A DNA stretch of 64,000 nucleotides from assembly GCF_900129725.1 (NCBI RefSeq), contig NZ_FQWQ01000001.1:3224001-3288000 (forward strand), in the 5' to 3' direction. Position 1 is the stretch's first letter; each line of letters opens with the position of its first letter. The stretch is from Chryseolinea serpens. GTDB lineage: Bacteria > Bacteroidota > Bacteroidia > Cytophagales > Cyclobacteriaceae. The notes beneath the pieces are model-generated. The model searched no databases. It was given only the letters and a program-made list of their open reading frames with translations, and had not been told where the DNA came from. The translations under genes and the position numbers were made by a program. Shown here one piece after another: positions 1 through 64,000 of this stretch.

Positions 1-798
1 ATTATCAGGGTCATTCAGCAAGATCATCGCTTCCGTGATCACCATCTCGTCGATCAGATCGCCCGCTGTTTTGCCTGCCACTTCCTTCACCGTTTGCGTG
101 AGGTATCGGGGCGTGATGGCCAGTTGACCCGCGTAAAATTGGACACTCCGTTCCTCCCTGTAATGCTTTATGAGCAACTTCATAAAGCGCGCGGTAATAT
201 CCTGTTTGCGCGTGGGTTTCGATTTTAGTTCCTGATTATGATGATAGAAAACATTGATCAGTTCATAAATCACCATGCTGAAGTTATGCTGAATGATCTC
301 TTGCGAGAACTCATTCTTTTCGCGGGTCGCAATATTGGCGTATAGCATTTTAAAAATGCCCGACAGCAGCGCGACCTCTTCCCTTTCCAAAACCACGTGC
401 ATGCTTAGATTGGGGCCCAGCAACTTGAAAGCGGAAAGGTATTTCTGGTAGATGCCTGCTTTCAACAAAAAATCGTTTGAGAAAGAGAGGCATGCGCTGG
501 AAATAAACTCGGATGACCCTGTGAATTGACAAATTGTACCCGGTTCGATCAAAACAAACTCACCTTCGCGTATGACATGACTCACCAGGTTCAGCTTTAA
601 CGACAATTCTCCCGCGGTAACCATGAAGAAAAAATATTGGTCGACCCGGAAAGGGTAGAAGATGGGAATCGCTTTTCTTTCGTTCTCTGTAACCGATACC
701 TGAAGTCCATCCAATTGCCTGGTTTGTCCCAGGATAATGAGCAATTCTGAAAAGGTGTGATTACGCACGGCCTGATTCTCAATTTTTACGGGTTCCAT
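1..798 (-). CDS. AraC-family transcriptional regulator (3' end cut off by window edge)
   Basis: The reverse strand reads openly from an ATG at 798 down to base 1 (266 codons, no stop), so the C-terminus lies outside the window. The protein starts MEPVKIENQAVRNHTFSELL and has an N-terminal cupin-like sensor part (about residues 20-150, including YPFRVDQYFFFMVTAGELSL). It then has a helical linker and the first helix-turn-helix of an AraC domain (RSVQFYAGQLAITPRYLTQT, then VKEVAGKTAGDLID). This is typical of Bacteroidota AraC regulators of about 290 residues. It is divergently arranged with the membrane AraC-like gene at 1112, so the 313-bp gap between them must hold both promoters. The ligand and targets are unknown. 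Confidence 0.85.
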   Translation of the reverse strand, partial: MEPVKIENQAVRNHTFSELLIILGQTRQLDGLQVSVTENERKAIPIFYPFRVDQYFFFMVTAGELSLKLNLVSHVIREGEFVLIEPGTICQFTGSSEFISSACLSFSNDFLLKAGIYQKYLSAFKLLGPNLSMHVVLEREEVALLSGIFKMLYANIATREKNEFSQEIIQHNFSMVIYELINVFYHHNQELKSKPTRKQDITARFMKLLIKHYREERSVQFYAGQLAITPRYLTQTVKEVAGKTAGDLIDEMVITEAMILLNDPDN

Positions 799-1111
799 CA
801 CACAGGGGTTGGGTTGATGCTTGTGAGGACGAAACGACTTTGATTTTATTTTAACCTCCTGCAACAGTTGCAAACAAAGCAGCCTCCAGACCCCGTGGAT
901 TGATCTCCTGGGCAAACACTTTGTTGAAAAGATCGAATCTGAAAAAGGGGCCAAAAAGGTTTTTATCCAGGCAGGTTCGGAGCATTGGCGGTCGCCAGAA
1001 CGATGAGCGTAGGTAAGATCTTATCGGGTTAAACCATTTTGCCTTAAAATGCCCCAAAAACCGCGAGGGCCGTTAGGTTCGGCTTTTCCTTTTTTGGAAA
1101 TTGGCTCTACC
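799..1111. other. Divergent intergenic region between two AraC-type genes
   Basis: This 313-bp gap separates the starts of two divergently transcribed regulators and should contain both promoters. Short open stretches occur on both strands, but none has a convincing protein composition. I see no strong terminator, repeat or recognisable RNA. Confidence 0.5.
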
Positions 1112-2332
1112 ATGAAGGAACTACCCGAAATCGTCTTGAATTTTTGGAATTTCTTGTTTGTCGGGCTTTCGTTTATCGGCCTATTTTTTTCGATCAAACT
1201 AATTATCGTACCCCGCCTGAATAACCGGGCCTCTAAGGCCCTGGGCCTCTATCTTCTTTTGCAATCTCTCGGTTTATTGGAGTCGTGTCTTTATTGGACG
1301 AATTACGTTTATCGCGTCCCTGAATTCTACTCGTCAACCTTTCTCTTCGCCCTGCTCTATGGCCCGCTGCTCGTTATTTATTTTGATGCCGTATTTGAGA
1401 ATCCTAAACCTGTCCTCCACTATAGTTTTCATTTTTTACCCTTCCTGATCATGCTGGGTCTCAAAATGCCCTATTATCTCAGTTCACCAGAAGTCAAGAT
1501 TCTGTATCCGGACCAGGCTCCTCTCTCCTATTTGATAAACGGACTAATCGACTACGCCGAAATCGTCAACATCACTCACCTTTCCATTTACGGCTACGTT
1601 TTATTCAGGAAGATCCGTTCCCACCCGGGCATCGGATACATGCGCCGCTGGGCCAATTCGATACTGGCGTTCTACATCTCATTCATTGCGTTGACAATCC
1701 TGTATTGGTCGATCGTTGTGGCTCAGCAAAGTACTTTGCTTGCCGACTATTTCATTTCGCTCTCGGCTTGCGGTGCCATTATCCTGCTCGCCTGGTTTGG
1801 CGACCAGTACGAAAAAATGAAAGAGGGTGAGCCCATCATGGACTCGCTTTGGCCTCGTTTAAAGGATCAGCCTCAAAATCATCAGTCGTTGTCACCTATT
1901 CTCCACCCCGGTGAAATCCTTGTCCATGAAGCAGAAGATATAAAATATAAGAACTCCGGTCTGCCGGACTCGCTGGCTAAAAAACTTGCCGCGGATCTTG
2001 GGGTGCTCATGTCACGGGAACAACTCTATAAAGAAAACGACCTCAAGCTGGAGACGCTTGCCGAAAAGTTGAAAAGCAACCGGCACTTTGTATCGCAGGT
2101 CATCAATCAATATTACAAGACCAACTTTTTCGATTTCATCAATGCAAACCGAATTGATGAGGCTAAACGGTTATTGGTCAGCGACGATCACGAATTGAAC
2201 ATCATCGAAATAGCGTATGCCGTGGGCTACAACAACAAAGTGACCTTCAATACAGTCTTTAAACGTTTTACAGGCGTAACGCCTTCGGAGTACCGAAAAC
2301 AAAATCACCCCCAGTTTAAGACCGCTGATTAG
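1112..2332 (+). CDS. Membrane-bound AraC-type transcriptional regulator
   Basis: A 406-residue protein. The N-terminal half is a run of about six or seven hydrophobic segments (for example FWNFLFVGLSFIGLFFSIKL, then YLLLQSLGLLESCLYW and FALLYGPLLVIYF). The C-terminal ~100 residues are an AraC/XylS DNA-binding domain (LKLETLAEKLKSNRHFVSQV; IIEIAYAVGYNNKVTFNTVF; FTGVTPSEYRKQ). This architecture, a membrane sensor fused to a cytoplasmic HTH_18, is common in Bacteroidota. I chose the ATG at 1112 over an earlier in-frame start at 1049 because the hydrophobic part begins right after it. The TonB-dependent receptor starts 77 bp downstream on the same strand and is a plausible target or co-transcribed partner (inference). 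Confidence 0.85.
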   Translation: MKELPEIVLNFWNFLFVGLSFIGLFFSIKLIIVPRLNNRASKALGLYLLLQSLGLLESCLYWTNYVYRVPEFYSSTFLFALLYGPLLVIYFDAVFENPKPVLHYSFHFLPFLIMLGLKMPYYLSSPEVKILYPDQAPLSYLINGLIDYAEIVNITHLSIYGYVLFRKIRSHPGIGYMRRWANSILAFYISFIALTILYWSIVVAQQSTLLADYFISLSACGAIILLAWFGDQYEKMKEGEPIMDSLWPRLKDQPQNHQSLSPILHPGEILVHEAEDIKYKNSGLPDSLAKKLAADLGVLMSREQLYKENDLKLETLAEKLKSNRHFVSQVINQYYKTNFFDFINANRIDEAKRLLVSDDHELNIIEIAYAVGYNNKVTFNTVFKRFTGVTPSEYRKQNHPQFKTAD

Positions 2333-2408
2333 GTTAGACTTGATCGGGTTATACGCGTTACAACCCTGTTTCTCTGAAATTCACTTGAAAATCAAACCAA
2401 GGAAATTC

Positions 2409-4862
2409 ATGAGAACGATGTTTAAGCTTCTGACCATTACAGCATGGGTGTTGACAACCGCAGTTTGTTCTGTTGCCCAATCCACCCCCGGGAGAATAAC
2501 AGGGAGTGTCAGCGATGAGAAAGGCGAACCCGTAGAATATGTTACCGTATTGTTGCGACAGCCACAAGATTCAAGCCTGATCGCGGGAGTTGTTACCAAT
2601 GCAGCGGGTCAGTATTCCTTTGAATCCGCAATACCCGGAAAATATATCCTCACGCTAACCTTCGTGGGATACCAAAAGCAATCCCTACCCATCGAACTCC
2701 AAGGTGGCGTCAGCCTTTACACCATCCCGGCAGTCATCCTAAAGGAAGATGCCAGGGTTCTTGGCGAAGTGGTTGTTCGCGCGCAGAAACCCCTGATCGA
2801 ACAAGACGGTGGTAAACTCATCCTGAATGTGCAGAACTCCATCATCGCGGCGGGTGGTTCTGCCGCTGAACTTTTAGAGCGGGCGCCTGGGGTGAGCATA
2901 GACCAAAACAATCAGATCTCGGTCAACGGGAAAACCGGGGTCAATATTATGATCGATGGCAAGCCCACCTACCTGCCACCCGCTGAACTCGCCACATTGC
3001 TGCGCAGCATGAATGCAAACAATATTGCGACCATCGAAGTTATCTCCAATCCATCAGCCCGCTATGATGCCAGTGGCAACGCCGGGGTCATCAACATTAA
3101 GTTGAAAAAAAATACACTGGAGGGGTTCAATGGTTCCGTCACCGCGGGAGGCGGCTACGGACGTTATGGCAAAGCGAATGGAAGCGTCAATCTGAACTAT
3201 CGCACGCTGAAGTGGAATCACTTTCTCAACTATGGCTATACTTTTAATAAGCGGTTCGCCGATGTATACACCGACCGTGTCACGCTTCGCCATCCCGATA
3301 GCCCTGGGGATGGTGACCCCGTTTATTATACCCAGCAGCTCGACCGGATCCAACGGCTGCCTTCCCATACCTGGCAAGGAGGGTCGGAATGGCAATGGGA
3401 TCCCCAAAATTCAATTGCCATTATAACATCAGGTAGTTACAATGAACGGAACACGGATAATAACTCACTGACGCAAATAATGTCAGCGCGGGGCCACGCG
3501 GCAGACTCAACTTTTACCTTGACCAACAATCAACGCTATCGCTGGTACAACGTTTCAAGCTCCCTGGGGTACAAACATCTTTTCGCCCGCACAGGCAGCG
3601 AATTTTCCATCGATGTTGACTACTCGAACTATGAATTTAAGCTCAACGACAACTTCGCGATCCAACAATTTGAACAAACGGACATACTTCAAAAACAGTA
3701 CAACATATGGAGCAACCAACCCTCTTCCTTTAATATTTATACCGGGCGCATGGACTACGTGCATCGCCTGAATAAAGAGACCTCCGTGGAGACCGGGGTG
3801 AAGTTCAGTTACGTAAATACCGTAAACGAAATAGTTTTCACCAATAACCAAAATGGCCAATTAGAAACAGATTTGACACGGTCGACCGACTTCGATTATA
3901 CAGAAAAGGTAGGTGCCGGTTATGTTACTTTGAAAACCAAATGGATGGGATTTGATACGCAGCTGGGGCTGCGTGCCGAGCAGACGCACTACAATGGCTT
4001 TTCGGGAGGGGCTCAGCTATCCATCGAGCGAGACTATTTCAGGGTGTTTCCAAACGTTAGCCTTCACCACAGCCTGTGGGAAAATTATCAATTCGGTTTT
4101 GATTACAGTTATCGGATTGACCGGCCCGCGTACAACGATTTGTATCCTTATGTCTTCTACTTCGATCCGTTCGCTGGCCAGAAGGGAAACCCTATGTTGC
4201 TCCCGCAGTTCACGCATAACTTCCAATTCTCACAGACGATCGCCAAGGATCTGGCCATCAACCTCGGGTACAGTACCAGTTCACAATATATCGCGTTTGT
4301 CATACTGCTTAAGGAAGACAGGGTATCGGAATATTCCATCAAGAAAAATTTTGACACGTACCAAAACTATTATCTTACTGTAAACGTCCCCATAAGGATC
4401 AGCAAGAATTGGACGATCAATAGCAACATCAATTTATTTTACAATCGCTTTAACACACAGTTCCTCGATGACGTTTATAAGGTTGGCAAATTCAGTGGCA
4501 TCGTCACCCTTACGCAAAACATAACATTGCCCTGGGACCTGACCGGCGAAATTACAACAGTGTACAATGCGCCTAATGTGTCGGGGCTGATCCAGACGGC
4601 TGCACTGGGCTCGGTGAATATCGGACTGCAAAAAAAGGTGTTCAACCAAAAAGGCTCATTCCGTTTAAATGTTACTGATATTTTTTATACCAACCGGGCA
4701 ACGTACCATGTGGTGTACCCTGGGCTTGATGTGCATTTTTACAATTACCCCGAAACCCGGATCATCCGGATCAACTTTACTTACAACATTGGTAAGACCG
4801 TGCAGGCTATGCGCAAGCACAATGGACAAGACGAGGAGCGGAAGAGGGTGGGGGTGAACTAA
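2409..4862 (+). CDS. TonB-dependent outer-membrane receptor with carboxypeptidase-like regulatory domain
   Basis: An 817-residue outer-membrane receptor. The signal peptide ends near VCSVAQ. A CarboxypepD_reg-like beta-sandwich follows (GRITGSVSDEKGEPVEYVTV, roughly residues 27-110), then a plug domain (EVVVRAQKPLIEQDGGKLIL; GVNIMIDGKPTYL; NPSARYDASGNAGVINI) and a long beta-barrel of the OMP_b-brl_3 type. Unlike SusC proteins it has no SusD partner. Receptors of this subgroup are often peptide, siderophore or cofactor uptake systems, but the substrate cannot be told from sequence. ATG 2409, preceded by an AAGGAA-type ribosome site, is preferred over a TTG at 2340. The gene follows the membrane AraC regulator closely. 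Confidence 0.9.
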   Translation: MRTMFKLLTITAWVLTTAVCSVAQSTPGRITGSVSDEKGEPVEYVTVLLRQPQDSSLIAGVVTNAAGQYSFESAIPGKYILTLTFVGYQKQSLPIELQGGVSLYTIPAVILKEDARVLGEVVVRAQKPLIEQDGGKLILNVQNSIIAAGGSAAELLERAPGVSIDQNNQISVNGKTGVNIMIDGKPTYLPPAELATLLRSMNANNIATIEVISNPSARYDASGNAGVINIKLKKNTLEGFNGSVTAGGGYGRYGKANGSVNLNYRTLKWNHFLNYGYTFNKRFADVYTDRVTLRHPDSPGDGDPVYYTQQLDRIQRLPSHTWQGGSEWQWDPQNSIAIITSGSYNERNTDNNSLTQIMSARGHAADSTFTLTNNQRYRWYNVSSSLGYKHLFARTGSEFSIDVDYSNYEFKLNDNFAIQQFEQTDILQKQYNIWSNQPSSFNIYTGRMDYVHRLNKETSVETGVKFSYVNTVNEIVFTNNQNGQLETDLTRSTDFDYTEKVGAGYVTLKTKWMGFDTQLGLRAEQTHYNGFSGGAQLSIERDYFRVFPNVSLHHSLWENYQFGFDYSYRIDRPAYNDLYPYVFYFDPFAGQKGNPMLLPQFTHNFQFSQTIAKDLAINLGYSTSSQYIAFVILLKEDRVSEYSIKKNFDTYQNYYLTVNVPIRISKNWTINSNINLFYNRFNTQFLDDVYKVGKFSGIVTLTQNITLPWDLTGEITTVYNAPNVSGLIQTAALGSVNIGLQKKVFNQKGSFRLNVTDIFYTNRATYHVVYPGLDVHFYNYPETRIIRINFTYNIGKTVQAMRKHNGQDEERKRVGVN

Positions 4863-5063
4863 GCAGCGTTATCACCCAGTATGGGTGCCAACAAAAAATG
4901 AGCGTAGCGAACCTGTCGCAATCAGCCTTCATATTGCCGCATTATGCCCCACCCTTTTAGACAACGGTGTTTAGGTTTGTGACACCCTCCTTCTCCGCCA
5001 CTGGCGGATTCGGCGGGCAGGCATTTAGGATCAACCTCAATACACCTTTTAAAATTTGGAACT
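4863..5063. other. Short intergenic region with GC-rich palindrome
   Basis: This gap carries a compact palindrome, TCCGCCACTGGCGGA, around 4995, followed by a GCGGGCAGG run. It resembles the short interspersed palindromes also present around 5.8 and 8.2 kb. No gene is visible. Confidence 0.4.
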
Positions 5064-5636
5064 ATGGGAAAAGTAATCGCTGGTATGACCATGTCATTGG
5101 ACGGCTTTATCAATGACAGTAACGGAAGCACAGAACTTAGTCCGGATTTTGCCGAACTCCTTGAGACTGCTTCATTCAAGGAACTGACCAACAACACAGG
5201 GTCTGTCATTATGGGACGACATGTGTACGAGATGGCAGATCCATTTTTATGGGCTAACGATGACTATGAATTTCAAGTTCCCATTTTTGTCCTGACCCAT
5301 ACCCCTCCCGCAACGTATCCCAAGGGAAATGATAAACTTAGTTTCACCTTTGTCACGGATGGCATCGAGAGTGCTATTGCTCAAGCCAAGAAAGCAGCGG
5401 GTAATAAGATTGCTCTGATCATCGGTGGTGCAAACACCATTCAGCAATGCCTTAATTCGGGGTTATGCGATGAATTGATGATCGACAGCATGCCTGTACT
5501 CATTGGGGAAGGACTAAAATTATTTGAAAATATAGACACCGATAAGGTGAAGCTTGAGAGAATTAAAGTAGAAGAAACTACCGCTTTTAGAACAAGTATT
5601 ACATTCAGGGTTACGAGGACAAAACCCACTGAATAG
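5064..5636 (+). CDS. Dihydrofolate reductase-like (RibD C-terminal domain) protein
   Basis: 190 residues covering a complete RibD_C/DHFR-like fold. It opens with MGKVIAGMTMSLDGFIND (the nucleotide-site strand with the SLDG motif). It continues with GSVIMGRHVYEMAD and IALIIGGANTIQQCL, where the GG dinucleotide-binding turn sits, and ends with LCDELMIDSMPVLIGEGLKL. Family members are NADPH-dependent reductases of uncharacterised substrate and are not true folate-pathway DHFRs. It appears monocistronic. A terminator-like hairpin (5680-5708) follows about 45 bp after the stop codon and is also the outer edge of a large inverted repeat. Confidence 0.88.
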   Translation: MGKVIAGMTMSLDGFINDSNGSTELSPDFAELLETASFKELTNNTGSVIMGRHVYEMADPFLWANDDYEFQVPIFVLTHTPPATYPKGNDKLSFTFVTDGIESAIAQAKKAAGNKIALIIGGANTIQQCLNSGLCDELMIDSMPVLIGEGLKLFENIDTDKVKLERIKVEETTAFRTSITFRVTRTKPTE

Positions 5637-5679
5637 AAATCAAGTTTAAACTTAACCGCTGTAAGCAGCGGAAGTATTG

Positions 5680-5935
5680 AAGAGGCTATCTCAAAAGGGT
5701 GGCCTCTTTATTTTGCAACCCCAAGCATTAGCTCTAATCTATGTAGGCATTTATTACTAAGCTTTGCTGTGCCGCAGTAGAAGCAGTCAGGGCTAAAGCC
5801 CGGATGAGTGAGGTGTCTTTGTCGCTGCTTTTAAAGGCCTAGTCTATGCACACACCTTTCGAAGAGAAAGAGCATAAATGAATAACCCCGGACTTTAGTC
5901 CATAGCCGTCAAGCTAAGGACTAAAGTTCGGGGTT
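5680..5935. repeat. Palindrome cluster; left arm of a long inverted repeat
   Basis: A block of short palindromes. (1) A hairpin with stem AAGAGGC (5680-5686) / GCCTCTT (5702-5708), loop containing CTCAAAAGGGT, followed by TTTATTTT. (2) GGGCTAAAGCCC (5790-5801). (3) The 16-mer CCTAGTCTATGCACAC (5838-5853), whose exact reverse complement is at 8315-8330. (4) Two 18-nt arms, AACCCCGGACTTTAGTCC (5884-5901) and GGACTAAAGTTCGGGGTT (5918-5935), complementary at 17 of 18 positions. Hairpin (1) and the following ~45 bp match the reverse complement of 8315-8386. The style resembles REP-type palindromes, but no transposase is present. Confidence 0.7.
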
Positions 5936-6119
5936 ACTCAAGATATTATATAGCACATTGTGTTCCGAACAATAGGCTTAAAGCAGGTTCACTCACCAAT
6001 ACCCTTTCACCTTCAAAAATGCGTAGATAGACGGCCTTTAAGCCAGGGTCAAAAGTCACTCCTCTTGTTATTCAGAGCCAGCCATTGTGCAAAATAAATG
6101 CATTTCATTAATTTCCGAC

Positions 6120-6662
6120 ATGGTAACAGAACGAGATCAGCTGAATGCCGAATGGGAAAAGTTCAGGCATTTCTTTAAACGTGAAGAAATGCCTGCCAAA
6201 ACAATTTTATTGAAGGAAGGTCAGATCTCTGAAAGAATGTTTTACATCGAAAAGGGATGCATCAGACTGTCGTTTAATAAGGACGGCAAAGACATCACTT
6301 TTCAGTTTTTCTTTGAAGGGGAAGGCGTTTCCTCCGCCGAGAGTTTCCGGAATAATGATTCAAGTCTGTTTGCGATGGAGACTATTGAACCGTGTGTACT
6401 CCATGTATTAAACAAAAAGGACTATTTTATCATGATCGAAAGCTCACCGCTCATCAAACAGGAACTTGAGCAACAGAATTTTCAACGATTGATGTATTAT
6501 CAAAAGCTGTTTCTTTCCAGGATTAAAAACAGCCCCGAGGAAAGATACAAAGAGTTACTGGAGCAAAGTCCTCATATCCTGCAGCGCGTGCCCCAACACT
6601 ATATCGCATCCTTTCTCGGGATCACACCGGTGTCATTAAGCAGGATCAGAAACAGAAAATAG
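6120..6662 (+). CDS. Crp/Fnr-family transcriptional regulator
   Basis: About 180 residues (191 if an upstream GTG at 6087 is used). The N-terminal part is a cyclic-nucleotide-binding-type jelly roll (KTILLKEGQISERMFYIEKG; ITFQFFFEGEGVSSAESF). The C-terminal part is a short winged-helix (ERYKELLEQSPHILQRVPQH; YIASFLGITPVSLSRIR). No cysteine cluster for an FeS centre is visible, so it belongs to the Bacteroidota Crp-like group without an obvious ligand. It lies 74 bp upstream of the epoxide hydrolase in the same direction, and the pair alone is enclosed by the palindrome blocks. Control of the hydrolase by this regulator is an inference from position. Confidence 0.85.
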   Translation: MVTERDQLNAEWEKFRHFFKREEMPAKTILLKEGQISERMFYIEKGCIRLSFNKDGKDITFQFFFEGEGVSSAESFRNNDSSLFAMETIEPCVLHVLNKKDYFIMIESSPLIKQELEQQNFQRLMYYQKLFLSRIKNSPEERYKELLEQSPHILQRVPQHYIASFLGITPVSLSRIRNRK

Positions 6663-6736
6663 GCATTTCTTTACAATTGTTATCGCTTTAGGGAGGCTTC
6701 TCCAGCCAATTTTGTCCTAAACAAAACCAAAAAGCG

Positions 6737-7924
6737 ATGAAACCCTTCAAAATTCAAGTTTCCGAACAAGAGATCTACGATCTAAACGAAAGACTGATAA
6801 AAACCCGTTGGCCTGGGGAGATGATCCAGGAAGGATGGAAAAAAGGTGCGCCAGCAGATTATTTAAAAAAACTGGTGGACTATTGGCTGAACAAGTTCGA
6901 TTGGAGAAAGCAAGAAGCTTTGCTAAATAACTATCCGCAGTTCATCACTGAGATTGACGGCCAGAACATTCACTTTCTTCATATAAAATCCCCCAATCCC
7001 AATGCCACTCCCCTGATGTTGATCCACGGCTGGCCGGGTTCCTTCGCAGATTTCGTCAACGTCATTGAACCCCTTACTCAAGGGCCGGTTGGTGACACGA
7101 ATAGTGGCAGCGCGTTTCATTTAGTTATCCCTTCTATTCCCGGGTTTGGTTTTTCAACCCCCGTGAAAGAGAAGGGATGGAACATGTTTCGCATCGCGGC
7201 GGCTTTCAGCACCTTAATGGAACAATTGGGATATGAAAAATTTGCTGTTCACGGCGGCGATATGGGGGCAGGGATAACCAGTATCATCTCGGCACTGGCA
7301 GCACACAAACTCATCGGAACACATGTGAACACTGATTTCTATGCCGTAGCAGGCCTTGGCATGTTTCCCTCCGACACTTCGTTTCTATCGGATGAAGAAA
7401 AACCAAGACTGGAGCGCATGAAAGAATATAAAAAGAATGGCACGGCGTATCTTGAAATACAATCAACAAGGCCGCAAACGGTTGCCTATGCGTTGTCCGA
7501 CAGCCCGGTGGCACAACTGGCGTGGATGGTTGAAAAATATAAAGAATGGACGGATGAAGACAAGGCGTTACCGGAGGAGGCCATGAATATAGACCAGATG
7601 CTCACCAATGTATCTTTATATTGGTTTAATAAAATTGGTGCTTCCAGTGCCGAAATGCTGTATGAAAACATGAGCATGGCTTTTAACTGGGGAGCCGACA
7701 GTGACGCGCAGCCTTCCAACTCATGGACGCCACCGAAAGTGTTCTCTGCTATGACGGTGTTTGGCAAGCCTGCCGATCAATCGCTGTTTAAAAAACTTCT
7801 TTCGCTGACGGGAGAACCCGATCAATACTTCTTTCACGAGCAGGGGGGCCATTTCCCGGCCATGGAGGTTCCCGATTTGTTAGTGGACGATCTCAGAAAA
7901 GTTTTCGATCCACGTCGCGCCTAA
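6737..7924 (+). CDS. Epoxide hydrolase (alpha/beta hydrolase with EHN domain)
   Basis: 395 residues with the N-terminal epoxide-hydrolase domain (KPFKIQVSEQEIYDLNERL; TRWPGEM, residues 1-105) and then the alpha/beta-hydrolase core. Visible motifs are the oxyanion-hole HGWPG (97-101), the nucleophile elbow GGDMGAG with Asp175, and the catalytic His in GGHFPAME (about residue 372). The length matches microsomal-type/juvenile-hormone epoxide hydrolases of bacteria, which open epoxides to diols through an Asp-ester intermediate. There is no signal peptide, so it is likely cytoplasmic. It follows a Crp/Fnr gene, and an 11-bp stem-loop comes soon after the stop. Confidence 0.93.
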   Translation: MKPFKIQVSEQEIYDLNERLIKTRWPGEMIQEGWKKGAPADYLKKLVDYWLNKFDWRKQEALLNNYPQFITEIDGQNIHFLHIKSPNPNATPLMLIHGWPGSFADFVNVIEPLTQGPVGDTNSGSAFHLVIPSIPGFGFSTPVKEKGWNMFRIAAAFSTLMEQLGYEKFAVHGGDMGAGITSIISALAAHKLIGTHVNTDFYAVAGLGMFPSDTSFLSDEEKPRLERMKEYKKNGTAYLEIQSTRPQTVAYALSDSPVAQLAWMVEKYKEWTDEDKALPEEAMNIDQMLTNVSLYWFNKIGASSAEMLYENMSMAFNWGADSDAQPSNSWTPPKVFSAMTVFGKPADQSLFKKLLSLTGEPDQYFFHEQGGHFPAMEVPDLLVDDLRKVFDPRRA

Positions 7925-7949
7925 TATGAAGATTGGCAAATCAAGGCTT

Positions 7950-7984
7950 AACATCTGCGCCAGTTTGGCACTCGCGCAGATGTT
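7950..7984 (+). terminator. Stem-loop after epoxide hydrolase
   Basis: Perfect 11-bp inverted repeat AACATCTGCGC (7950-7960) / GCGCAGATGTT (7974-7984) with a 13-nt loop, 26 bp after the hydrolase stop. No strict T-run follows, so it may be a weak terminator or an mRNA 3'-end stabiliser. A 65-codon open frame across it is rejected as coding. Confidence 0.5.
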
Positions 7985-8174
7985 GTCTCTCATTTCTGTG
8001 CGACGCTCACATCTCACCGTAGCACGAACGTTCATGACGTACTTTCACTACCTCCACCAGGTCGCCCTACTCAAGGATACGTCACGCCAAATGAAGGAGC
8101 TTGCGGCGTCGAGCCTGATGTAGCGTGTGCAGTCGGTGCCATGACGCGCGAATTAGATTCCCGCACTAAAAGGT

Positions 8175-8386
8175 AACCCGCCTAGGCGGGTTGAAATGCA
8201 TGGACTCCCTTCGCCCGGTTGCACCGGGCGTTATGATGGGGAAGCCCTACGGGCTTATTCAGTTTAACGTCTTGAACTCACCCCTTTTTCCAAAGAAAGT
8301 TAAATCACGATAATGTGTGCATAGACTAGGACTAAAGCCTGGGGTTACAAAAACACAAGAGACTACCCTTTTGAGACAGTCTCTTT
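8175..8386. repeat. Palindrome cluster; right arm of the long inverted repeat
   Basis: Consecutive palindromes: AACCCGCCTAGGCGGGTT (8175-8192), CGCCCGGT/ACCGGGCG (8212-8230) and AAGCCCTACGGGCTT (8242-8256). Then comes GTGTGCATAGACTAGG (8315-8330), the exact reverse complement of 5838-5853, and a hairpin with stem AAGAGAC (8357-8363) / GTCTCTT (8379-8385). The hairpin loop repeats the CTCAAAAGGGT sequence of the left hairpin on the opposite strand, while the stem bases differ in a compensatory way (GGC/GCC against GAC/GTC). The rest of the 7925-8417 gap holds no credible gene. Confidence 0.7.
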
Positions 8387-8417
8387 CTGAATAAAGCCCA
8401 CAAGCACCATTTCCTTG

Positions 8418-8690
8418 TCAGGCATTAAATATCTCTTCAAATTTCATTTTGATAGACGCGTGGGCGCTGGAGGAGATCTTATCCCTGGAATCGTCGACGG
8501 TATAGTTGAATGTTGTCGGCGTCAATTGACGGACATTTATGAAAACGTATACAAGCTTCTTCATTTTCGTGGCGGCTTCCGCGCGAAGGATGAGGGTGAC
8601 TGCATCGGAGAATTTCTCGACCTTGGCATTCACGATCTTCTCCTGTGTGGGATTCTGTTTAACAGCCGAATCGAATTTTACGTGGGACAC
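8418..8690 (-). CDS. Small hypothetical protein
   Basis: 90 codons from a GTG at 8690, or a 48-residue form from an internal ATG. The sequence has mixed charged and hydrophobic character (MSHVKFDSAVKQNPTQEKIV; MKKLVYVFINVRQLTPTTF) and no recognised domain. It lies at the 3' end of the leftward SusC/SusD/CRTAC1/haloperoxidase cluster, 75 bp after that cluster's last stop codon, so it could be a trailing cistron. The opposite strand is also open over the same stretch, which lowers certainty that either is translated. Confidence 0.35.
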   Translation of the reverse strand: MSHVKFDSAVKQNPTQEKIVNAKVEKFSDAVTLILRAEAATKMKKLVYVFINVRQLTPTTFNYTVDDSRDKISSSAHASIKMKFEEIFNA

Positions 8691-8765
8691 TTTTAAGGGA
8701 ATTAGTGGACATCATTAGAAAGGTACAATTTAGATACTAATGGCTTCAAAACCCGCGTATTTGCA

Positions 8766-10079
8766 TCAAGGTCTGCCAACCCCTTGGACCTTCTGAATGA
8801 TCGCCTGGCCGACGCCTTCTCCCTGCTCTTGTCCATTCTCAATGGAATCCCTAAAATGAATTCCTCCATACAACCTCGAAACACCCGCTTCCGCTGCGGC
8901 CTGGCGGAAGGATCCAAAATTCCGGGCTGGCAATCCAAAATAAGCTTCACTGGTATCGGTAAACTTAAAGTTGTCGCCAAACAGGAACGTCAGTACGGAG
9001 GCAGAGGCTGCGGAGATCACGCTGTGGCCACTGGTGTTTTCGGGGAATGGTGGCGTTTGCAATAGCGGTCTCCAACTGGGGTCGATGGTTTTGTTGATCA
9101 CCGTTTCGGGTCGCACGCGATCGCTTTGATATTTGACATGCCAACAGCTGATAAAGGCGTCGTGCAGCGTGAGGGCGACGAGCGTGTGTGCCAGGACCGT
9201 CTTCTCGATCGATGCCGAAGAAGTGACACAGGCAATGCCTGTAATGCCCATCCAATGCCCACCCGGTGAGATCTTTTTGATTCCTATCGCCGCGTGGCCG
9301 GAATACTGAACAGCAAAGGGATTGCAATCCCAAAAGCCAGCGATCGCCCGTTGTTCGGCCGACATCTTTTTGGAGATCTCATAGACCTCATAGGTCAGTT
9401 TTCCAAAAGGTGAGTCTTTATCGGTCGAGAACTCCGCGGCGTTGCGTGAAGGGATCTGCTGAGCGGAGTCCAGGAAAAAGGGACGAATCGTTTGCCAATG
9501 CGGCTCCACGGCAGCCATGTATTCCGGAGGTGTAGGATACCAATGGCCGTCCTCCACGACAGGGCTATAACGCTTCAGCGTACTCAATTTCGAGTAGCCG
9601 TCTGTCCTTGAATAGTCCACCACCTGCGCGGCGACGGCGGTGGCGAAGGCTACATTTTCTTCCAGGCATTTTGCGGAAAAATGATACTTCTTCCTGAAGT
9701 CCTGAAGCAAGGTCGCTTGTGTTTGTTCCAAGAGATAACCCGAAGGCATCAATTGGCGGCCGACTTCAAGCATCGCATAGGCCGCAACAAAATCTTTTGA
9801 CACACAGGATGGAATGGGAACGCCCGAGAAGTCCGGACGAATTTTAAACCTGGAGGAAAGATCAAAGGGCTCGCGCTCAACCTGGTTCAACGCCTGATAG
9901 GCCCCCAGCATGCAATAGGCATAGAACCGGCTCGCCGCAGGCGGATTCACCACATCGTGTAACATTACCTCCGACAGCGAAAAAGCATATTTCACAAAGT
10001 CACTAGCCGGCGCTGATTTCTCCTTTGCACCAACGGCGCCAACGCAACACATCAACACAAACATGCACCAGGCTTTCAT
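8766..10079 (-). CDS. Vanadium-dependent haloperoxidase / PAP2-like exported protein
   Basis: 437 residues with a signal peptide (MKAWCMFVLMCCVGAVGA). The C-terminal half shows the vanadate/phosphate-binding signature: KYQSDRVRP (K-x6-RP, around residue 318), NTSGHSV (about 350-356) and SRLYGGIHFRD (about 401-411, with the catalytic His). In known families this signature defines vanadium haloperoxidases and type-2 acid phosphatases. The long helical N-terminus favours the haloperoxidase-like group. Its ATG lies 1 bp after the stop of the CRTAC1/VCBS gene, so translational coupling is likely. The pair recurs with SusC/SusD systems in Bacteroidota, but its substrate there is not established. 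Confidence 0.88.
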   Translation of the reverse strand: MKAWCMFVLMCCVGAVGAKEKSAPASDFVKYAFSLSEVMLHDVVNPPAASRFYAYCMLGAYQALNQVEREPFDLSSRFKIRPDFSGVPIPSCVSKDFVAAYAMLEVGRQLMPSGYLLEQTQATLLQDFRKKYHFSAKCLEENVAFATAVAAQVVDYSRTDGYSKLSTLKRYSPVVEDGHWYPTPPEYMAAVEPHWQTIRPFFLDSAQQIPSRNAAEFSTDKDSPFGKLTYEVYEISKKMSAEQRAIAGFWDCNPFAVQYSGHAAIGIKKISPGGHWMGITGIACVTSSASIEKTVLAHTLVALTLHDAFISCWHVKYQSDRVRPETVINKTIDPSWRPLLQTPPFPENTSGHSVISAASASVLTFLFGDNFKFTDTSEAYFGLPARNFGSFRQAAAEAGVSRLYGGIHFRDSIENGQEQGEGVGQAIIQKVQGVGRP

Positions 10080-10080
10080 C

Positions 10081-13000
10081 CTAATTTGTCTTTTTATAGG
10101 TTATCATTTCCTTGTTATTGATACCGGCCAAGAGATATTTCTGTCCGTTCACAGTGATCCACTTTAGCGACTTCACATCGCCGATTAGTGAAAGACCGGC
10201 AAGCTTCTGAGGAATATATTTGAAATGGTTTTGTCCGTCTCCCTGAAATAGTTGGCCGTAGTTTGCATCAATGGCTCCTAACCGAATGCGCATCGCGCTT
10301 TCATTGCCTCCGAGCAATATGTCAAGCTTTCCATCATCGTTATAATCCAACACCTCGATCGCGCCTATGGGCGCGAACTGCGCTTGTGACGGCAAAGCAT
10401 GTTTTACAAATTTTCCATTCACATTTTCCAGGAGCACGGTGCGAAGTTCATTGACCCGAAGCACGGTAGCCTGTCCGATCGCTGCTTCAGAAAAGAGCAT
10501 TCCGAGTTGTGCGTGAGCATAGCTTTCGAAGGAAGTGAATTTCTTTCTCAGGCTGTACACCTGATCCAGCAGTTCATCGCGTCCGGCGACAGGATACGAT
10601 TGATGTTGAATAAAATTGGTAAGGATCGGATCGATCGAACCGTTTTTATCAAAATCGGCGTAGGTCAATTCCAGCATCTCCGAATCAGAAGCCCTGAACT
10701 GCGAATTGAGACCGTGGTTGCCCGCGATCAAATCGACATCGCCGTCGTGGTCAAAATCACCTGCGGCGAGCTTGCTCCAGAGACCCATCTGTGGGCCATC
10801 CACAAATGCGCCGGCATCCTCTTCAAGACTTCTCCCCGCTTTGTTCAAAAATACTTTCACCGGCATAAACTCACCCACCGTGATCAGATCGGGATACCGG
10901 TCGTTGTTGAGATCCAACCATAAAGCATCCGTGATCATGCCGGCCTTTGCGATGGAAGAAAACGCAGCATCATCCATTTTGCTAAAATGTCCATGCCCGT
11001 CGTTCAGCAACAAATAGCTTTGAGGTGCCACCGGATATCTTCCCGGCACAATGCGTCCTCCAAGAAAAAGGTCAACATCTCCATCCAAATCAAAATCGGC
11101 TGCCCGGGCACAGGACTTCGAAGTATGTATGACAGGCAACGCATCGGGGCGTCGCGTGAAATTTCCTTGGCCGTCGTTGAAGTATATCCTGTCCTGGAGG
11201 ATGGGATCACTTGCGTTATAGTCATGAAAACCTCCGCTCACCACGTACAGATCCTGGTCGTTATCGTTGTCGGCGTCAAAGAAAATTGCGTCCACTTCCG
11301 TGTGCGTGTCATCTTGCGAAGAAGGAAATGAAAGTGATTCGTGGAAACGGCCTTCTTTGCTTTGGACAAATAGTTTCCCCGGCAGCAATTCGGATCCGCT
11401 TACAAAAACATCCACTAATCCATCTCCATTGATGTCGGCGGTGGCCATGGCCGGTCCACAGACTGACGGCATGGTCGATAACAAAGGCTGTCTTTTAAAA
11501 TCGTTTATCGGAAACTGCTGGTGTGCATAGGAAACCAGTGGTTCCGACCTTGTAAAAACTGTATTCGATTTTTCGGTGACCACCCGCTGTTTAACACCAT
11601 CATTTTCCCCGACCGTCAATACCTGATCGACCGCTATATCTTTGAGCAAACTCACCCTTCCCGACGGCCACTCCACTCGCACAGAATCGATTTTCTTTTC
11701 ATCCCCAAGACCAACATGTAGCGTTGTGGCAACGCTCGACTGATACCCGCGCACAGGCGACTGTTCAAAATACTGACTGCTCTTGCCGGCGTACACATAA
11801 ACCTTACTTCCTATTCCGAACGTATTTCCATTGGCACCCTCGAGCTTGACCTTCAGGAAGGATGAGGCTGGGTTCTTCTCCCGCAACACATTCTTGTACA
11901 GGAAGGCGGATTCGTTTTGATTGTTCACCACCAGATCCAGGTCCCCATCGTTGTCAAGATCGCCAAAGGCCGCCCCATTCGAAAAGGACTTCTTTTCAAA
12001 ACCCCAGACAAGACTTTGATCGGAAAACGTCAGGTCCCCGTTGTTCCGAAACATATAGTTATGAAGTGGCGTGGAACTCATCATGCTGGCCAACTCCAAG
12101 GTATCGGGTTTTTCTCCTGCAACTGCTTTCTTGAAATAATAGTCGCCCTTGTACTTCAAAAAATCACGCTGCGTATAATCCCGAAAATATCCATTGGTGA
12201 CAAAGAGGTCTTTCCAACCGTCATTGTCATAATCTGCAAACAGTGGCGCCCAACTCCAATCCGTGTTGGAAATACCCGAGAATTGACCAATCTCGCTGAA
12301 GGTTCCATTGCCATTGCTCAAATGAAGCATGTTGCGCATATACTGATGATAAAAACCTTCCTTCACCGACAACGCATAGTGCTCATAATTATCGGGGCCG
12401 TAGAGCAACTTCTGCCGGTAGTTATCCTCCGGCAACATGTCCAGCGTATAAATATCCGGCCATGCATCATTGTTGATATCACTTACATCAACTCCCATGG
12501 AGAAATGGGAAATGTGTCGTAAGTATTCGGGTAGCTTGTCTTCAAATGTCCCGTCTCCTTTGTTGATATAGAGATAGTCGGGTTCGATGTAGTCGTTTGA
12601 AACATACAGGTCCGGCCAGCCATCTTTGTTGATATCCGACACGGCGATGCCGAGTCCGAAACCCAATGCGTTTGACAAAATGCCTGCCTGCGTCGTCACA
12701 TCCGTGAAGTGACCATTATCATTCCGGAATAACTTATCCCCTGCATAGGGATGCACAGTGGTCCTTGCGCTTTTAAACTCAAGGTCACGGATAACCTTGA
12801 CGTTCGTAGCCAGCAAAAAGACATCCAGGTCTCCGTCTTTGTCATAATCAAAAAATGCCGCTTGCGTGGAATACGAGGGATCGTCCAGATTCATTTCCTT
12901 AGCTTTGTCTATGAAGGTCAGATTGCCTTGATTGATAAAGAAATGATTTCTTCGATCGTCAATATTTTCTTTTCCAGAGCGACACACATAAATATCCAGC

Positions 13001-13371
13001 AGGCCATCGGCGTTGATATCGACCATGCTGACGCCGGTTTTCCAACCGGTGCTGGCCGTTACGCCGGCTGACGAGGTGATGTCTTTAAACTTAAAATTTC
13101 CAAGGTTGAGATACAGCTTGTTGCTGCCGGCATTGGCGATCAGGTATAGATCATCCAATCCATCATTGTTAATATCACCAATGGCAACGCCACCGCCATT
13201 GTAGATGTTTTCATAGGTGAGGGCATTGGTGCGGGCGGTTTCCTTTATGATATTCTTAAACGCCACACCGCTGCGTGTAGGTGGCACTAATTCGAACAAC
13301 GGTTCTTGCTGGGCCTGAACGGAATGCACGGCAACTATACAAACGACGCCTATATACACCACCAACTTCAT
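10081..13371 (-). CDS. CRTAC1-like VCBS/FG-GAP repeat protein with ASPIC/UnbV domain
   Basis: 1096 residues from ATG 13371, which begins a clean signal peptide (MKLVVYIGVVCIVAVHSVQA). It carries many FG-GAP/VCBS calcium-binding blade motifs of the form GDINNDGLDDLYL, DYDKDGDLDVFLL, DINKDGWPDLYVSN and DFDHDGDVDLIAGN. An ASPIC/UnbV-type segment lies near residues 560-620 (GIGSKVYVYAGKSSQYF; SVRVEWPSGRV). The protein is probably an integrin-alpha-like propeller at the cell surface or in the periplasm. It is coupled to the downstream haloperoxidase gene and sits behind SusC/SusD. A strong terminator separates it from susD, so it may be expressed at a lower level or from its own promoter. Confidence 0.9.
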   Translation of the reverse strand: MKLVVYIGVVCIVAVHSVQAQQEPLFELVPPTRSGVAFKNIIKETARTNALTYENIYNGGGVAIGDINNDGLDDLYLIANAGSNKLYLNLGNFKFKDITSSAGVTASTGWKTGVSMVDINADGLLDIYVCRSGKENIDDRRNHFFINQGNLTFIDKAKEMNLDDPSYSTQAAFFDYDKDGDLDVFLLATNVKVIRDLEFKSARTTVHPYAGDKLFRNDNGHFTDVTTQAGILSNALGFGLGIAVSDINKDGWPDLYVSNDYIEPDYLYINKGDGTFEDKLPEYLRHISHFSMGVDVSDINNDAWPDIYTLDMLPEDNYRQKLLYGPDNYEHYALSVKEGFYHQYMRNMLHLSNGNGTFSEIGQFSGISNTDWSWAPLFADYDNDGWKDLFVTNGYFRDYTQRDFLKYKGDYYFKKAVAGEKPDTLELASMMSSTPLHNYMFRNNGDLTFSDQSLVWGFEKKSFSNGAAFGDLDNDGDLDLVVNNQNESAFLYKNVLREKNPASSFLKVKLEGANGNTFGIGSKVYVYAGKSSQYFEQSPVRGYQSSVATTLHVGLGDEKKIDSVRVEWPSGRVSLLKDIAVDQVLTVGENDGVKQRVVTEKSNTVFTRSEPLVSYAHQQFPINDFKRQPLLSTMPSVCGPAMATADINGDGLVDVFVSGSELLPGKLFVQSKEGRFHESLSFPSSQDDTHTEVDAIFFDADNDNDQDLYVVSGGFHDYNASDPILQDRIYFNDGQGNFTRRPDALPVIHTSKSCARAADFDLDGDVDLFLGGRIVPGRYPVAPQSYLLLNDGHGHFSKMDDAAFSSIAKAGMITDALWLDLNNDRYPDLITVGEFMPVKVFLNKAGRSLEEDAGAFVDGPQMGLWSKLAAGDFDHDGDVDLIAGNHGLNSQFRASDSEMLELTYADFDKNGSIDPILTNFIQHQSYPVAGRDELLDQVYSLRKKFTSFESYAHAQLGMLFSEAAIGQATVLRVNELRTVLLENVNGKFVKHALPSQAQFAPIGAIEVLDYNDDGKLDILLGGNESAMRIRLGAIDANYGQLFQGDGQNHFKYIPQKLAGLSLIGDVKSLKWITVNGQKYLLAGINNKEMITYKKTN

Positions 13372-13438
13372 GGCGCGCAAAAAAAATCTCAAGCCCAAAC
13401 TCATTTCCCCAAATAAAACCAGTGTCAAAAAAAGATAT

Positions 13439-13470
13439 AAAAAAAGATGGGCAGGATAACCTGCCCATCT
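13439..13470 (-). terminator. Rho-independent terminator between susD and the CRTAC1 gene
   Basis: On the minus strand an 11-bp perfect stem (AGATGGGCAGG / CCTGCCCATCT, loop TTAT) runs straight into seven T residues. It starts about 15 nt after the susD stop and lies about 68 nt before the CRTAC1 start. It should end most SusC/SusD transcripts or set a stepped expression ratio. Confidence 0.85.
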
Positions 13471-13484
13471 CGGAGGAAAATTTC

Positions 13485-15107
13485 TTATTTATCCCACCAA
13501 ACTTTTGCGCTCCAGGCGTCTTGTCCACCTTCGAGGCGACCAACCGCCGCCTTGTAACTGGCAGGGTTAAGCGTGGATTCTGTCGTGGGGTATGGCTGAC
13601 GGCGAGGAATAACGCCGTTCGAAAAATTACCAGATGCCACTATCGGCGTCAGCACGGGATATCCCGAACGTTTCCAGTTGTTCCAAGCTTCGGTGAAGTT
13701 CATCAGCGCGCCACTGGTTGCCCAGTACTGCTCATTGATCATCTTCAGCGATGCGTCCGTTGAGCTTGTGTTCAACGGATTGGCTGCTGCATAATCAGCG
13801 GCATCAACCGGATCAATCACGGCAGCGGTACCAAATGGTGCAAGCGACAGAACGCCCCCTTTCACACCGTTGCTATAGTGTTCAGTAGCCGTGCCTCCGA
13901 CGCTGTATCCTCTCACCGCAGCCTCGGCCAACAATAATTCAGTCTGCGCATAGGTAACGATGAACACAGGAGCATTGAAGTTACCAAAGAGCGCCGTTTT
14001 AGGACGTGAGTACTTCCCGATCGGTGTTGCATCAGCACCCGTTCCGGTGCCACCGGGATATCCTGGAGAGTGCGTAATGTCTGTAGCGCCTCCGTTCAAA
14101 TCATATCCGTTCGGAAGTCCTAACTGAACACTCGGATCGGAATTTCCAGCTTTCGTAGCATCCTGGTTGTTGGCCAGTCCGTCTTGGGGCACTTCGGCAA
14201 TAACACCCAGGCGCGGGTCGTTCGTACTGCTGAGGTAGTCGATCAACGTCTTGCTCCAGCGCACCTGGTAGTAGTCGGCAGCGGTCATGAGGGCTGCAGT
14301 ATAGTTGTTGTGGTAACCGTTAGGATTGTCGGGGATGACATAGGCGTCATCGGCGGCACTTCCAAACGTTCCACCTGCCGCGGCCTTCTCGGCATACGTT
14401 TTTGCTGTAGCGGCATCTGCTTTGGTAAGGCGCATGGCGATGCGCAGCATCAGCGAGTAACCAAATTTCTTCCATTGGGCAACGTCGCCTTTGTAGGGAA
14501 GAATGTCCGATGACGGTTTTGCTTTTGCGGCATCCATCGAAGTCAGGGCACCATCCAGGTCGGCCAACAGCGATTTGTAGAGTTGATCCTGCGTATCGTA
14601 ATCTGGCAAGGTCACATTACTGCTCGCCATCCATGCCTGCGAATAAGGCGCATCGCCGTAAACATCGGTAATATAATGTGCCGCCAGCACGCGGATGATA
14701 CGGGCCGCCGCATTGAGGTTCACTTTTTCCGGATCTGCGTCCGTGTTCTTTATCGCTTCGCTCGCGAGGGCGCCCGAACGATAGCACTGGTTCCAACTGG
14801 AAGCCTGGTACGAATTGGTGTTGCTGGACGGTACATACTTGTCCATGTTGGTATAGTAGTTCGCACCTCCTGATGTGGTGGAAGCCAACAGCTGCACCCA
14901 ACCGCTCTGGAACAAAACCGGACCATTATATCCGGTGATCGCGTCTGCATACGTCCATTCTGCATTAGAGAGAAAATAGTTCGCGTCAAAGTTACTCGGC
15001 GTTGCCTTGGTCGGATCCGTGTTGATCGATTCGAAGTCGCTGGTGCAACCTACCATGATCGCGGTGATCAAGACCAGTCGGGATATGATTGAAAATGTTC
15101 TTTTCAT
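13485..15107 (-). CDS. SusD/RagB-like nutrient-binding outer-membrane lipoprotein
   Basis: About 540 residues starting at ATG 15107 (MKRTFSIISRLVLITAIMVG, with the lipobox Cys directly after). An upstream in-frame ATG at 15143 would bury the signal peptide. The helical TPR-like SusD fold is suggested by ASSWNQCYRSGALASEAIKN, ARIIRVLAAHYITDVYGDAP and the C-terminal EAWNNWKRSGYPVLTPI. This marks the SusD-like_2/SusD_RagB group. SusD proteins sit on the cell surface and cap the SusC channel, capturing oligosaccharide or peptide ligands. The gene starts 45 bp after the SusC stop in the same operon. Confidence 0.93.
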   Translation of the reverse strand: MKRTFSIISRLVLITAIMVGCTSDFESINTDPTKATPSNFDANYFLSNAEWTYADAITGYNGPVLFQSGWVQLLASTTSGGANYYTNMDKYVPSSNTNSYQASSWNQCYRSGALASEAIKNTDADPEKVNLNAAARIIRVLAAHYITDVYGDAPYSQAWMASSNVTLPDYDTQDQLYKSLLADLDGALTSMDAAKAKPSSDILPYKGDVAQWKKFGYSLMLRIAMRLTKADAATAKTYAEKAAAGGTFGSAADDAYVIPDNPNGYHNNYTAALMTAADYYQVRWSKTLIDYLSSTNDPRLGVIAEVPQDGLANNQDATKAGNSDPSVQLGLPNGYDLNGGATDITHSPGYPGGTGTGADATPIGKYSRPKTALFGNFNAPVFIVTYAQTELLLAEAAVRGYSVGGTATEHYSNGVKGGVLSLAPFGTAAVIDPVDAADYAAANPLNTSSTDASLKMINEQYWATSGALMNFTEAWNNWKRSGYPVLTPIVASGNFSNGVIPRRQPYPTTESTLNPASYKAAVGRLEGGQDAWSAKVWWDK

Positions 15108-15152
15108 TTGAATAGTTTTTTTATGTCTCATACTAAACATCATGTCGGTTGC

Positions 15153-18100
15153 TTATTTAAACTTCACATTCAGATTGAAACCGTATGAGCGTGTCGACGG
15201 CAAACTGGTGCCTTCTATTCCGTAGTATCTCACGTTTGAAGAGAAGCTGGCTTCCGGATCGATATTTTTAGCCTTGCGCATGAGAATGGCGAGGTTCCGT
15301 CCCACCAGTGAAATTTGTACCGAGCGAATCAAAGGAAAATTCGCGAATACAGCAGACGGCACGGTGTAACCCAAGGTGAACTGACGGAATTTGATGAAGT
15401 CTCCGTCCACCACACTGGTAGAGGTGATCTTCTGTGACACGGCGCGATAGTAGTCTTGAGGGGTAGCGGTAGTGGTATTCTTCGTTCCGTCCGCCAACAC
15501 ACCCGTAGTGATACCTTCTTGTCTGCCTTCCAGCGTCTTCTTGTTCAAACCTCTCAGGATAGAGTAGTACTCGGTTGCCGACAACACCTTGTTGCCAAAG
15601 TTGTAATCGATCAGGAATGAAGCGCTGAAGTTTTTGTAGCTGAAGTCGTTGGTGAGGCCACCAAATACTTTAGGAAGTACCTGTCCCATCTGGACCAGGT
15701 CACCTTGAACGGGCAGCCCTGAAGCATCAACAATGATTTCTCCGCTGGCATTTCGCTTGTAGTCATAGGCCATGATCTGAGGACCTGACGCACCTTTAAC
15801 GTAAGCGGTAATCGCATTACCGAGCGTTCCGCGGTTGGAGCCCAGGTTTTGATTTCTGCCATCCGCATCGGTTTGCAGGATGGTGTTCTTCACGGTGGTG
15901 ATGTTAAAGGTAACATTCCAGGTAAACTGCGGCGTCCGCACGGGACTACCGGTCAACAACACTTCAAGACCCGTGTTCTGCGTAGAACCCGTGCCCACAA
16001 ATCCTGTGGTGAATCCTGTAGCAGCGCTATAGGTGGCAGGCATGATCTCGTTATGGGACTTTCTGTTGTACCAGGCAAGATCAAGTCCCAACCGGTTCTC
16101 GAAGAATTTCAATTCAAGACCCAACTCAACTTCGGTCAGCGTGAAAGGCTTCAGCAAACCGTTGGGTTGCTCAGTGGGAGTGGCACCCATAGGGTTTCCA
16201 CGAAGCGGACTATTCAATGAATAATACAATTGTGTCTTGTACGGATCGCCCGCCTCGCCGCTGGTTTGTGCCCAGGAAGCGCGGAACTTACCCAAGCTCA
16301 TGCTGGGAAGGTCTGTGAGTTCGGAGAAAATAAAGCTGGAAGAAACGGAAGGAGTAAATATCGTATTGTTATTGGTCGGCAGCGTTGAATAAGCATCGTA
16401 GCGACCGGTTGTGCTCAGCGTGAGGAGGTGCTTATAGGCCAGGTCAATAGAATAGTATGCCGAGTTAACGCGCTTCTTGGTGAACTTATAGTTATCGCCG
16501 GGATTGGTGTTCACCGTGTACACGTTGCTTAGTGTATACAGGTAGGGCAGGATAAAGGTACTACCCGCTACGCGCTGATATTCATACTGATTTGCTCTGG
16601 AGTTTGCACCGATCAACGCATCCAGGCTGAAATCTGTCGACAACTCTTTCGATACACCGATCAACCCGTCGATGTTGGCCTCCGTGGTTTGGGCCGAAGA
16701 TTGTTCCTGCAGGTTTCCACGGAAGTTTCCTTGCGGGGCTGTGGTGTAGGCAGTTCCCCAGGGCTCGACCTTAAATACCCCGTCGTTCAGTTGATCGTAG
16801 CCGACGCGACCTTGAGCGTATAACCACTTCGTAATGTCATACCGTGCCGAAACCGCCGTAATCAAGCGCTTGCGGCTGAGGTTGTTGACGTACTGGTTAA
16901 CCACAAACCAAGGATTGGTAACATATTCGTCGTCGCCGAAGCGTGTCTCAACACCCGTGGTGGTGTTGTAGCCCGGGTTAAGGATGTTTTCGTCGATGTT
17001 GGTCGCCAGGAACAATCCGTTGTTGGGGTTCATGGGACCGTCGCTCAATTGAGGACGATTCTTGGACCGCTCGTCGATGTAGTTGGCCATCACATTCACC
17101 TTCAGCTTGGAGGTGATGTTTTGTTCGATGTTCAGGTTGATCGTCTTGCGACCAATCCCGCTGTTGCGCACGATGGAGTTGTTGTCCAGGTTAGCCATCG
17201 ACAAACGGAACGAGCCGTTCTCGCCACCCTTTGAAACGGAAACGGTGTTAGTGAACGAAGAGCCCGTTCTGTAGAAATGTTTGATGTTGTCCTTTTGCGC
17301 GGAGTAAGCATACGAGTTGCCGTCGTACTGGATCGCCTGCGTGCCGTCGAGCTTCGCGCCCCAACTCATACGCGACGTGGCTTGTGCTTCCAGGGCCGTT
17401 GCTGGCTTGACGCCGTTGAGGCCTTGTCCGTATTCATACTGGAAGTCAGTATAGTTTATGGCTTTGTCAGCCATATAGTTCATGTTGTACTCAACGGAAA
17501 AGTCGCCTTTTTTCCCTTTTTTGGTGGTGATAAGAATCACGCCGTTCGTGGCACGCGTACCGTAAAGTGCGGATGCGGATTGTCCTTTTAGTACCGTCAT
17601 GCTTTCGATATCGTCGGGGTTCAGGTTACCAATACCATCCCCGTTGTCCGATCCACCCCACTCGCCGGCACTACCGCGCTGTGTGTTGTCCATCGGTACA
17701 CCGTTGATAACAAAGAGCGGCGAACCGTTATTGTTCATGGCGGGCATACCGCGCAACAGGATGCGGGCTGTACCGCCGGGACCACCGCTGGTTCCCTTCA
17801 CGTTCAAACCGGCAACACGGCCGCTCAACGACAGGGCCACGTTGTTCTCACGCGCCTTGTTCATTTGCTCGCCGTCCACTTTGGTCACGGAGTATCCCAA
17901 TGTCCGGGTCTCTTTCGAAATGCCCAGGGCGGTGACAACGACTTCGCCAAGCTCTTTAATATCTTCAGTGAGCGCAACACTTACTGTGGTCCGGCTCCCT
18001 ACTGCGACCTCCTGCGTTTCGAAGCCAATAAAGGAAAACACGAGTGTGCCCGTCCCTACGTCGGAACCGCTAAGTGTATAGTCTCCATCAGCATTGGTGG

Positions 18101-18257
18101 TCGTACCTACCGTTGTACCCTTCACCACTACCGATACACCCGGAATGGCTGCACCATCGGAAGCGGAGGTCACTTTTCCTGTCACTGTTTGTGCGGAGAC
18201 ATATCCGCACAGCAGCATTGCCAAAGGCAATAATAGGATTCGTATTTTTTTCATCAT
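15153..18257 (-). CDS. SusC/RagA-family TonB-linked outer-membrane protein
   Basis: 1034 residues: signal peptide (MKKIRILLLPLAMLLCGYVS), CarboxypepD_reg-like domain (TVTGKVTSASDGAAIPGVSV), SusC signature and TonB-box region (KELGEVVVTALGISKETRTL), plug (NNVALSLSGRVAGLNVKGTS; LFVINGVPMDN; LNPDDIESMTVLKGQSASAL) and a full-length barrel ending VKFK. There is no STN domain, unlike the second SusC at 20885. It is first in the leftward operon. About 90 bp upstream lies a promoter-like element shared with the FecR, GH92 and GH18 genes, which suggests ECF control despite the missing STN. Confidence 0.95.
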   Translation of the reverse strand: MMKKIRILLLPLAMLLCGYVSAQTVTGKVTSASDGAAIPGVSVVVKGTTVGTTTNADGDYTLSGSDVGTGTLVFSFIGFETQEVAVGSRTTVSVALTEDIKELGEVVVTALGISKETRTLGYSVTKVDGEQMNKARENNVALSLSGRVAGLNVKGTSGGPGGTARILLRGMPAMNNNGSPLFVINGVPMDNTQRGSAGEWGGSDNGDGIGNLNPDDIESMTVLKGQSASALYGTRATNGVILITTKKGKKGDFSVEYNMNYMADKAINYTDFQYEYGQGLNGVKPATALEAQATSRMSWGAKLDGTQAIQYDGNSYAYSAQKDNIKHFYRTGSSFTNTVSVSKGGENGSFRLSMANLDNNSIVRNSGIGRKTINLNIEQNITSKLKVNVMANYIDERSKNRPQLSDGPMNPNNGLFLATNIDENILNPGYNTTTGVETRFGDDEYVTNPWFVVNQYVNNLSRKRLITAVSARYDITKWLYAQGRVGYDQLNDGVFKVEPWGTAYTTAPQGNFRGNLQEQSSAQTTEANIDGLIGVSKELSTDFSLDALIGANSRANQYEYQRVAGSTFILPYLYTLSNVYTVNTNPGDNYKFTKKRVNSAYYSIDLAYKHLLTLSTTGRYDAYSTLPTNNNTIFTPSVSSSFIFSELTDLPSMSLGKFRASWAQTSGEAGDPYKTQLYYSLNSPLRGNPMGATPTEQPNGLLKPFTLTEVELGLELKFFENRLGLDLAWYNRKSHNEIMPATYSAATGFTTGFVGTGSTQNTGLEVLLTGSPVRTPQFTWNVTFNITTVKNTILQTDADGRNQNLGSNRGTLGNAITAYVKGASGPQIMAYDYKRNASGEIIVDASGLPVQGDLVQMGQVLPKVFGGLTNDFSYKNFSASFLIDYNFGNKVLSATEYYSILRGLNKKTLEGRQEGITTGVLADGTKNTTTATPQDYYRAVSQKITSTSVVDGDFIKFRQFTLGYTVPSAVFANFPLIRSVQISLVGRNLAILMRKAKNIDPEASFSSNVRYYGIEGTSLPSTRSYGFNLNVKFK

Positions 18258-18574
18258 AGGCTGTTTTAAAAAAGTTAAGTGATTAGTTTAGACTAACTTA
18301 GGTCAGCTCCCGTTGTTGAGCGCAGACCCTCGTTACGGTTTAGATCGTTTCACAAGAGCCAAACACACAGAGCCCGATGAAATTATTTTTGTGAATACCA
18401 AAAGACACGGCACACGGAGACAAAAATTCGGCTATAAGGCGGAAAAAAGAGGTTCAAGAGCGATGGAAAAAAGAAAGGCAAGGCACCCTGTAAAAGAGGA
18501 CGCACCTCCTATATAAGGAGGAATTCGCGCGACAAGCGATTTCAATTGTCAGCGGCCGGTTGAAATCCCTTTTG
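18258..18574. other. Intergenic region between susC and ECF sigma gene
   Basis: This 317-bp gap holds the shared ECF promoter-like motif for the leftward SusC operon (18342-18369). It also holds a purine-rich, poorly conserved-looking stretch around 18400-18500 that lies downstream of the sigma gene. A 67-codon open frame on the plus strand is Lys/Arg-rich and not convincing. Confidence 0.5.
18342..18369 (-). promoter_or_regulatory. Candidate ECF sigma promoter for leftward SusC operon
   Basis: Minus strand: TGTGTGT (18369-18363), then a 15-nt spacer, then CGATCT (18347-18342). The same TGTGTGT-N15/16-CGA pattern lies upstream of FecR, GH92 and GH18 on the other strand. The site is about 85 nt before the SusC ATG, a normal leader length. 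Confidence 0.6.
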
Positions 18575-19162
18575 CTAAAAAATAAAGAACAGGGAAAAGA
18601 ATAGTGCGGTTAGGGTATTCAGATGCGTTCGCAGATGCCGCAGGGCCTGGGTGATATAGTTTTCAACGGTGCGCGTCGAGATATTCATTCGCTCCGCAAT
18701 CTGGGAAATGGTGGCATGCTCCATGCGACTCATCCGGAAAGCAGTTTGACATTTGTCTGGCAATTCGGCGATGCGCTCGTGCAGCACCTGATGAAGATCC
18801 TTTACATCCATCATCTCCTCCAGGGAATTGTCGCTGTACTTCTGTATAAACAAGGTGAAGTCGGCAGCATATTTTTTCCGGACATGCTCCGAACGCATGA
18901 AACTAAAAATCTTGTTCTTCGCGATCTTAAATAAGTAAGGATCCAGAAACGTATTAGCATCCATCGCGTTCCGGTTGTTCCAAAGGGCGACAAACACCTC
19001 CTGCAGGATCTCCTCTGCCGTCTCCTTTATTCCAACTTTCTTCAGGATGAAAAGGTACAGGCGATGAGCGATTCGATCATAGATCAACTCGAACGCTTTT
19101 TCGTTTCCTTCTTTTAGTGAAGCGACTAGATCGATCTCACGATGACTGCCCGTTGTTTCCAT
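18575..19162 (-). CDS. ECF RNA polymerase sigma factor (FecI-like)
   Basis: 195 residues with sigma region 2 (LVASLKEGNEKAFELIYDRI; ETAEEILQEVFVALWNNR; FKIAKNKIFSFMRSEHVRK) and region 4 (ELPDKCQTAFRMSRMEHATI; AERMNISTRTVENYITQAL). The hydrophobic tail LTALFFSLFFIF is unusual for a sigma factor but is seen in some Bacteroidota FecI-like proteins. Such sigmas are held by a FecR anti-sigma and released when a TonB receptor binds its substrate. The FecR gene is divergent rather than downstream. A perfect palindrome, GTTTACGTAAAC, lies 29 bp upstream of the start codon. Confidence 0.93.
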   Translation of the reverse strand: METTGSHREIDLVASLKEGNEKAFELIYDRIAHRLYLFILKKVGIKETAEEILQEVFVALWNNRNAMDANTFLDPYLFKIAKNKIFSFMRSEHVRKKYAADFTLFIQKYSDNSLEEMMDVKDLHQVLHERIAELPDKCQTAFRMSRMEHATISQIAERMNISTRTVENYITQALRHLRTHLNTLTALFFSLFFIF

Positions 19163-19190
19163 AATGTATCGGTAACTAAAATAACAGAAA

Positions 19191-19202
19191 GTTTACGTAA
19201 AC
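19191..19202. promoter_or_regulatory. Perfect 12-bp palindrome upstream of the sigma gene
   Basis: GTTTACGTAAAC lies 29 bp before the sigma ATG, in the position expected for an operator or a promoter-proximal regulator site. No regulator can be assigned from sequence alone. Confidence 0.45.
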
Positions 19203-19339
19203 GAATTATAGACTGTGAATTTTGATTGACGTGTTCACGATGACGCTTTTCGCTTCCATTTTCAACCCAGTGAAACGCGCTGTCTTTTTGCTTGTAACTA
19301 TCTGTATTTCAACACAATAAAAAATATTTTAAAATTGAC

Positions 19340-19367
19340 TGTGTGTTCATCCTGTTCCATACGACTA
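19340..19367 (+). promoter_or_regulatory. Candidate ECF promoter, upstream tandem copy
   Basis: TGTGTGT (19340-19346), 15-nt spacer, then CGACTA (19362-19367). It is preceded by AATTGAC, exactly as in the second copy 321 bp downstream (14-nt identity AATTGACTGTGTGT). No gene starts between the two copies, so it may be a tandem promoter for FecR or drive an untranslated RNA. Confidence 0.5.
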
Positions 19368-19660
19368 TAATTATTTGGCCTTGGCTGAGGCCATGTTAAC
19401 GCCAAATTATTAATTTTTTTTAAGCGCGACGTGTGTCTTGGCGCCACATTTGATGTGCCCCGTTAACGCAAACGATTACTGCCAATGCATTCACCTGCGG
19501 GACCTCAGCACAAACCTGCAATGAAGGCGAAGGGCTTTTCGCTCTGAGGGCATCACGCGTCACTATGGCGACGTGTGGGAATATGCTAACTTTGGCCCTG
19601 ACTGATTTGCATGACGTTGGAGCTTTCACGCAAAATGTGAAAAAAGATATTGCAATTGAC

Positions 19661-19689
19661 TGTGTGTATCCTTCTTGTCGAAGCGATAT
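19661..19689 (+). promoter_or_regulatory. Candidate ECF promoter for fecR-susC-susD
   Basis: TGTGTGT (19661-19667), a 16-nt spacer and CGATAT (19684-19689), about 35 nt before the FecR ATG. It is the best-placed member of the five-site motif family, and its position fits autoregulation of the sigma/anti-sigma switch. Confidence 0.6.
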
Positions 19690-19724
19690 AGCAATGAAGT
19701 CTGATTACTAAATGTCTGTATGTT

Positions 19725-20696
19725 ATGAACGAGTTTGGCTTTGATCGTCTGATCGAGTTGTACAAAAAAGATCAACTCACCCAGGAAGAAAAGAAATTGG
19801 TGGATGACTGGTTCAACAGCGTCGATACTGGAATGGACTCCCTGCTAACGAATGCAGATCATGATCGACTGAAAGACAAACTACTCTATCGCATAAAACC
19901 TTCCGCGGATACCCCTCCCGTTGACCAGGAGGATTCAATGCTGACAAAGGCCGGGCATTGGACATGGCTAAAAATAGCCGCCTCCCTCCTCGTCGTGTCA
20001 CTCGTCGGATTTGGGGCCTGGCGTCTTCAATCAAACTCAAACGATCTGAGAACATACACCAGCAATGGAACCACTACCAAGGTGAGCTTACCCGATGGTA
20101 GCCTGGTTTGGCTGAAGGGCACAAGTTCGCTGGAAGCTCCATCTGCTTTTGCGGGCAACACACGAAACGTGACGTTGCAGGGTGAAGCCTTATTTGAAGT
20201 TGCCAAAGATCCCCGCCATCCCTTTATCATTCAGTGTGGTCACGCAACGACTACCGTGCTAGGCACGAGCTTTAATCTTAAATCCTCTCCCGACCGGGTT
20301 GAGCTCACGGTGTTGACTGGAAAAGTGTCCTTCACATCCGCCAAGGATGCCCAGGGAAAAGTGGTTTTGCCCAATGAGAAGGCGATCTACGATGAAGCGA
20401 CTTCAGTCATCTCGAAGGAAACCCTGGCCGTTGAGGAGAAGAAAGCCACGACCGACGGAACGGAGTATGAGATGATCTTCAACGATATTTCTATGGACGC
20501 GGTCGTCCGCCGGATCGAGGAAAAGTTCGATGTCACCATTTCGTTCGGGAATGAGGACTTGCGAAAGTGCAAGATCCGGGCAAATTTTTCCGATCAATCG
20601 CTCGAGAACACATTGGATATGATCGGCCAGGCCGTGGGTCTTCACTATACGATCAGCGGCAACACCGTGCAATTGACGGGAGAGGGATGTCGATGA
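19725..20696 (+). CDS. FecR-family anti-sigma factor
   Basis: 323 residues. A short cytoplasmic N-terminus (FDRLIELYKKDQLTQEEKKL) would bind the sigma factor. It is followed by one membrane segment (about residues 84-103, LKIAASLLVVSLVGFGAW). The periplasmic FecR beta-domain comes next (TKVSLPDGSLVWLKGTSSLE; VTLQGEALFEVAKDPRHPFI; TTVLGTSFNLKS), with a C-terminal DUF4974/secretin-like domain (MDAVVRRIEEKFDVTISFGN). It is the expected partner of the divergent ECF sigma at 18575 and of the STN-bearing SusC immediately downstream, which together form a trans-envelope signalling relay. Confidence 0.94.
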   Translation: MNEFGFDRLIELYKKDQLTQEEKKLVDDWFNSVDTGMDSLLTNADHDRLKDKLLYRIKPSADTPPVDQEDSMLTKAGHWTWLKIAASLLVVSLVGFGAWRLQSNSNDLRTYTSNGTTTKVSLPDGSLVWLKGTSSLEAPSAFAGNTRNVTLQGEALFEVAKDPRHPFIIQCGHATTTVLGTSFNLKSSPDRVELTVLTGKVSFTSAKDAQGKVVLPNEKAIYDEATSVISKETLAVEEKKATTDGTEYEMIFNDISMDAVVRRIEEKFDVTISFGNEDLRKCKIRANFSDQSLENTLDMIGQAVGLHYTISGNTVQLTGEGCR

Positions 20697-20884
20697 AAAC
20701 ATTTGTTTGAAAGACGCAAACGTTATCGATTTCATGTTGCGTGAGGAACGCTCTGATCACCCGAAACCGACGCTTGTTATTGGCCATTTTTTGTTTACTG
20801 CAAACGTTTTATGTTTCGCCCCAAAGGGCGTAATTTAGGCTCCAAACTAGGAATGCGTATCCGGCCTGAAGCACGGCACGCGAG

Positions 20885-23800
20885 ATGAACCTGAACTGGA
20901 GCCGTATGAAGGCATTGATCAAGGCATGTGTTCTGCACACCCTACCGCTATTTTGCTGTATTACGCTCCTGTCCCACCATTCTGCCAAGGCACAAGGTGT
21001 CCTTGAAAGACAAGTTTCCTTCAACCTGCAACACATCACCTTAAAAAAAGCGCTGGAGACGCTGGAGGTGGCAACGAGGGTGAAGTTTGTCTACAGCGTA
21101 AATCAAATCGACGTCACCAAGGTCGTATCGACCGAAACCGACGGGAAAACGCTTGCCGAAATCCTCGATCAACTTCTCCTTCCCCTAAACATCGAATACA
21201 AGATCCAGGACGACAATGAATACATTGTCCTGTCAAGATCGGCCGGCCGTTCCGGGGATGAAACATCACCCGAAAATATAATACCGCTCATCACGATTTC
21301 AGGCCGCGTGACCGACACCAAAGGCATCGGCTTAGCCGGTGTGAATGTCGTCGTTAAAAATACCACGACCGGAACATCCACCGACATCCGGGGCAATTTC
21401 AATTTGCAAAGTGTCCCGGCAAACTCGATCCTCGTTGTCTCATTCATCGGATATGCAACCTATGAAGCGGAGGTTGACGGTCAGACATCCATGGTGATCG
21501 TTTTGGAAGAAGAACTCACCTCGCTGGCGGAAGTGGTGATCACGGCCATGGGCATACCCCGCCCGGAGAAATCGCTGACCTATGGAACACAACAGATCGA
21601 TGCCGAAGAACTGACGCATGCGAAGACCGACAACATGATGAACACATTGAACGGCAAAGTGCCGGGCATGACCGTGTTCCCCAGCGCCTCCGGCCTCGGG
21701 GGATCGGCTAAAGTAATCCTGAGGGGGAATCGGTCCTTCTCTCAATCCAATCAGCCGCTGTATGTGCTGGATGGGCTGCCGATGTTGAACAGTTCAAACT
21801 CTAACGGCCAGCCCAACACGCCGTTCGGAGGCCAGGTCGACGGAGGCGATGGCATTTCAAACCTCAATCCGGACGATGTAGAATCCATTACCGTACTGAA
21901 AGGTGCGTCGGCCGCGGCGCTCTATGGAAGTCAGGCCGCTAACGGCGCCATCATCATCACCACCAAAAAGGCGAGAGAGGGGATCACCGAATTGAATTAC
22001 AATTCCAATGTTTACGTGAGTGACATTGCTTACCGGCCGCAATTCCAAACGGGCTATGGCCGAACAGGGAGCAACGCCCGGGACAGTTGGGGTGCGCCCA
22101 TGGCCTCGCCGGCGGATGACAAATTGAAAACGTTTTTTCATGAAGGCGTCAACTTCATAAATTCTGTGAACCTCGCCAGCGGTTCAGAAAAAAACAAGAT
22201 CTATTGTTCGTTTGCCAACACCAATGCTCAGGGACCGGTGCCCCATAATACGCTGGCGAGGAACAATTTTAGCTTGCAACAATCTCAAAAGTTGTTCGAC
22301 CGGAGATTGGTTGTCGATGCCGGCCTCCACTACATCACCCAAAAAGTTGAAAACACTCCCGCACTGGGATTGTACTTTAACCCGTTAACCGGCTTGTATT
22401 TATTTCCCAGCGAGATGAATATTTCGCCATACAAGGCGCAATATGAATTTGCGGACCGTGTTGGCTATGAACGACAGAACTGGTTTACCAATGAGGACAT
22501 CCAACAAAATCCGTGGTGGATCATCAACCGGAATCCAAATTACTCTCACCGTCGGAGGCTTCTCCTTTCCGGGCGCGTGGCGTTTGATGTGAATCGATGG
22601 ATCAACATTCAAGTGCGTGGCAACCTGGACCAGATCACGGACCGCTATCAACAGAATCTTTTTTCCGGAACGCAGGCCACCTTGGCCCGTCCCAACGGAC
22701 AGTTCATCGACAACACGCAGACGCAAGAACAAAAGTATGCCGACGCCTTACTGGCGTTTAAAATTCCAATGCCTACCTCGTTCGGGATCAACGGCACAGT
22801 GGGCACAAGCATCACCGACAGTCGCCTCGACGGAACTGCTGTTGGGCCCGGTCTGGGGCTCATCATGCCCGACGTGTTTAAGGCTCAAAATATTGTTGCC
22901 AGCAGTATGGTAAATCCCGTGTATAATTATCCCGATAACCATACGCAATTGCAGTCCATCTTTGGAACGGTCAATGCCGCTTACTCAGATTGGCTTCATC
23001 TCAATTTAACAGGGCGCAACGATTGGTCTTCGAACTTATCCTTTACGCCCAACCTCTCCTATTTTTATCCCTCGATGGGTGTTTCGGTTCTGCTGAAAGA
23101 TGCCTTAGATCTCCCCACCCGTATTTCCTATTTTAAGGTGAGGGCGAACTATGCAGAAGTAGGCAATACAGTTCCTCAATACGTAACCAACCCGGTGAAC
23201 TCCTTTGATAACACAGGCTCGGTGACGCTGAGCACAGCAGCGCCATTTGAAACCTTGAAGCCGGAGCGCACCAAAACCTATGAACTGGGAACGGATCTCC
23301 GCTTGTTTGAGAACCGGCTGGCGCTGACGTTCAACTATTATCGATCCAACACCTTCAACCAATTTATCAAAGTGGTGCCTTCGGTGGCCACGGCCTACAG
23401 TGCGGGCTATGTGAATGGTGGAAACGTGCAGAACACCGGGATCGAGCTTTCTATGGAGTACATACTGCGGATGGGTTGGGGATTCCGCTGGGAGACCTCC
23501 ATAAACGTGGCGCACAACGTCAACCGGATCATTGACGTGGATTCAAAAAATGGCATTGATAAATACTTACTGACAACGAACGACAATACAAGCTACCAAT
23601 CGGTCCTGGCCAAAGGAGGTTCGTATGGTGATATCTATGGCATCACCGTTATGCGCGACGCCGCGCAGCGCATGGTCCTTAACGACGATGGAACGCCGCG
23701 CATCAATACGAACTTCAGCTACCTGGGAAACCCCAATCCGCACTGGATCACGGGTTGGAACAATTCCATTACCTATAGGAATTTTACTTTGAATTTTTTG

Positions 23801-24250
23801 ATCGATGCCAAAATTGGTGGCAAGGTCTTCTCCATGACACAAGCCATCATGGATCAATATGGAATATCGAAAGCGACGGGTGATGCACGCGACAAAGGTT
23901 ATGTGCCGGTCAATGGTGTGAATGAAAAAGGCGAGGCCATTTCCAAAGTGGATCCTCAGAAATGGTATACCAGCATCGGCGGCCGGCAAGGTGTTTCCGA
24001 ACTTTACATCTACAGTGCGACGGTGGCCCGCGTCCGCGAAGTTTCGCTGGGCTATTCCATTCCCCTACGGAAATACGGCATATCGAAATTGCGCGTGTCC
24101 CTCACCGGGCGCAATCTGCTTTACTTATATCGGGAAGCCCCCTACGATCCCGAGCTGCTGATGTCGACGGGAAATGGTTTATCCGGCATTGACATCTTCA
24201 ACCAGCCCGCCATTCGAAATATTGGGTTTGCTTTGAATGTTACGATTTAA
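20885..24250 (+). CDS. SusC/RagA-family TonB-linked receptor with STN signalling domain
   Basis: 1121 residues. The signal segment is followed by an STN domain (VSFNLQHITLKKALETLEVA; VSTETDGKTLAEILDQLLLP; residues about 40-115) that contacts FecR. Then come a CarboxypepD_reg-like domain (ISGRVTDTKGIGLAGVNVVV), a plug (DNMMNTLNGKVPGMTVFPSA; LYVLDGLPMLN; LNPDDVESITVLKGASAAAL) and the barrel. STN plus the neighbouring FecR and sigma genes make this a substrate-sensing transducer as well as an importer. A 188-bp leader with a CGCCC/GGGCG hairpin (20817-20830) separates it from FecR. The SusD gene starts 10 bp after its stop. Confidence 0.95.
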   Translation: MNLNWSRMKALIKACVLHTLPLFCCITLLSHHSAKAQGVLERQVSFNLQHITLKKALETLEVATRVKFVYSVNQIDVTKVVSTETDGKTLAEILDQLLLPLNIEYKIQDDNEYIVLSRSAGRSGDETSPENIIPLITISGRVTDTKGIGLAGVNVVVKNTTTGTSTDIRGNFNLQSVPANSILVVSFIGYATYEAEVDGQTSMVIVLEEELTSLAEVVITAMGIPRPEKSLTYGTQQIDAEELTHAKTDNMMNTLNGKVPGMTVFPSASGLGGSAKVILRGNRSFSQSNQPLYVLDGLPMLNSSNSNGQPNTPFGGQVDGGDGISNLNPDDVESITVLKGASAAALYGSQAANGAIIITTKKAREGITELNYNSNVYVSDIAYRPQFQTGYGRTGSNARDSWGAPMASPADDKLKTFFHEGVNFINSVNLASGSEKNKIYCSFANTNAQGPVPHNTLARNNFSLQQSQKLFDRRLVVDAGLHYITQKVENTPALGLYFNPLTGLYLFPSEMNISPYKAQYEFADRVGYERQNWFTNEDIQQNPWWIINRNPNYSHRRRLLLSGRVAFDVNRWINIQVRGNLDQITDRYQQNLFSGTQATLARPNGQFIDNTQTQEQKYADALLAFKIPMPTSFGINGTVGTSITDSRLDGTAVGPGLGLIMPDVFKAQNIVASSMVNPVYNYPDNHTQLQSIFGTVNAAYSDWLHLNLTGRNDWSSNLSFTPNLSYFYPSMGVSVLLKDALDLPTRISYFKVRANYAEVGNTVPQYVTNPVNSFDNTGSVTLSTAAPFETLKPERTKTYELGTDLRLFENRLALTFNYYRSNTFNQFIKVVPSVATAYSAGYVNGGNVQNTGIELSMEYILRMGWGFRWETSINVAHNVNRIIDVDSKNGIDKYLLTTNDNTSYQSVLAKGGSYGDIYGITVMRDAAQRMVLNDDGTPRINTNFSYLGNPNPHWITGWNNSITYRNFTLNFLIDAKIGGKVFSMTQAIMDQYGISKATGDARDKGYVPVNGVNEKGEAISKVDPQKWYTSIGGRQGVSELYIYSATVARVREVSLGYSIPLRKYGISKLRVSLTGRNLLYLYREAPYDPELLMSTGNGLSGIDIFNQPAIRNIGFALNVTI

Positions 24251-24260
24251 AACGGCGCCT

Positions 24261-25850
24261 ATGACCTGGTCAGAATCCGTAAAACGAACTATCCGAATGA
24301 CGACCTCACTCCTCGTCTTTTGCGCGGTCTGTCTTGTTTTGCTTCGTTGCGTCGGCAATTTTGAAGAATATAACACGGACCCTACCGGAATCTCAGATGC
24401 CCAGGTAGATCCCATCACCGTCTTTAAACCCCTGCAGCGGAAAATTTTTGATAAGTATCAGACCGCTCAAAACCTGAGCACGGATGCTTACTCCGGCTAC
24501 ATGATGTCGCCCACTCCGTTTATGGCCGACTACAACCTGAACTACTTCCTGGTCGACAGTTGGAATCGCGACGGGTTTGATGCGATGTACATCAGCATCA
24601 TGTCGCCCATTCTTAAACTTGCCAAGCTTGGAACGCGCCAGAAATCTCCAGACCTCTGGGCGATCGCGTTGATCATCAAAGTGGAAGCCATGCACCGGGT
24701 CACGGATAAGTTTGGTCCCATTCCGTATAGTAAAGTTGGCACATCGACCACCTACACGCCTTATGACACCGAAGAAAGCGTGTACGGACAATTCTTCCAG
24801 GAGTTGGATACGGCCGTTACTAACCTGAAAACCTTTGTAGCACAACATCCGGGTGAAGCGCCCTTCCGGGACTTCGATTTGATCTTTGGCGGCGACTATC
24901 ACAAATGGATAAAATTTGCAAACTCCTTGCGCCTGCGCCTGGCCATGCACATTGTGAAGGCCGCTCCCCAATTGGCGAGGATCCAAGGAGAGAAAGCCCT
25001 TAACGACGACCTGGGACTCATGGCCGACCCTGATGATGATGCGGCCATTAACTCAACCAACGGCACGAGTGACCTCTTCATGATCACACACGACTGGGAT
25101 GACAACAGACTTAATGCGTGCGTTTTGTCGTACCTCGTTGGATTCCATGATCCGCGGTTGACGGTCTATGCAACCCCGGCAACAGATCCTTTGTTTCCGG
25201 GGCAGTACGTTGGCATCCGCATTGGATCTGCCATCTCTTCAAAGGATGCCTATAAAACCTATGCCAGCCTCAATACGGAAAAAACATTTCTCGTCTTCAC
25301 GCCACAACCGGTCATGTGCGCAGCCGAGAGCTGGTTTTTAAAAGCGGAGGCTTCGTTGCGCGAATGGCAAGGCGCCGGCGATGCACAGGCCAACTATGAA
25401 ATGGGAGTGCAAATGTCCATGAAACAATGGGGTGTGGAGATTGGAAATTATCTCCAGGACAATGTCAGCACGCAAGCTGCCTACGTCGACCCGAAAAATG
25501 CCAGCAACAATTCTCCGGCCGTTTCCACGGTGACCATTAAATGGGATGACAATCTTTCCAAAGAAGAAAAGCTGGACAAGATCATGACCCAAAAATGGTT
25601 GGCCACGTTCCCCGAAGGACAGGAAGCATGGACAGGGTTCAGGCGCACAGGCTATCCGAAGTTGTTCCCGGTGGTCATCAATAAAAGCGGCGGCAAAATT
25701 GATACGGACGTGCAAATCCGGCGACTGAGCTATCCCCAAAGTGAATACAGCACAAACAAGCGAGGTATTGAAGGCGCCCTGCAACACCTTGGCGGGCCGG
25801 ATGATGGAGGAACCCGTCTTTGGTGGGATGTTGAGGGTGGAAATTTTTAA
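24261..25850 (+). CDS. SusD/RagB-like outer-membrane lipoprotein
   Basis: About 529 residues from ATG 24261. The signal peptide is MTTSLLVFCAVCLVLLRC, where the last Cys fits a lipobox. An earlier in-frame start at 24237 would overlap the SusC stop. Typical SusD features are FEEYNTDPTGISDAQVDPIT, KVEAMHRVTDKFGPIPYSKV, WIKFANSLRLRLAMHIVKA and the C-terminal EAWTGFRRTGYPKLFPVV. It is the partner lid of the STN-type SusC and lies between that gene and a GH92 mannosidase, so the pair probably imports mannose-containing glycans (inference). Confidence 0.93.
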   Translation: MTWSESVKRTIRMTTSLLVFCAVCLVLLRCVGNFEEYNTDPTGISDAQVDPITVFKPLQRKIFDKYQTAQNLSTDAYSGYMMSPTPFMADYNLNYFLVDSWNRDGFDAMYISIMSPILKLAKLGTRQKSPDLWAIALIIKVEAMHRVTDKFGPIPYSKVGTSTTYTPYDTEESVYGQFFQELDTAVTNLKTFVAQHPGEAPFRDFDLIFGGDYHKWIKFANSLRLRLAMHIVKAAPQLARIQGEKALNDDLGLMADPDDDAAINSTNGTSDLFMITHDWDDNRLNACVLSYLVGFHDPRLTVYATPATDPLFPGQYVGIRIGSAISSKDAYKTYASLNTEKTFLVFTPQPVMCAAESWFLKAEASLREWQGAGDAQANYEMGVQMSMKQWGVEIGNYLQDNVSTQAAYVDPKNASNNSPAVSTVTIKWDDNLSKEEKLDKIMTQKWLATFPEGQEAWTGFRRTGYPKLFPVVINKSGGKIDTDVQIRRLSYPQSEYSTNKRGIEGALQHLGGPDDGGTRLWWDVEGGNF

Positions 25851-25871
25851 CGAACGCGCATAAAATTCAAT

Positions 25872-25899
25872 TGTGTGTTTGCGCCTCGAAAAGCGATTT
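25872..25899 (+). promoter_or_regulatory. Candidate ECF promoter for GH92
   Basis: TGTGTGT (25872-25878), 15-nt spacer, CGATTT (25894-25899). It lies 22 bp after the SusD stop and about 75 nt before the preferred GH92 ATG at 25973. Its presence argues against translation starting from the more upstream TTG at 25871, which would lie inside the promoter. Confidence 0.55.
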
Positions 25900-25972
25900 C
25901 ACTACCGACAGGTCTGCGACAAAAAGACTAAGTCGAAAACAACGAGTCAACCTCAAACGGATAAACTTTGCC

Positions 25973-28279
25973 ATGCGTAAACCATATGCCCATCGGGCAA
26001 CAAAGACGCGCGCCCATGGCGCGTTCATGCTCCTGATTATTTCTTGCTTCATCATCACTCAATGTCATCGCGAAAAAGAAACGGCATCGAACGCCGATGA
26101 CACCACGAACTACACACAATTCGTTGACCCATACATGGGAAGCGGTGGCCATGGACATGTTTTTGTCGGCGCGAATGTTCCGTTTGGTGCTGTTCAACTG
26201 GGGCCCGTGAACTTTGCTCGCGGTTGGGACTGGTGTTCGGGATATCATTATTCCGATTCCATCGTTGTGGGCTTTTCGCATACCCACCTGAGCGGAACAG
26301 GCATCGGCGACCTCGGCGACATTCTCTTGATGCCCGCCATGGGCGAAGTGAAGTATACCAAAGGGACGCCCGAGGCCCCCGAGAGTGGCTATGCCTCAAA
26401 GTATACCCACACCAACGAAAGTGTGAAGCCAGGCTATTACACGGTCAAGCTAAGTCGTTATAATATTAATGTAGAATTGACCGCTTCGGAACGCGTTGGG
26501 CTTCATCGCTACACCTTTCCCGGCAAGGATGGGCATGTCGTTATTGATTTAAGCGAAGGAATCGGATGGGACTCGCCCGTCGAAACACATGTTGAACAGG
26601 TCAATGATTCCACACTCGCGGGCTACCGGTATTCGAAAGGATGGGCTGCCGACCAGCGGATCTTTTTTACGGCCATCTTTTCAACACCCATCAACCAAGT
26701 CATTCTCGCCAAAGGCTACACTGTTGTGAACGGAAAAACCGCGACGGGCAAAAGAGTGAAGGCAGTTGTTAAACTGAACACGGAGAAGCCCGTTCTTGTG
26801 AAGATTGGAATTTCTCCCGTAAGCGCGCAAAATGCTGCTTTGAATATCCACCAGGAAATTCCACATTGGAACTTTGACGCCATCGTAGAAAACGCCGATC
26901 GCTTGTGGAACCATGCTCTAGGCGCCATCCAAGTTCAGACCAAGACTAAATCGCAACAACGGATTTTCTACACCGCGTTGTATCATACGATGATCGCCCC
27001 TTCCATTTTTAACGACGTGAATGGCGACTACCGGGGAAGCGACAAGCAGGTTCACCATGACACGAGCTTTACGAACCTCACCACCTTCTCGCTGTGGGAC
27101 ACGTATCGGGCGACACATCAACTGCATACCATCATCAATGCCGATCGCGTGGGCGATATGGTCAACTCCCTGTTGAAAATTCATGAGCAACAGGGAAAGC
27201 TCCCCATTTGGCACCTTTGGGGAAACGAAACCAACACGATGCCCGGCAATAGCAGTTTTCCGGTGATCGCTGATGCGATATTGAAAGGGATTGCTAACGT
27301 CGATGAAAAAAAAGCACTGGATGCTATGGTGGCCTCCACGTTAGTAAAGGAGCGAGGGCTGCCCTTCGTGAACCAGCTTGGCTACATTCCCGCCGATAGC
27401 ATCGTAGAAAGCGTTGCCCTTGGTTTGGAATATTCCATCGACGACTGGTGCGCCGCACAAGTTGCCAAGAAACTTGGCCAGGAAAAAGAATATCTATATT
27501 TCCTCAAACGCGCCAGCAACTATAAACAATACTTCGACCCCAAAACCCGCTTCATGCGCGGCAAGCTGGCCAACGGCGCGTGGCGCACGCCCTTCAGCCC
27601 GGTGATGGCAAAACACATGAAGGATGACTTTTGCGAAGGGAATGCCTGGCAATACACCTGGCTGGTACCGCACGACGTTGAAGGACTCATGCAACTGCTG
27701 GGAGGAGAGAAGGCCTTTGTAGAAAAACTCGATTCCCTGTTTGTTGTGAACGAGAGCATGGGCAAAGAAGCGTCGGCCGACATCACGGGGTTGATCGGGC
27801 AATATGCCATTGGCAATGAGCCCAGTCATCACATTGCTTACCTCTACGGCTACACCGGTTCTCCCTGGAAAACTGCGAAAACCGTGCGCAACGTCCTGGA
27901 TCAATTTTATCACGATGCCCCCGACGGAATTCCGGGCAATGAAGACGTTGGCCAAATGTCGGCGTGGTATATTTTTTCTTCATTAGGTTTTTATCCGGTA
28001 AATCCGGCGAATGGCATGTATGTCTTCGGAAGCCCGGCGATCGAACGTGCCCGGATCAGAGTTTCTGAAAACACCTATTTCGACATCGAGGTCGAGAACA
28101 ACGCCCCTGAAAATATTTACATCCAACGCATGGTGCTCAATGGAACTCCATATACCAAAGCCTACCTGACACATTCAGAGATTGTCAAAGGTGGTCGCCT
28201 GGAGATCCAAATGGGACCTTCGCCAAGCAAAGAATGGGGCACGAACAAGGATGATCATGCCCGGTCGACGCAGCTGTAA
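25973..28279 (+). CDS. GH92 family alpha-mannosidase (lipoprotein)
   Basis: About 768 residues. The N-terminus MRKPYAHRATKTRAHGAF is followed by the hydrophobic segment MLLIISCFIITQC with a lipobox Cys. GH92 hallmarks are present: FVDPYMGSGGHGHVFVGANV, PFGAVQLGPVN, GFSHTHLSGTGIGDLGDILL, GNEPSHHIAYLYGYTG and PGNEDVGQMSAWYIFSSLG, where Glu and Asp residues and a Ca-binding site are located in known structures. GH92 enzymes are Ca-dependent exo-alpha-mannosidases acting on N-glycans and yeast mannan. The enzyme is surface or periplasmic. It lies downstream of SusC/SusD and has its own ECF-like promoter. Confidence 0.95.
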   Translation: MRKPYAHRATKTRAHGAFMLLIISCFIITQCHREKETASNADDTTNYTQFVDPYMGSGGHGHVFVGANVPFGAVQLGPVNFARGWDWCSGYHYSDSIVVGFSHTHLSGTGIGDLGDILLMPAMGEVKYTKGTPEAPESGYASKYTHTNESVKPGYYTVKLSRYNINVELTASERVGLHRYTFPGKDGHVVIDLSEGIGWDSPVETHVEQVNDSTLAGYRYSKGWAADQRIFFTAIFSTPINQVILAKGYTVVNGKTATGKRVKAVVKLNTEKPVLVKIGISPVSAQNAALNIHQEIPHWNFDAIVENADRLWNHALGAIQVQTKTKSQQRIFYTALYHTMIAPSIFNDVNGDYRGSDKQVHHDTSFTNLTTFSLWDTYRATHQLHTIINADRVGDMVNSLLKIHEQQGKLPIWHLWGNETNTMPGNSSFPVIADAILKGIANVDEKKALDAMVASTLVKERGLPFVNQLGYIPADSIVESVALGLEYSIDDWCAAQVAKKLGQEKEYLYFLKRASNYKQYFDPKTRFMRGKLANGAWRTPFSPVMAKHMKDDFCEGNAWQYTWLVPHDVEGLMQLLGGEKAFVEKLDSLFVVNESMGKEASADITGLIGQYAIGNEPSHHIAYLYGYTGSPWKTAKTVRNVLDQFYHDAPDGIPGNEDVGQMSAWYIFSSLGFYPVNPANGMYVFGSPAIERARIRVSENTYFDIEVENNAPENIYIQRMVLNGTPYTKAYLTHSEIVKGGRLEIQMGPSPSKEWGTNKDDHARSTQL

Positions 28280-28365
28280 CACCATGTCTTAGCGTCCAAT
28301 CGTAGAATTCAAAACGGCTGATCTTCAGCGTCCTTGAAAAAAGTGAAATAAAAATTCATTCTTAT

Positions 28366-28393
28366 TGTGTGTTGCAAACGGTTGATGCGATTG
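28366..28393 (+). promoter_or_regulatory. Candidate ECF promoter for GH18 gene
   Basis: TGTGTGT (28366-28372), 15-nt spacer, CGATTG (28388-28393), followed by TATAAAA. It matches the pattern upstream of GH92, FecR and the leftward SusC. The leader to the GH18 ATG would be about 250 nt and includes a four-copy tandem repeat. Confidence 0.55.
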
Positions 28394-28415
28394 TATAAAA
28401 GTAGCAGGGCCATGT

Positions 28416-28588
28416 TGTCTAGTTGGAAGTGATTTTCGGAAAGGTCCCTGGTCTGTTTGTCTAGTTGAAAGTGATTTTGGGAAAAAGGTCCCCGGCTTGT
28501 TTGTCTAGTTGAAAGTGATTTTCGGGAAAGATCCCTGGCCTCTGTGTGTCTGGTTGAAAGTGATTTTGGAAAGGGTCACGGGCCTGTC
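28416..28588 (+). repeat. Four tandem ~42-45-bp repeats in the GH18 leader
   Basis: Four copies start at 28416, 28458, 28502 and 28547. Each opens TGTCTAGTTGAAAGTGATTT (with small changes) and continues with a GGGAAAGRTCCC-like stretch and a CTGGCCT-like tail. The spacing varies (42, 44, 45 bp), unlike a simple slippage microsatellite. The array lies between the candidate promoter and the GH18 start codon, so it would be transcribed. Confidence 0.85.
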
Positions 28589-28650
28589 TATGCCCTAACG
28601 CGATTGCAGTCAAAGCACACTATTTATATTCACCTAAACCAAGCACCCTT

Positions 28651-30024
28651 ATGAAAAAACGTTTTTGTTCACTCATGGCGATTGCCATGGCATGCGCTTT
28701 CATGCATTCCTGTACAATGGAGGTAACACCCGATGGAAACTCAACAGGAAAATCACTCACCTCCGAAGCGGATATTTCGATCCAACCGCTGTCTTTGCCG
28801 GCCGTAGGACAGTCGAAAGTTGCCTACTACGCTTTCGACGCCACACCCTCCGGTCAAGGCATCCTTCCCTTGACAACATTCACCGACAACGCCAACGTAG
28901 TGATCGTCTTTGAAGGCACGTTGTGGGAATTAGCGGACACCGTACACTACAATTCGGGTTGGATGAACAATGCCTACTATCACAGCAAACGGCAAGTGTT
29001 GGCCGACATACAAACCTTGCGCTCACGGGGCGTTAAAGTGCTCATGAATGTCGACGACGCAGCATCATGGAGCACGGCAACTCCTTTTACAACGTACAAT
29101 GGAACAGCGTACAATGCCACACAATTTGCGTCCTTCGTTAACTCTTGCGTGACTACCGTTGGTCTCGACGGCATCTCCCTGGATGTAGAACACGGGGCCA
29201 CGGCGAATACAAACTACAGGAATTTAATTGCCGCGCTAGGCGCCTACTTTGGTCCGCTGTCATCGAGTCCCAATGACAAAATGTATACGGCTGCCGTTTA
29301 CGCCGGTGGTGCACCGGGGCCTAATTTCAGAGAGGTGTCCATCAGTCAGTATCTTAACTTTGTGATGGACATGGCCTACAGCACGGACAACTTCAGCTAC
29401 TGGTCTGCCACGCTGGGCAACTCGAAAGTGATGGAAGGATACTCGCATCAACTCAGCAATCTCAACACCGCGATTGCCAATGCACAATGGCATCCAAACC
29501 CGGAGAAGGCCGGCATCATGGTCTTTGCAGCCAACGTGAGCAAATCCTACACCGATGCCATCTTTGCAGCGTTGACCAGTGGTGGAGGCACACCTCCTGC
29601 CGGATCCGACATCACAAACTACGGTGGAACGCTCACCGCACAATACCAGACCGGTTCGCCCTCGGGAGAGGATTATACCAAGGTGATCGATAACAGTACC
29701 TCGACAAAATATTACACGGCCCATGCTGCGGCGTGGATTCGATTCCAGCCCACCACCTCAAACGTTGTTGTGAAATACACAATCACTTCCGGAAATGATG
29801 TTCCGGCGCGCGATCCGAAGAACTGGACACTCCAGGGCTCAAACAACGGAACGTCGTGGACGACGCTGGACACACAAAGCAATCAGACATTCGCCACCCG
29901 TCTGTTGACCAAGACGTATACGTTCTCCAACTCCACGGCTTATGCTTATTACAGGCTTAACATCACTGCGGTGAGCAGTGGAAGCGTTATGCAAATGTCG
30001 GAATGGGAATTGTTTAGAAATTAG
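28651..30024 (+). CDS. GH18 endo-beta-N-acetylglucosaminidase-like lipoprotein with F5/8 type C domain
   Basis: 457 residues. The lipoprotein signal is MKKRFCSLMAIAMACAFMHS, with Cys21. The catalytic GH18 barrel covers about residues 55-320 and has the active-site motif GLDGISLDVEH, with catalytic Glu180 and partner Asp178. The DxE end of the motif resembles EndoS/EndoF-type enzymes that cut the chitobiose core of N-glycans. The first Asp position of the usual DGxDxDxE is Ser here. Residues about 330-457 form a discoidin (F5/8C) carbohydrate-binding domain (TKVIDNSTSTKYYTAHAAAW; NWTLQGSNNGTSW; YAYYRLNI). Together with GH92 it suggests N-glycoprotein deglycosylation. A strong terminator follows. 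Confidence 0.88.
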   Translation: MKKRFCSLMAIAMACAFMHSCTMEVTPDGNSTGKSLTSEADISIQPLSLPAVGQSKVAYYAFDATPSGQGILPLTTFTDNANVVIVFEGTLWELADTVHYNSGWMNNAYYHSKRQVLADIQTLRSRGVKVLMNVDDAASWSTATPFTTYNGTAYNATQFASFVNSCVTTVGLDGISLDVEHGATANTNYRNLIAALGAYFGPLSSSPNDKMYTAAVYAGGAPGPNFREVSISQYLNFVMDMAYSTDNFSYWSATLGNSKVMEGYSHQLSNLNTAIANAQWHPNPEKAGIMVFAANVSKSYTDAIFAALTSGGGTPPAGSDITNYGGTLTAQYQTGSPSGEDYTKVIDNSTSTKYYTAHAAAWIRFQPTTSNVVVKYTITSGNDVPARDPKNWTLQGSNNGTSWTTLDTQSNQTFATRLLTKTYTFSNSTAYAYYRLNITAVSSGSVMQMSEWELFRN

Positions 30025-30056
30025 AAACCTGTTGTTCGCGAATCAAGTTGTTCAAT

Positions 30057-30087
30057 GAAGCCGGGGTTGCACCCGGCTTCTTTTTTT
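30057..30087 (+). terminator. Rho-independent terminator after GH18
   Basis: A 9-bp GC-rich stem GAAGCCGGG (30057-30065) / CCCGGCTTC (30072-30080) with a 6-nt loop and seven T residues (30081-30087), 32 bp after the GH18 stop. It closes the rightward glycan cluster. Confidence 0.92.
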
Positions 30088-30213
30088 AATGCATGATCGC
30101 GACAACAACAGCGAGAGTCAGAAATGCATCTGGCTCTTGTTCTAATCACTCAGCGTGAGGTCGGCCGGAATTTTAAAAAAGGACGCGTGGGGTACGATTC
30201 ATTTTCGCCAGTG

Positions 30214-32010
30214 TTAATCCTTCTTCTTCGGTGCGGGCGAGGTCATTTCAGTTTCGCCCTGCTTGGCCGCCAGCAGGTAGATCAAAGAAGCCGTGCCGTC
30301 CATGGTCGGCTCGTTTGTACTGTAATCTCCGTAGTCGTCATGATATACAGCCAGATCGCTTTGGAAAGCCGCGTACTCGTCAGCTTCATTAAGTTGTATT
30401 CCGATCAGGCTTTTGAAGATCTTTGTGTAAACAGGCCCGTCTACGAGTCCACCATCGATCGGATAATTTTTCAAATGCGTAAAGGCTGAGTGAGGATCAA
30501 CCGGAGTGTCGCCCCACGAAGGCAGGCCATACACCATCGAGGTTCCCCAGGGGTTGCAACCAAAAATCCAGTCGAAGTTTGCCTGCTCAAGCGCCCCGAA
30601 GCTCCAGTCTTCTGTCAACTGCCGGTACCAAAAGCACTGAATGGCGAACGACACCGTCAGGTTGTTGCTGCACCAGATGAATGGCACCCCTCTATTGAAC
30701 GCATTGCTTTCGGCCTTTGTGGCAACGGTCGCTATTCCTTTCCGGTAGTAGGCGACAATGGTGTCGCGCGCCTTGCCGGTAAGTTGTTTGGCTAATTCGT
30801 AATGACCCAGATTGATGAAGGGATACCATTGGTAATGGCTTGCCGTGTCAGTTCCCAGCCAGGGGGTGACGGGCTCTTGCCGCGCGTAGTTGATGGACTC
30901 ATCCAGTTTCCGTGCACCTGCAGCGGCGAGCTCCATGTCGTCAACCCAGTTGTCTTCGGCATAGATGTAGGGTGATTTGACGGAAACCGTCTGCGTTGCG
31001 CCTGGCTTTTTTAGCGCGTATTGATAGGCGGTGGCCGATTTTTCAGAAAGGATCTTGCTATACGCTGTCTCGGAAGCAAAAACGGCAGCACCCAGTCCGA
31101 ACGCACTGCTGAACTTGGCAGCGGTTGAAGACGTGCCCTTGGTGTTGTTGCGAAATTTACCGCGTTGTTGAACTTCGCCGTCGATGAAATAGACGGGTCG
31201 CTGATAGCCTCTCCCGTACTGGTCATCCATTTTTGGCATACGCATCCCCACATGATCGCGATCGTCTGCAATCTGGTTAAACATAATGTCTTTGTCGGGG
31301 TGCATCTTCAATAACCAGTCGAGGCCCCATTTCGCTTCGTCAAGTACATCGGCCCGATTATTCCTGCCCTCCAGACCATTTGCCAGTTTGTGATCACCGA
31401 ACACCTTGGGAAAATCGCGGTAGGCCGCCAGCAGGTGGTAGGTCGCATTTGCCGAGGTGGTGGAATACTGCAAATAATCGCTTGCATCGTGCCATCCTCC
31501 CACGACATCGAAATACGTACTGTCTTTTATGCCCCCACTTTTTCCATACAACACATAGCCGTCTTGCGTGTGACAGCTGTCTTTCAGAAATGGATTGTAG
31601 CCGGTGCGCTGCTGTCGCATGTAGCGCAGGCAAAAATCGGCTGCGTTGGCATACACGTTTTCTCCGATCTCAAATTCAGGTGAGGTTATACCAGCGGCTT
31701 TGATCTTGTATTTTCCAGGCCTCTTAAAAGCAGAAAACTCCAACCGATAGGTTTGAGCAAACGGACCGTAACGTCCAAATGCCTTTCCGGCCTTTCCGGT
31801 GAACACTGCCCTTCTTGACTTCGCATCAACAACCTGAAACTCCTTGACAACTTCCTCCGTCAACCCGCACCACACCGCCACCTTCGGAGTACCTGGACGG
31901 TAGCCCAGTTGATTGATCCGGATCCACGCATGCGGATCCGTCGAACTACCGTGTGCCTTTACCGACAACAAAAAAATGAGGAGGATCGGCATCGTGAGAC
32001 GTTTAAGCAT
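30214..32010 (-). CDS. Glycoside hydrolase family 9 (endoglucanase-like)
   Basis: 598 residues from ATG 32010 (MLKRLTMPILLIFLLSVKAH, signal peptide). A TTG at 32019 is less likely. Residues about 28-115 form the CelD N-terminal Ig-like domain (IRINQLGYRPGTPKVAVW; RPGKYKIKAAGITSPEFEIG). The (alpha/alpha)6 catalytic domain follows, with the nucleophile/base region GGWHDASDYLQYS, HPDKDIMFNQIADD, FGCNPWGTSMVYG and the acid region STNEPTMDGTASLIYLLAA. GH9 enzymes mostly cut beta-1,4-glucans, though some Bacteroidota members act on other beta-glycans. It faces the GH18 gene tail-to-tail and lacks the shared ECF motif upstream, so it may be regulated separately. Confidence 0.92.
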   Translation of the reverse strand: MLKRLTMPILLIFLLSVKAHGSSTDPHAWIRINQLGYRPGTPKVAVWCGLTEEVVKEFQVVDAKSRRAVFTGKAGKAFGRYGPFAQTYRLEFSAFKRPGKYKIKAAGITSPEFEIGENVYANAADFCLRYMRQQRTGYNPFLKDSCHTQDGYVLYGKSGGIKDSTYFDVVGGWHDASDYLQYSTTSANATYHLLAAYRDFPKVFGDHKLANGLEGRNNRADVLDEAKWGLDWLLKMHPDKDIMFNQIADDRDHVGMRMPKMDDQYGRGYQRPVYFIDGEVQQRGKFRNNTKGTSSTAAKFSSAFGLGAAVFASETAYSKILSEKSATAYQYALKKPGATQTVSVKSPYIYAEDNWVDDMELAAAGARKLDESINYARQEPVTPWLGTDTASHYQWYPFINLGHYELAKQLTGKARDTIVAYYRKGIATVATKAESNAFNRGVPFIWCSNNLTVSFAIQCFWYRQLTEDWSFGALEQANFDWIFGCNPWGTSMVYGLPSWGDTPVDPHSAFTHLKNYPIDGGLVDGPVYTKIFKSLIGIQLNEADEYAAFQSDLAVYHDDYGDYSTNEPTMDGTASLIYLLAAKQGETEMTSPAPKKKD

Positions 32011-32354
32011 AGTGGACAATTTATTGACCAGTAAACCTGTTAAGAAATTAGGTTTAAATCAAGTCTTCGAGGTAATCCTGAGTAATTAGTCCGGAGGAGT
32101 GTGTAGTGTCAATAATTTTCAAACAACCAGTGTTCGAGAAATTGACGACGTGGCCAGAACGATACTTCAAAAGGCGAAACATTGGAAACCTGCACATATA
32201 GTACTGCTACCGGCATATACCGTTCCTTATGACGTTACCATAACTATTTCCGTAGACGAAGAAGTATGTGCGATTCAGAATGTATGGCGAGGGCGATAAG
32301 GATATTCTGAAAAAATACTTTCGGCAGCCGCTTTAGGGTATGGTTGTGATAACG
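32011..32354. other. Intergenic region with a possible TonB-C-like fragment
   Basis: This 344-bp gap lies upstream of the GH9 gene. On the plus strand, 32099-32299 is open for 66 codons from a GTG. It contains ILQKAKHWKPA followed by YTVPYDVTITISVDEE, which loosely recalls the end of TonB-type C-terminal domains. It has no signal, membrane segment or start context, so I treat it as a possible decayed fragment only. Confidence 0.3.
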
Positions 32355-33017
32355 TCATAAGGCAACAACTGTGTCTATTACTGGTTCATATGATGCATAG
32401 CAAGCCCTATTTCCGAAAGTACTAAAAGAATACAGCGCGATCTCATTCTCGCTAAGCAATGCTCTTGGAATCATGTGGGGAAAGACCCGGCCAAAAGCAT
32501 GAGACATCATTAGAAAATGAACATCATTAATAGCAATTGACTCCGCTGTCTCAGCGGGGTATTCAATCGCCGTCAACTCGATTGAATCCTCATTGATCTT
32601 TGCCGTGGCTTTGTAAACCATATCCCCGGTCCAGCTCCTTGAAAAATAGAAAATGTTGTCATAAACGTAGATATCCCATTTGCAATCCATGGAGTCAGCT
32701 TTAAATGCAGCGCCTCGTAGCACTGACCCGTTGTGGGGATACCTCAGATGGGTTAAAGTTGATTTCTGGTTTGGCACATGGGTACCGACATATTCATTCC
32801 CAACTGAGCTTCGTAACGAATTGTATTTTTCTACAATCTCTTTACTGGAAGTCGTAGCGATCATGGACAACGTAAATGATCGAATGTCCAAAATTCTCTT
32901 GTTAAAAGGATTTCCTTCCCCAATCTCATACCATATGAACCTGTAATTTGCTTCACCTTTTTGAGGGACTTCCGATTCTTTTACTTCTTTAGGTTTCTTT
33001 TTAAGCCAGTCAAACAT
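32355..33017 (-). CDS. Hypothetical protein
   Basis: About 220 residues from ATG 33017 (MFDWLKKKPKEVKESEVPQK). A longer reading to 33209 has a low-complexity, less protein-like extension. The sequence is soluble-looking with mixed alpha/beta character: ANYRFIWYEIGEGNPFNKRI, LDIRSFTLSMIATTSSKEIV, MDCKWDIYVYDNIFYFSRSW. I recognise no family. It is isolated between GH9 and the IPT/TIG lipoprotein, on the opposite strand to its right-hand neighbour, and base composition is a little more AT-rich than around it. Function unknown. Confidence 0.6.
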   Translation of the reverse strand: MFDWLKKKPKEVKESEVPQKGEANYRFIWYEIGEGNPFNKRILDIRSFTLSMIATTSSKEIVEKYNSLRSSVGNEYVGTHVPNQKSTLTHLRYPHNGSVLRGAAFKADSMDCKWDIYVYDNIFYFSRSWTGDMVYKATAKINEDSIELTAIEYPAETAESIAINDVHFLMMSHAFGRVFPHMIPRALLSENEIALYSFSTFGNRACYASYEPVIDTVVAL

Positions 33018-33286
33018 TCTTTCACGATTTATTCTCAATTCCAAAATTATCATTTTTCTCCACGTTGTGTCGCGCCCTACATTTTTCTGATCAAAGGCGC
33101 TACGGGGCTGAAGTATGCCTCCACTGGAAATGGGGACGAACTTTAGTGAGGCTTCATTTACGGGAGCGGCAGACCGCGTGAGGTGTAACCATTCCTCAAC
33201 TCCTTCCAACCGTTCACTAAACCGTTTTGGCCCGGTGCTGCAAACCGATCAGCTTTAATTGCGAAAGGCGCAAAAAGTTCATCGTC

Positions 33287-34378
33287 ATGAAAAAATACCT
33301 GACCCTCCTCCTGATCATCGGTGCAACAGTTATCTGCATGCACTGCAGCAAGTCGAATGACCCCACCGCAAACAATCCGAATAATCCAAACAACCCCAAC
33401 AATCCAAACAATCCCAATAATCCAAATAACCCCAGCGGATCCGCGATTACAGTCACCTCCGTTTCACCGAATATCATCTATGCCAATGATCTCATTACGA
33501 TAACCGGTACCGGATTCAATGCCGATCCCGCGAAAGATACTTTTGAGATGGGGACGATATTTCAGGGTGGCGGCTTCGCGCCTTATGGAACCGAGTTCGG
33601 GGCCGACGGCAAGTTTAAAATTATCAGCGCATCCGAAACGCAACTCGTCGTGCAAGCTTCCGATGCACAATACATCGACTTCCAAGTCGGAAACGAAAAT
33701 AGAAGACCGTGGCCTTTCCGGATAAAAGCCAATGGCAAGAAACTTGTGTCAGGCTTCACGAAGGTGAGACGCATCCCTTTCTGCATTTTCGAACGCGATC
33801 ACAACACCAATGTGGGCACAGGCTGCTCATTCTTCCTGTGTCCTGGCGATACCATGTTTTCGGATGCGGGAAGAGGTCTTTATGGTGCATGCGAGCTTTA
33901 TATCAACGGCGTTCAGATTAGCGGTGTAGCATTCCCCGACAGCTCGAAAATGAGAGCGCGTATCCCCAAAACACTTTTTGGCAACACGCACGACGATTGT
34001 GTCACCGACCAGTTTGACTTTAAGATCATCAATGGCGACGGCAGATCCGTTACCCGGAAAGTGTACATGTCGATGTCGCCTCCTATGTTCATCGACGGGG
34101 CCAGTTTTGATCAGCCAACGTACAGCCGGTCTGGCGCTGGCGTTGCGAAGTTGACCATCACAGGATATTCTCTCTATAGCTCGTGTGAAGTGAGGTTAAC
34201 CGGCCTGGACTACGAAGCCATTTCGAGTTTGGGTGTCAGCAATGGTTTCCCGAACCAGGCTTCCATCGATTTTGGCGTGGGCGCATTGCCCCACAACGGC
34301 AGCTATTCGGTATCCATCCGAAGGAACGCTACGGCGGATTGGGGATTCCCCATCGCGAGTTTTACGGCGACAAACTAA
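33287..34378 (+). CDS. Lipoprotein with Asn-Pro repeat linker and IPT/TIG domain
   Basis: 363 residues. ATG 33287 starts MKKYLTLLLIIGATVICMHC, a lipoprotein signal with Cys20. A low-complexity linker of about seven NNP triplets follows (encoded at about 33370-33432 by near-identical 9-bp units). Next is an IPT/TIG-like immunoglobulin domain (VTSVSPNIIYANDLITITGT, GFNADP). The C-terminal ~250 residues are beta-rich with several Cys residues (CIFERDHNTNVGTGCSFFLC; CELYINGVQ; HDDCVTDQFDF) that may form disulfides. It is probably a surface-exposed lipoprotein displayed on a flexible stalk. The histidine kinase gene starts 67 bp downstream, but a functional link is not evident. Confidence 0.8.
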   Translation: MKKYLTLLLIIGATVICMHCSKSNDPTANNPNNPNNPNNPNNPNNPNNPSGSAITVTSVSPNIIYANDLITITGTGFNADPAKDTFEMGTIFQGGGFAPYGTEFGADGKFKIISASETQLVVQASDAQYIDFQVGNENRRPWPFRIKANGKKLVSGFTKVRRIPFCIFERDHNTNVGTGCSFFLCPGDTMFSDAGRGLYGACELYINGVQISGVAFPDSSKMRARIPKTLFGNTHDDCVTDQFDFKIINGDGRSVTRKVYMSMSPPMFIDGASFDQPTYSRSGAGVAKLTITGYSLYSSCEVRLTGLDYEAISSLGVSNGFPNQASIDFGVGALPHNGSYSVSIRRNATADWGFPIASFTATN

Positions 34379-34445
34379 CAGGTGTCGCGGCAATTTTTTA
34401 CATTAATGTACAGATTCCATACTATCCCATGGGAATCGGCAGGGC

Positions 34446-37400
34446 TTGAAATCGATACGCGCAATCTTTTTTCTTGTCTACGGTCTGGCGGTTCAAGCCC
34501 CTGCCCAATCCCTCGTTTGTCAACTCCTGGATGCGTCACACGGATTACCTTCGTCTGAATGCGTCGCGCTGGAGCAAGACTACCTTGGCCACCTCTGGGT
34601 GGGAACAACGGTGGGCATCAGCCGGTACAACGGCTACACCTTTGAAAACTTTTCACACACCAAAAACAACGAACCGTTTGGAAAGGTAAATGTCATCGCC
34701 GAAGACGACGACCATTTGCTCTGGATCGGCTCCGACAACGGACTGTTCATCAAAACCGGCGACGGTTCTTTTTATAAAACAGCGGGCAGCGACGCAGCAC
34801 CCCAGGGCATAAACGACATTCTTTTTTTGGCCGGTGGAAAAGTGCTCCTGGGTTCGGAAATTGGTCCGCTTCAGGTTTCAAGAGAAAAAATTCTTGCCGC
34901 TGCCGGAAGTAAAATTCTCCCGCTGCCGTCGTTTCAACTTCCCGCATGGCAAAGCCAACGTTTTGCCGGCGACCGGATCTACCACCTGGCCCTGAGCGCC
35001 GACAGCGCCATCTATCTTTCCGGGCCTTATAATATCTATCGCTACGCCGACCGGTCCTTCGCGTGTGTCTACAAAAACGATGGAACGGGCAGCGTGATCA
35101 TGAGCCTTTGTGGGATCAATGCCGATCGGTACTATTTCTACAATGCCATCGGATTATTCCGCGGCACACGCTCCGGGGCCGATCGCTTGATCTTGGATGA
35201 GCATTATCATCCGGAGGCGACGTCAAAAGGAAAATCGGTGTGGTTACCCGCTCCCGCAGGTGCACTTGAACTCTATCCAGATTCCGATATCGTGAAAACA
35301 AAACTTGATCTCCTTCCCTACGGAATTCTCTGGGCCAGCGATTTCCTCGTGGATGATCAGGGTGATTACTGGGTGGCCGCCCATGATGGATTGGTGAAGA
35401 TCAAACGCTCGCCTTTTGAAAAGATCCCGTTTCAGCGTCCCTCCCGCTACGAAGAAATCTATTCCTTGTGCGAAACAGCCGACGGACAATTGCTCATGGG
35501 CAGCAACCGGGGGCTGATCCTCACCCGGAAGGAAAACCACATGGCGCCACCGTATAGCGTCGTGAACCGGGCAGAAGTATTTGGAATTCATGAAGCCTAC
35601 CCCGGCGACCTTTGGTTTGCCACCGGCTACGAGGGTCTCGTTCATCGCGTGAACAACAAGAACAAAGTTTTCACCGAAGCCGATGGTTTGAGGAACAATT
35701 CAAATCGCGCCTTCTATAAAGCATCCGATGGAAGATTGTTTGTTTTTGGCGACCTGGGCGCTACGCAAATCTCGTATTCGCCTGCAACGCAGACAGTAGC
35801 CTTCAAGAATTTCCCCATCGATGCGGTGAACTCACAATATGCAACCTTGTTCAGCGCCATAGAATCGCCAGACAAAACGATGTGGTTCGCCGGGCAGGAA
35901 GGAATTTTTAAATTGGTGAACGATTCTCTGCTGGCCTACACGCTCGATAAAAAAATCATCTCCATTGCCGACATGAAAAAGAGCGACCAGGGCGAAGTTT
36001 GGCTGGCGGTGGACGGTGAGGGCATTTGGCGGTGCGGGTTTGACAAACAGGGCAATCTAAAAATCCAGGAAAAATTTGACCGGACGCGGGGCATTGCAAC
36101 GGAAGTCTTCAATAACCTTTTGATCGATCGCGAGGGGAATGTGTGGATCGGCCACTACCAGGGCCTCACCGTCATCCGGAAAAACAAAGTCGTTCTTAAT
36201 TTCGATCAAAATGATGGATGGCCGTTCAAAAACTACAACAATCTTTTTCTCCACCAGGATCGCGATGGCATGTTTTGGGCCGGTTGCTCAAAGGGCATTC
36301 TGCACTTTAATGCAGGCCAGATGTTGGTGGACGCCAACAAGCCGCGGATCTATCTTTCGGCAGCGAAGCCGTCGCGCGATCATTCGGATGAGTCGATCAC
36401 CCTTGCCAGCACGCAGCCAATTGAATTACCCTACGAACAACGGGAGCTCACCTTTCATTATTACGCGATCGCTTTTCCGGACCAGGAGAGCGTGCAGTAT
36501 GCCTACAAATTTGGCGATGGCGCGTGGACAACGGTTGGAACAACACGGAGTCTGACCTTCAATGACCTTTCTCCCGGGAAATACAAGTTCTCTATAAAAG
36601 CGTTTACGAACAAAGGCGCATCAAGCAACGAGGTGTCTATGCAAATTACGGTGAAGAGCCCGTTTTGGCTTACGCCAGGTTTTATCCTCCCGGTGTTGGG
36701 CCTCTTGACGATCGCGTCATGGCTGTGGGTGAAGCGAAGAGAGAAAATGATCTATGCCAGCGAACAACAGAAGCGGGCACGCGAGGTTGAAATGATCTCG
36801 CTGCAGCACGACCTGGCCCACTCCCGGTTGACGGCCCTGCGCAGCCAGATGAATCCGCATTTTATTTTTAATGCCCTCAACTCCATTCAGCAGTTTGTGC
36901 TGCAAGGAAATGTGGAAGAGGCCAGCCGCTACCTGGGCATGTTCTCCTTGCTTCATCGCGAGATCTTGAATACCAGCGACGAGAATTTTATCTCGCTGCA
37001 ACGCGAAATCGACATGCTCGACAAATACATGCAGCTGGAACAACTTCGCTTCGATGACAGCTTTCGTTATTCCATTCACATGGAAGGCGACATCGACACC
37101 GAAGAAATCCGGATCCCGCCCATGTTGATCCAACCCTTTGTCGAAAATGCGATCTGGCACGGCCTGATGCCAAAGGAAGGCACCAAACGCGTCGAGATCC
37201 TGTTCAACCTTCAGTCGCCAGGCGATGTTTTGGTGTGCGCCATCAAGGACAATGGCATCGGCCGCGAAGCCTCCGCGCAACTGAAGGCCGTGAACGGAAG
37301 CCTGAAAAGTCATAAACCCAAAGGACTGAAACTCATCTCCGACCGGATCGGCATGCTCCGGCAGCGCTATCAACTCCCCTTCACGGTGGATGTGGCCGAC

Positions 37401-37481
37401 CTGAGGGATGACGAAAACAAGGTCGCCGGCACGGTGGTCATCGTGAAGCTTTCCCTGGAAACGAATGGACAACACTTTTAA
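34446..37481 (+). CDS. Periplasmic beta-propeller sensor histidine kinase (LytS/YehU type)
   Basis: 1011 residues with a likely TTG start at 34446 (no in-frame ATG precedes it before a stop) and the signal peptide MKSIRAIFFLVYGLAVQAPA. Residues about 25-640 hold two-component-regulator propeller blades (DYLGHLWVGTTVGISRYNGY; EDDDHLLWIGSDNGLFI; REGNVWIGHYQGLTVI). A Y_Y_Y domain follows (YAYKFGDGAWTTVGTTRSLT), then one membrane span near 740-760. A His_kinase domain carries the phosphoacceptor in MNPHFIFNALNSIQQFV (His805) and an ATPase part (QPFVENAIWHG; DNGIGREAS). It forms an operon with the LytTR regulator 9 bp downstream and signals periplasmic ligands to gene expression. Confidence 0.94.
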   Translation: MKSIRAIFFLVYGLAVQAPAQSLVCQLLDASHGLPSSECVALEQDYLGHLWVGTTVGISRYNGYTFENFSHTKNNEPFGKVNVIAEDDDHLLWIGSDNGLFIKTGDGSFYKTAGSDAAPQGINDILFLAGGKVLLGSEIGPLQVSREKILAAAGSKILPLPSFQLPAWQSQRFAGDRIYHLALSADSAIYLSGPYNIYRYADRSFACVYKNDGTGSVIMSLCGINADRYYFYNAIGLFRGTRSGADRLILDEHYHPEATSKGKSVWLPAPAGALELYPDSDIVKTKLDLLPYGILWASDFLVDDQGDYWVAAHDGLVKIKRSPFEKIPFQRPSRYEEIYSLCETADGQLLMGSNRGLILTRKENHMAPPYSVVNRAEVFGIHEAYPGDLWFATGYEGLVHRVNNKNKVFTEADGLRNNSNRAFYKASDGRLFVFGDLGATQISYSPATQTVAFKNFPIDAVNSQYATLFSAIESPDKTMWFAGQEGIFKLVNDSLLAYTLDKKIISIADMKKSDQGEVWLAVDGEGIWRCGFDKQGNLKIQEKFDRTRGIATEVFNNLLIDREGNVWIGHYQGLTVIRKNKVVLNFDQNDGWPFKNYNNLFLHQDRDGMFWAGCSKGILHFNAGQMLVDANKPRIYLSAAKPSRDHSDESITLASTQPIELPYEQRELTFHYYAIAFPDQESVQYAYKFGDGAWTTVGTTRSLTFNDLSPGKYKFSIKAFTNKGASSNEVSMQITVKSPFWLTPGFILPVLGLLTIASWLWVKRREKMIYASEQQKRAREVEMISLQHDLAHSRLTALRSQMNPHFIFNALNSIQQFVLQGNVEEASRYLGMFSLLHREILNTSDENFISLQREIDMLDKYMQLEQLRFDDSFRYSIHMEGDIDTEEIRIPPMLIQPFVENAIWHGLMPKEGTKRVEILFNLQSPGDVLVCAIKDNGIGREASAQLKAVNGSLKSHKPKGLKLISDRIGMLRQRYQLPFTVDVADLRDDENKVAGTVVIVKLSLETNGQHF

Positions 37482-37490
37482 CCCCACTAC

Positions 37491-38231
37491 ATGATCAAGG
37501 CGTTCATACTCGACGACGAAGCCTCTGCCATCACCACGCTCACGTTGATGCTGAAGCGCTATGTGCCGGAAATCACACACGTGCAAAGCGCTACAAACCC
37601 AGCGCAGGCCCTTCAAAGTGTCCAAAGCTTCCTGCCCCATCTTGTTTTCCTCGACATCCAAATGCCGGTGATCAACGGATTTGAATGGCTGAAAAAATTC
37701 CAAACCCCAACGTTCGATACCATCTTCACCACCGCCCATGACAACTACGCCATCCAGGCGATCCGCTTCAGCGCGCTGGACTACCTGCTCAAGCCGATCA
37801 ACGCGAACGAATTGCGCGAGGCCATGAACCGGTTCCTGCTGAAACGGAATGCGGGGGAAGAGCAAAATCTTTTATATCGCAACCTGTTGCATAATGTTCA
37901 TGCCGAACAAAAAAATTTCAAGCTCGCCGTATCCACTACGGATGGATGCTTCTTTTTTAATACGGAGGAGATCATCCGGCTGGAAGCGGAGGGGGCCTAC
38001 ACCTTCATCCGGTTCACCAACCGGAAGCCGTTGCTCGTCTCCAAGATCCTGAAGGACTATGAAGAGTTGTTGAGCGACCACGGATTCGTGAGGCTCCACA
38101 AGTCACACCTGGTAAATATCCTCTACATTACCGCGGTCAGTGCCCAAGGCAATGCCGTGCTGAGCGACGGATCGGTGGTGGAGATCTCTCGGAGGAGGAA
38201 AGGGGATGTGATGAATATTTTGAAGGGGTGA
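37491..38231 (+). CDS. LytTR-family response regulator
   Basis: 246 residues. The receiver domain has the acidic pocket at Asp8/Asp9, phosphoacceptor Asp55 (LVFLDIQMP), the Thr switch (IFTTAHDNYA) and the Lys in DYLLKPI. The C-terminal LytTR DNA-binding domain covers about residues 145-246 (EIIRLEAEGAYTFIRFTNRK; GFVRLHKSHLVNILYITAVS). It is encoded 9 bp after the histidine kinase and surely forms a two-component system with it. Target sites cannot be deduced here. Confidence 0.95.
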   Translation: MIKAFILDDEASAITTLTLMLKRYVPEITHVQSATNPAQALQSVQSFLPHLVFLDIQMPVINGFEWLKKFQTPTFDTIFTTAHDNYAIQAIRFSALDYLLKPINANELREAMNRFLLKRNAGEEQNLLYRNLLHNVHAEQKNFKLAVSTTDGCFFFNTEEIIRLEAEGAYTFIRFTNRKPLLVSKILKDYEELLSDHGFVRLHKSHLVNILYITAVSAQGNAVLSDGSVVEISRRRKGDVMNILKG

Positions 38232-38417
38232 ATCGTTCGGCGCACACCGGATGGCATACAGCTTCCGGGGTTGTTGACGCCAAAGAACGGCAAGTTGATA
38301 ATGCGCCCGTTATAAATACATTTTAGAAGACAATTGATTTTATCCGGGGTCACATCTACGCACCGGACTACAGCAGACACTGCTGATAAGAAATTGATTA
38401 TTTACTATTCGCTCCTT

Positions 38418-39623
38418 TTACTTACTTAAATAGGGTTGCATCTCTTTCACTGAAGGCATGATATAATTTACAAATGCCGCATCGGGGCCGGTTTTTGCTT
38501 CGTAATGATTATAATTTCCACCCGTAAATACCATCAATATATCCATTGATCTCCACATATATATAAACTGGCCGCCATTACCACCTGCATAAGGAACATC
38601 AGTTTTGTATTGGTGTTCTTCAAGCGGATCTGTCCAAAACTGAAAACCGTAGCCATGGGGTGGTGTAGTAATATCGTTCGTTGACCTGGAAACCTCGGCA
38701 TTTAATGAATGTTTTACCCAGTCACAGTCTAAGATCTGTGTATCACCCCATTTACCATAGTTCATGTACAAGAGCCCGAATTTAACCAGGTCTCTCGACC
38801 TTAATCGCAGGCCCCACGCAGCTGCAGGCAGGTCCTGCTTATAAAGCATGTGGCGCCAGTCATACTTGATAATACCTAAAGGAGCAAACAAATTCTTCTC
38901 CGCATATTTATCCAGTCTTTCGCCGGTAGCTTTCCATACTATCTCTCCTAAAAGCATGGCACTGGCCCCGCTATAATTCCAAGCTGTACCCGGTGCTGAT
39001 GTAAGTTTGCGGCTTAAAATAAATGTGATCGGGTCATCACTTCTATCCATTTGTGTCTCGGTGTTTTTAGAACTGCGGTAAGAAATCGTTTCATCCCATT
39101 CTAAACCGCTGGTCATGGTTAACAGGTTCCGGATCGTTATTTTTCTTTTAGCCGAATCGAAATATTTTGCATACTCCTTAAAGTAAGGAAATATCGGTTC
39201 ATCAATGCTTTTGATAAAACCCTGTTTTATGGCAACACCGATGCACGCGGAGGTAAAACTTTTTGAAACGCTCCTGCAATCGTGTAAATCGTCAATCGTA
39301 TGGTTTACATAACCTACAGGTGCTCCGCCATCAATTTCATCTTCACCGGCAAAATAATTTTCATAAATGAGTTTGCCATGCCTGCAAATAAGCATGCTGT
39401 GGATATTAGGAAAGGAATCCTTAAGAATCACTTTGGTAAGCGCCACAATTTTGCCGGTGTCCATCCCTTCATTATACATGGCATCTACAGGAAGTCCATC
39501 AGGAAGCTGCTTGGGTATTACATATGAATATTCGGTAGAACGGTAACGTGAATGACAACTGGGCAAAATTAACGACACGAGTACAAATGATAAAAAAAAG
39601 GCAATTGCTTTTGGTTTACGCAT
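38418..39623 (-). CDS. Serine hydrolase (beta-lactamase class C / CubicO-like lipoprotein)
   Basis: 401 residues from ATG 39623, giving the lipoprotein signal MRKPKAIAFFLSFVLVSLIL with a Cys soon after (LPSC). Catalytic signatures are the S-x-x-K motif in CRSVSKSFTSACIG, the Tyr motif region WNYSGASAMLLGEIVW and a C-terminal GGNGGQFIYMW segment in place of the KTG triad. The family contains esterases, D-aminopeptidases and penicillin-binding-like proteins, so activity is not specified by sequence. An upstream extension to 39719 is rejected because it would mask the signal. Base composition is more AT-rich than the preceding operon. Confidence 0.88.
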   Translation of the reverse strand: MRKPKAIAFFLSFVLVSLILPSCHSRYRSTEYSYVIPKQLPDGLPVDAMYNEGMDTGKIVALTKVILKDSFPNIHSMLICRHGKLIYENYFAGEDEIDGGAPVGYVNHTIDDLHDCRSVSKSFTSACIGVAIKQGFIKSIDEPIFPYFKEYAKYFDSAKRKITIRNLLTMTSGLEWDETISYRSSKNTETQMDRSDDPITFILSRKLTSAPGTAWNYSGASAMLLGEIVWKATGERLDKYAEKNLFAPLGIIKYDWRHMLYKQDLPAAAWGLRLRSRDLVKFGLLYMNYGKWGDTQILDCDWVKHSLNAEVSRSTNDITTPPHGYGFQFWTDPLEEHQYKTDVPYAGGNGGQFIYMWRSMDILMVFTGGNYNHYEAKTGPDAAFVNYIMPSVKEMQPYLSK

Positions 39624-39782
39624 GTTATAGGGACTCCAATTTAAATGCCAGATGTTTACGCAAATGATTGTCAGCCATTCTATTTCGATTGTACAATTTT
39701 CACTGGTCGCTTTTGGCACAAGTGTTCATTTTTGTTAGAAGAAAAATCAATTTATTCAGGAAGTCAAGGTAAGCTTGCCACT

Positions 39783-39884
39783 AACGTTTGGGTTTACGCA
39801 TGGCACACCTTGCGACATTCTTTCGCTACGCACCGGCTGGAAAACGGCACTCACTTACGACATATCCAGTCTCTATTAGGTGGT
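39783..39884 (+). pseudogene. Tyrosine recombinase (XerC/D-like) C-terminal relic
   Basis: A short reading frame encodes WHTLRHSFATHRLENGTHLR then HIQSLLGG, an unmistakable piece of the catalytic core of tyrosine recombinases (the HxLRH motif and the following helix). The upstream part of the frame is unrelated sequence and the final catalytic Tyr segment is missing, so this is a fragment. It probably marks the scar of a former integrated element. It lies between the serine hydrolase promoter and the PorT-like gene, with about 120 bp of unremarkable sequence on each side. Confidence 0.75.
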
Positions 39885-40008
39885 TTTGCCTGGCAATTTT
39901 TGACGATAGGCTTGCCGTGCGTGTAAGCCAGGGTTGTGTTTTTGAGTTTTAATTGTTTCTTTCGCAAAGCCCTAGAAGAAAGTTACCCTAGAGAAAAGTT
40001 ACTGCCTC

Positions 40009-40662
40009 ATGAACCGTTTTCTGTCCATCGCCTGTCTGGTCTTGCCCGTGTGGGTGGCCAATGCCCAGGAATCCGATACCACATCACCTGAATTACCTAA
40101 AACCGTTTTTGGAATCAAGGGCGGTGTAAACGTCAGCAGCCTCAGTGCCTCCATCAACAGCGAATCGAGAGCCAAGCCCGGTCTGGCCCTGGGGTTCTAT
40201 GTGAAAGTACCCATGAGCCTGGGCGGTTTTTTCCGGCCGGAGTTGTATTACTCCAATCAAGGACAAAAGGATAACTACGTATTTCCCTACGGACACGGTG
40301 GACCTTCCATTGGCTCCACCACCACCAGCTTGCATTATATCAATGTCCCCTTGTTACTGGAGTTTGGCCGGAAGGTAAGTTTCCAAGTGGGACCACAGGT
40401 GGGGATCCTGCTAAAGGGCACCGAAAAAGGCACGGTCGCGAGCGTGAAAGTTGACGACGACCTGAAGGACGTGATGACCAAGGCCGACGTTGCCCTGGTC
40501 GCCGGCGTTGGTTTTTCGCCTGGCGCCCATTTCAATTGTGGCGCCCGCTATAATTACGGCATTTCAAATATTTATAAGCCAGCCGACGACGGCAACTCCA
40601 ACAACGACCTGCCCACAGTTCAAAACAGGGTCTTTCATTTTTATGTGGCCTATTCATTCTGA
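40009..40662 (+). CDS. PorT-like outer-membrane beta-barrel protein
   Basis: 217 residues with a signal peptide (MNRFLSIACLVLPVWVANAQ) and an eight-strand-type barrel. It opens with FGIKGGVNVSSLSASINSES and continues with GFYVKVPMSLGGFFRPELYY, LHYINVPLLLEFGRK and a terminal aromatic residue (FYVAYSF). This fits the outer-membrane-protein beta-barrel/PorT-like family common in Bacteroidota, whose members are mostly of unknown role. A lipoprotein gene follows 21 bp downstream and may be co-transcribed. Confidence 0.88.
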   Translation: MNRFLSIACLVLPVWVANAQESDTTSPELPKTVFGIKGGVNVSSLSASINSESRAKPGLALGFYVKVPMSLGGFFRPELYYSNQGQKDNYVFPYGHGGPSIGSTTTSLHYINVPLLLEFGRKVSFQVGPQVGILLKGTEKGTVASVKVDDDLKDVMTKADVALVAGVGFSPGAHFNCGARYNYGISNIYKPADDGNSNNDLPTVQNRVFHFYVAYSF

Positions 40663-40683
40663 TATTCGTCTAGCAGAGAAACT

Positions 40684-41175
40684 ATGGACATCCCGAAATT
40701 TCCCACCCTCATAAAATTCAAAAGCATACTCCCCGTGCTGGTGTTGTTCCTGGTCGTCTCCTGCCAGGAATGGACCCCGCAGGCAGAGGGCTATTTTATG
40801 ATCGACAGCAAGCGTTATCCCGTCCACGTCATGGTGGTGTATACCGACACCTTCAACGACCAGGGCGGTAAATACTTTCCCGAAATCACCTTACAAGGCG
40901 CACCCTATTGCAACGTTTCCATGCATGTCATTTCGCCCACGAGGACGGTGCCCGCCGGCAAGTACGAAATGACCAGAGACTATAACCTGATGGACATCAC
41001 TTCGGTCGGAATTAGTTTTGGCAAATCCAACAACCTTAGCTCGGACTATCTTAGCACCGGCACGATGACGGTTGAAGTGTCGGGAGACCATTATAACCTC
41101 GATTTTAAAGGCGTCTTTCAACGGCGCAACGTTGAGATTCACTATTCCGGACTCACTGCCCAGGATGCGCTTTGA
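40684..41175 (+). CDS. Hypothetical lipoprotein
   Basis: 163 residues. After a short N-terminus the hydrophobic stretch SILPVLVLFLVVSCQEW contains a lipobox Cys. The rest is beta-rich (GYFMIDSKRYPVHVMVVYTD; EITLQGAPYCNVSMHVISPT; NLDFKGVFQRRNVEIHYSG) and recalls small periplasmic beta-sandwich lipoproteins, but I cannot name a family. It follows the PorT-like gene in the same direction. A GCGCTTTGAAAGCGC hairpin spans its stop codon region (41167-41181). Confidence 0.75.
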   Translation: MDIPKFPTLIKFKSILPVLVLFLVVSCQEWTPQAEGYFMIDSKRYPVHVMVVYTDTFNDQGGKYFPEITLQGAPYCNVSMHVISPTRTVPAGKYEMTRDYNLMDITSVGISFGKSNNLSSDYLSTGTMTVEVSGDHYNLDFKGVFQRRNVEIHYSGLTAQDAL

Positions 41176-41254
41176 AAGCGCTTGATCAAGTGTAGATTTT
41201 TGTATTCACGCCCGTCCACAAGAGTTATTTCTTTTGGGCCTGAACCTCAGTATC

Positions 41255-41737
41255 CTATTTTTTCAATAAAGACTTCAGCCTATTATACTCCCCCATTGGG
41301 AAATCATGTTTAATCCACTTCTCTTTGTAACCCTGCATTCCATGTTTGTCCAGAATCCGTTTGGCGTTGTTAAAGATCTCGGTTGAAAAATTTAAGATGG
41401 TGTCATCGCATTTGAAAACCACTTCAAATTCCTTTTCGGTTACCAGATCCCAGCTAGCCCGATCTTTGAACCATCGTATCTCAATAACCAGGCTGGTTCT
41501 ATCAGGAGATGTCAAATGGACAAGATGCTCGCCCGGCTCATCCATGGCGATCACTTTAGCATCAGGAGCTCCTTTGAGGAGCAAGTTCGCTGCTGTTATA
41601 AATTCGGCCAGTGTATCATGCAGGTATGAGACGGTCATGTCAACGCCTTGATGACCGTGATTCATGTGCACGTCCGCCCAACCGTGGTCACCTAAGTTGT
41701 AATTAATCCTTAAAGCCATAACATTTTTATCAATCAT
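41255..41737 (-). CDS. Hypothetical protein
   Basis: About 160 residues from ATG 41737 (other candidate starts are at 41755 and 41719). The protein begins MIDKNVMALRINYNLGDHGW and contains VDMTVSYLHDTLAEFITAAN, EIRWFKDRASWDLVTEKEFE and a basic C-terminus (NRLKSLLKK). It is soluble-looking with no signal peptide. It resembles small Bacteroidota proteins of unknown function that often sit beside toxin or immunity genes, but I cannot assign a family. It lies just downstream of the Y RNA-like array on the same strand. Confidence 0.7.
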   Translation of the reverse strand: MIDKNVMALRINYNLGDHGWADVHMNHGHQGVDMTVSYLHDTLAEFITAANLLLKGAPDAKVIAMDEPGEHLVHLTSPDRTSLVIEIRWFKDRASWDLVTEKEFEVVFKCDDTILNFSTEIFNNAKRILDKHGMQGYKEKWIKHDFPMGEYNRLKSLLKK

Positions 41738-41771
41738 GCTTTCATTTACGATCAAAGCTCGTCAGTCCGTG

Positions 41772-41786
41772 CGCAGTCTTTTTGCG
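41772..41786. repeat. Flank hairpin, array side (CGCAGTCTTTTTGCG)
   Basis: The 15-mer CGCAGTCTTTTTGCG (CGCA/TGCG stem) is repeated exactly at 44196-44210 on the other side of the Ro locus. Here TAGTTC follows it on the right. At the other copy the reverse complement GAACTA precedes it on the left, so the outer flank is inverted relative to the core. Confidence 0.6.
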
Positions 41787-41880
41787 TAGTTCTGATTTCT
41801 CGTTCAAAAAATCTTTGTATGATGGGAAGCGTGCGCAAATTGACGAACGCAAAAGCGAAACCTAGAATGTTTTGCTAAAA

Positions 41881-42021
41881 ACAGGGCAAAAGGCGAAAAG
41901 CGAACGTTTGGTGCTCTAACCACTGAGCTACCCCTCCCGATAATTATCGGGATCGAGGGCGGGATTCGAACCCGCGACCACCCGAGTTGAAGTCGAAGTA
42001 ACGCTATTCTACGGCACCTGT
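41881..42021 (-). ncRNA. Y RNA-like RNA E, complete, with permuted tRNA-like module
   Basis: About 141 nt on the minus strand. Terminal stem ACAGG:CCTGT. The 5' box is TGCCGTAG...GTTACTTCG and the second stem is AGCG:CGCT. A tRNA-like module follows: T-arm with loop TTCGAAT on stem GCGGG/CCCGC (41959-41975), a capped acceptor-like stem (TCCCGAT/ATCGGGA with AATT loop, extended by CCTC/GGGG after a GA bulge), TA, then D-arm GCTC-AGTGGTTA-GAGC (41913-41928). A 3' box CTTTTGC and a T5 tract close it. The T-arm precedes the D-arm, which is the reverse of tRNA order, so the RNA ends lie where the anticodon arm would be. This matches known bacterial Y RNA architecture bound by Ro/Rsr proteins. Confidence 0.75.
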
Positions 42022-42033
42022 ATCCGGCAAAAA

Positions 42034-42180
42034 GTTTAACAGAGCAAAGAACGATAAGAGACTTTTTTTGATGCTCTACCACTGAGCTATCCCTCCTGAT
42101 AATTATCGGGATCGGGAGTGGGATTCGAACCCACGGCACTCAACTTAGCGAAGTAACTCTTAGCTACGGCATCTGTTAAC
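42034..42180 (-). ncRNA. Y RNA-like RNA D, complete, with permuted tRNA-like module
   Basis: About 147 nt on the minus strand. Terminal stem AACAGA:TCTGTT (extendable by a few pairs), 5' box TGCCGTAG...GTTACTTCG, second stem TAAGAG:CTCTTA. A third helix TTGA-g-TGC:GCATCAA leads into the tRNA-like module: T-arm GTGGG/CCCAC with TTCGAAT loop (42118-42134), acceptor-like stem TCCC/GGGA continuing into a capped hairpin with AATT loop, then D-arm GCTC-AGTGGTA-GAGC (42073-42087). Each helix differs in bases from copy E yet keeps complementarity, which is good evidence for the fold. It lacks an anticodon arm and encoded CCA, so it is not a functional tRNA. Confidence 0.75.
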
Positions 42181-42194
42181 TTGTAAGTACATTA

Positions 42195-42264
42195 AGAAAG
42201 GGCAAAAGGCCATCAGAGACAGTCAATTTACAGTCGAAGTAACTCTGGTGTACGGCACCTCTCT
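42195..42264 (-). ncRNA. Y RNA-like RNA C, core-only (no tRNA-like module)
   Basis: About 70 nt on the minus strand. Terminal stem AGAGAGG:CCTTTCT (one G-U pair), 5' box TGCCGTA...GTTACTTCG, second stem CAGAG:CTCTG, 3' box CTTTTGC. The sequence passes directly from the 5' box region to the 3' strand with no T-arm, acceptor or D-arm. It therefore represents the Ro-binding stem alone, if the function assignment is right. It could be a deletion derivative or a specialised short RNA. Confidence 0.6.
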
Positions 42265-42269
42265 ATCAT

Positions 42270-42365
42270 AAAGAAGCAACAAGTGCATGGAACATTTACG
42301 GATTCGAACCGCTCTGCCTTACGGCTTTCTGCCAAACGAAGTATTTCCACACGACGGCATTCTTC
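42270..42365 (-). ncRNA. Y RNA-like RNA B, reduced module
   Basis: About 96 nt on the minus strand. Terminal stem GAAGAA:TTCTTT, 5' box TGCCGTCG...ATACTTCG, second stem TGGAA:TTCCA with a further GTG:CAC, and 3' TTGC box. Its module is short: a small hairpin around GCC-GTAA-GGC and a T-arm-like CGG-TTCGAAT-CCG, with no D-arm or acceptor stem. Spacing to RNA C is only 5 nt. Confidence 0.55.
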
Positions 42366-42376
42366 ACAATTCAAAG

Positions 42377-42515
42377 TAATAAGGAGTAACAGGCGAAGCA
42401 AGAATCGGGGCTGCGCTTGCCGGGAGTCGAACCCGGAACACTTTCCCAGAGATCTGGGTATGTGATTCCTCCCCTGAATGGAGCGAAGTATCCCACTTCT
42501 ACGACATCCTTATTA
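42377..42515 (-). ncRNA. Y RNA-like RNA A, divergent module
   Basis: About 139 nt on the minus strand and the first copy after the TROVE gene. The terminal stem TAATAAGGA:TCCTTATTA is perfect over 9 bp. The 5' box is diverged (TGTCGTAG...GATACTTCG). The module has a long hairpin (GGAA/TTCC, CAC/GTG, CCCAG-ATCT-CTGGG), a T-arm CCGGG-TTCGACT-CCCGG and a GCAAG/CTTGC hairpin in the acceptor position, but no recognisable D-arm. The second stem and 3' TTTGC box are not clear, so it is the least certain copy. Confidence 0.5.
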
Positions 42516-42584
42516 TTTTCAAAGAACACTGGAACGTCCTAAACTTTACTTTAGGCTTTTCCTTTTAATCTATAAGGCCTTCTT

Positions 42585-42614
42585 AAAACCTCCCCTTCAA
42601 GCTCGAAGGGGAGG
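42585..42614 (-). terminator. Hairpin after the TROVE gene
   Basis: Minus strand: CCTCCCCTTC / GAAGGGGAGG, a 10-bp perfect GC-rich stem (42614-42605 with 42598-42589) with a 6-nt loop, followed by TTTT. It begins 8 nt after the TROVE stop. It may terminate the mRNA or separate the mRNA from the downstream RNA array by processing. Confidence 0.75.
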
Positions 42615-42622
42615 GATAGCTT

Positions 42623-44152
42623 TCACAATTCAACTTTTTCAATTTCAGCAAGCGCTTGTTGGCCTTCTTCAATGGCTGCTAACACATCAAAGATCTTGTC
42701 AGACCAGCCCGCTATTAAATACACGCCATCGTTTCGTATGTCGATTGGCGTATTACCGTAACCTGCCAGGTCGAACAGGTACAAGTTCGCTCCTGGAGCA
42801 ATAGTTTTATATTGCGTCCACAGCGATGTTATGCTACGCTGCGTTATCTGATCAACAATGCCGTTGTTCCACAACTGGCAATCCGTGAACATCATCACTT
42901 TATCTACCACCTGTCTGCGATCAATCAGATCTTTCAACACGAGGTACCCGTTAGTAGCATAGCCCACTTCACCTTCCCGCTTGTAAAACTCCTGCACGTT
43001 GGCAAGAATATTTTTTTGTGAGACATTAATGATCTTCCAGGTGTCACCGAACATACCGGTCTGTACGTTTCCACAACGCGACTGCAACAGCATCGCCAGC
43101 ATTAAGCCGATATCATAGTTCATGATCTTGCTTTTCGCTGAGATCTCCTTTTGCATCGATCCGGAAACATCGCATGCGATCCATACGGAAGTGTTTCTTC
43201 CAAATCCACGAATGTTCATCGCACTTTGCTCAACAGCTTTCTCAAGCGCCTCAAGCACCATGGGTACCACCCCGGAAGAAATAGCTTTCACCTCACGGTA
43301 GGCAGACAGGAAACGGAAAGGCAATTGCTTTGATTTTGCGATCGCATCACGATTCGTCAGGTAAGCACACACCTCTTCCATTACTTCCATTGACACGTCA
43401 GCTTCGATAATATTCCGAAGGTTCCGCATCAGCGCCATGTAGCCCAATTTTCCACTGGTGATCAACTCTTCCCACTTGACGCGAAACGCCACCTTCTTGT
43501 GTTTTTCATTTTCAAAGCTTTGCTGACCGAGCGCAGACAATTCTGTTTCCCATGTGTATGGAACATCCAAGGATCCTTTAGCAATTTTATCAAAGAGCGC
43601 TTGTTGCTGTTCATTTATCGCTTTCGGGTGAACAATAAACAAAGCGTCTTTTAACTTGATCTCCCCAGCCCGGTCATACTTAGCAAACTGGTATTCATCG
43701 AACTTATTGAATGCCTCCGACAATCCGTTTTGGATCTGTTTGGAAAGCTTGTTCAGTTTCTTTGAACCGTTTCGTTCGTTAGCCAACTGGTAGTAAGCAA
43801 GCAATTCAGTTATTTCATCAGCGCGCTGCACCACTCCCTTTACAGCTTTACCCACCAGGTTGTTACCGGATTGAGTTTTTGCCAATTCAACGGCCAGCAT
43901 TAAGGGTACACTGCGCAGGTACATCTTGTTTCGCGTATAGACCGCCAGTTTTGCTACGAACGCCGGATCGTTTTTCATGATCAATGAACGGATCCTGTCC
44001 ATGCGCTTATCAGCAGCTTCATAGAACTTATCATTCAGGGAAGTCGTAACGACAGCACTGTAAAGTTCCACGCGCTCACTCAGGCCGAAAGCCTCTGCGC
44101 CTTCATAGTTTGTCACTGCCTGTTTTGCTTTGCGAAATACATTGAATTTCAT
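42623..44152 (-). CDS. TROVE-domain protein, Ro60/Rsr homologue
   Basis: 509 residues from ATG 44152; upstream in-frame codons to 44443 form an implausible extension. The TROVE HEAT-repeat ring covers about residues 1-320 (GLSERVELYSAVVTTSLNDK; FVAKLAVYTRNKMYLRSVPL; YMALMRNLRNIIEADVSME). A vWA-like domain with MIDAS motif DVSGSM (328-333), TNG near 400 and MMFTDCQ near 424-430 completes the fold. Ro60 and bacterial Rsr are RNA-binding rings that hold Y RNAs and misfolded RNAs, often with exonucleases such as PNPase or with RtcB repair genes. No RtcB or nuclease partner is adjacent here. Five Y RNA-like elements follow on the same strand, which strongly supports the assignment. Confidence 0.95.
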   Translation of the reverse strand: MKFNVFRKAKQAVTNYEGAEAFGLSERVELYSAVVTTSLNDKFYEAADKRMDRIRSLIMKNDPAFVAKLAVYTRNKMYLRSVPLMLAVELAKTQSGNNLVGKAVKGVVQRADEITELLAYYQLANERNGSKKLNKLSKQIQNGLSEAFNKFDEYQFAKYDRAGEIKLKDALFIVHPKAINEQQQALFDKIAKGSLDVPYTWETELSALGQQSFENEKHKKVAFRVKWEELITSGKLGYMALMRNLRNIIEADVSMEVMEEVCAYLTNRDAIAKSKQLPFRFLSAYREVKAISSGVVPMVLEALEKAVEQSAMNIRGFGRNTSVWIACDVSGSMQKEISAKSKIMNYDIGLMLAMLLQSRCGNVQTGMFGDTWKIINVSQKNILANVQEFYKREGEVGYATNGYLVLKDLIDRRQVVDKVMMFTDCQLWNNGIVDQITQRSITSLWTQYKTIAPGANLYLFDLAGYGNTPIDIRNDGVYLIAGWSDKIFDVLAAIEEGQQALAEIEKVEL

Positions 44153-44502
44153 AACCGTTTCGTTTAATTGATGATACAAAGGTTGGGGCGAACTACGCAG
44201 TCTTTTTGCGCAGTAAACTTTTTTACGTTTTTTATTAAATTTTTTCACATGTCTGCAAACAGGAATACCCTCATACGCTACCGAACGATAGGCAACTGCC
44301 TGAAAAACAGGCAAAAGGTGGACTATGGACGATGACCGGCGCTTGTTCCGAAGGCAACAACAAAAAAGCGCTAACAGGGCAATCCCATTGATCAGTTTTC
44401 TTGCCCAGATAACGCTGTCTGGCGATTGAGTCTTCTTGAACATTAAGGCAAATGAGATGGATTATTGCTATTTTTCGATCGCACGCAAAATTTTAAAAGT
44501 TG
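44153..44502. other. Divergent region upstream of TROVE and CDGSH genes
   Basis: This 350-bp gap contains the second CGCAGTCTTTTTGCG hairpin (44196-44210) and a TGCCTG-AAAAA-CAGGCA hairpin (44297-44313). Next to the latter is, on the minus strand, CCTTTTGCCTGTTTTT, nearly the same as the 3' end of RNA E. No matching 5' box TGCCGTAG is present, so it looks like a solitary 3' half or a shared regulatory element. Promoters for both genes should lie here. Confidence 0.5.
44196..44210. repeat. Flank hairpin, TROVE promoter side (CGCAGTCTTTTTGCG)
   Basis: Exact copy of the 15-mer at 41772-41786. It lies about 45 bp upstream of the TROVE ATG and is preceded by GAACTA, which is the reverse complement of the sequence following the other copy. 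The two copies bracket the whole Ro/Y-RNA locus. Confidence 0.6.
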
Positions 44503-44745
44503 ATGGAGAATCCTGTTACCAGTGGCCCCAGGGAAATAGAACTTGAGCCGGGAAAAACATATTCATGGTGCCGCTGCGGCCAATCGAAAACACAACCGCT
44601 CTGCGACGAAGTTTCGCATAAGACTACAGGATTTGAGCCTCGGAGATTTAGTGTGTCTACAAAGCGGAAGGTGTGGCTTTGTATGTGTAAGCAGACGAAG
44701 TCGGCGCCTTATTGTGATGGGACGCATAACACGCTTAGGAAATAG
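44503..44745 (+). CDS. Double CDGSH iron-sulfur domain protein
   Basis: 80 residues (MENPVTSGPREIELEPGKTY) with two CDGSH-type 2Fe-2S motifs. The first is diverged, CRCGQSKTQPLCDEVSH, and the second is canonical, CMCKQTKSAPYCDGTH. The Cys-x-Cys...Cys...His ligands are all present in both. Tandem CDGSH proteins of this size are widespread in bacteria and thought to act as redox or cluster-transfer proteins. It is divergent from the TROVE gene across a 350-bp gap, but I see no functional tie. Confidence 0.9.
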   Translation: MENPVTSGPREIELEPGKTYSWCRCGQSKTQPLCDEVSHKTTGFEPRRFSVSTKRKVWLCMCKQTKSAPYCDGTHNTLRK

Positions 44746-44954
44746 GAGAACACCCTGGCCGTTGAACTGAAAGGCCAGGGAGACTCGATTCTCTCCTTTC
44801 TGCCAGTTGAAATACAAGCCCAACTCAGGGGTTTTTATCGTTTTTCAAGGTTTTTTTTCGTATAGGCTCCCGTTTGAGCAAAATGTCATATAAAGAAATT
44901 CCCCTATTGATTATATTCGGATGTTAGCAGAAATTCTAAAACGCCCACGGACAG

Positions 44955-45455
44955 ATGGTTTCCTGTTACAGATGCGGAGCACCAAACGCAAATTATAGAC
45001 GGACAATCTACACCGGTTTTTCGACGGGTGGTTGGTGGGGCAAGCGTTCCTATGGCTCCCGGACATATTATGGCCTTCGTCCCGTTTGTCGAGACTGCGC
45101 AAAATCAATTGACAGATGGAACATAATCAAACTCATTTTTTGGGTTGTCGTGATTGTAAGTGCTATTTTCTATTTTTTAAATCGCCGCTCAAACTCATCC
45201 AAGGTAGACAGTTCATCTCAATATCATTACAGTGGAGAGACAGCAAGAATAACTTCAGCCACGGGGCTTCGGCTCCGAGACCAGCCCAGTTCAAGCGGCA
45301 CAGTTTTGCTAACAGTTCCTTATGACGAGACGGTAGGCATCATAGACAAAAACGGCAACATCGAGACAATTTCTGGGCGAGAAGCAAACTGGTATAAAGT
45401 TGACTACAAGGGCACTACGGGTTGGTTGTGGAGTGGTTATCTTGAAACAAAATGA
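44955..45455 (+). CDS. Membrane protein with N-terminal zinc ribbon and SH3 domain
   Basis: 166 residues. The N-terminus holds two CxxC pairs (SCYRCGAP and VCRDCAKS), probably a zinc ribbon. One transmembrane helix follows (IIKLIFWVVVIVSAIFYFL, about residues 57-75). The C-terminal ~70 residues are a bacterial SH3 domain (ITSATGLRLRDQPSSSGTVL; GREANWYKVDYKGTTGWLWS). SH3b domains usually bind peptidoglycan or peptides outside the membrane. The next reading frame overlaps its stop codon by an ATGA. It heads a cluster that also encodes two nuclease-like proteins. Confidence 0.8.
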   Translation: MVSCYRCGAPNANYRRTIYTGFSTGGWWGKRSYGSRTYYGLRPVCRDCAKSIDRWNIIKLIFWVVVIVSAIFYFLNRRSNSSKVDSSSQYHYSGETARITSATGLRLRDQPSSSGTVLLTVPYDETVGIIDKNGNIETISGREANWYKVDYKGTTGWLWSGYLETK

Positions 45456-45646
45456 TCACAATTTCAAATCGAATCGAGGCTTTAAGGGCCTGTCGAGCCA
45501 AAGCCGGACATACCATTGCAAACTTTTCACACCGTTTAACAATTGATAAAAAAAACGAGCAGCACCCTTTTGCGAATTTCAATTTGTCAATAAATGGATA
45601 TACCTTAGACTTCGGTGTATCAATACCAAATTTGCCATCGAACTGA
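45452..45646 (+). CDS. Small hypothetical reading frame overlapping the SH3 gene
   Basis: 64 codons starting at an ATGA overlap with the SH3-protein stop, a junction typical of coupled genes. The product (MITISNRIEALRACRAKAGH ... INGYTLDFGVSIPNLPSN) has no recognised domain. An A8 run (45548-45555) lies inside, and the HNH-nuclease frame becomes open just there. This stretch may therefore be the true N-terminus of the HNH protein, separated by a frameshift, or simply a small unknown gene. Confidence 0.35.
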   Translation: MITISNRIEALRACRAKAGHTIANFSHRLTIDKKNEQHPFANFNLSINGYTLDFGVSIPNLPSN

Positions 45647-46542
45647 GTCCGTTTATAGCAGACCTAGAATATCGCAGAAGAGATATTCACGCCAAATATG
45701 GCGGAAACTGGCAGGGAGGAATCTGCCCCTCCGCCTCTTACCCTTTCATCTTCATTTTTACAGGGAAGAGCGGTGATCAGCATGGCTATAAAGATATGTG
45801 GGAGAATGATAACGTTTTTTCATACACTGGCGAAGGGCAATCTGGTGATATGGAATTTACGAGAGGGAACCTCGCCCTTCGCGACCATCTTAAAGAAGGG
45901 AAACGTGTGTTTCTTTTTCAGCAGTCCAGAAGGGGCCACGTGCACTTTATCGCGGAAATGACATTTTTTGACTCTGATTACTATGAAACGCACGACAGCA
46001 TTGGAAATGTAAGGCGCGGGATAAAATTCTTCCTAAAAAGAAAGGACGCTGTTATCCCTTACGAATTGAATGAACTTACTTTGGCTACCGAGCCCTCCAT
46101 AGACTACTTAGCCCCCACAATAACTGAAAGATCAGGGCTAGTTCTTTCAAGAGTTGGTCAGGGCGCATATCGAAAAAGTATCATTAATCGATGGGAGAAT
46201 AAGTGCGCCGTAACATCCTTTAATGATGCGAGAATACTTATCGCATCACATATACACCCATGGAAACAAGCGAGTGATGACGAACGTCTCGATGTGAACA
46301 ACGGCATACTTCTGTCTCCCACTTACGACGCTTTGTTTGACAGACACTTAATAACTTTTGAAAAGTCGGGAAAGATTATCCTATCGGAGACAATTACCAA
46401 CAGCGATTTTCTAAAACTCGGTGTACACGGAAAGGAAAGAGTTGCAAAGTTAAATTCCGACAATCTGGTATATCTAGAGAGACATCAAGCCGTTTTCCAT
46501 TCTAACTCCGGATTTAAAGGCGCAAATCGCCCAGCTACTTGA
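45643..46542 (+). CDS. McrA-like HNH endonuclease with SRA-like N-terminal domain (start unresolved)
   Basis: The first in-frame ATG is at 45796, but conserved protein sequence extends upstream of it: EYRRRDIHAKYGGNWQGGI and SYPFIFIFTGKSGDQHGY, read in the same frame from about 45643. This is the N-terminal signature of ScoMcrA/SRA-like modules, which sense modified DNA. It continues with YTGEGQSGDMEFTRGN, then an HNH nuclease near the end (CAVTSFNDARILIASHIHPW; NNGILLSPTYDALFD). McrA-type enzymes cut methylated or phosphorothioated DNA. No normal start codon precedes the conserved part, so a non-ATG start (CTG at 45643) or a frameshift from the overlapping small frame is likely. Confidence 0.8.
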   Translation: MSPFIADLEYRRRDIHAKYGGNWQGGICPSASYPFIFIFTGKSGDQHGYKDMWENDNVFSYTGEGQSGDMEFTRGNLALRDHLKEGKRVFLFQQSRRGHVHFIAEMTFFDSDYYETHDSIGNVRRGIKFFLKRKDAVIPYELNELTLATEPSIDYLAPTITERSGLVLSRVGQGAYRKSIINRWENKCAVTSFNDARILIASHIHPWKQASDDERLDVNNGILLSPTYDALFDRHLITFEKSGKIILSETITNSDFLKLGVHGKERVAKLNSDNLVYLERHQAVFHSNSGFKGANRPAT

Positions 46543-46613
46543 GATTTCAAATGATTCAACCGACCAGCAATTTGCTATAGTCCAATTCCGTTCCAACCAT
46601 TAGTGAAATTCTT

Positions 46614-47576
46614 ATGGCTCAACTTTTAACCACTAAAGAAATTCTAGCAGCCCTCGATAATATCATTAAGAAGGCTGAAAAATACATATGTATCTTCACC
46701 TATAATATAAAAATTGATCAGAACTATTTGAGTCGTCTGAGAAATGCCTCAAAACGTAACGTAACCATCATTATAGTCTTCGGTGTAGACAACGGCGACC
46801 CTGATGTAGTTAAGGAGGTGTTAAATTTGCCGAACACAACTGTATATTTTAAGGAATACTTGCACGCAAAATTCTACTATAATGAAAAAGAGCTTCTTGT
46901 TGGAAGCATGAACCTTTCAGAAGCCTCGGCTAAGAATAATTTTGAACTCGGCGTCTTATTTAAAGACGAAGAATACCAATCTGTTATTAAGAAGGTGAAG
47001 GAAGAAGCAAATGAGATTATAAATGACTCCGTAAAATTTGAAGGGCCCAAAAGAGAACTGCCAATATTATCATCGGCACCGAGAAAAGGCGCTTGTGTTA
47101 GGTGTGCAAAAGCCATAGAATATAATCCGTCAAAACCGCTATGCCATCAATGCTATGGAGAATGGTCCGAATGGGAAAATGAATACTACCAGGAGGAGTT
47201 TTGTCACAGCTGCGGACAAAAGAGATTTGGAATTTCCTTTGCTTTTCCGCAATGCAAAAGTTGTTACAATAGGTTTTCCCAATCCTCGAGGAAAGCCAAC
47301 CAAGTTCACTTTTTACAACTAGGAAACCGGATCTCAAACCTTCACATTGACAACAGGATCAAGGAAATTATTGCAAATAAGCTTAGACTAAATTCGAACG
47401 AAATTTCGATCGACTTTGATTTGCAGAAGTATTTTATGAATGTAAGTCAAAAAAAATCAGTCATTGATGAAATCGAAAAACAGTTTGATATAAATCTGTC
47501 AAGCAACAGACCATCAATTAAGGATTATTGGGATTTATATTCAGCTGTCGCCAGGGCCATTGGTAGGGATGGTTGA
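46614..47576 (+). CDS. PLD-like nuclease with zinc ribbons and possible ACP-like C-terminal domain
   Basis: 320 residues. Residues about 1-140 are a single phospholipase-D/HKD nuclease unit with HAKFYYNEKELLVGSMNLS. Residues about 160-220 hold paired CxxC motifs (CVRCAK, CHQC, CHSCGQ, CKSC), consistent with two zinc ribbons. The last ~75 residues (NRIKEIIANKLRLNSNEISI; FDLQKYFMNVSQKKSVIDEI; EKQFDINL) follow the helix pattern of acyl-carrier proteins, with Ser at about the phosphopantetheine position but no DSL motif. PLD nucleases of this type occur in phage-defence islands. The HNH nuclease just upstream supports that reading. Confidence 0.8.
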   Translation: MAQLLTTKEILAALDNIIKKAEKYICIFTYNIKIDQNYLSRLRNASKRNVTIIIVFGVDNGDPDVVKEVLNLPNTTVYFKEYLHAKFYYNEKELLVGSMNLSEASAKNNFELGVLFKDEEYQSVIKKVKEEANEIINDSVKFEGPKRELPILSSAPRKGACVRCAKAIEYNPSKPLCHQCYGEWSEWENEYYQEEFCHSCGQKRFGISFAFPQCKSCYNRFSQSSRKANQVHFLQLGNRISNLHIDNRIKEIIANKLRLNSNEISIDFDLQKYFMNVSQKKSVIDEIEKQFDINLSSNRPSIKDYWDLYSAVARAIGRDG

Positions 47577-47680
47577 CTTGATGATCCAACATAATGATCT
47601 CATCTGTTGCCAGCCAGAATCCTATCAGCGTCCAAACTAAGCGCTAATGATTTTCCGATTCACTAAATAGAAAAAGTCGA

Positions 47681-48004
47681 TTATAACAAAGAAAAATTGA
47701 GAGACACCAGCACCACATTTGAGTATATTTTTTTCGCTTTTACGTCGATAAACGGCACATCGTCGTTATGATCTTTATCATTGTTAAGTATCTTCTCGAT
47801 GTCGCCAGGGACGAGTAAATCTCGATAGCTGATTTTCAAATTTTGATAGCCACCGATTAGTCGATCCTGCGGTTTGCGGTATAGAGGATCGCTGCAGCAG
47901 CTCATGCATCCCAAATCAACCCCAGCTTGCATTGAATTGTTGTCGAGCCTAACGGTTTTCTGGCCGCCCTTTGACCCTCCCGAAATTTGTAATTCAAAAA
48001 TCAA
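47681..48004 (-). CDS. Hypothetical protein
   Basis: 107 residues (MIFELQISGGSKGGQKTVRL; DIEKILNNDKDHNDDVPFID; VKAKKIYSNVVLVSLNFSLL) with two adjacent Cys (CMSCCS). No family is recognised and there is no signal peptide. It is opposite in direction to both neighbours. Its composition looks protein-like, but short length and isolation keep confidence modest. Confidence 0.4.
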   Translation of the reverse strand: MIFELQISGGSKGGQKTVRLDNNSMQAGVDLGCMSCCSDPLYRKPQDRLIGGYQNLKISYRDLLVPGDIEKILNNDKDHNDDVPFIDVKAKKIYSNVVLVSLNFSLL

Positions 48005-48027
48005 AACACTAAATTCATTTCCGTGGA

Positions 48028-48078
48028 GCCCATCACATCGCCCTTCTCATTGAAGGACAGTGATGGGCTTCTTGTTTT
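48028..48078 (+). terminator. Terminator-like hairpin before the amidase gene
   Basis: GCCCATCAC (48028-48036) / GTGATGGGC (48060-48068), a 9-bp stem with a 23-nt loop, followed by TTCTTGTTTT. No plus-strand gene ends nearby other than the PLD gene 450 bp upstream, so it may be a leader hairpin for the amidase or the end of an unseen transcript. Confidence 0.45.
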
Positions 48079-48119
48079 ATACCCGTTTTTGTGTTTAAAC
48101 TTTAAAACCCTCTACCCCC

Positions 48120-48722
48120 ATGACACAACAAGGAAAATTCATTCTGTTCACGCTAGACGAATTTGCGTCGTGGCTGGACAACCTGATCCTGCATAGAAAG
48201 ATCAGCCTCATTCAAAATCATCACACCTTTCTTCCCGACTACAAGGCCTTTAACAAACGAAAAACCGATAAGTACTTTTCGTGGCTGGTTTCCATGGAAG
48301 CCGCGCACAGGGAGCGGGGCTTTAGCGAGATCGCGCAAAACGTCACCACCTTTCCCGATGGCATGCTGGCGATCTGCAGAAATTTTGAAACGGTTCCGGC
48401 CGGCATTAAAGGTGCCAATGCGAATGGGATCTGCATGGAGCACCTGGGCAATTTTGACCTGGAAAAAGATGCGATGACCGAAGCGCACCAGCATACCATT
48501 GTTACCATCAACGGACTGCTGTGCAACAAATTCAAATTAGGCATCAACACCAATTCCATTGTATACCACCATTGGTACGATTTGAACACCGGCAAACTGG
48601 TTGCCGAGGGCACTGGCACGACGAAGACATGCCCGGGCACAAACTTCTTTGGCGGCAACACGAAACAAGCGTGCCAGCAGAATTTCCTACCGCTGGTTAA
48701 AGAAGCTTTGATTGCTGTATAA
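48120..48722 (+). CDS. N-acetylmuramoyl-L-alanine amidase (Amidase_2 / PGRP-like)
   Basis: 200 residues covering one amidase domain. FTLDEFASWLDNL and IQNHHTFLPDYKAF hold the first zinc-ligand His region. AQNVTTFPDGMLAICRNFET, GANANGICMEHLGNFD and TVITING-like strands follow. HHWYDLNTG and KTCPGTNFFGG supply the later His and Cys of the H-H-C zinc site. The family cleaves the lactyl-Ala bond of peptidoglycan. There is no signal peptide, and the compact size is like phage or effector amidases, so a phage-lysin or T6SS-effector-like origin is possible. The tachylectin-like gene follows on the same strand. Confidence 0.85.
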   Translation: MTQQGKFILFTLDEFASWLDNLILHRKISLIQNHHTFLPDYKAFNKRKTDKYFSWLVSMEAAHRERGFSEIAQNVTTFPDGMLAICRNFETVPAGIKGANANGICMEHLGNFDLEKDAMTEAHQHTIVTINGLLCNKFKLGINTNSIVYHHWYDLNTGKLVAEGTGTTKTCPGTNFFGGNTKQACQQNFLPLVKEALIAV

Positions 48723-48745
48723 ATGACCACTGCGTCGTTCATAAC

Positions 48746-48794
48746 GCCCATCCATTTGATCGGCTAGCAACGATCGAGGGTTGGGCATTTATTT
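48746..48794 (+). terminator. Compound hairpin after the amidase gene
   Basis: GCCCA (48746-48750) / TGGGC (48782-48786), with an inner GATCG/CGATC stem, then ATTTATTT. It lies 24 bp after the amidase stop and is compatible with a terminator, though the stem is interrupted. Confidence 0.45.
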
Positions 48795-48821
48795 CAAACC
48801 TCCCCACTAAACCAAATCCCT

Positions 48822-50207
48822 ATGTCAATCCCTCAGTATGCTGGTAAACTTGTATTGGCAGTGTTATTCATGTTTACAGAACATGCATTGCCGGCACAGA
48901 AGTTGAAATTAACCATTCCTGCGTCGGACTTTGAAGTGCAGGGCTCCAAAAGAGACGTGACGATGGAAAACGTTTCCAATGGCGTGCGGATAACGGCAGG
49001 AGCATTTAAGACCGTTAAGCTGGTCGCCGCGATTAAAAAACCTGACCCCGCTATGGCAAATGCTTTCGTGCAAGGTGTTGTCGTTCATTTTTATTCCAAG
49101 GTTCAGTATGCCTATCTCAAAGGGGTTGAGTTTTCCGGGCGGAGTATGTCTACTAACCTCTCCGGCGACTTTACGGTCGCGGAAAGAATAAATGGCAATG
49201 CATGGTATTGGGATGATCATTCGGTGCCCGTATATGATCGCTCGTTTATTTCGATAGAGCTTTCCTTCTCCGGTGGATTTGAATCCGTGCCTGATGCCCA
49301 ATTGCTCTTGAACAGCGTAGATATTTATTTTCCGCGCAAACTTCCGACAAGTGCTCTGCGCGAAGGAAATGTTGCATCGGTTGCCCCAAAAACGAGAGCG
49401 GATCAAATTAAGGTATCCAATAACCCGCCGATCGCTTTAGTCCCTGCAATCGATTCTAAGCCGCCGACCACATCGACCCGCGAAGCCATCTATGCCCTTA
49501 CCGACAACCATGAATTGAAATGGTATAAACATGACGGCAGAAATGATGGAAGCATTGCCTGGTCGGCAAAGTCGGGTGAGTCGGTGAGGAATGATTGGAA
49601 TTTCAAACAGGCGTTTTCAAATGGCGATGGCGTGATCTACGGGATCGACGATGCCGAAGATCTGTTTTGGTATCGGCACAGTGGCTTTGCCGATGGCGGC
49701 ACCGGTTGGGCGGCGAACTCGGGTACCAAGATTGGCAACGGCTGGGAATTCAAACACGTGTTTTCGGGGGGAGGCGGACTGATCTATGCCATCGATGCTG
49801 CGGGCGATCTTTGGTGGCATCGGCACGATGGCTATGCGGATGGCACGAACCGTTGGGCCGCAAATATGGGTCGTAAAATTGGCAATGGCTGGAATTTCAA
49901 GCAGGTGTTTTCGGGCGGCAATGGAATTATCTATGCCATCGACGATGCCGGCGATCTTTGGTGGTATCGTCACACCGGGTTTGCCGACGGAACCAACGCT
50001 TGGGATGAACGATCACATAGCAAGATCGGCAACGGCTGGAATTTTAAACAGGTGCTTCCCGGTGCCAATGGCACCCTCTACGCCGTGGACCAGGCCGGTG
50101 ATCTGTTTTGGTATCGCCACGACGGTTTAACCGATGGAAGCAATCGCTGGTCAGAAAAGTCGGGCAGTAAAATCGAGCATGGCTGGGTGTTCAAGGAGGT
50201 GTTTTGA
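48822..50207 (+). CDS. Tachylectin-like beta-propeller lectin
   Basis: 461 residues with a signal peptide (LVLAVLFMFTEHALPAQ). The N-terminal ~180 residues are a beta-rich domain (ASDFEVQGSKRDVTMENVSN; VQGVVVHFYSKVQYAYLK). From about residue 225, five near-identical 47-residue blades follow, each with a core like AIDDAGDLWWYRHTGFADGT and KIGNGWNFKQVFSGGNG. This is the tachylectin-2 propeller, which binds N-acetylglucosamine or N-acetylgalactosamine in known members. Five blades form a complete closed ring. The high DNA similarity between blades points to recent repeat homogenisation. The product is probably exported and glycan-binding. Confidence 0.9.
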   Translation: MSIPQYAGKLVLAVLFMFTEHALPAQKLKLTIPASDFEVQGSKRDVTMENVSNGVRITAGAFKTVKLVAAIKKPDPAMANAFVQGVVVHFYSKVQYAYLKGVEFSGRSMSTNLSGDFTVAERINGNAWYWDDHSVPVYDRSFISIELSFSGGFESVPDAQLLLNSVDIYFPRKLPTSALREGNVASVAPKTRADQIKVSNNPPIALVPAIDSKPPTTSTREAIYALTDNHELKWYKHDGRNDGSIAWSAKSGESVRNDWNFKQAFSNGDGVIYGIDDAEDLFWYRHSGFADGGTGWAANSGTKIGNGWEFKHVFSGGGGLIYAIDAAGDLWWHRHDGYADGTNRWAANMGRKIGNGWNFKQVFSGGNGIIYAIDDAGDLWWYRHTGFADGTNAWDERSHSKIGNGWNFKQVLPGANGTLYAVDQAGDLFWYRHDGLTDGSNRWSEKSGSKIEHGWVFKEVF

Positions 50208-50218
50208 AATGGACTTTT

Positions 50219-53200
50219 CTAGTTCACCATAAACTTCTTAATAACCTTCTTGCTTCCCGAAGTCATTTCAAGGACATACATGCCCGGTGCAATCTCAAGG
50301 TCTAACGCTATTTCAGAACGGATGGTGCTGTTGTCATACAGCTTGCGTCCCATACTATCGCTGATCGATATCGACACGCTTTCTGTAATCGAGGGAAGAC
50401 TCACTCTGAATTTTCCACGGTTCGGATTGGGATAAAGGGTTACGTCGTCCAAATTATGCTCAGCAGCCAAGACCGCGTCTACCGTTACGGCTATGCTATA
50501 CGTATTGCTTACATCAATTCCGTCCGATACTTGTACGGGTATTTCTAAAGTTCCACCAAATCCCTTTGCCGGCGAAATCATGTTCCCCTCAACCGTATAG
50601 TGATCACCTGTGAGAACGATCAGGGTATGATCCCCTGGAAATTCATTATCAGGATCAACTACGACAAGATCTTTTACATCAATTTCAACAGGCTCACCGT
50701 CTATCGACGCAAAGGTTTTCTTCGTTCCTTCAATAACCGGAGGATCATTCACTGGGGTTACTGTCAATTTAAGCTCATATACATTACTTAATGCCAGGCC
50801 GTCGGAGACCTGGATGGGAACGGTTAAGGTCCCATAAAAATCCTTGGCAGGAATAACCGTGCCGGGTTGTACGGTGTACGATTGGCCTTCCTTTATGATC
50901 ACCGAAAAATCGCCGGGAAAAGGACTGTCCGGATCTTCGACCTGCAGCATACTCAAAGGAATGGATATCGGTTGGTCCTCCTTGAAGTCGCCCCACGGTG
51001 ATGTTCCTTTTATGACCGGCGCATCATTTACGGCGATCACGTTCAGCGTATATTCAAAGGGCTCGCTGACGTCGACGTTGTCGCTGACCTGGAGTGCAAC
51101 CGACAATGTGCCATTAAAATTGTTCGCAGGACTTACTACATTTCCCGACACCGAATAATTCGCCCCGGGAAGCACCATTAATTTTAGTTGGCTGATGTCG
51201 TTATCCGCATCCTCCACAACGAGTTGGTCCATTGCCATCGTGAATGAAGCATCTTCGTTTATGGTACTCACTTGTTTTTGAGAGACGATCACCGGGGCAT
51301 CGTTCTTTTCTTTGATGGTGAGATTGAAAGCGCTTTCGGTGGTATACGTTCCGTCATTTACTTTTATCGTGATCAGGGAGCTGCCGATAGCTGTTGTGTT
51401 GGAAACTATTTTTATCACGATGGCGCCAACTTTCTTTTCGATCGAAATATTTCCGGAGGGAAGAAGCGATGTGTTGCCCGATTCGGCCGTAATGTTCAGC
51501 GAAGCAACGGGTGTATCGTCTGTGACTTTCATCTCGACTGAAAATTGGGTCATCACTTTCATTTCCTGATCTGCTATATGTTCCACCACCGGAGCATTCG
51601 ACAATACCGTCGCACTGAAGTTGACGTAGTTGGAATAGGCCGGTCCATCGTTATTAACGGCATACATCCTGTATCGATAGGTCTTGCCGGCGGCCAGGTT
51701 TTTGTCGAGATAGGAATTTACCGGGGCGTCTAAGGTGCCGATGAGCGTATACGAACCGTTGTCCACGCTTCTTTCCAGAAAATATTGCGACGCATTTAAG
51801 GATTCCACCCATGTTAACAATAAGTCGCTGGAGCCCGACTGGCTAACCTTTGGACTACCCGGATTCGTTGGGCATTCAACAACCCTGACATTGTCGAAGG
51901 CCACTACTTGCAATTGGCTGGAGGAAAGCAATCCGACTATACGCAGCTTTGAAATATTTGACTTATAAGCAAGCAATGAAACCTGTTGCCGGTCCCAAGC
52001 CGTCGATCCTGTTCCAAAGCCCCAAAGATAGTTCCAGGTTTTTTTCTCGTCGGCTGAGCCGTAGACTCTGATTCCACCATCCTGGTGAGGTCCTGACACG
52101 TAAAAAACGAGGCAGGGGTTTGTCATTCGCGACATATCGAAATAGGGACTTTCAACCGCCGCAATGTAGGCCGTCGATTCGTACCGCTCTTCCATGCGAA
52201 GGGAGTACTTACCGTCAATGCTACCGAAAACATTGCTGTACCGCGTCCAATTCGTAGGCTGGTTGAAGTAGATCTGGCTCTCCTCCTGATTGTCGAGCTG
52301 GTGCCATGCGCTGGTTGTCTTTTCAAAACTTTCAACATAGGGAAAAGTAGAAATGATAGCGTCGGGGGTACCGATGATCTCGCTGTAGTAGGATTGGCCG
52401 ACGCCGTTAAACGCTTTAACTCTGTAGTATTGATTTTCATCGAGGGAAATAGACTCATTAAAAACCGTTACCCCTGATGCCACCGTGCCGACCTGTACAA
52501 AATTCCCGGCGACTCCGCTGGATCGTTCAATGATAAAACCGGTTTCATTATCGGAATTATCTCTCCAGGTCAGCGAGATGCCCATAGACGTGGAAGCAAT
52601 CCGGAGCTGATCCGGTGCTTTCAACAAGGTGGGTTGAATCGTAAAGGACAAAGGAGTCACAAACACAGATCCGTTGAGCGCGTTGTCGATGGCTTGCACG
52701 CTCCAATAGTATGTACCTGGCGCAAGATTGCTAAAGGTGAAGGAATTCCGGTTGCCTGCATTACCGATGATGGGCACTTTGCGATAGCCTGATGCGAGAT
52801 CGCTTCTTGTGGAGACTCTGTCTAACGCTCCGGGCGTTGTTCCGAGAATGATCTCAAATGACTTTCCTGCATCGCCTTGCCAGGTTAACGTCGCCTCATT
52901 GCCGGCCACCTTCGATGCCAGCGATTGAACCGGGGTGGGTGGCGACATGGTTTCCGAATTGTTGATGAAAAATTGCAGCGATGAATTGTCTAGAAACTTG
53001 CAATAAAGCATCAAATCATTTTTTCCATCCTTGTTCAAATCCGTCACGGCCGACAATGAACTTTCATTGGTCCGCCACTCGCCAAAGGCATCGAATCGTT
53101 GCAGCGGACTGGTGAATGAATGGTTGTTGCGGTCGTAGAAGGAAACACGAACGGGGTTCTGACCCACTATCAAATCTTTCCAGCCATCTCCATTCATGTC

Positions 53201-56170
53201 GATAAACTGCGAGACCGAAGCAGGGGCATCCGCGTCGGCATAAAACTTGACGAAAGCGTCGCCATTTTTTTGATACAGCTCAATCTTGTTTGGTTCAAAG
53301 TAAGCCGCCAGGTCAAAGTCCCCATCCTGATCCATATCTTCCCATTTCAAAAATGCGCCGACAGGCGTGGGATAGGTGATGATTTTCGAAACGAAGGATT
53401 TTGCCCCTGTATTCAGAAAAACCCCACCGGCAGAGGTGACGATGTCTTGCCTTCCGTCGGCATTGAAATCGATGATATCCATTGATCCGCTCAGACTAGC
53501 TGTCTCTACCGGCGTGTAGGCTTCTATGCGGCGAAAGTCATTCAATGCCAGACGTTCGAACACCAGGATGCTGGCCGTCCCCATGGAAACAATGTCAAGA
53601 TCACCATCATTGTCAAAGTCGATATAATCGGCCGCGGGCGTCGACAGTTTATCTGCTACTTTTTTGGGTGCACCGAACTTGAAATCACCTTGGTTTTCAA
53701 ATTCAGCTATCGTGCCTCCATAGGTCATCAAAATGTCGAGATCGTTATCTCCATCGGTATCTGCAAACCGAACATTTGTAGAAACCCGAAGCGACGACGT
53801 CTTTTCCTGAAATCCGGCCGGCATGATGTTCTCGAAAATCCGGTTGCCGCCGGCTATGAAATCCTGATCGCCGTCATTGTCCAGATCTGCAAGCGACAAG
53901 CCACTGGTGATATCAAAAGGCATCTGGGAGGCATAGCTGAAAGCATTCTTCGCGACATCGAACGTGAGGACTTCTTCGACCGGTGTTGCGGCACATTCCG
54001 CATTTGTGGTGCTCACACGCAAAGAATACGTTCCGGGCTGCGTCCATTTAATAATGAAGTCGGACTCGTTAGACGATCCCACGGTCTGTCCATCGCGGGT
54101 CAATGTCCATTGATAATTTTCTCCACCCACGTAACTGACGGAGTACCGCTCAAACGATTCTGTTTTGGGCGCGACATTGCCGGAGATTTGTTTTCGCTCG
54201 GGGCCTTTCACCTCGACTGCCAATGTGGTTTCGACACCGGTTTGACAACTTTGGGGCGCTACCCGCACAACGTATTGTCCTCTGCTACGCCATTTAATTT
54301 TTACGTTATTGTTATTGTCTTCAACGATTTCACCGTTGTTATTATCCACTGTCCAGTGGTACACGACGCCGGCAACACCGTTTACCTGATAAGGTTCTGT
54401 GCCAGGACAAACCGTGGTGTTTCCGGTTAAGACGGGCTTTGCAGGAATGACACAGAAAGATTGTGATGAAGTGCCTTTCCCCGCCGGATTGGTTACCTCG
54501 AAATTGCCCGCCCCAGTCACCATGGGGATGACCACCTTTAGTGTTGTACTATTAATGACCTGAAAAACGGCTTCCGTACCTTTTAACTTTACCGATGACG
54601 TTCCGATAAAGTTCTTTCCCTTTATGGTGATGGAACTACCGGCCTCTTCAGCAAGGGAAGACAGCGTGGTCAGCACCGGAGAACTGTTTCCAATGACAAA
54701 ACTTCCTTCTGCACTAAAGGGCGAGCCCATAAAGGCTCCATCGATGGATTGAACACCCCAATAGTATGTGCCGGGTGCCAGGTTATCGACTCTCCATGCC
54801 GGACTGTGTTGAGCGATGCCCATTTTTACAACCTTCCTGAATCCGGAAGGTGTCGATAAACTTTCGCCGGAATGATCTTGACCCGGAGCGCTGTTGACGT
54901 AGAGCGCATACGTTAATCCGTTTGATGGTGTTTGACCATCCGCACCTGCATTCCACGACAATTTTACCTGCTGACCATCGGGTGTGGCCTGAAGTGAAGC
55001 CGGGGCGGTGGGTCTTGTATTTGCGGTAGCTGGCGAGTTAATATAGAGGTAAGTCTTACCATTCAGGAGACTGCCGATTTCGGAACCCGATACGACCAGA
55101 TCCAGGTCAAGATCGTTATCAGCATCGCCCAGTGCGACATGGGAGAAAATAAGGGCTGGCAGTGCAACATTTTGCTTTGCAAAGGCACCGTTCGTATTGA
55201 CGTAGGCCGTCGTACTGGCCGCATTTGTACCGTTTCGTTTCCAACCGGTAACAATAACATCAAGATCACCATCATTGTCCATATCTCCCGGCACTACATT
55301 ACCTCCTGACACACCGTCGAAGGGGGCAGCCATCTTGGTAAACTTATCGGCGCCCGCGTTTTTCAATAGTATTACTTGATCGGTTCCCAATACCTGGTCA
55401 ACTCCCATAATCACCAGGTCCAGGTAGCGATCATTATCAAAATCTCCCCAGGCCACGGCTCCATCAGACATCGGGTTATCATAAATGGTAACGGGCACGA
55501 AATTATTGTCTCCTTCGTTCTTGAAAATCGCAGGTGCGTTGGACATGCCTGCTCCAACCACAACATAATCGAGATCGCTGTCGAGGTCGTAGTCGCCGAT
55601 ACTTACTGCGGGATCGCTATACTTGGTGAGGTTCAAATCGAGTGCTTTGAAGACGCCATTGGTGTTGATGAAGATATCATGATAGTTATCTGATATGTTC
55701 GAACCGAGCATCACGACATCTTCGTCTCCGTCATTGTCGAAGTCTGCAAACTTAGCTTCACCATAAATGATGCTGGGGAGGGAATGACTTGTTTTTCCAA
55801 ACACAAAGTTGCCCTGATTTTTAAAAAGAAGTGTCCCGACACTCGTCATGCCTTCAACGCCACCCACCATCAAAATATCGATCAGCCCGTCCTGGTCGTA
55901 GTCGCCAAGGTCGACACTGCCGTCGTTTGTTCCTGCCAGTGTGGCCGCGACACTGAAATTCCCATTGCCATCGTTGCGATAAATTGTTGTGGCCGTGTTG
56001 ATAAAATTGGTATTGCCCGATACGATCAAGTCCAGGTCGCCATCGTTGTCGAGGTCGCCAAATATCGATTTGCCGCCCCACACGCCTTGAAAATTTCCCG
56101 GTGATGGCGACAGCTGGGAATACGTTGAAAGGGGAGAAATGAACAGGGTAAATAGCAGCATTAGTCTCAT
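50219..56170 (-). CDS. Giant secreted VCBS/FG-GAP and cadherin-like protein with T9SS sorting domain
   Basis: 1983 residues. The signal peptide is MRLMLLFTLFISPLSTYS. FG-GAP/VCBS blades cover about 30-370 and about 745-1090 (DLDNDGDLDLIVSG; DYDQDGLIDILMVG). Fibronectin/IPT-like and PKD-like domains lie between them. A sugar- or ligand-binding jelly roll sits near 1290-1430. Tandem VCBS/cadherin-like repeats run near 1520-1890 (VTPVNDPPVIEGT; VIAVNDAPVI). The C-terminal type-A T9SS signal (VTLYPNPNRGKFRV ... PGMYVLEMTSGSKKVIKKF) directs secretion and surface attachment. It converges with the tachylectin-like gene, the stops being 11 bp apart. It is likely an adhesin or large extracellular scaffold. 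Confidence 0.93.
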   Translation of the reverse strand: MRLMLLFTLFISPLSTYSQLSPSPGNFQGVWGGKSIFGDLDNDGDLDLIVSGNTNFINTATTIYRNDGNGNFSVAATLAGTNDGSVDLGDYDQDGLIDILMVGGVEGMTSVGTLLFKNQGNFVFGKTSHSLPSIIYGEAKFADFDNDGDEDVVMLGSNISDNYHDIFINTNGVFKALDLNLTKYSDPAVSIGDYDLDSDLDYVVVGAGMSNAPAIFKNEGDNNFVPVTIYDNPMSDGAVAWGDFDNDRYLDLVIMGVDQVLGTDQVILLKNAGADKFTKMAAPFDGVSGGNVVPGDMDNDGDLDVIVTGWKRNGTNAASTTAYVNTNGAFAKQNVALPALIFSHVALGDADNDLDLDLVVSGSEIGSLLNGKTYLYINSPATANTRPTAPASLQATPDGQQVKLSWNAGADGQTPSNGLTYALYVNSAPGQDHSGESLSTPSGFRKVVKMGIAQHSPAWRVDNLAPGTYYWGVQSIDGAFMGSPFSAEGSFVIGNSSPVLTTLSSLAEEAGSSITIKGKNFIGTSSVKLKGTEAVFQVINSTTLKVVIPMVTGAGNFEVTNPAGKGTSSQSFCVIPAKPVLTGNTTVCPGTEPYQVNGVAGVVYHWTVDNNNGEIVEDNNNNVKIKWRSRGQYVVRVAPQSCQTGVETTLAVEVKGPERKQISGNVAPKTESFERYSVSYVGGENYQWTLTRDGQTVGSSNESDFIIKWTQPGTYSLRVSTTNAECAATPVEEVLTFDVAKNAFSYASQMPFDITSGLSLADLDNDGDQDFIAGGNRIFENIMPAGFQEKTSSLRVSTNVRFADTDGDNDLDILMTYGGTIAEFENQGDFKFGAPKKVADKLSTPAADYIDFDNDGDLDIVSMGTASILVFERLALNDFRRIEAYTPVETASLSGSMDIIDFNADGRQDIVTSAGGVFLNTGAKSFVSKIITYPTPVGAFLKWEDMDQDGDFDLAAYFEPNKIELYQKNGDAFVKFYADADAPASVSQFIDMNGDGWKDLIVGQNPVRVSFYDRNNHSFTSPLQRFDAFGEWRTNESSLSAVTDLNKDGKNDLMLYCKFLDNSSLQFFINNSETMSPPTPVQSLASKVAGNEATLTWQGDAGKSFEIILGTTPGALDRVSTRSDLASGYRKVPIIGNAGNRNSFTFSNLAPGTYYWSVQAIDNALNGSVFVTPLSFTIQPTLLKAPDQLRIASTSMGISLTWRDNSDNETGFIIERSSGVAGNFVQVGTVASGVTVFNESISLDENQYYRVKAFNGVGQSYYSEIIGTPDAIISTFPYVESFEKTTSAWHQLDNQEESQIYFNQPTNWTRYSNVFGSIDGKYSLRMEERYESTAYIAAVESPYFDMSRMTNPCLVFYVSGPHQDGGIRVYGSADEKKTWNYLWGFGTGSTAWDRQQVSLLAYKSNISKLRIVGLLSSSQLQVVAFDNVRVVECPTNPGSPKVSQSGSSDLLLTWVESLNASQYFLERSVDNGSYTLIGTLDAPVNSYLDKNLAAGKTYRYRMYAVNNDGPAYSNYVNFSATVLSNAPVVEHIADQEMKVMTQFSVEMKVTDDTPVASLNITAESGNTSLLPSGNISIEKKVGAIVIKIVSNTTAIGSSLITIKVNDGTYTTESAFNLTIKEKNDAPVIVSQKQVSTINEDASFTMAMDQLVVEDADNDISQLKLMVLPGANYSVSGNVVSPANNFNGTLSVALQVSDNVDVSEPFEYTLNVIAVNDAPVIKGTSPWGDFKEDQPISIPLSMLQVEDPDSPFPGDFSVIIKEGQSYTVQPGTVIPAKDFYGTLTVPIQVSDGLALSNVYELKLTVTPVNDPPVIEGTKKTFASIDGEPVEIDVKDLVVVDPDNEFPGDHTLIVLTGDHYTVEGNMISPAKGFGGTLEIPVQVSDGIDVSNTYSIAVTVDAVLAAEHNLDDVTLYPNPNRGKFRVSLPSITESVSISISDSMGRKLYDNSTIRSEIALDLEIAPGMYVLEMTSGSKKVIKKFMVN

Positions 56171-56650
56171 GACCTACAATGATTATCTTTTTGGGTAACT
56201 CAAGCCTCGCCGCAAAATAGCGCTAACGACCGAAATAAACACGGAAATTCAAGACTTATAAATACGTGTCACAACGGATACCCCACGCGCTGCACCATCG
56301 GCGCATTATTTTTCTTAAAACGAGAAATCTTCACCCAAAAGAGAACTACTGCACCTATTGTTCCCATCTCCTGAAGGGGGTCGTTGTGCCGGGCCAGTTG
56401 ATGCGATTTGGTCTTCAGATCAATTGAATGACTGCCTGAACTCCAAAGGCGACAGATTGGTTTGAACAATTTACCAAACGACGCCAGATGCTCGAACCCT
56501 AATGCATTGGCAATTTCTCACCGATAGTGTTGTGGTCAATAACCCCAGAAACTCCAGAAACAATCATTTTTTCAGCTCCCTCAAAAGAAGCGTGCAGCCC
56601 GTCACCAAGCCACACGCTTATAGAACCCAAACTATTTTTTTGCACATCGC
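56171..56650. other. Intergenic region holding an AraC relic
   Basis: This 480-bp stretch contains the promoter side of the giant T9SS gene and an AraC gene fragment (56418-56540, listed separately). The rest has no convincing open frame. Confidence 0.5.
56418..56540 (-). pseudogene. AraC-family C-terminal fragment, duplicate of the 62996 gene
   Basis: About 120 bp closely match the 3' end of the AraC gene at 62996-63115, including GFEHLASF and the final SHSI region. The match covers the last helix-turn-helix and the stop region. Relative to the intact copy it has an in-frame stop before GFEHLASF and a small deletion after KLFK that shifts the frame, and nothing upstream of the helix-turn-helix is left. 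It is a decayed partial duplicate. Confidence 0.8.
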
Positions 56651-57166
56651 TCAATGGCGAATCGTTGACGCCACCATGTCGGCAGCGGGCTTGGTGTGAC
56701 CGGTTCTTTCGGTCTTGGTGCGAACCTGGGCATTGCCCGATGCATCGGAGATGGCCATGATCGCGACGTGGCTGTTTTCGATGGGCAGGAAATACTGCGT
56801 GGTTCCATTTTCAATCACCAGCTCATAGGGCGCGCCTACTTCAAAGGAGCCGTACTTGCGTTCCTGTTTTTGCTGCAGCTGTGTGAAGCCGCGCTTCACG
56901 GCTACAGGCAGTTGTTCGATGCTGTCGATCTTGCGGCCACTGGCGGCCAGTGTGCCTTGATCGTCAAAGTAGGCAAGCCAGAACCCGTTGTTGTACTGGA
57001 ACTGTGCCAGGTAGAGTGGACCGGTTTTTTCCCAGCGGATCTGGGAAGCTCCAGCAAAATTGCGCTGAAGGGCTTGAGCGATCGATGTTGAAACTTGCAT
57101 GTCTTGTGCACACAAGATGCCGAAGCTTACCAATACGAAAGCGGAGGCGAGGAAGAGGGTTTTCAT
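56651..57166 (-). CDS. PepSY-like (putative beta-lactamase-inhibitor-like) periplasmic protein
   Basis: 171 residues with a signal peptide (MKTLFLASAFVLVSFGILCA). The mature part (VSTSIAQALQRNFAGASQIR; WEKTGPLYLAQFQYNNGFWL; AYFDDQGTLAASGRKIDSIE) fits the PepSY-like family, small alpha/beta periplasmic domains abundant in Bacteroidota with mostly unknown roles. It diverges from the ECF sigma gene at 57329. A 132-codon frame on the opposite strand is an antisense artefact. Confidence 0.8.
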   Translation of the reverse strand: MKTLFLASAFVLVSFGILCAQDMQVSTSIAQALQRNFAGASQIRWEKTGPLYLAQFQYNNGFWLAYFDDQGTLAASGRKIDSIEQLPVAVKRGFTQLQQKQERKYGSFEVGAPYELVIENGTTQYFLPIENSHVAIMAISDASGNAQVRTKTERTGHTKPAADMVASTIRH

Positions 57167-57328
57167 GGTGTTGTTTTTTTGTTATGCCCTTTATGGAGGG
57201 TAATCAAAAAGGTAACGTACCAGTTTTCATCTAAAAAGATTACCTTAGTAAACAATCTATTTGGAGCCTTTTGGAAAGTCGCCCTTAGCGGGTTACCGGA
57301 TTCTATCTTTTACATTAATCCCGCTACC

Positions 57329-57907
57329 ATGACGCACAATGATATCATATCGAAAATTCGTTCCGGTGGACAAAACGAACTGGGTTTAGTCTACGCGGAA
57401 TACCGCGAAGAATTTCTCCGGTGGATAACCAAAGAATATCATTGTTCCGACGACGACAGCAAAGACATCTATCAACTCACCATCCTCATCTTCTACGACA
57501 ACATCAAGCAAGGGAAACTCGAAAACCTGGTGAGCAGCGTCAAGACGTATCTCTTCGGCATCGGAAAAAATGTTGTGAGAGACGTTCTCCGGAAGGAGAA
57601 ACGATACACACCCATCAATCAGGAGAAGTGGCTCAAAGAATACCTGGTGGAAGACCAAGCCCACGCACCCGACGAACGCGCTTTCGACATTGCCGGCATT
57701 GCCCTGGGAAAATTGGGTCAGCCCTGCCAGCGGCTGATCGAAATGTTCTATTATGAAAAGAAGAGCATGGTGGAAATAAGCGAGGCTTTGCAATTCAAAA
57801 ATCCGGAAACCGCCAAAAATCAAAAATGCAAGTGCATGGCCCGCCTGCGCAAGCTGTTCGAAGAGGAACGATCAAGAACTCAAAATACTATCAACCATGT
57901 ATACTGA
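57329..57907 (+). CDS. ECF RNA polymerase sigma factor
   Basis: 192 residues from ATG 57329; a longer upstream frame would be unrelated to sigma factors. Region 2 includes LVYAEYREEFLRWITKEYHC and SVKTYLFGIGKNVVRDVLRK. Region 4 includes GQPCQRLIEMFYYEKKSMVE then ISEALQFKNPETAKNQKCKC. This is the sigma-70 ECF type typically paired in Bacteroidota with a TPR-bearing membrane protein. The downstream gene overlaps it by 11 bp, so translation is coupled. Its target genes may be the adjacent CHAT module (inference). Confidence 0.92.
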   Translation: MTHNDIISKIRSGGQNELGLVYAEYREEFLRWITKEYHCSDDDSKDIYQLTILIFYDNIKQGKLENLVSSVKTYLFGIGKNVVRDVLRKEKRYTPINQEKWLKEYLVEDQAHAPDERAFDIAGIALGKLGQPCQRLIEMFYYEKKSMVEISEALQFKNPETAKNQKCKCMARLRKLFEEERSRTQNTINHVY

Positions 57908-58640
57908 CGAAAGCGACATGACGCTCGTGGAACGATACTTCGACGCCGATCTCGACGATGCGGATATGCAGGAAGTGACGCGTCGTGTGGAAACAGACGA
58001 TTCATTCAGAGCGTTGTTCGAGCGGGAACAACTGCTCATCCTGGTCATTCGTTACCAAGGACAGCACGACAAACTTCGCTATCTTAAAAAGATGGAGCGC
58101 CACCTGTCGCAAGATATTCATAGGGCCCCTACCCTTTCTTTGCGCTACTGGCCCTACCTGGTCGCCGCCGCGGTTGTCGGCGTCCTGGTGGCCTTGTTCG
58201 TATGGTTGGCTGTGCCCAAAGATTCCGACAAATTATTTCAAGCCTACTTTAAGCCTTACCCCAACATGTTCGAACCGGGCGTGCGGAGTGTCCGCGAGAC
58301 AACCCAGCGCCGCCAGGCCCTCCGGGCTTACGAACTCGGCGACTATGAAACCGCAGCCCGCGGGCTGAAACAAGCCTACCATGACCATCCGGAGCCGGGT
58401 CTGCTCCTCCTGCTGGGCAATGCCAACCTGTCGTTGGGGCATGTGCCGGAAGCCGAAGAAAACTTTAATGCGCTCATAAAAAACTACGACGATCTCGATC
58501 TACAGGCCAAATGGTATTTGAGCCTTTGCTATCTGAAACAGGGTGATGTGGAACGCGCGAAAATTATGTTGAAGGAGTTGGGTGCAACCGAAATTTCATA
58601 TGCCTCGAAAGCAAAGGAGTTGTTCGAAAAAGTGAACTAA
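57897..58640 (+). CDS. Membrane protein with anti-sigma-like N-terminus and TPR domain
   Basis: 247 residues. The cytosolic N-terminus (MTLVERYFDADLDDADMQEV; ERHLSQDIHRAP, residues 1-85) resembles anti-sigma zinc-less domains. A single membrane helix follows (YLVAAAVVGVLVALFVWLAV, about 88-107). The periplasmic part contains TPR-like repeats (RALRAYELGDYETAARGLKQ-type; LLLGNANLSLGHVPEAEENF; WYLSLCYLKQGDVERAKIML). It overlaps the sigma gene by 11 bp, which supports an anti-sigma role. The TPRs probably receive a protein signal. Confidence 0.85.
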   Translation: MYTDESDMTLVERYFDADLDDADMQEVTRRVETDDSFRALFEREQLLILVIRYQGQHDKLRYLKKMERHLSQDIHRAPTLSLRYWPYLVAAAVVGVLVALFVWLAVPKDSDKLFQAYFKPYPNMFEPGVRSVRETTQRRQALRAYELGDYETAARGLKQAYHDHPEPGLLLLLGNANLSLGHVPEAEENFNALIKNYDDLDLQAKWYLSLCYLKQGDVERAKIMLKELGATEISYASKAKELFEKVN

Positions 58641-58670
58641 ACTTTTCATAACCTTAAAACCCTTCAACGT

Positions 58671-59309
58671 ATGTATCCCGACAACTTTATCCCAAAATCG
58701 GTAGAAGATTTCTATGCCAACAAAAAGGATCCGCACCCCACACCGCCCATCGCCTTCACGATGCAGGTCATTGCCACCGACGTAGCCCCGGACCACCCCG
58801 ATTTCAAAATCAAGATCCTGCTGGACTTTGTTCCTGAATTTACCACCGAACGCAACCGCGACAATCCCAATTTTAGCGGGAGGGGCGTTCGAAGCATTCT
58901 CAATTTTGTTTCCAACAAAGTGCTTCCCAAAGTATTGGAATTTGTGTACTACGACGTGGGCCACGGCGCCATGCTGAAAAGTTATCACAACGCGAACGCC
59001 GAAAAGCCTGACCGCGAACCTCCCGGCTACGAGAAGGTGATGGAGGTATATGAAAAGCGCAGGGAGAAAAAAGAAAAACTTAGCAAGGCGCAAAAAAAAT
59101 CGAAGAACCCTGACGTCGACATTGATATTCCCGATCCCGAGGGCGAATCACTCATCGAAAAACACCTGGAGACGCTTATGAAAAAAGATACACCCTACTG
59201 GTCTCGCGAATCGACTGTGAGCCGTGTCACCTACACCCGCCTAAGCGCGGCCCGGATGACGGTCGAACAACGCACGGCCGTGAATGGCGACAAAAAACTT
59301 CCGAAGTAG
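58671..59309 (+). CDS. Hypothetical protein of the CHAT-linked module
   Basis: 212 residues, cytosolic-looking: MYPDNFIPKSVEDFYANKKD, ILLDFVPEFTTERNRDNPNF and LEFVYYDVGHGAMLKSYHNA. A charged middle (KRREKKEKLSKAQKKSKNPD) and a C-terminal VSRVTYTRLSAARMTVEQRT follow. I do not recognise the family. It is third in the sigma/TPR operon, 30 bp behind its neighbour, and its stop lies 5 bp from the stop of the convergent CHAT gene. Its position suggests a partner or substrate of the CHAT protease-like protein. Confidence 0.75.
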   Translation: MYPDNFIPKSVEDFYANKKDPHPTPPIAFTMQVIATDVAPDHPDFKIKILLDFVPEFTTERNRDNPNFSGRGVRSILNFVSNKVLPKVLEFVYYDVGHGAMLKSYHNANAEKPDREPPGYEKVMEVYEKRREKKEKLSKAQKKSKNPDVDIDIPDPEGESLIEKHLETLMKKDTPYWSRESTVSRVTYTRLSAARMTVEQRTAVNGDKKLPK

Positions 59310-59314
59310 GCCGT

Positions 59315-62290
59315 CTATTTTCTTCGCCTCAAAAACACCAGCAGGGCAATCAGCAGCACCGCGGCAATTCCCACGAGGCTCCAGGTTGTCCTGCTGTTTT
59401 TTTGGGGAAATATTTGTTCCAGGTCGCCGTAGGCCACCATGGGCGCCCACGCTATGGGGTCGGCTGTGATCTCGTCGGCGGCTTCGAGGTATTTTAGTTT
59501 GGCGTCGCGCAGGGCGTTGTCGATGTTTTCGCCCCGGGTCAGGAATTTATAAAAATCGTCCATCAGCCCGATGGAAGCTTGGTCGTTCACTTTCCAGAGG
59601 CTCATCAAAATATTTTCACATCCCGAAAGGGTGAAGGCACTGGCCATGCTCAGCATGCCCTCGCCTTTAAAATCTTTCCCCAGGCCGGCCTCGCACGAGG
59701 TGAGCACGGCGAGACGCGCCTTCAGTTTCAGACCGTAGAGTTCATAGGCGTGCAGCACGCCATCTTCGAGTGAATCGTATTTTTTTCGGAAATACAGGCT
59801 GGCTGCAAAATCTTTTTTCACATCGCCTTGCCCGTGCACCGCCAGGTGGATAATGTCGAAGTCGGGTGCCATCGCTTTGAAATTTACTTCCGTAGCATCT
59901 TCACCTTCCATGAATTTCCCCGTTTTGAAAATATTGCCCAACACAGCGAGTTCCATTTCGGTGCCTTCTATTTCCTCCAGTTGTGGATCGGGTGCGCGCC
60001 ATCGTTGGCCGCCGGTGAACCCAAAGGCCAGCACGGAAGGTGTGCGCAGGGCTGGGATGAGCGCATGCCCGAGCATGGACGACGAGTAGGAATAGCCAAT
60101 GGTGAAATCTTTGATCAGGTAGGACAACGCCCGGTAGTTCACCCGGGTCGAGGTGGCGGGCTGTGTCAGCAATACTTCAAAGGGAACCTGGCTGATGATG
60201 CCGTCGGGTATAATTTGCAACGTCGACTGATTTGTCAATTGCTCGCGAAAGGGCCGCACAAGTTTGTTGTACAGCGTATGGGCACTTTGTGAAAAACGAT
60301 CGTAGGATGCTTTATCGAGGCTGGAGTGTTCATTGAATGTGGTGAGCAGTTGGCTTGCGCCGACGCGGAGGCTGTCGGCCGAGCCCAGTCTTTTGAACAG
60401 AACCTTGTCCGGCAAAATGCACAGGGCGTAAACCGATTCGCTTCCGCAAAAGTATTCCAACAGCACCCGGTGATGGTCGCGCACAAATTGTTGTACGCTC
60501 GTCAAGGATGGTGTTTGATAACCGTAGCGCACATTGAAGTAGCCGGGATATTTTTGCTCGATGGCGTCTTTGCAGTTCTGAATTTCACGATCGTATTTCA
60601 CGATCTCGCCGCGGAGTTCGCCTATGCTTTTTATAGCCGTTCCCTGGTTAGTGGCCTGGCTCAGGTTGTCCTGGGCTTCAAAGAGTTTGCGTTTCAGGTC
60701 GGCATGCCTGCGCAGCAAGCTATCCTCGCGGCTAATGTGACGGGTGAGTTCGGCGTCCGTCAGCGCATCGGCCAGCGATCGCACTTTGCTTTGTTCGAAG
60801 TATTGAAAGGCCTGCTGCACCAGGTTAGGATCGTCATACAGTTGTGCGCCCCGGTAGAGCAGCGAGATAATCGCCTCGTACACCCCGTAGTTTGATTCGA
60901 GAAATTTCCATTTGGAATCTTCCATGTCGAAGGTGTTTCGTTCGAGCGACAATAGTTTTTCGGCGAGGAACAGACTTTGAAGGGACTGGTCGAAATATTT
61001 TCTGTCGCGCGTTTCGAAGAAGAGCGTCTTCAGCACGATGCCTTTTTCGAGGGGTAGACGATAGTCGGCATAGTTTACACCAAACATCTCTTGCGAAGGG
61101 TTGTCGGCCGGATTGAGGGAATTGAAACCGGGCGCGCTGATTTGCAGTCCTTTCTGGAAAAAGTACAACGATGAATCGTATCGCTTGATCTTCCCGTAAA
61201 ACATGGCAATGCTCAGGTAGCCGTAGGCCGCCGAGCGCGACTTCATCAATTTAAGGGTCTTCAGCTCGGTGAGCATGGCCTTAAACGTTTTGCGATAGTT
61301 CGTTAAATCGTTCATCGTCGCCAGCAAGTCGCACTTGATCTGCAACACGTAGGTCAGCATAAAGCGGTCGGCCTGGGTGCGGCGGTAGATGGCTTCGGCT
61401 TTTTCGAGATACATCAATGCTTCGCTGTATAACGTATCGTTCATGGCCAACTCGCCCAGGCCCGCATAGTGGTGGGCCATGTTGCCTTTGTCGCCGCTGT
61501 CTTTATTGATGCTGATGGCGGCGAGATAATGTTTCTTTGCCATCGCCGATTGGTTCATGTCGCGATAGATGTTACCTAACATATCGTTCGCCAATTCGGC
61601 AAATTCCCGGGATTTAATTTGTGAGGTCATGGCCAACGCCTTTTCGCCATAGGCCAACGCCTTTTCGTACTCGTGCTGCGAACGATTGGTCGCAGCCAGG
61701 TTGTAGTAGGTGGTCATCAACAGCTTGGCATCCGTCACGCCGATATGCTCGCGTATCTGCAGCGCCTTTTCATAGTTGCTCTCGGCCGCCTGAAAATCGT
61801 ACACTTTAAATTTATACAGGTCACCCAACACATGATAACAGTCGGCCAACGACCTGTTTTCGGTTACGCCCAGGGATTGCCAGAGGGCAAAGGCCCTTTG
61901 CAGGTGCATCATGGGCGCTTGTATTTCATTGGTGTTGTCGTCGTAGAAATCGGCGACATTGTATTCAAACACGGCCAGGCTCGAATCGGCTTTGGCGTCT
62001 TTCAGCAAGGTGACGCCTTCTTTGAGGTTAGTGAAAATAACAGCTGTTTCTTCGGGGGCCCAATAACTGTTCAGGAAACCCAGCCGGTTTAGGGTGAGTG
62101 TATATTGCTGCCAGTCCTTATTTTTCCGGGCCAGCTCAAGTGACTTCATGTAGCTGGCAAACGCGCCACGCGGGTTGCGCCGGACCATGGTGCCTGCCTT
62201 CTGGTAATAGGGATCGGGCGATTGAGCACACGTCAGCCCGGGCAATAGTAAAAAAATAACGCCAAAAAGGGATCTAACAAAAGCTTTCAC
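59315..62290 (-). CDS. TPR-CHAT domain protein (caspase-like, membrane-anchored)
   Basis: 991 residues. The signal peptide is MKAFVRSLFGVIFLLLPGLT. Residues about 30-480 are TPR repeats (YEKALAYGEKALAMTSQIKS; AKKHYLAAISINKDSGDKGN). A coiled segment follows (SLLRRHADLKRKLFEAQDNL). The CHAT caspase-like domain has catalytic His819 in HLAVHGQGD and Cys866 in TSCEAGLG. A C-terminal membrane helix is present (WSLVGIAAVLLIALLVFL) with RRRK after it. The signal peptide and C-terminal anchor place protease and TPRs in the periplasm. CHAT proteins act as regulated proteases, including in gasdermin and CRISPR-Craspase defence, though those are cytosolic. It converges with the sigma/TPR/unknown operon. 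Confidence 0.93.
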   Translation of the reverse strand: MKAFVRSLFGVIFLLLPGLTCAQSPDPYYQKAGTMVRRNPRGAFASYMKSLELARKNKDWQQYTLTLNRLGFLNSYWAPEETAVIFTNLKEGVTLLKDAKADSSLAVFEYNVADFYDDNTNEIQAPMMHLQRAFALWQSLGVTENRSLADCYHVLGDLYKFKVYDFQAAESNYEKALQIREHIGVTDAKLLMTTYYNLAATNRSQHEYEKALAYGEKALAMTSQIKSREFAELANDMLGNIYRDMNQSAMAKKHYLAAISINKDSGDKGNMAHHYAGLGELAMNDTLYSEALMYLEKAEAIYRRTQADRFMLTYVLQIKCDLLATMNDLTNYRKTFKAMLTELKTLKLMKSRSAAYGYLSIAMFYGKIKRYDSSLYFFQKGLQISAPGFNSLNPADNPSQEMFGVNYADYRLPLEKGIVLKTLFFETRDRKYFDQSLQSLFLAEKLLSLERNTFDMEDSKWKFLESNYGVYEAIISLLYRGAQLYDDPNLVQQAFQYFEQSKVRSLADALTDAELTRHISREDSLLRRHADLKRKLFEAQDNLSQATNQGTAIKSIGELRGEIVKYDREIQNCKDAIEQKYPGYFNVRYGYQTPSLTSVQQFVRDHHRVLLEYFCGSESVYALCILPDKVLFKRLGSADSLRVGASQLLTTFNEHSSLDKASYDRFSQSAHTLYNKLVRPFREQLTNQSTLQIIPDGIISQVPFEVLLTQPATSTRVNYRALSYLIKDFTIGYSYSSSMLGHALIPALRTPSVLAFGFTGGQRWRAPDPQLEEIEGTEMELAVLGNIFKTGKFMEGEDATEVNFKAMAPDFDIIHLAVHGQGDVKKDFAASLYFRKKYDSLEDGVLHAYELYGLKLKARLAVLTSCEAGLGKDFKGEGMLSMASAFTLSGCENILMSLWKVNDQASIGLMDDFYKFLTRGENIDNALRDAKLKYLEAADEITADPIAWAPMVAYGDLEQIFPQKNSRTTWSLVGIAAVLLIALLVFLRRRK

Positions 62291-62516
62291 ATCCTTGAAG
62301 ATAGGGATAACGCCCTACAATCATGTATTTCCCGATGATAATCTGCCGTACATACACGCCCATCCGCCCTGCGCACGCAGGGTGTGCCGGTTTGACATTC
62401 TTTGCGCCCAATGGAAACAATGGATAGACGTTGTATGTGCTGCGAGGTAACGCATGTCGGCTGTCTGGTAACGTTACTTCGGCTATTCGGATTGCCCGGC
62501 AAGGCCGCTTTCGCCA

Positions 62517-62669
62517 TTATATATTTGCTTTTCTTGGCAATTTTGGATCTCCGCCAGGAGCGTCGCTCTTCAATAGTTTACCGGCTTTTTTTACAACTCT
62601 TTTCTTGGCGGCCTTCTTGGCAGCAGTTTTTTTTGCCGTCACTTTTTTTGCGGCAGACGTTTTTTTCAT
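62517..62669 (-). CDS. Lys/Ala-rich histone-H1-like small protein
   Basis: A 50-residue reading frame from ATG 62669 to TAA 62517: MKKTSAAKKVTAKKTAAKKA continues with further AAKK/KKR runs and ends DPKLPRKANI. About 18 Lys and two Arg residues give a strongly basic, disordered tail like the H1/HctB-type DNA-compaction proteins of bacteria. The product probably binds nucleic acid. It lies upstream of the CHAT gene on the same strand, 226 bp from its start. Open frames on the opposite strand are artefacts of the AAG/AAA-rich repeat. Confidence 0.7.
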   Translation of the reverse strand: MKKTSAAKKVTAKKTAAKKAAKKRVVKKAGKLLKSDAPGGDPKLPRKANI

Positions 62670-62995
62670 AGGATTTTTTGTTTGAAATGTCGCACATTCC
62701 TACTCTGTTAAATGGGTTTTCGGAAACCCCCAAGTATGATGATCTCTAAGTCGATTGAATAAAAGATTTGGCTCCAGGCCCCGGAACAATCGGTGAAATC
62801 TTCCGGGCGCAATAAAATTACATTTCTAAGATAGCGCGAATTAAAACGAAGTCAAAGGGGATCTGCCTGTATTCAGGTGGCACATTGAATCAATGGTCGA
62901 TAAATGTTCGAACACAAGTCGATTGGTGTGGCCCCGGTCATCGCGCGGGCTCTTTTGTTTTCGCATGAAAAGACTCCGGCCGGAAGCAGCGCCGA
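62670..62995. other. Intergenic region between H1-like gene and AraC gene
   Basis: About 326 bp with no credible gene. It should contain the promoter for the small basic protein and the end of the AraC transcript. No clear terminator is seen. Confidence 0.4.
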
Positions 62996-63909
62996 TCAAT
63001 TGAATGACTGCCTAAACTCCAAAGGCGACAGATTTGTCTTGGTCTTAAACAATTTACTAAACGACGCCAGATGCTCGAACCCCAATTCATAGGCAATCTC
63101 ACTAACCGACAGTGTCGTAGTCGATAACTTCTCTTTCGCCAGCCCGATCAGTTTGTCATGCAGGTGCTGCTGGGTGCTCTGGCCGGTGAGGTTTTTGAGC
63201 AGGCCACTTAAGTAGTTGGGAGATACGTGCAGGGCATCGGCTATGTAAGCAACTGTAGGTAGACCTTCTTTGATCAAAGAACCGCTCGCAAAATAGTCGT
63301 CGAGCAAGGTTTCCATTCTAGTGAGTATTTCATGGTTGGCCACCTTGCGGGTGATGAACTGGCGTTGATAGAACCGGTCGGCATAGGTCAAGAGCAGCTC
63401 CAGTTGGGCAATGATCACCGGCAGGCTAAACTTGTCGATGTTGGCCTGGTATTCGTGTTCTATATTTTTTGCAATGCCACTGATCATCGCCTCCTCTCTG
63501 TCGGAAAGGTGCAGGGCTTCGTTGGCGGCATAGTCGAAATATTCATATTGTTTGATCGTTTTTGCGAGCGGCGTGTTCCACAATAGATCCGGATGGAATA
63601 AGATCATCCATCCGGAAGGATCGTGTACCAAGTCTTTGTTGATCGTCACGGTGATCACCTGTCCTGGGGCCATGAAGTGGAGGACGCCATCATCAAAGTC
63701 GTGGGGTTGCTGTCCATAGAGCATCGGGAGGTGGAAGTTTTTTTTAGGGAGATGGAATAAAAATCATAAACCCTGCTATACGTCCCTTCCCGCGGTTGCC
63801 CCATCATCTTCAGATCGACCAGCGTGATGAGCGGATGCTGCGGCTTGGGCAGATTCGCGAGCCGGTGAAATTCGCTGATGGTTTTGAAACGGATGAGTTG
63901 TTTTGTCAT
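62996..63909 (-). pseudogene. AraC-family regulator interrupted by a one-base frameshift
   Basis: Two adjacent frames together encode one AraC protein of about 304 residues. The first (from 63909: MTKQLIRFKTISEFHRLANL ... DFYSISLKK) is the N-terminal cupin start. The second (to 62996) continues YGQQPHDFDDGVLHFMAPGQ and ends with a complete double HTH (LSVSEIAYELGFEHLASFSK). The join is an A8 tract (minus strand, 63748-63755). One extra A restores SLKKNFHLPMLYGQQ, the usual family sequence. This may be a recent mutation, an assembly error or transcriptional slippage. Confidence 0.85.
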
Positions 63910-64000
63910 GGCACTACAAGGTAAGTGTAATCATTTAAAAGTAGATACCGTTGGCAAGGTCGTCCGATAAAGTGGGGTGCACCGTTTTCCAATTCAAACG

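Follow-up and report, generated by a model that had tools for sequence, protein, structure and literature searches.

In Chryseolinea serpens, a gene for a TROVE/vWA protein is followed on the same strand by five structured elements, A to E, within 41877-42515. Positions are those of the window, the whole analysed stretch of 64,000 nucleotides. The locus has the following features.

41255..41755, minus strand: gene for a 166-aa protein, adjoining the second dyad copy; candidate regulon member
41770..41788, no strand assigned: second copy of the CGCA-N7-TGCG dyad, in the gap that separates the array from the 166-aa gene
41877..42025, minus strand: Y RNA element E, YrlA type with permuted tRNA; closing score 31
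42036..42179, minus strand: Y RNA element D, YrlA type with permuted tRNA; closing score 33
42195..42264, minus strand: Y RNA element C, minimal type with a 17-nt loop; closing score 32
42266..42369, minus strand: Y RNA element B, 45-nt module with a T-arm-like hairpin and T-loop word; closing score 35
42377..42515, minus strand: Y RNA element A, 82-nt module with a T-arm, resembling the Deinococcus Y RNA; closing score 36
42623..44152, minus strand: TROVE/vWA protein (Ro60, Rsr-like), 509 aa, ATG at 44152, recognized by Pfam TROVE and a structure match
44177-44180: promoter-like TTTG, found by reading, downstream of the candidate operator
44194..44212, no strand assigned: TGCGCA-N7-TGCGTA, candidate operator some 42 nt before the start codon of TROVE

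The 509-aa frame matched Pfam TROVE at 3.8e-29 and vWA_Ro60 at 2.1e-5, the latter under its cut-off. Among solved structures it matched the TROVE domain-containing proteins 9l5y/9kop (E 2.5e-27). The Ro60 gene and the five same-strand elements described in an earlier note on this DNA are real, and the note's interpretation as Ro60 with Y RNA-like RNAs is supported. The 166-aa gene matched nothing in Pfam or NCBIfam at E 0.001 and was absent from the 104 other TROVE loci at E 1e-8; it is a possible member of the regulon discussed below.

The Ro-binding module of a bacterial Y RNA consists of the 5' and 3' ends, paired as a stem, and an internal loop with conserved bases. The array adjoins the TROVE/Ro60 gene and has such an end stem and loop. 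Common to A-E are a terminal helix P1 (GAAGAA:TTCTTT at its core in B), TGYCGT, an 8-bp helix P2, WTACTTCG, a variable module and both closing strands. The array is compact, as reported earlier, with spacers of about 1-15 nt depending on the chosen end of P1 rather than 5-14 nt. A shared segment does exist, but it is TGYCGT-N9-WTACTTCG and not the fixed 26-nt consensus first proposed, from which element A (TGTCGT, ATACTTCG) and element B (ATACTTCG) deviate. The second helix, originally assigned to B-E, can be drawn with eight positions in all five elements, hence also in A, if G-U pairs and a few mismatches are allowed. The TTGC-type box described in B-E is not a free motif, its two final bases being paired to the GY of TGYCG; element A has TTAC in its place, compensated by the U of TGUCG. 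In 36 YrlA-type relatives this pair is CG in 24 and UA in 12.

Four of the five elements (A, B, D and E) contain parts that resemble tRNA, and C is without a tRNA-like module. As in YrlA (RF02553), D and E have a permuted tRNA order of T-arm, closed acceptor stem and D-arm, and canonical T-loop and D-arm words are present in both. T-arms are found in A and B; that of A was read from its alignment to RF01053 and was missed by the word-based script classes. The comparison with Rfam Y RNA and YrlA models that the earlier note suggested gave partial matches (cmscan). Elements E (38.1 bits, E 1.1e-6, unchanged on 181 bases) and D (32.1 bits, E 6.3e-5) matched YrlA without reaching its gathering score of 69, and we therefore name them YrlA-like and not Rfam family members. 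Element A matched the Deinococcus Y RNA (RF01053) with 34.2 bits (E 3.7e-4), where gathering is at 80, and B and C had no Y RNA match in Rfam. No candidate in the window or the seven scanned loci reached the gathering score of an Rfam Y RNA model. The earlier note had noticed neither the tRNA-like modules nor the shared dyad.

Tandem elements with T-loop and D-arm words could also be degenerate tRNA genes, or pieces of a tRNA cluster, next to Ro60, and at 28 of 105 related loci same-strand tRNA genes do lie near TROVE (145 tRNAs, one crossing a locus end, with Y-element overlaps and opposite-strand matches left out). However, ARAGORN detected no tRNA anywhere in the window. In D and E the permuted tRNA parts with their closed acceptor stem covary over 36 relatives, and the P1/P2 stem encloses them. 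We rejected decayed tRNA genes because of the missing ARAGORN match in the window and the conserved permuted structure, and regard such an origin as almost certainly wrong.

To place the array among its relatives we analyzed 105 TROVE loci of Bacteroidota, left after removing from 110 those with a gene identical to another (L008, L010, L012, L017 and L021). The best 80 of 248 relatives were taken in the related-loci search, and L001 and L002, which are additional parts of the TROVE gene described here, were left out. The Y motif occurs in 354 elements at the 105 loci, with 326 downstream of TROVE. In its strict form it was found 172 times on the TROVE strand and once on the other (184 and 1 at the 110 loci before duplicate removal). 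The terminal helix covaries, as the earlier note had claimed: a pairing score of at least 30 was reached by 80.2% of the 354 elements with their own strands versus 4.2% of 1770 swapped pairings. At least three downstream elements are present at 68 of the 105 loci and at least five at 21, or at 63 and 19 when only closed elements are counted. Arrays of three or more are thus common at related loci and five is not exceptional, which makes the novelty first ascribed to a five-member array too strong a claim. The setting of the array, with its dyad and repair genes, is more informative than its size. The own genome has eight matches to the Y pattern, the five of the array and three isolated ones, compared with two for the reversed control, and so gives no clear sign of Y RNAs beyond the array. 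At two haloarchaeal plasmid TROVE loci there was one antisense match to the main form of the motif and two relaxed matches, with no sense match just downstream of TROVE. Phage DNA resembling the unit amounted to 66 matching nt in a single Caulobacter phage (two accessions).

Covariation support at homologous loci was strongly positive, using RNAalifold with shuffled and slid controls, tools other than R-scape. We aligned 36 of 80 distinct YrlA-type elements and 34 of 37 short elements. Without a supplied structure, RNAalifold recovered P1, P2, the T-arm, a 7-bp acceptor stem and the D-arm from the 36 YrlA-type elements, with double changes at 26 of 32 pairs. Paired cells made up 95.6% in this type, versus 71.5% when shuffled and at most 51.0% when slid. 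In the 34 elements of the minimal type 93.0% of cells were paired versus 63.1% in the control, and 27 of 500 shuffles reached the observed count of double-change pairs.

These data also bear on whether A-E are ordinary Y RNAs, passively duplicated beside Ro60, whose module differences are drift and of which only one is important. In that case the dyad and repair genes would concern Ro60 and not the need for several RNAs. Tandem duplication has left a sign at locus L108, where four successive elements are 77-93% identical, and the downstream element number varies from 0 to 7 across loci. Nevertheless, distinct types recur at many loci (words for both T- and D-arm in 106 closed elements, for the T-arm alone in 104, and 45 short ones), and both aligned types keep covarying structures that drift would erode. 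Passive duplication alone is in our view unlikely.

The candidate operator before TROVE belongs to a conserved dyad. CGCA-N7-TGCG is found within 250 nt upstream of TROVE at 69 of 104 loci, and any other spacing at no more than 2. Among the 35 loci without the exact dyad in 250 nt, four have a one-mismatch form, two a symmetric GTGCA-N7-TGCAC, and in three an exact site lies farther upstream, at 1.8-2.5 kb; the remaining 26 have none of these. A search of the 35 loci for an alternative shared dyad returned A/T-rich words only, at up to 9 of 35 loci versus 5 in shuffles. The own genome carries eight dyad sites versus one for the reversed control. Five precede TROVE, the RlaP pair, WYL, Band-7/RtcB and an operon with PNK-like and Thg1 genes, and three lie before genes without assigned function or inside a reading frame. 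Eleven further genomes have 28 sites versus 3 for the reversed control. Directly before TROVE are eight, as expected of genomes chosen for TROVE, three of them shared with a divergent WYL gene, and ten precede RtcB, WYL, RlaP, PhyH or Hen1, the last in one relative. Four of the remaining sites are looser and six lie before other genes (two HEPN families, DUF5677 and three without assignment).

Might the dyad be a transcription terminator or processing hairpin, an RNA element that the repair genes merely share? The copy at 41770-41788 is terminator-like on the plus strand. Before TROVE, though, the 7-nt spacer is constant and a promoter-like TTTG follows about 16 nt further on, and several copies occupy the gap between a WYL gene and a divergent TROVE or RtcB gene, which makes this quite improbable. 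Less probable still is a role of the dyad as SOS box for a repressor of the LexA type. Responses to DNA damage are described for Ro60/Rsr units elsewhere (PMC7790460), but the dyad differs from the LexA-like motifs described for Bacteroidetes, GGA-N5-TCC and CTAA-N5-TTAG, and so does not place the unit in the SOS regulon. The argument is not absolute, as the same source reports some diverged LexA-like motifs in this group (PMC8565304).

A WYL gene is present at 41 of the 105 TROVE loci, divergent and upstream at 40 of them, and RtcB at 35, in 34 cases downstream on the same strand and often after the Y RNAs. In the own genome the WYL gene adjoins the Band-7/RtcB genes. Among 290 genomes, 38 encode TROVE with a close WYL homolog, 34 TROVE only, 35 WYL only and 183 neither (Fisher 2.9e-9, uncorrected for kinship and with the WYL limit of E 2.8e-90 or better set after inspection of the list). 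This count excludes the own genome and two genomes matching mainly over the PhyH half; including those two gives 38, 34, 37 and 181 (Fisher 8.7e-9). Removal of one genus gave 2.4e-17, a value on which we place no weight, with only 28 of its members identified for removal. WYL control is not universal, since close WYL homologs are missing from a genus in which 26 genomes encode TROVE. The exact dyad was missing at TROVE in 10 of 20 checked close-WYL genomes. Against solved structures the best match of the WYL protein was an unrelated enzyme (E 0.066), with PafC at 0.38. WYL domains are described as binding ssDNA or ssRNA (PMC10693628).

Taken together, A-E are probably bacterial Y RNAs on a shared Ro60 module, within a WYL-linked, dyad-marked RNA-repair regulon, serving as adaptors or gates, as tRNA decoys, or both. 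Once expressed, they would be bound by the neighbouring Ro60 via P1, the TGYCGT loop, the 8-bp P2 and WTACTTCG, and would display different second modules, two permuted-tRNA (YrlA-type), two T-arm and one minimal. The unit would share its regulon with RtcB and Band-7, the RlaP pair, PNK-like/Thg1 and, in one relative, Hen1. The regulon would be marked by CGCA-N7-TGCG, with a WYL-domain protein that senses damaged nucleic acid as the most likely regulator. Cleavage of tRNA would induce it; Ro60 might then use the Y RNA set as interchangeable adaptors or gates, bringing tRNA-handling enzymes to damaged RNA, and/or the Y RNAs may act as uncleaved tRNA decoys. Class C has no module, and the adaptor idea leaves it unexplained.

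A wider scheme, which we put forward tentatively and with more doubt than belief, is a Bacteroidota RNA-damage response parallel to SOS. In it WYL would sense broken RNA or nucleotides and control Ro60 with its Y RNA set, RNA-ligase genes, genes for end healing and, at many loci, an additional, divergent set of tRNAs. Permuted-tRNA Y RNAs and shadow tRNAs would be decoys or replacements against anticodon nucleases.

According to a 2020 paper, the functions of bacterial Ro60 and its Y RNAs had been examined in Deinococcus only (PMC7790460). Here RtcB, RlaP, Thg1 and, in one relative, Hen1 are connected by a conserved dyad to Ro60 and its array of several Y RNA types, and a candidate regulator adjoins TROVE at many loci. 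The dyad shared with RNA-repair genes is a concrete handle on Y RNA function, and the locus survey supplies hundreds of Y RNA candidates.

Like YrlA, D and E combine a Y module with a permuted tRNA domain beside Ro60; unlike it, they score below gathering and make up two members of a five-element tandem array. The alignment of element A spans the full Deinococcus radiodurans model, with the UACUUC strand and T-arm in common, but it too scores below gathering, and here there are five differing members. The Salmonella RNA repair operon rsr-yrlBA-rtcBA, whose YrlA has a tRNA-like domain, likewise brings together Ro60, Y RNAs and RtcB, with a CARF-domain RtcR and two Y RNAs (PMC7790460) in place of WYL and the CGCA-N7-TGCG dyad. 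The set described here has more Y RNAs, RlaP and Thg1, and its parts are spread over several loci of the own genome. Anabaena TrcR, a single autoregulated factor, has rtcB and a slipin gene among its targets, together with a silent 26-tRNA operon. It differs in being a repressor of the ribbon-helix-helix family whose site measures 8 bp, and the available part of that paper mentions no Ro60 or Y RNA target (PMC10272220). For Bacteroides thetaiotaomicron, a term search of the main text of a transcriptome paper found no Y RNA, YrlA, Ro60 or TROVE (PMC7366714). A review reports Y RNAs co-immunoprecipitated with Ro60 RNPs in two bacteria, one of them B. thetaiotaomicron, which belongs to the same phylum as this genome (PMC11277228).

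The five-element array that an earlier note placed behind a TROVE gene was confirmed. The gene is followed, on its own strand, by five elements (A-E, 41877-42515).

42623-44152, minus strand: TROVE/vWA gene, 509 aa (Pfam TROVE, 3.8e-29; vWA_Ro60, 2.1e-5, under the cut-off)

It is the one TROVE gene found in the 8.36-Mb Chryseolinea serpens genome. Closest among the matches listed (84% identical) is the TROVE of Chryseosolibacter histidini, of the order Cytophagales in the phylum Bacteroidota. Haloarchaeal plasmids (records H3-H13) carry TROVE genes about 28-31% identical to that of the window; TROVE matches occur in 39 plasmid records in total. In the gap from the TROVE stop codon to element A, inspection by eye shows a G+C-rich hairpin with TTTT after it (42585-42614, minus strand); it is absent from the terminator scan's list.

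The five elements have a common plan. A P1 helix leads into TGYCGT, an 8-position P2 and WTACTTCG; after a module of variable length (17-92 nt) come P2', a 9-nt strand with TTGC or TTAC at its end, and P1'. D and E, of the YrlA type, contain permuted tRNA parts, namely a T-arm, a hairpin-closed acceptor stem and a D-arm. A, as read from its Rfam alignment, and B each have a T-arm or a hairpin resembling one. C has a bare loop of 17 nt. The shared plan supports the proposed Y RNA identity, as do the Rfam matches at a permissive threshold of E and D to YrlA and of A to the Deinococcus Y RNA, all under gathering scores. Comparison with the Rfam models was negative for B and C, which had no Y RNA match even at that threshold. 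At gathering scores none of A-E was detected in the window; the only match there was a DUF805b RNA (62697-62733, 42.7 bits). Together the results support A-E being YrlA-like and related types that Rfam thresholds missed in the sequences scanned.

TROVE loci were gathered from two sources. Among 291 genomes of the order, including C. serpens, 73 had a match and 30 loci were fetched; genome contigs supplied the best 80 of 248 loci. Removing duplicates left 105 loci, which together hold 354 elements; of the elements, 326 lie downstream of TROVE and the other 28 elsewhere. Across these loci the strict motif form occurred 172 times on TROVE's strand versus once on the opposite strand. A P1/P2 closing score of at least 30 was reached by 80.2% of the 354 own pairings versus 4.2% of 1770 swapped ones, and a score of at least 26 by 94.1% versus 22.3%.

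The covariation expected in homologous loci was also found. With 36 of 80 distinct YrlA-type elements aligned, RNAalifold recovered P1, P2, the T-arm, the 7-bp acceptor stem and the D-arm, with double changes in 26 of 32 pairs. Paired cells amounted to 95.6% for the YrlA type (71.5% shuffled, at most 51.0% slid) and 93.0% for the short type of C (34 of 37 elements; control 63.1%), percentages biased toward structure for P1/P2 since entry required a P1/P2 pairing score of at least 28 and, for the YrlA type, T-loop and D-arm words. The T-arm, acceptor and D-arm stems played no role in selection; the D-arm is almost invariant in the aligned elements. For the short type, 27 of 500 shuffles reached the observed count of double-change pairs.

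The novelty claimed for a five-member family was not borne out. At least three downstream elements are present at 68 of the 105 loci (63 counting closed elements only) and at least five at 21 (19), with a maximum of seven; these counts are lower bounds from unequal flanks, mostly 1.5 or 4 kb and some shorter. Five is therefore on the high side and unexceptional in a phylum where multi-member Y RNA arrays are common. Seven loci lack downstream elements; six of these carry elements upstream, and one (L070) has none on either side. At another locus (L108), four consecutive YrlA-type elements start 242-1146 nt downstream of TROVE with 77-93% mutual identity, a tandem expansion.

Outside the main finding, 28 of the 105 loci encode, within the flanks examined, 145 tRNAs on TROVE's strand that do not overlap Y elements. 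They stand close to TROVE, interspersed with the Y RNAs (e.g., L038, L039, L048, L063, L071), with at least three at 17 loci; 182 of 185 ARAGORN hits are on TROVE's strand. The window has no tRNA. In two genomes, G298 and G300, these tRNAs form a divergent second set, 57-74% and 54-69% identical, respectively, to the same-anticodon tRNA elsewhere in the genome where present, as most are. The tRNAs elsewhere in the two genomes are 71-93% identical to each other (best identity, 28 anticodons). tRNA-Leu is expected to carry a long variable arm. Six of seven tRNAs with a Leu-tag anticodon (L071:7046-7119; also in L034, L038, L039, L058, L063, L096) are too short for one at 74-75 nt; that of L063 has 92 nt. 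The set fits a replacement or decoy role.

Upstream of TROVE is a candidate operator.

44194-44212: candidate operator TGCGCA-N7-TGCGTA, upstream of TROVE

CGCA-N7-TGCG lies within 250 nt of TROVE at 69 of 104 loci, and alternative spacings of 0 to 15 were found at two loci at most. Reversed word order gave 17 matches at one spacing, which we attribute to the extended site containing the reversed words, and at most two at all others. Density was 79 sites per 26,000 bp versus 47 per 827,181 bp in the rest of the loci, and a promoter-like TTTG stands some 16 nt past the dyad. Of the 35 loci that lack the exact site, four (L042, L060, L088, L108) have it with one mismatch and two (L040, L046) have a symmetric GTGCA-N7-TGCAC at the usual position. 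Three Emticicia loci (L064, L074, L112) have the exact site 1.8-2.5 kb upstream, preceding Y RNAs and tRNAs that are themselves upstream of TROVE; the other 26 have none of these forms.

The longer pattern TRCGCA-N7-TGCGYA has eight sites in the C. serpens genome (reversed control, one).

before TROVE and the Y RNA array
before a 166-aa gene (41255-41755)
before two RlaP genes (PF10127, 9.9e-21 and 1.8e-81)
before the gene of a WYL-WCX-PhyH protein
about 0.9 kb before a Band-7 gene, then RtcB, with a YrlA-like RNA in between
before an operon with a PNK-like kinase, Thg1 and a 2OG oxygenase
before a 91-aa gene of no assigned function
within a reading frame

YrlA-like RNAs between dyad and Band-7 gene (L122:4355-4452, L136:1752-1875; 45.2, 46.8, 38.5 bits) lack the Ro motif; the tRNA-like module may be common to Ro60 and Band-7 systems.

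Ten of 11 further genomes have the longer pattern, with 28 sites (reversed control, three). Eighteen directly precede TROVE (eight, as expected since the genomes were selected for TROVE loci; three shared with a divergent WYL) or RtcB, WYL, RlaP, PhyH or Hen1 (ten; Hen1_L, 1.4e-108). Four are looser: 757 nt from Band-7, before a homolog of the Thg1 operon's first gene (function unassigned), at the 5' end of the longest RtcB frame immediately behind RlaP, and between TROVE and RtcB. The other six precede other genes, including two HEPN families and DUF5677. Those matching HEPN_Cthe2314, HEPN_AbiV and DUF5677 (L152, L159, L165, in G293 and G295) are possibly conflict genes in the regulon.

A WYL gene occurs at 41 of the 105 TROVE loci, at 40 of them upstream and divergently oriented; RtcB occurs at 35, and at 34 of these it lies downstream on TROVE's strand. 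The 290 genomes of the order split into 38 with TROVE plus a close WYL homolog, 34 with TROVE alone (26 from one genus), 35 with WYL alone and 183 lacking both (Fisher 2.9e-9, ignoring kinship). In a set of 30 TROVE genomes, 10 of the 20 with a close WYL carry the exact dyad, versus none of the 10 without (Fisher 0.006, ignoring kinship). Because its gene adjoins the dyad in C. serpens and at many TROVE loci, we take the WYL protein as the putative regulator of the dyad-marked genes. According to passages of PMC10693628, ssDNA is the ligand of the WYL domains in PafBC, DriD and SiwR, and ssRNA that of WYL1.

The analysis establishes the structure, the types and the genomic setting of the Ro60-Y RNA unit; how the unit may act is suggested by known systems. 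Ro60 (Rsr) of Deinococcus is linked to PNPase by a Y RNA that serves as tether, and the tRNA-like part of YrlA might act as a competitive inhibitor of an anticodon nuclease (passages in PMC7790460). A dyad common to the Ro60 unit and RNA-repair genes is a more interesting result than array size. Our literature search, incomplete for the most relevant works, found no paper joining a WYL regulator to Ro60 and Y RNAs. The Bacteroidetes LexA motifs described in PMC8565304 are unlike the dyad. In function, the closest precedent is the TrcR regulon of Anabaena, which according to PMC10272220 includes rtcB, a gene for a slipin and a silent operon of tRNA genes.
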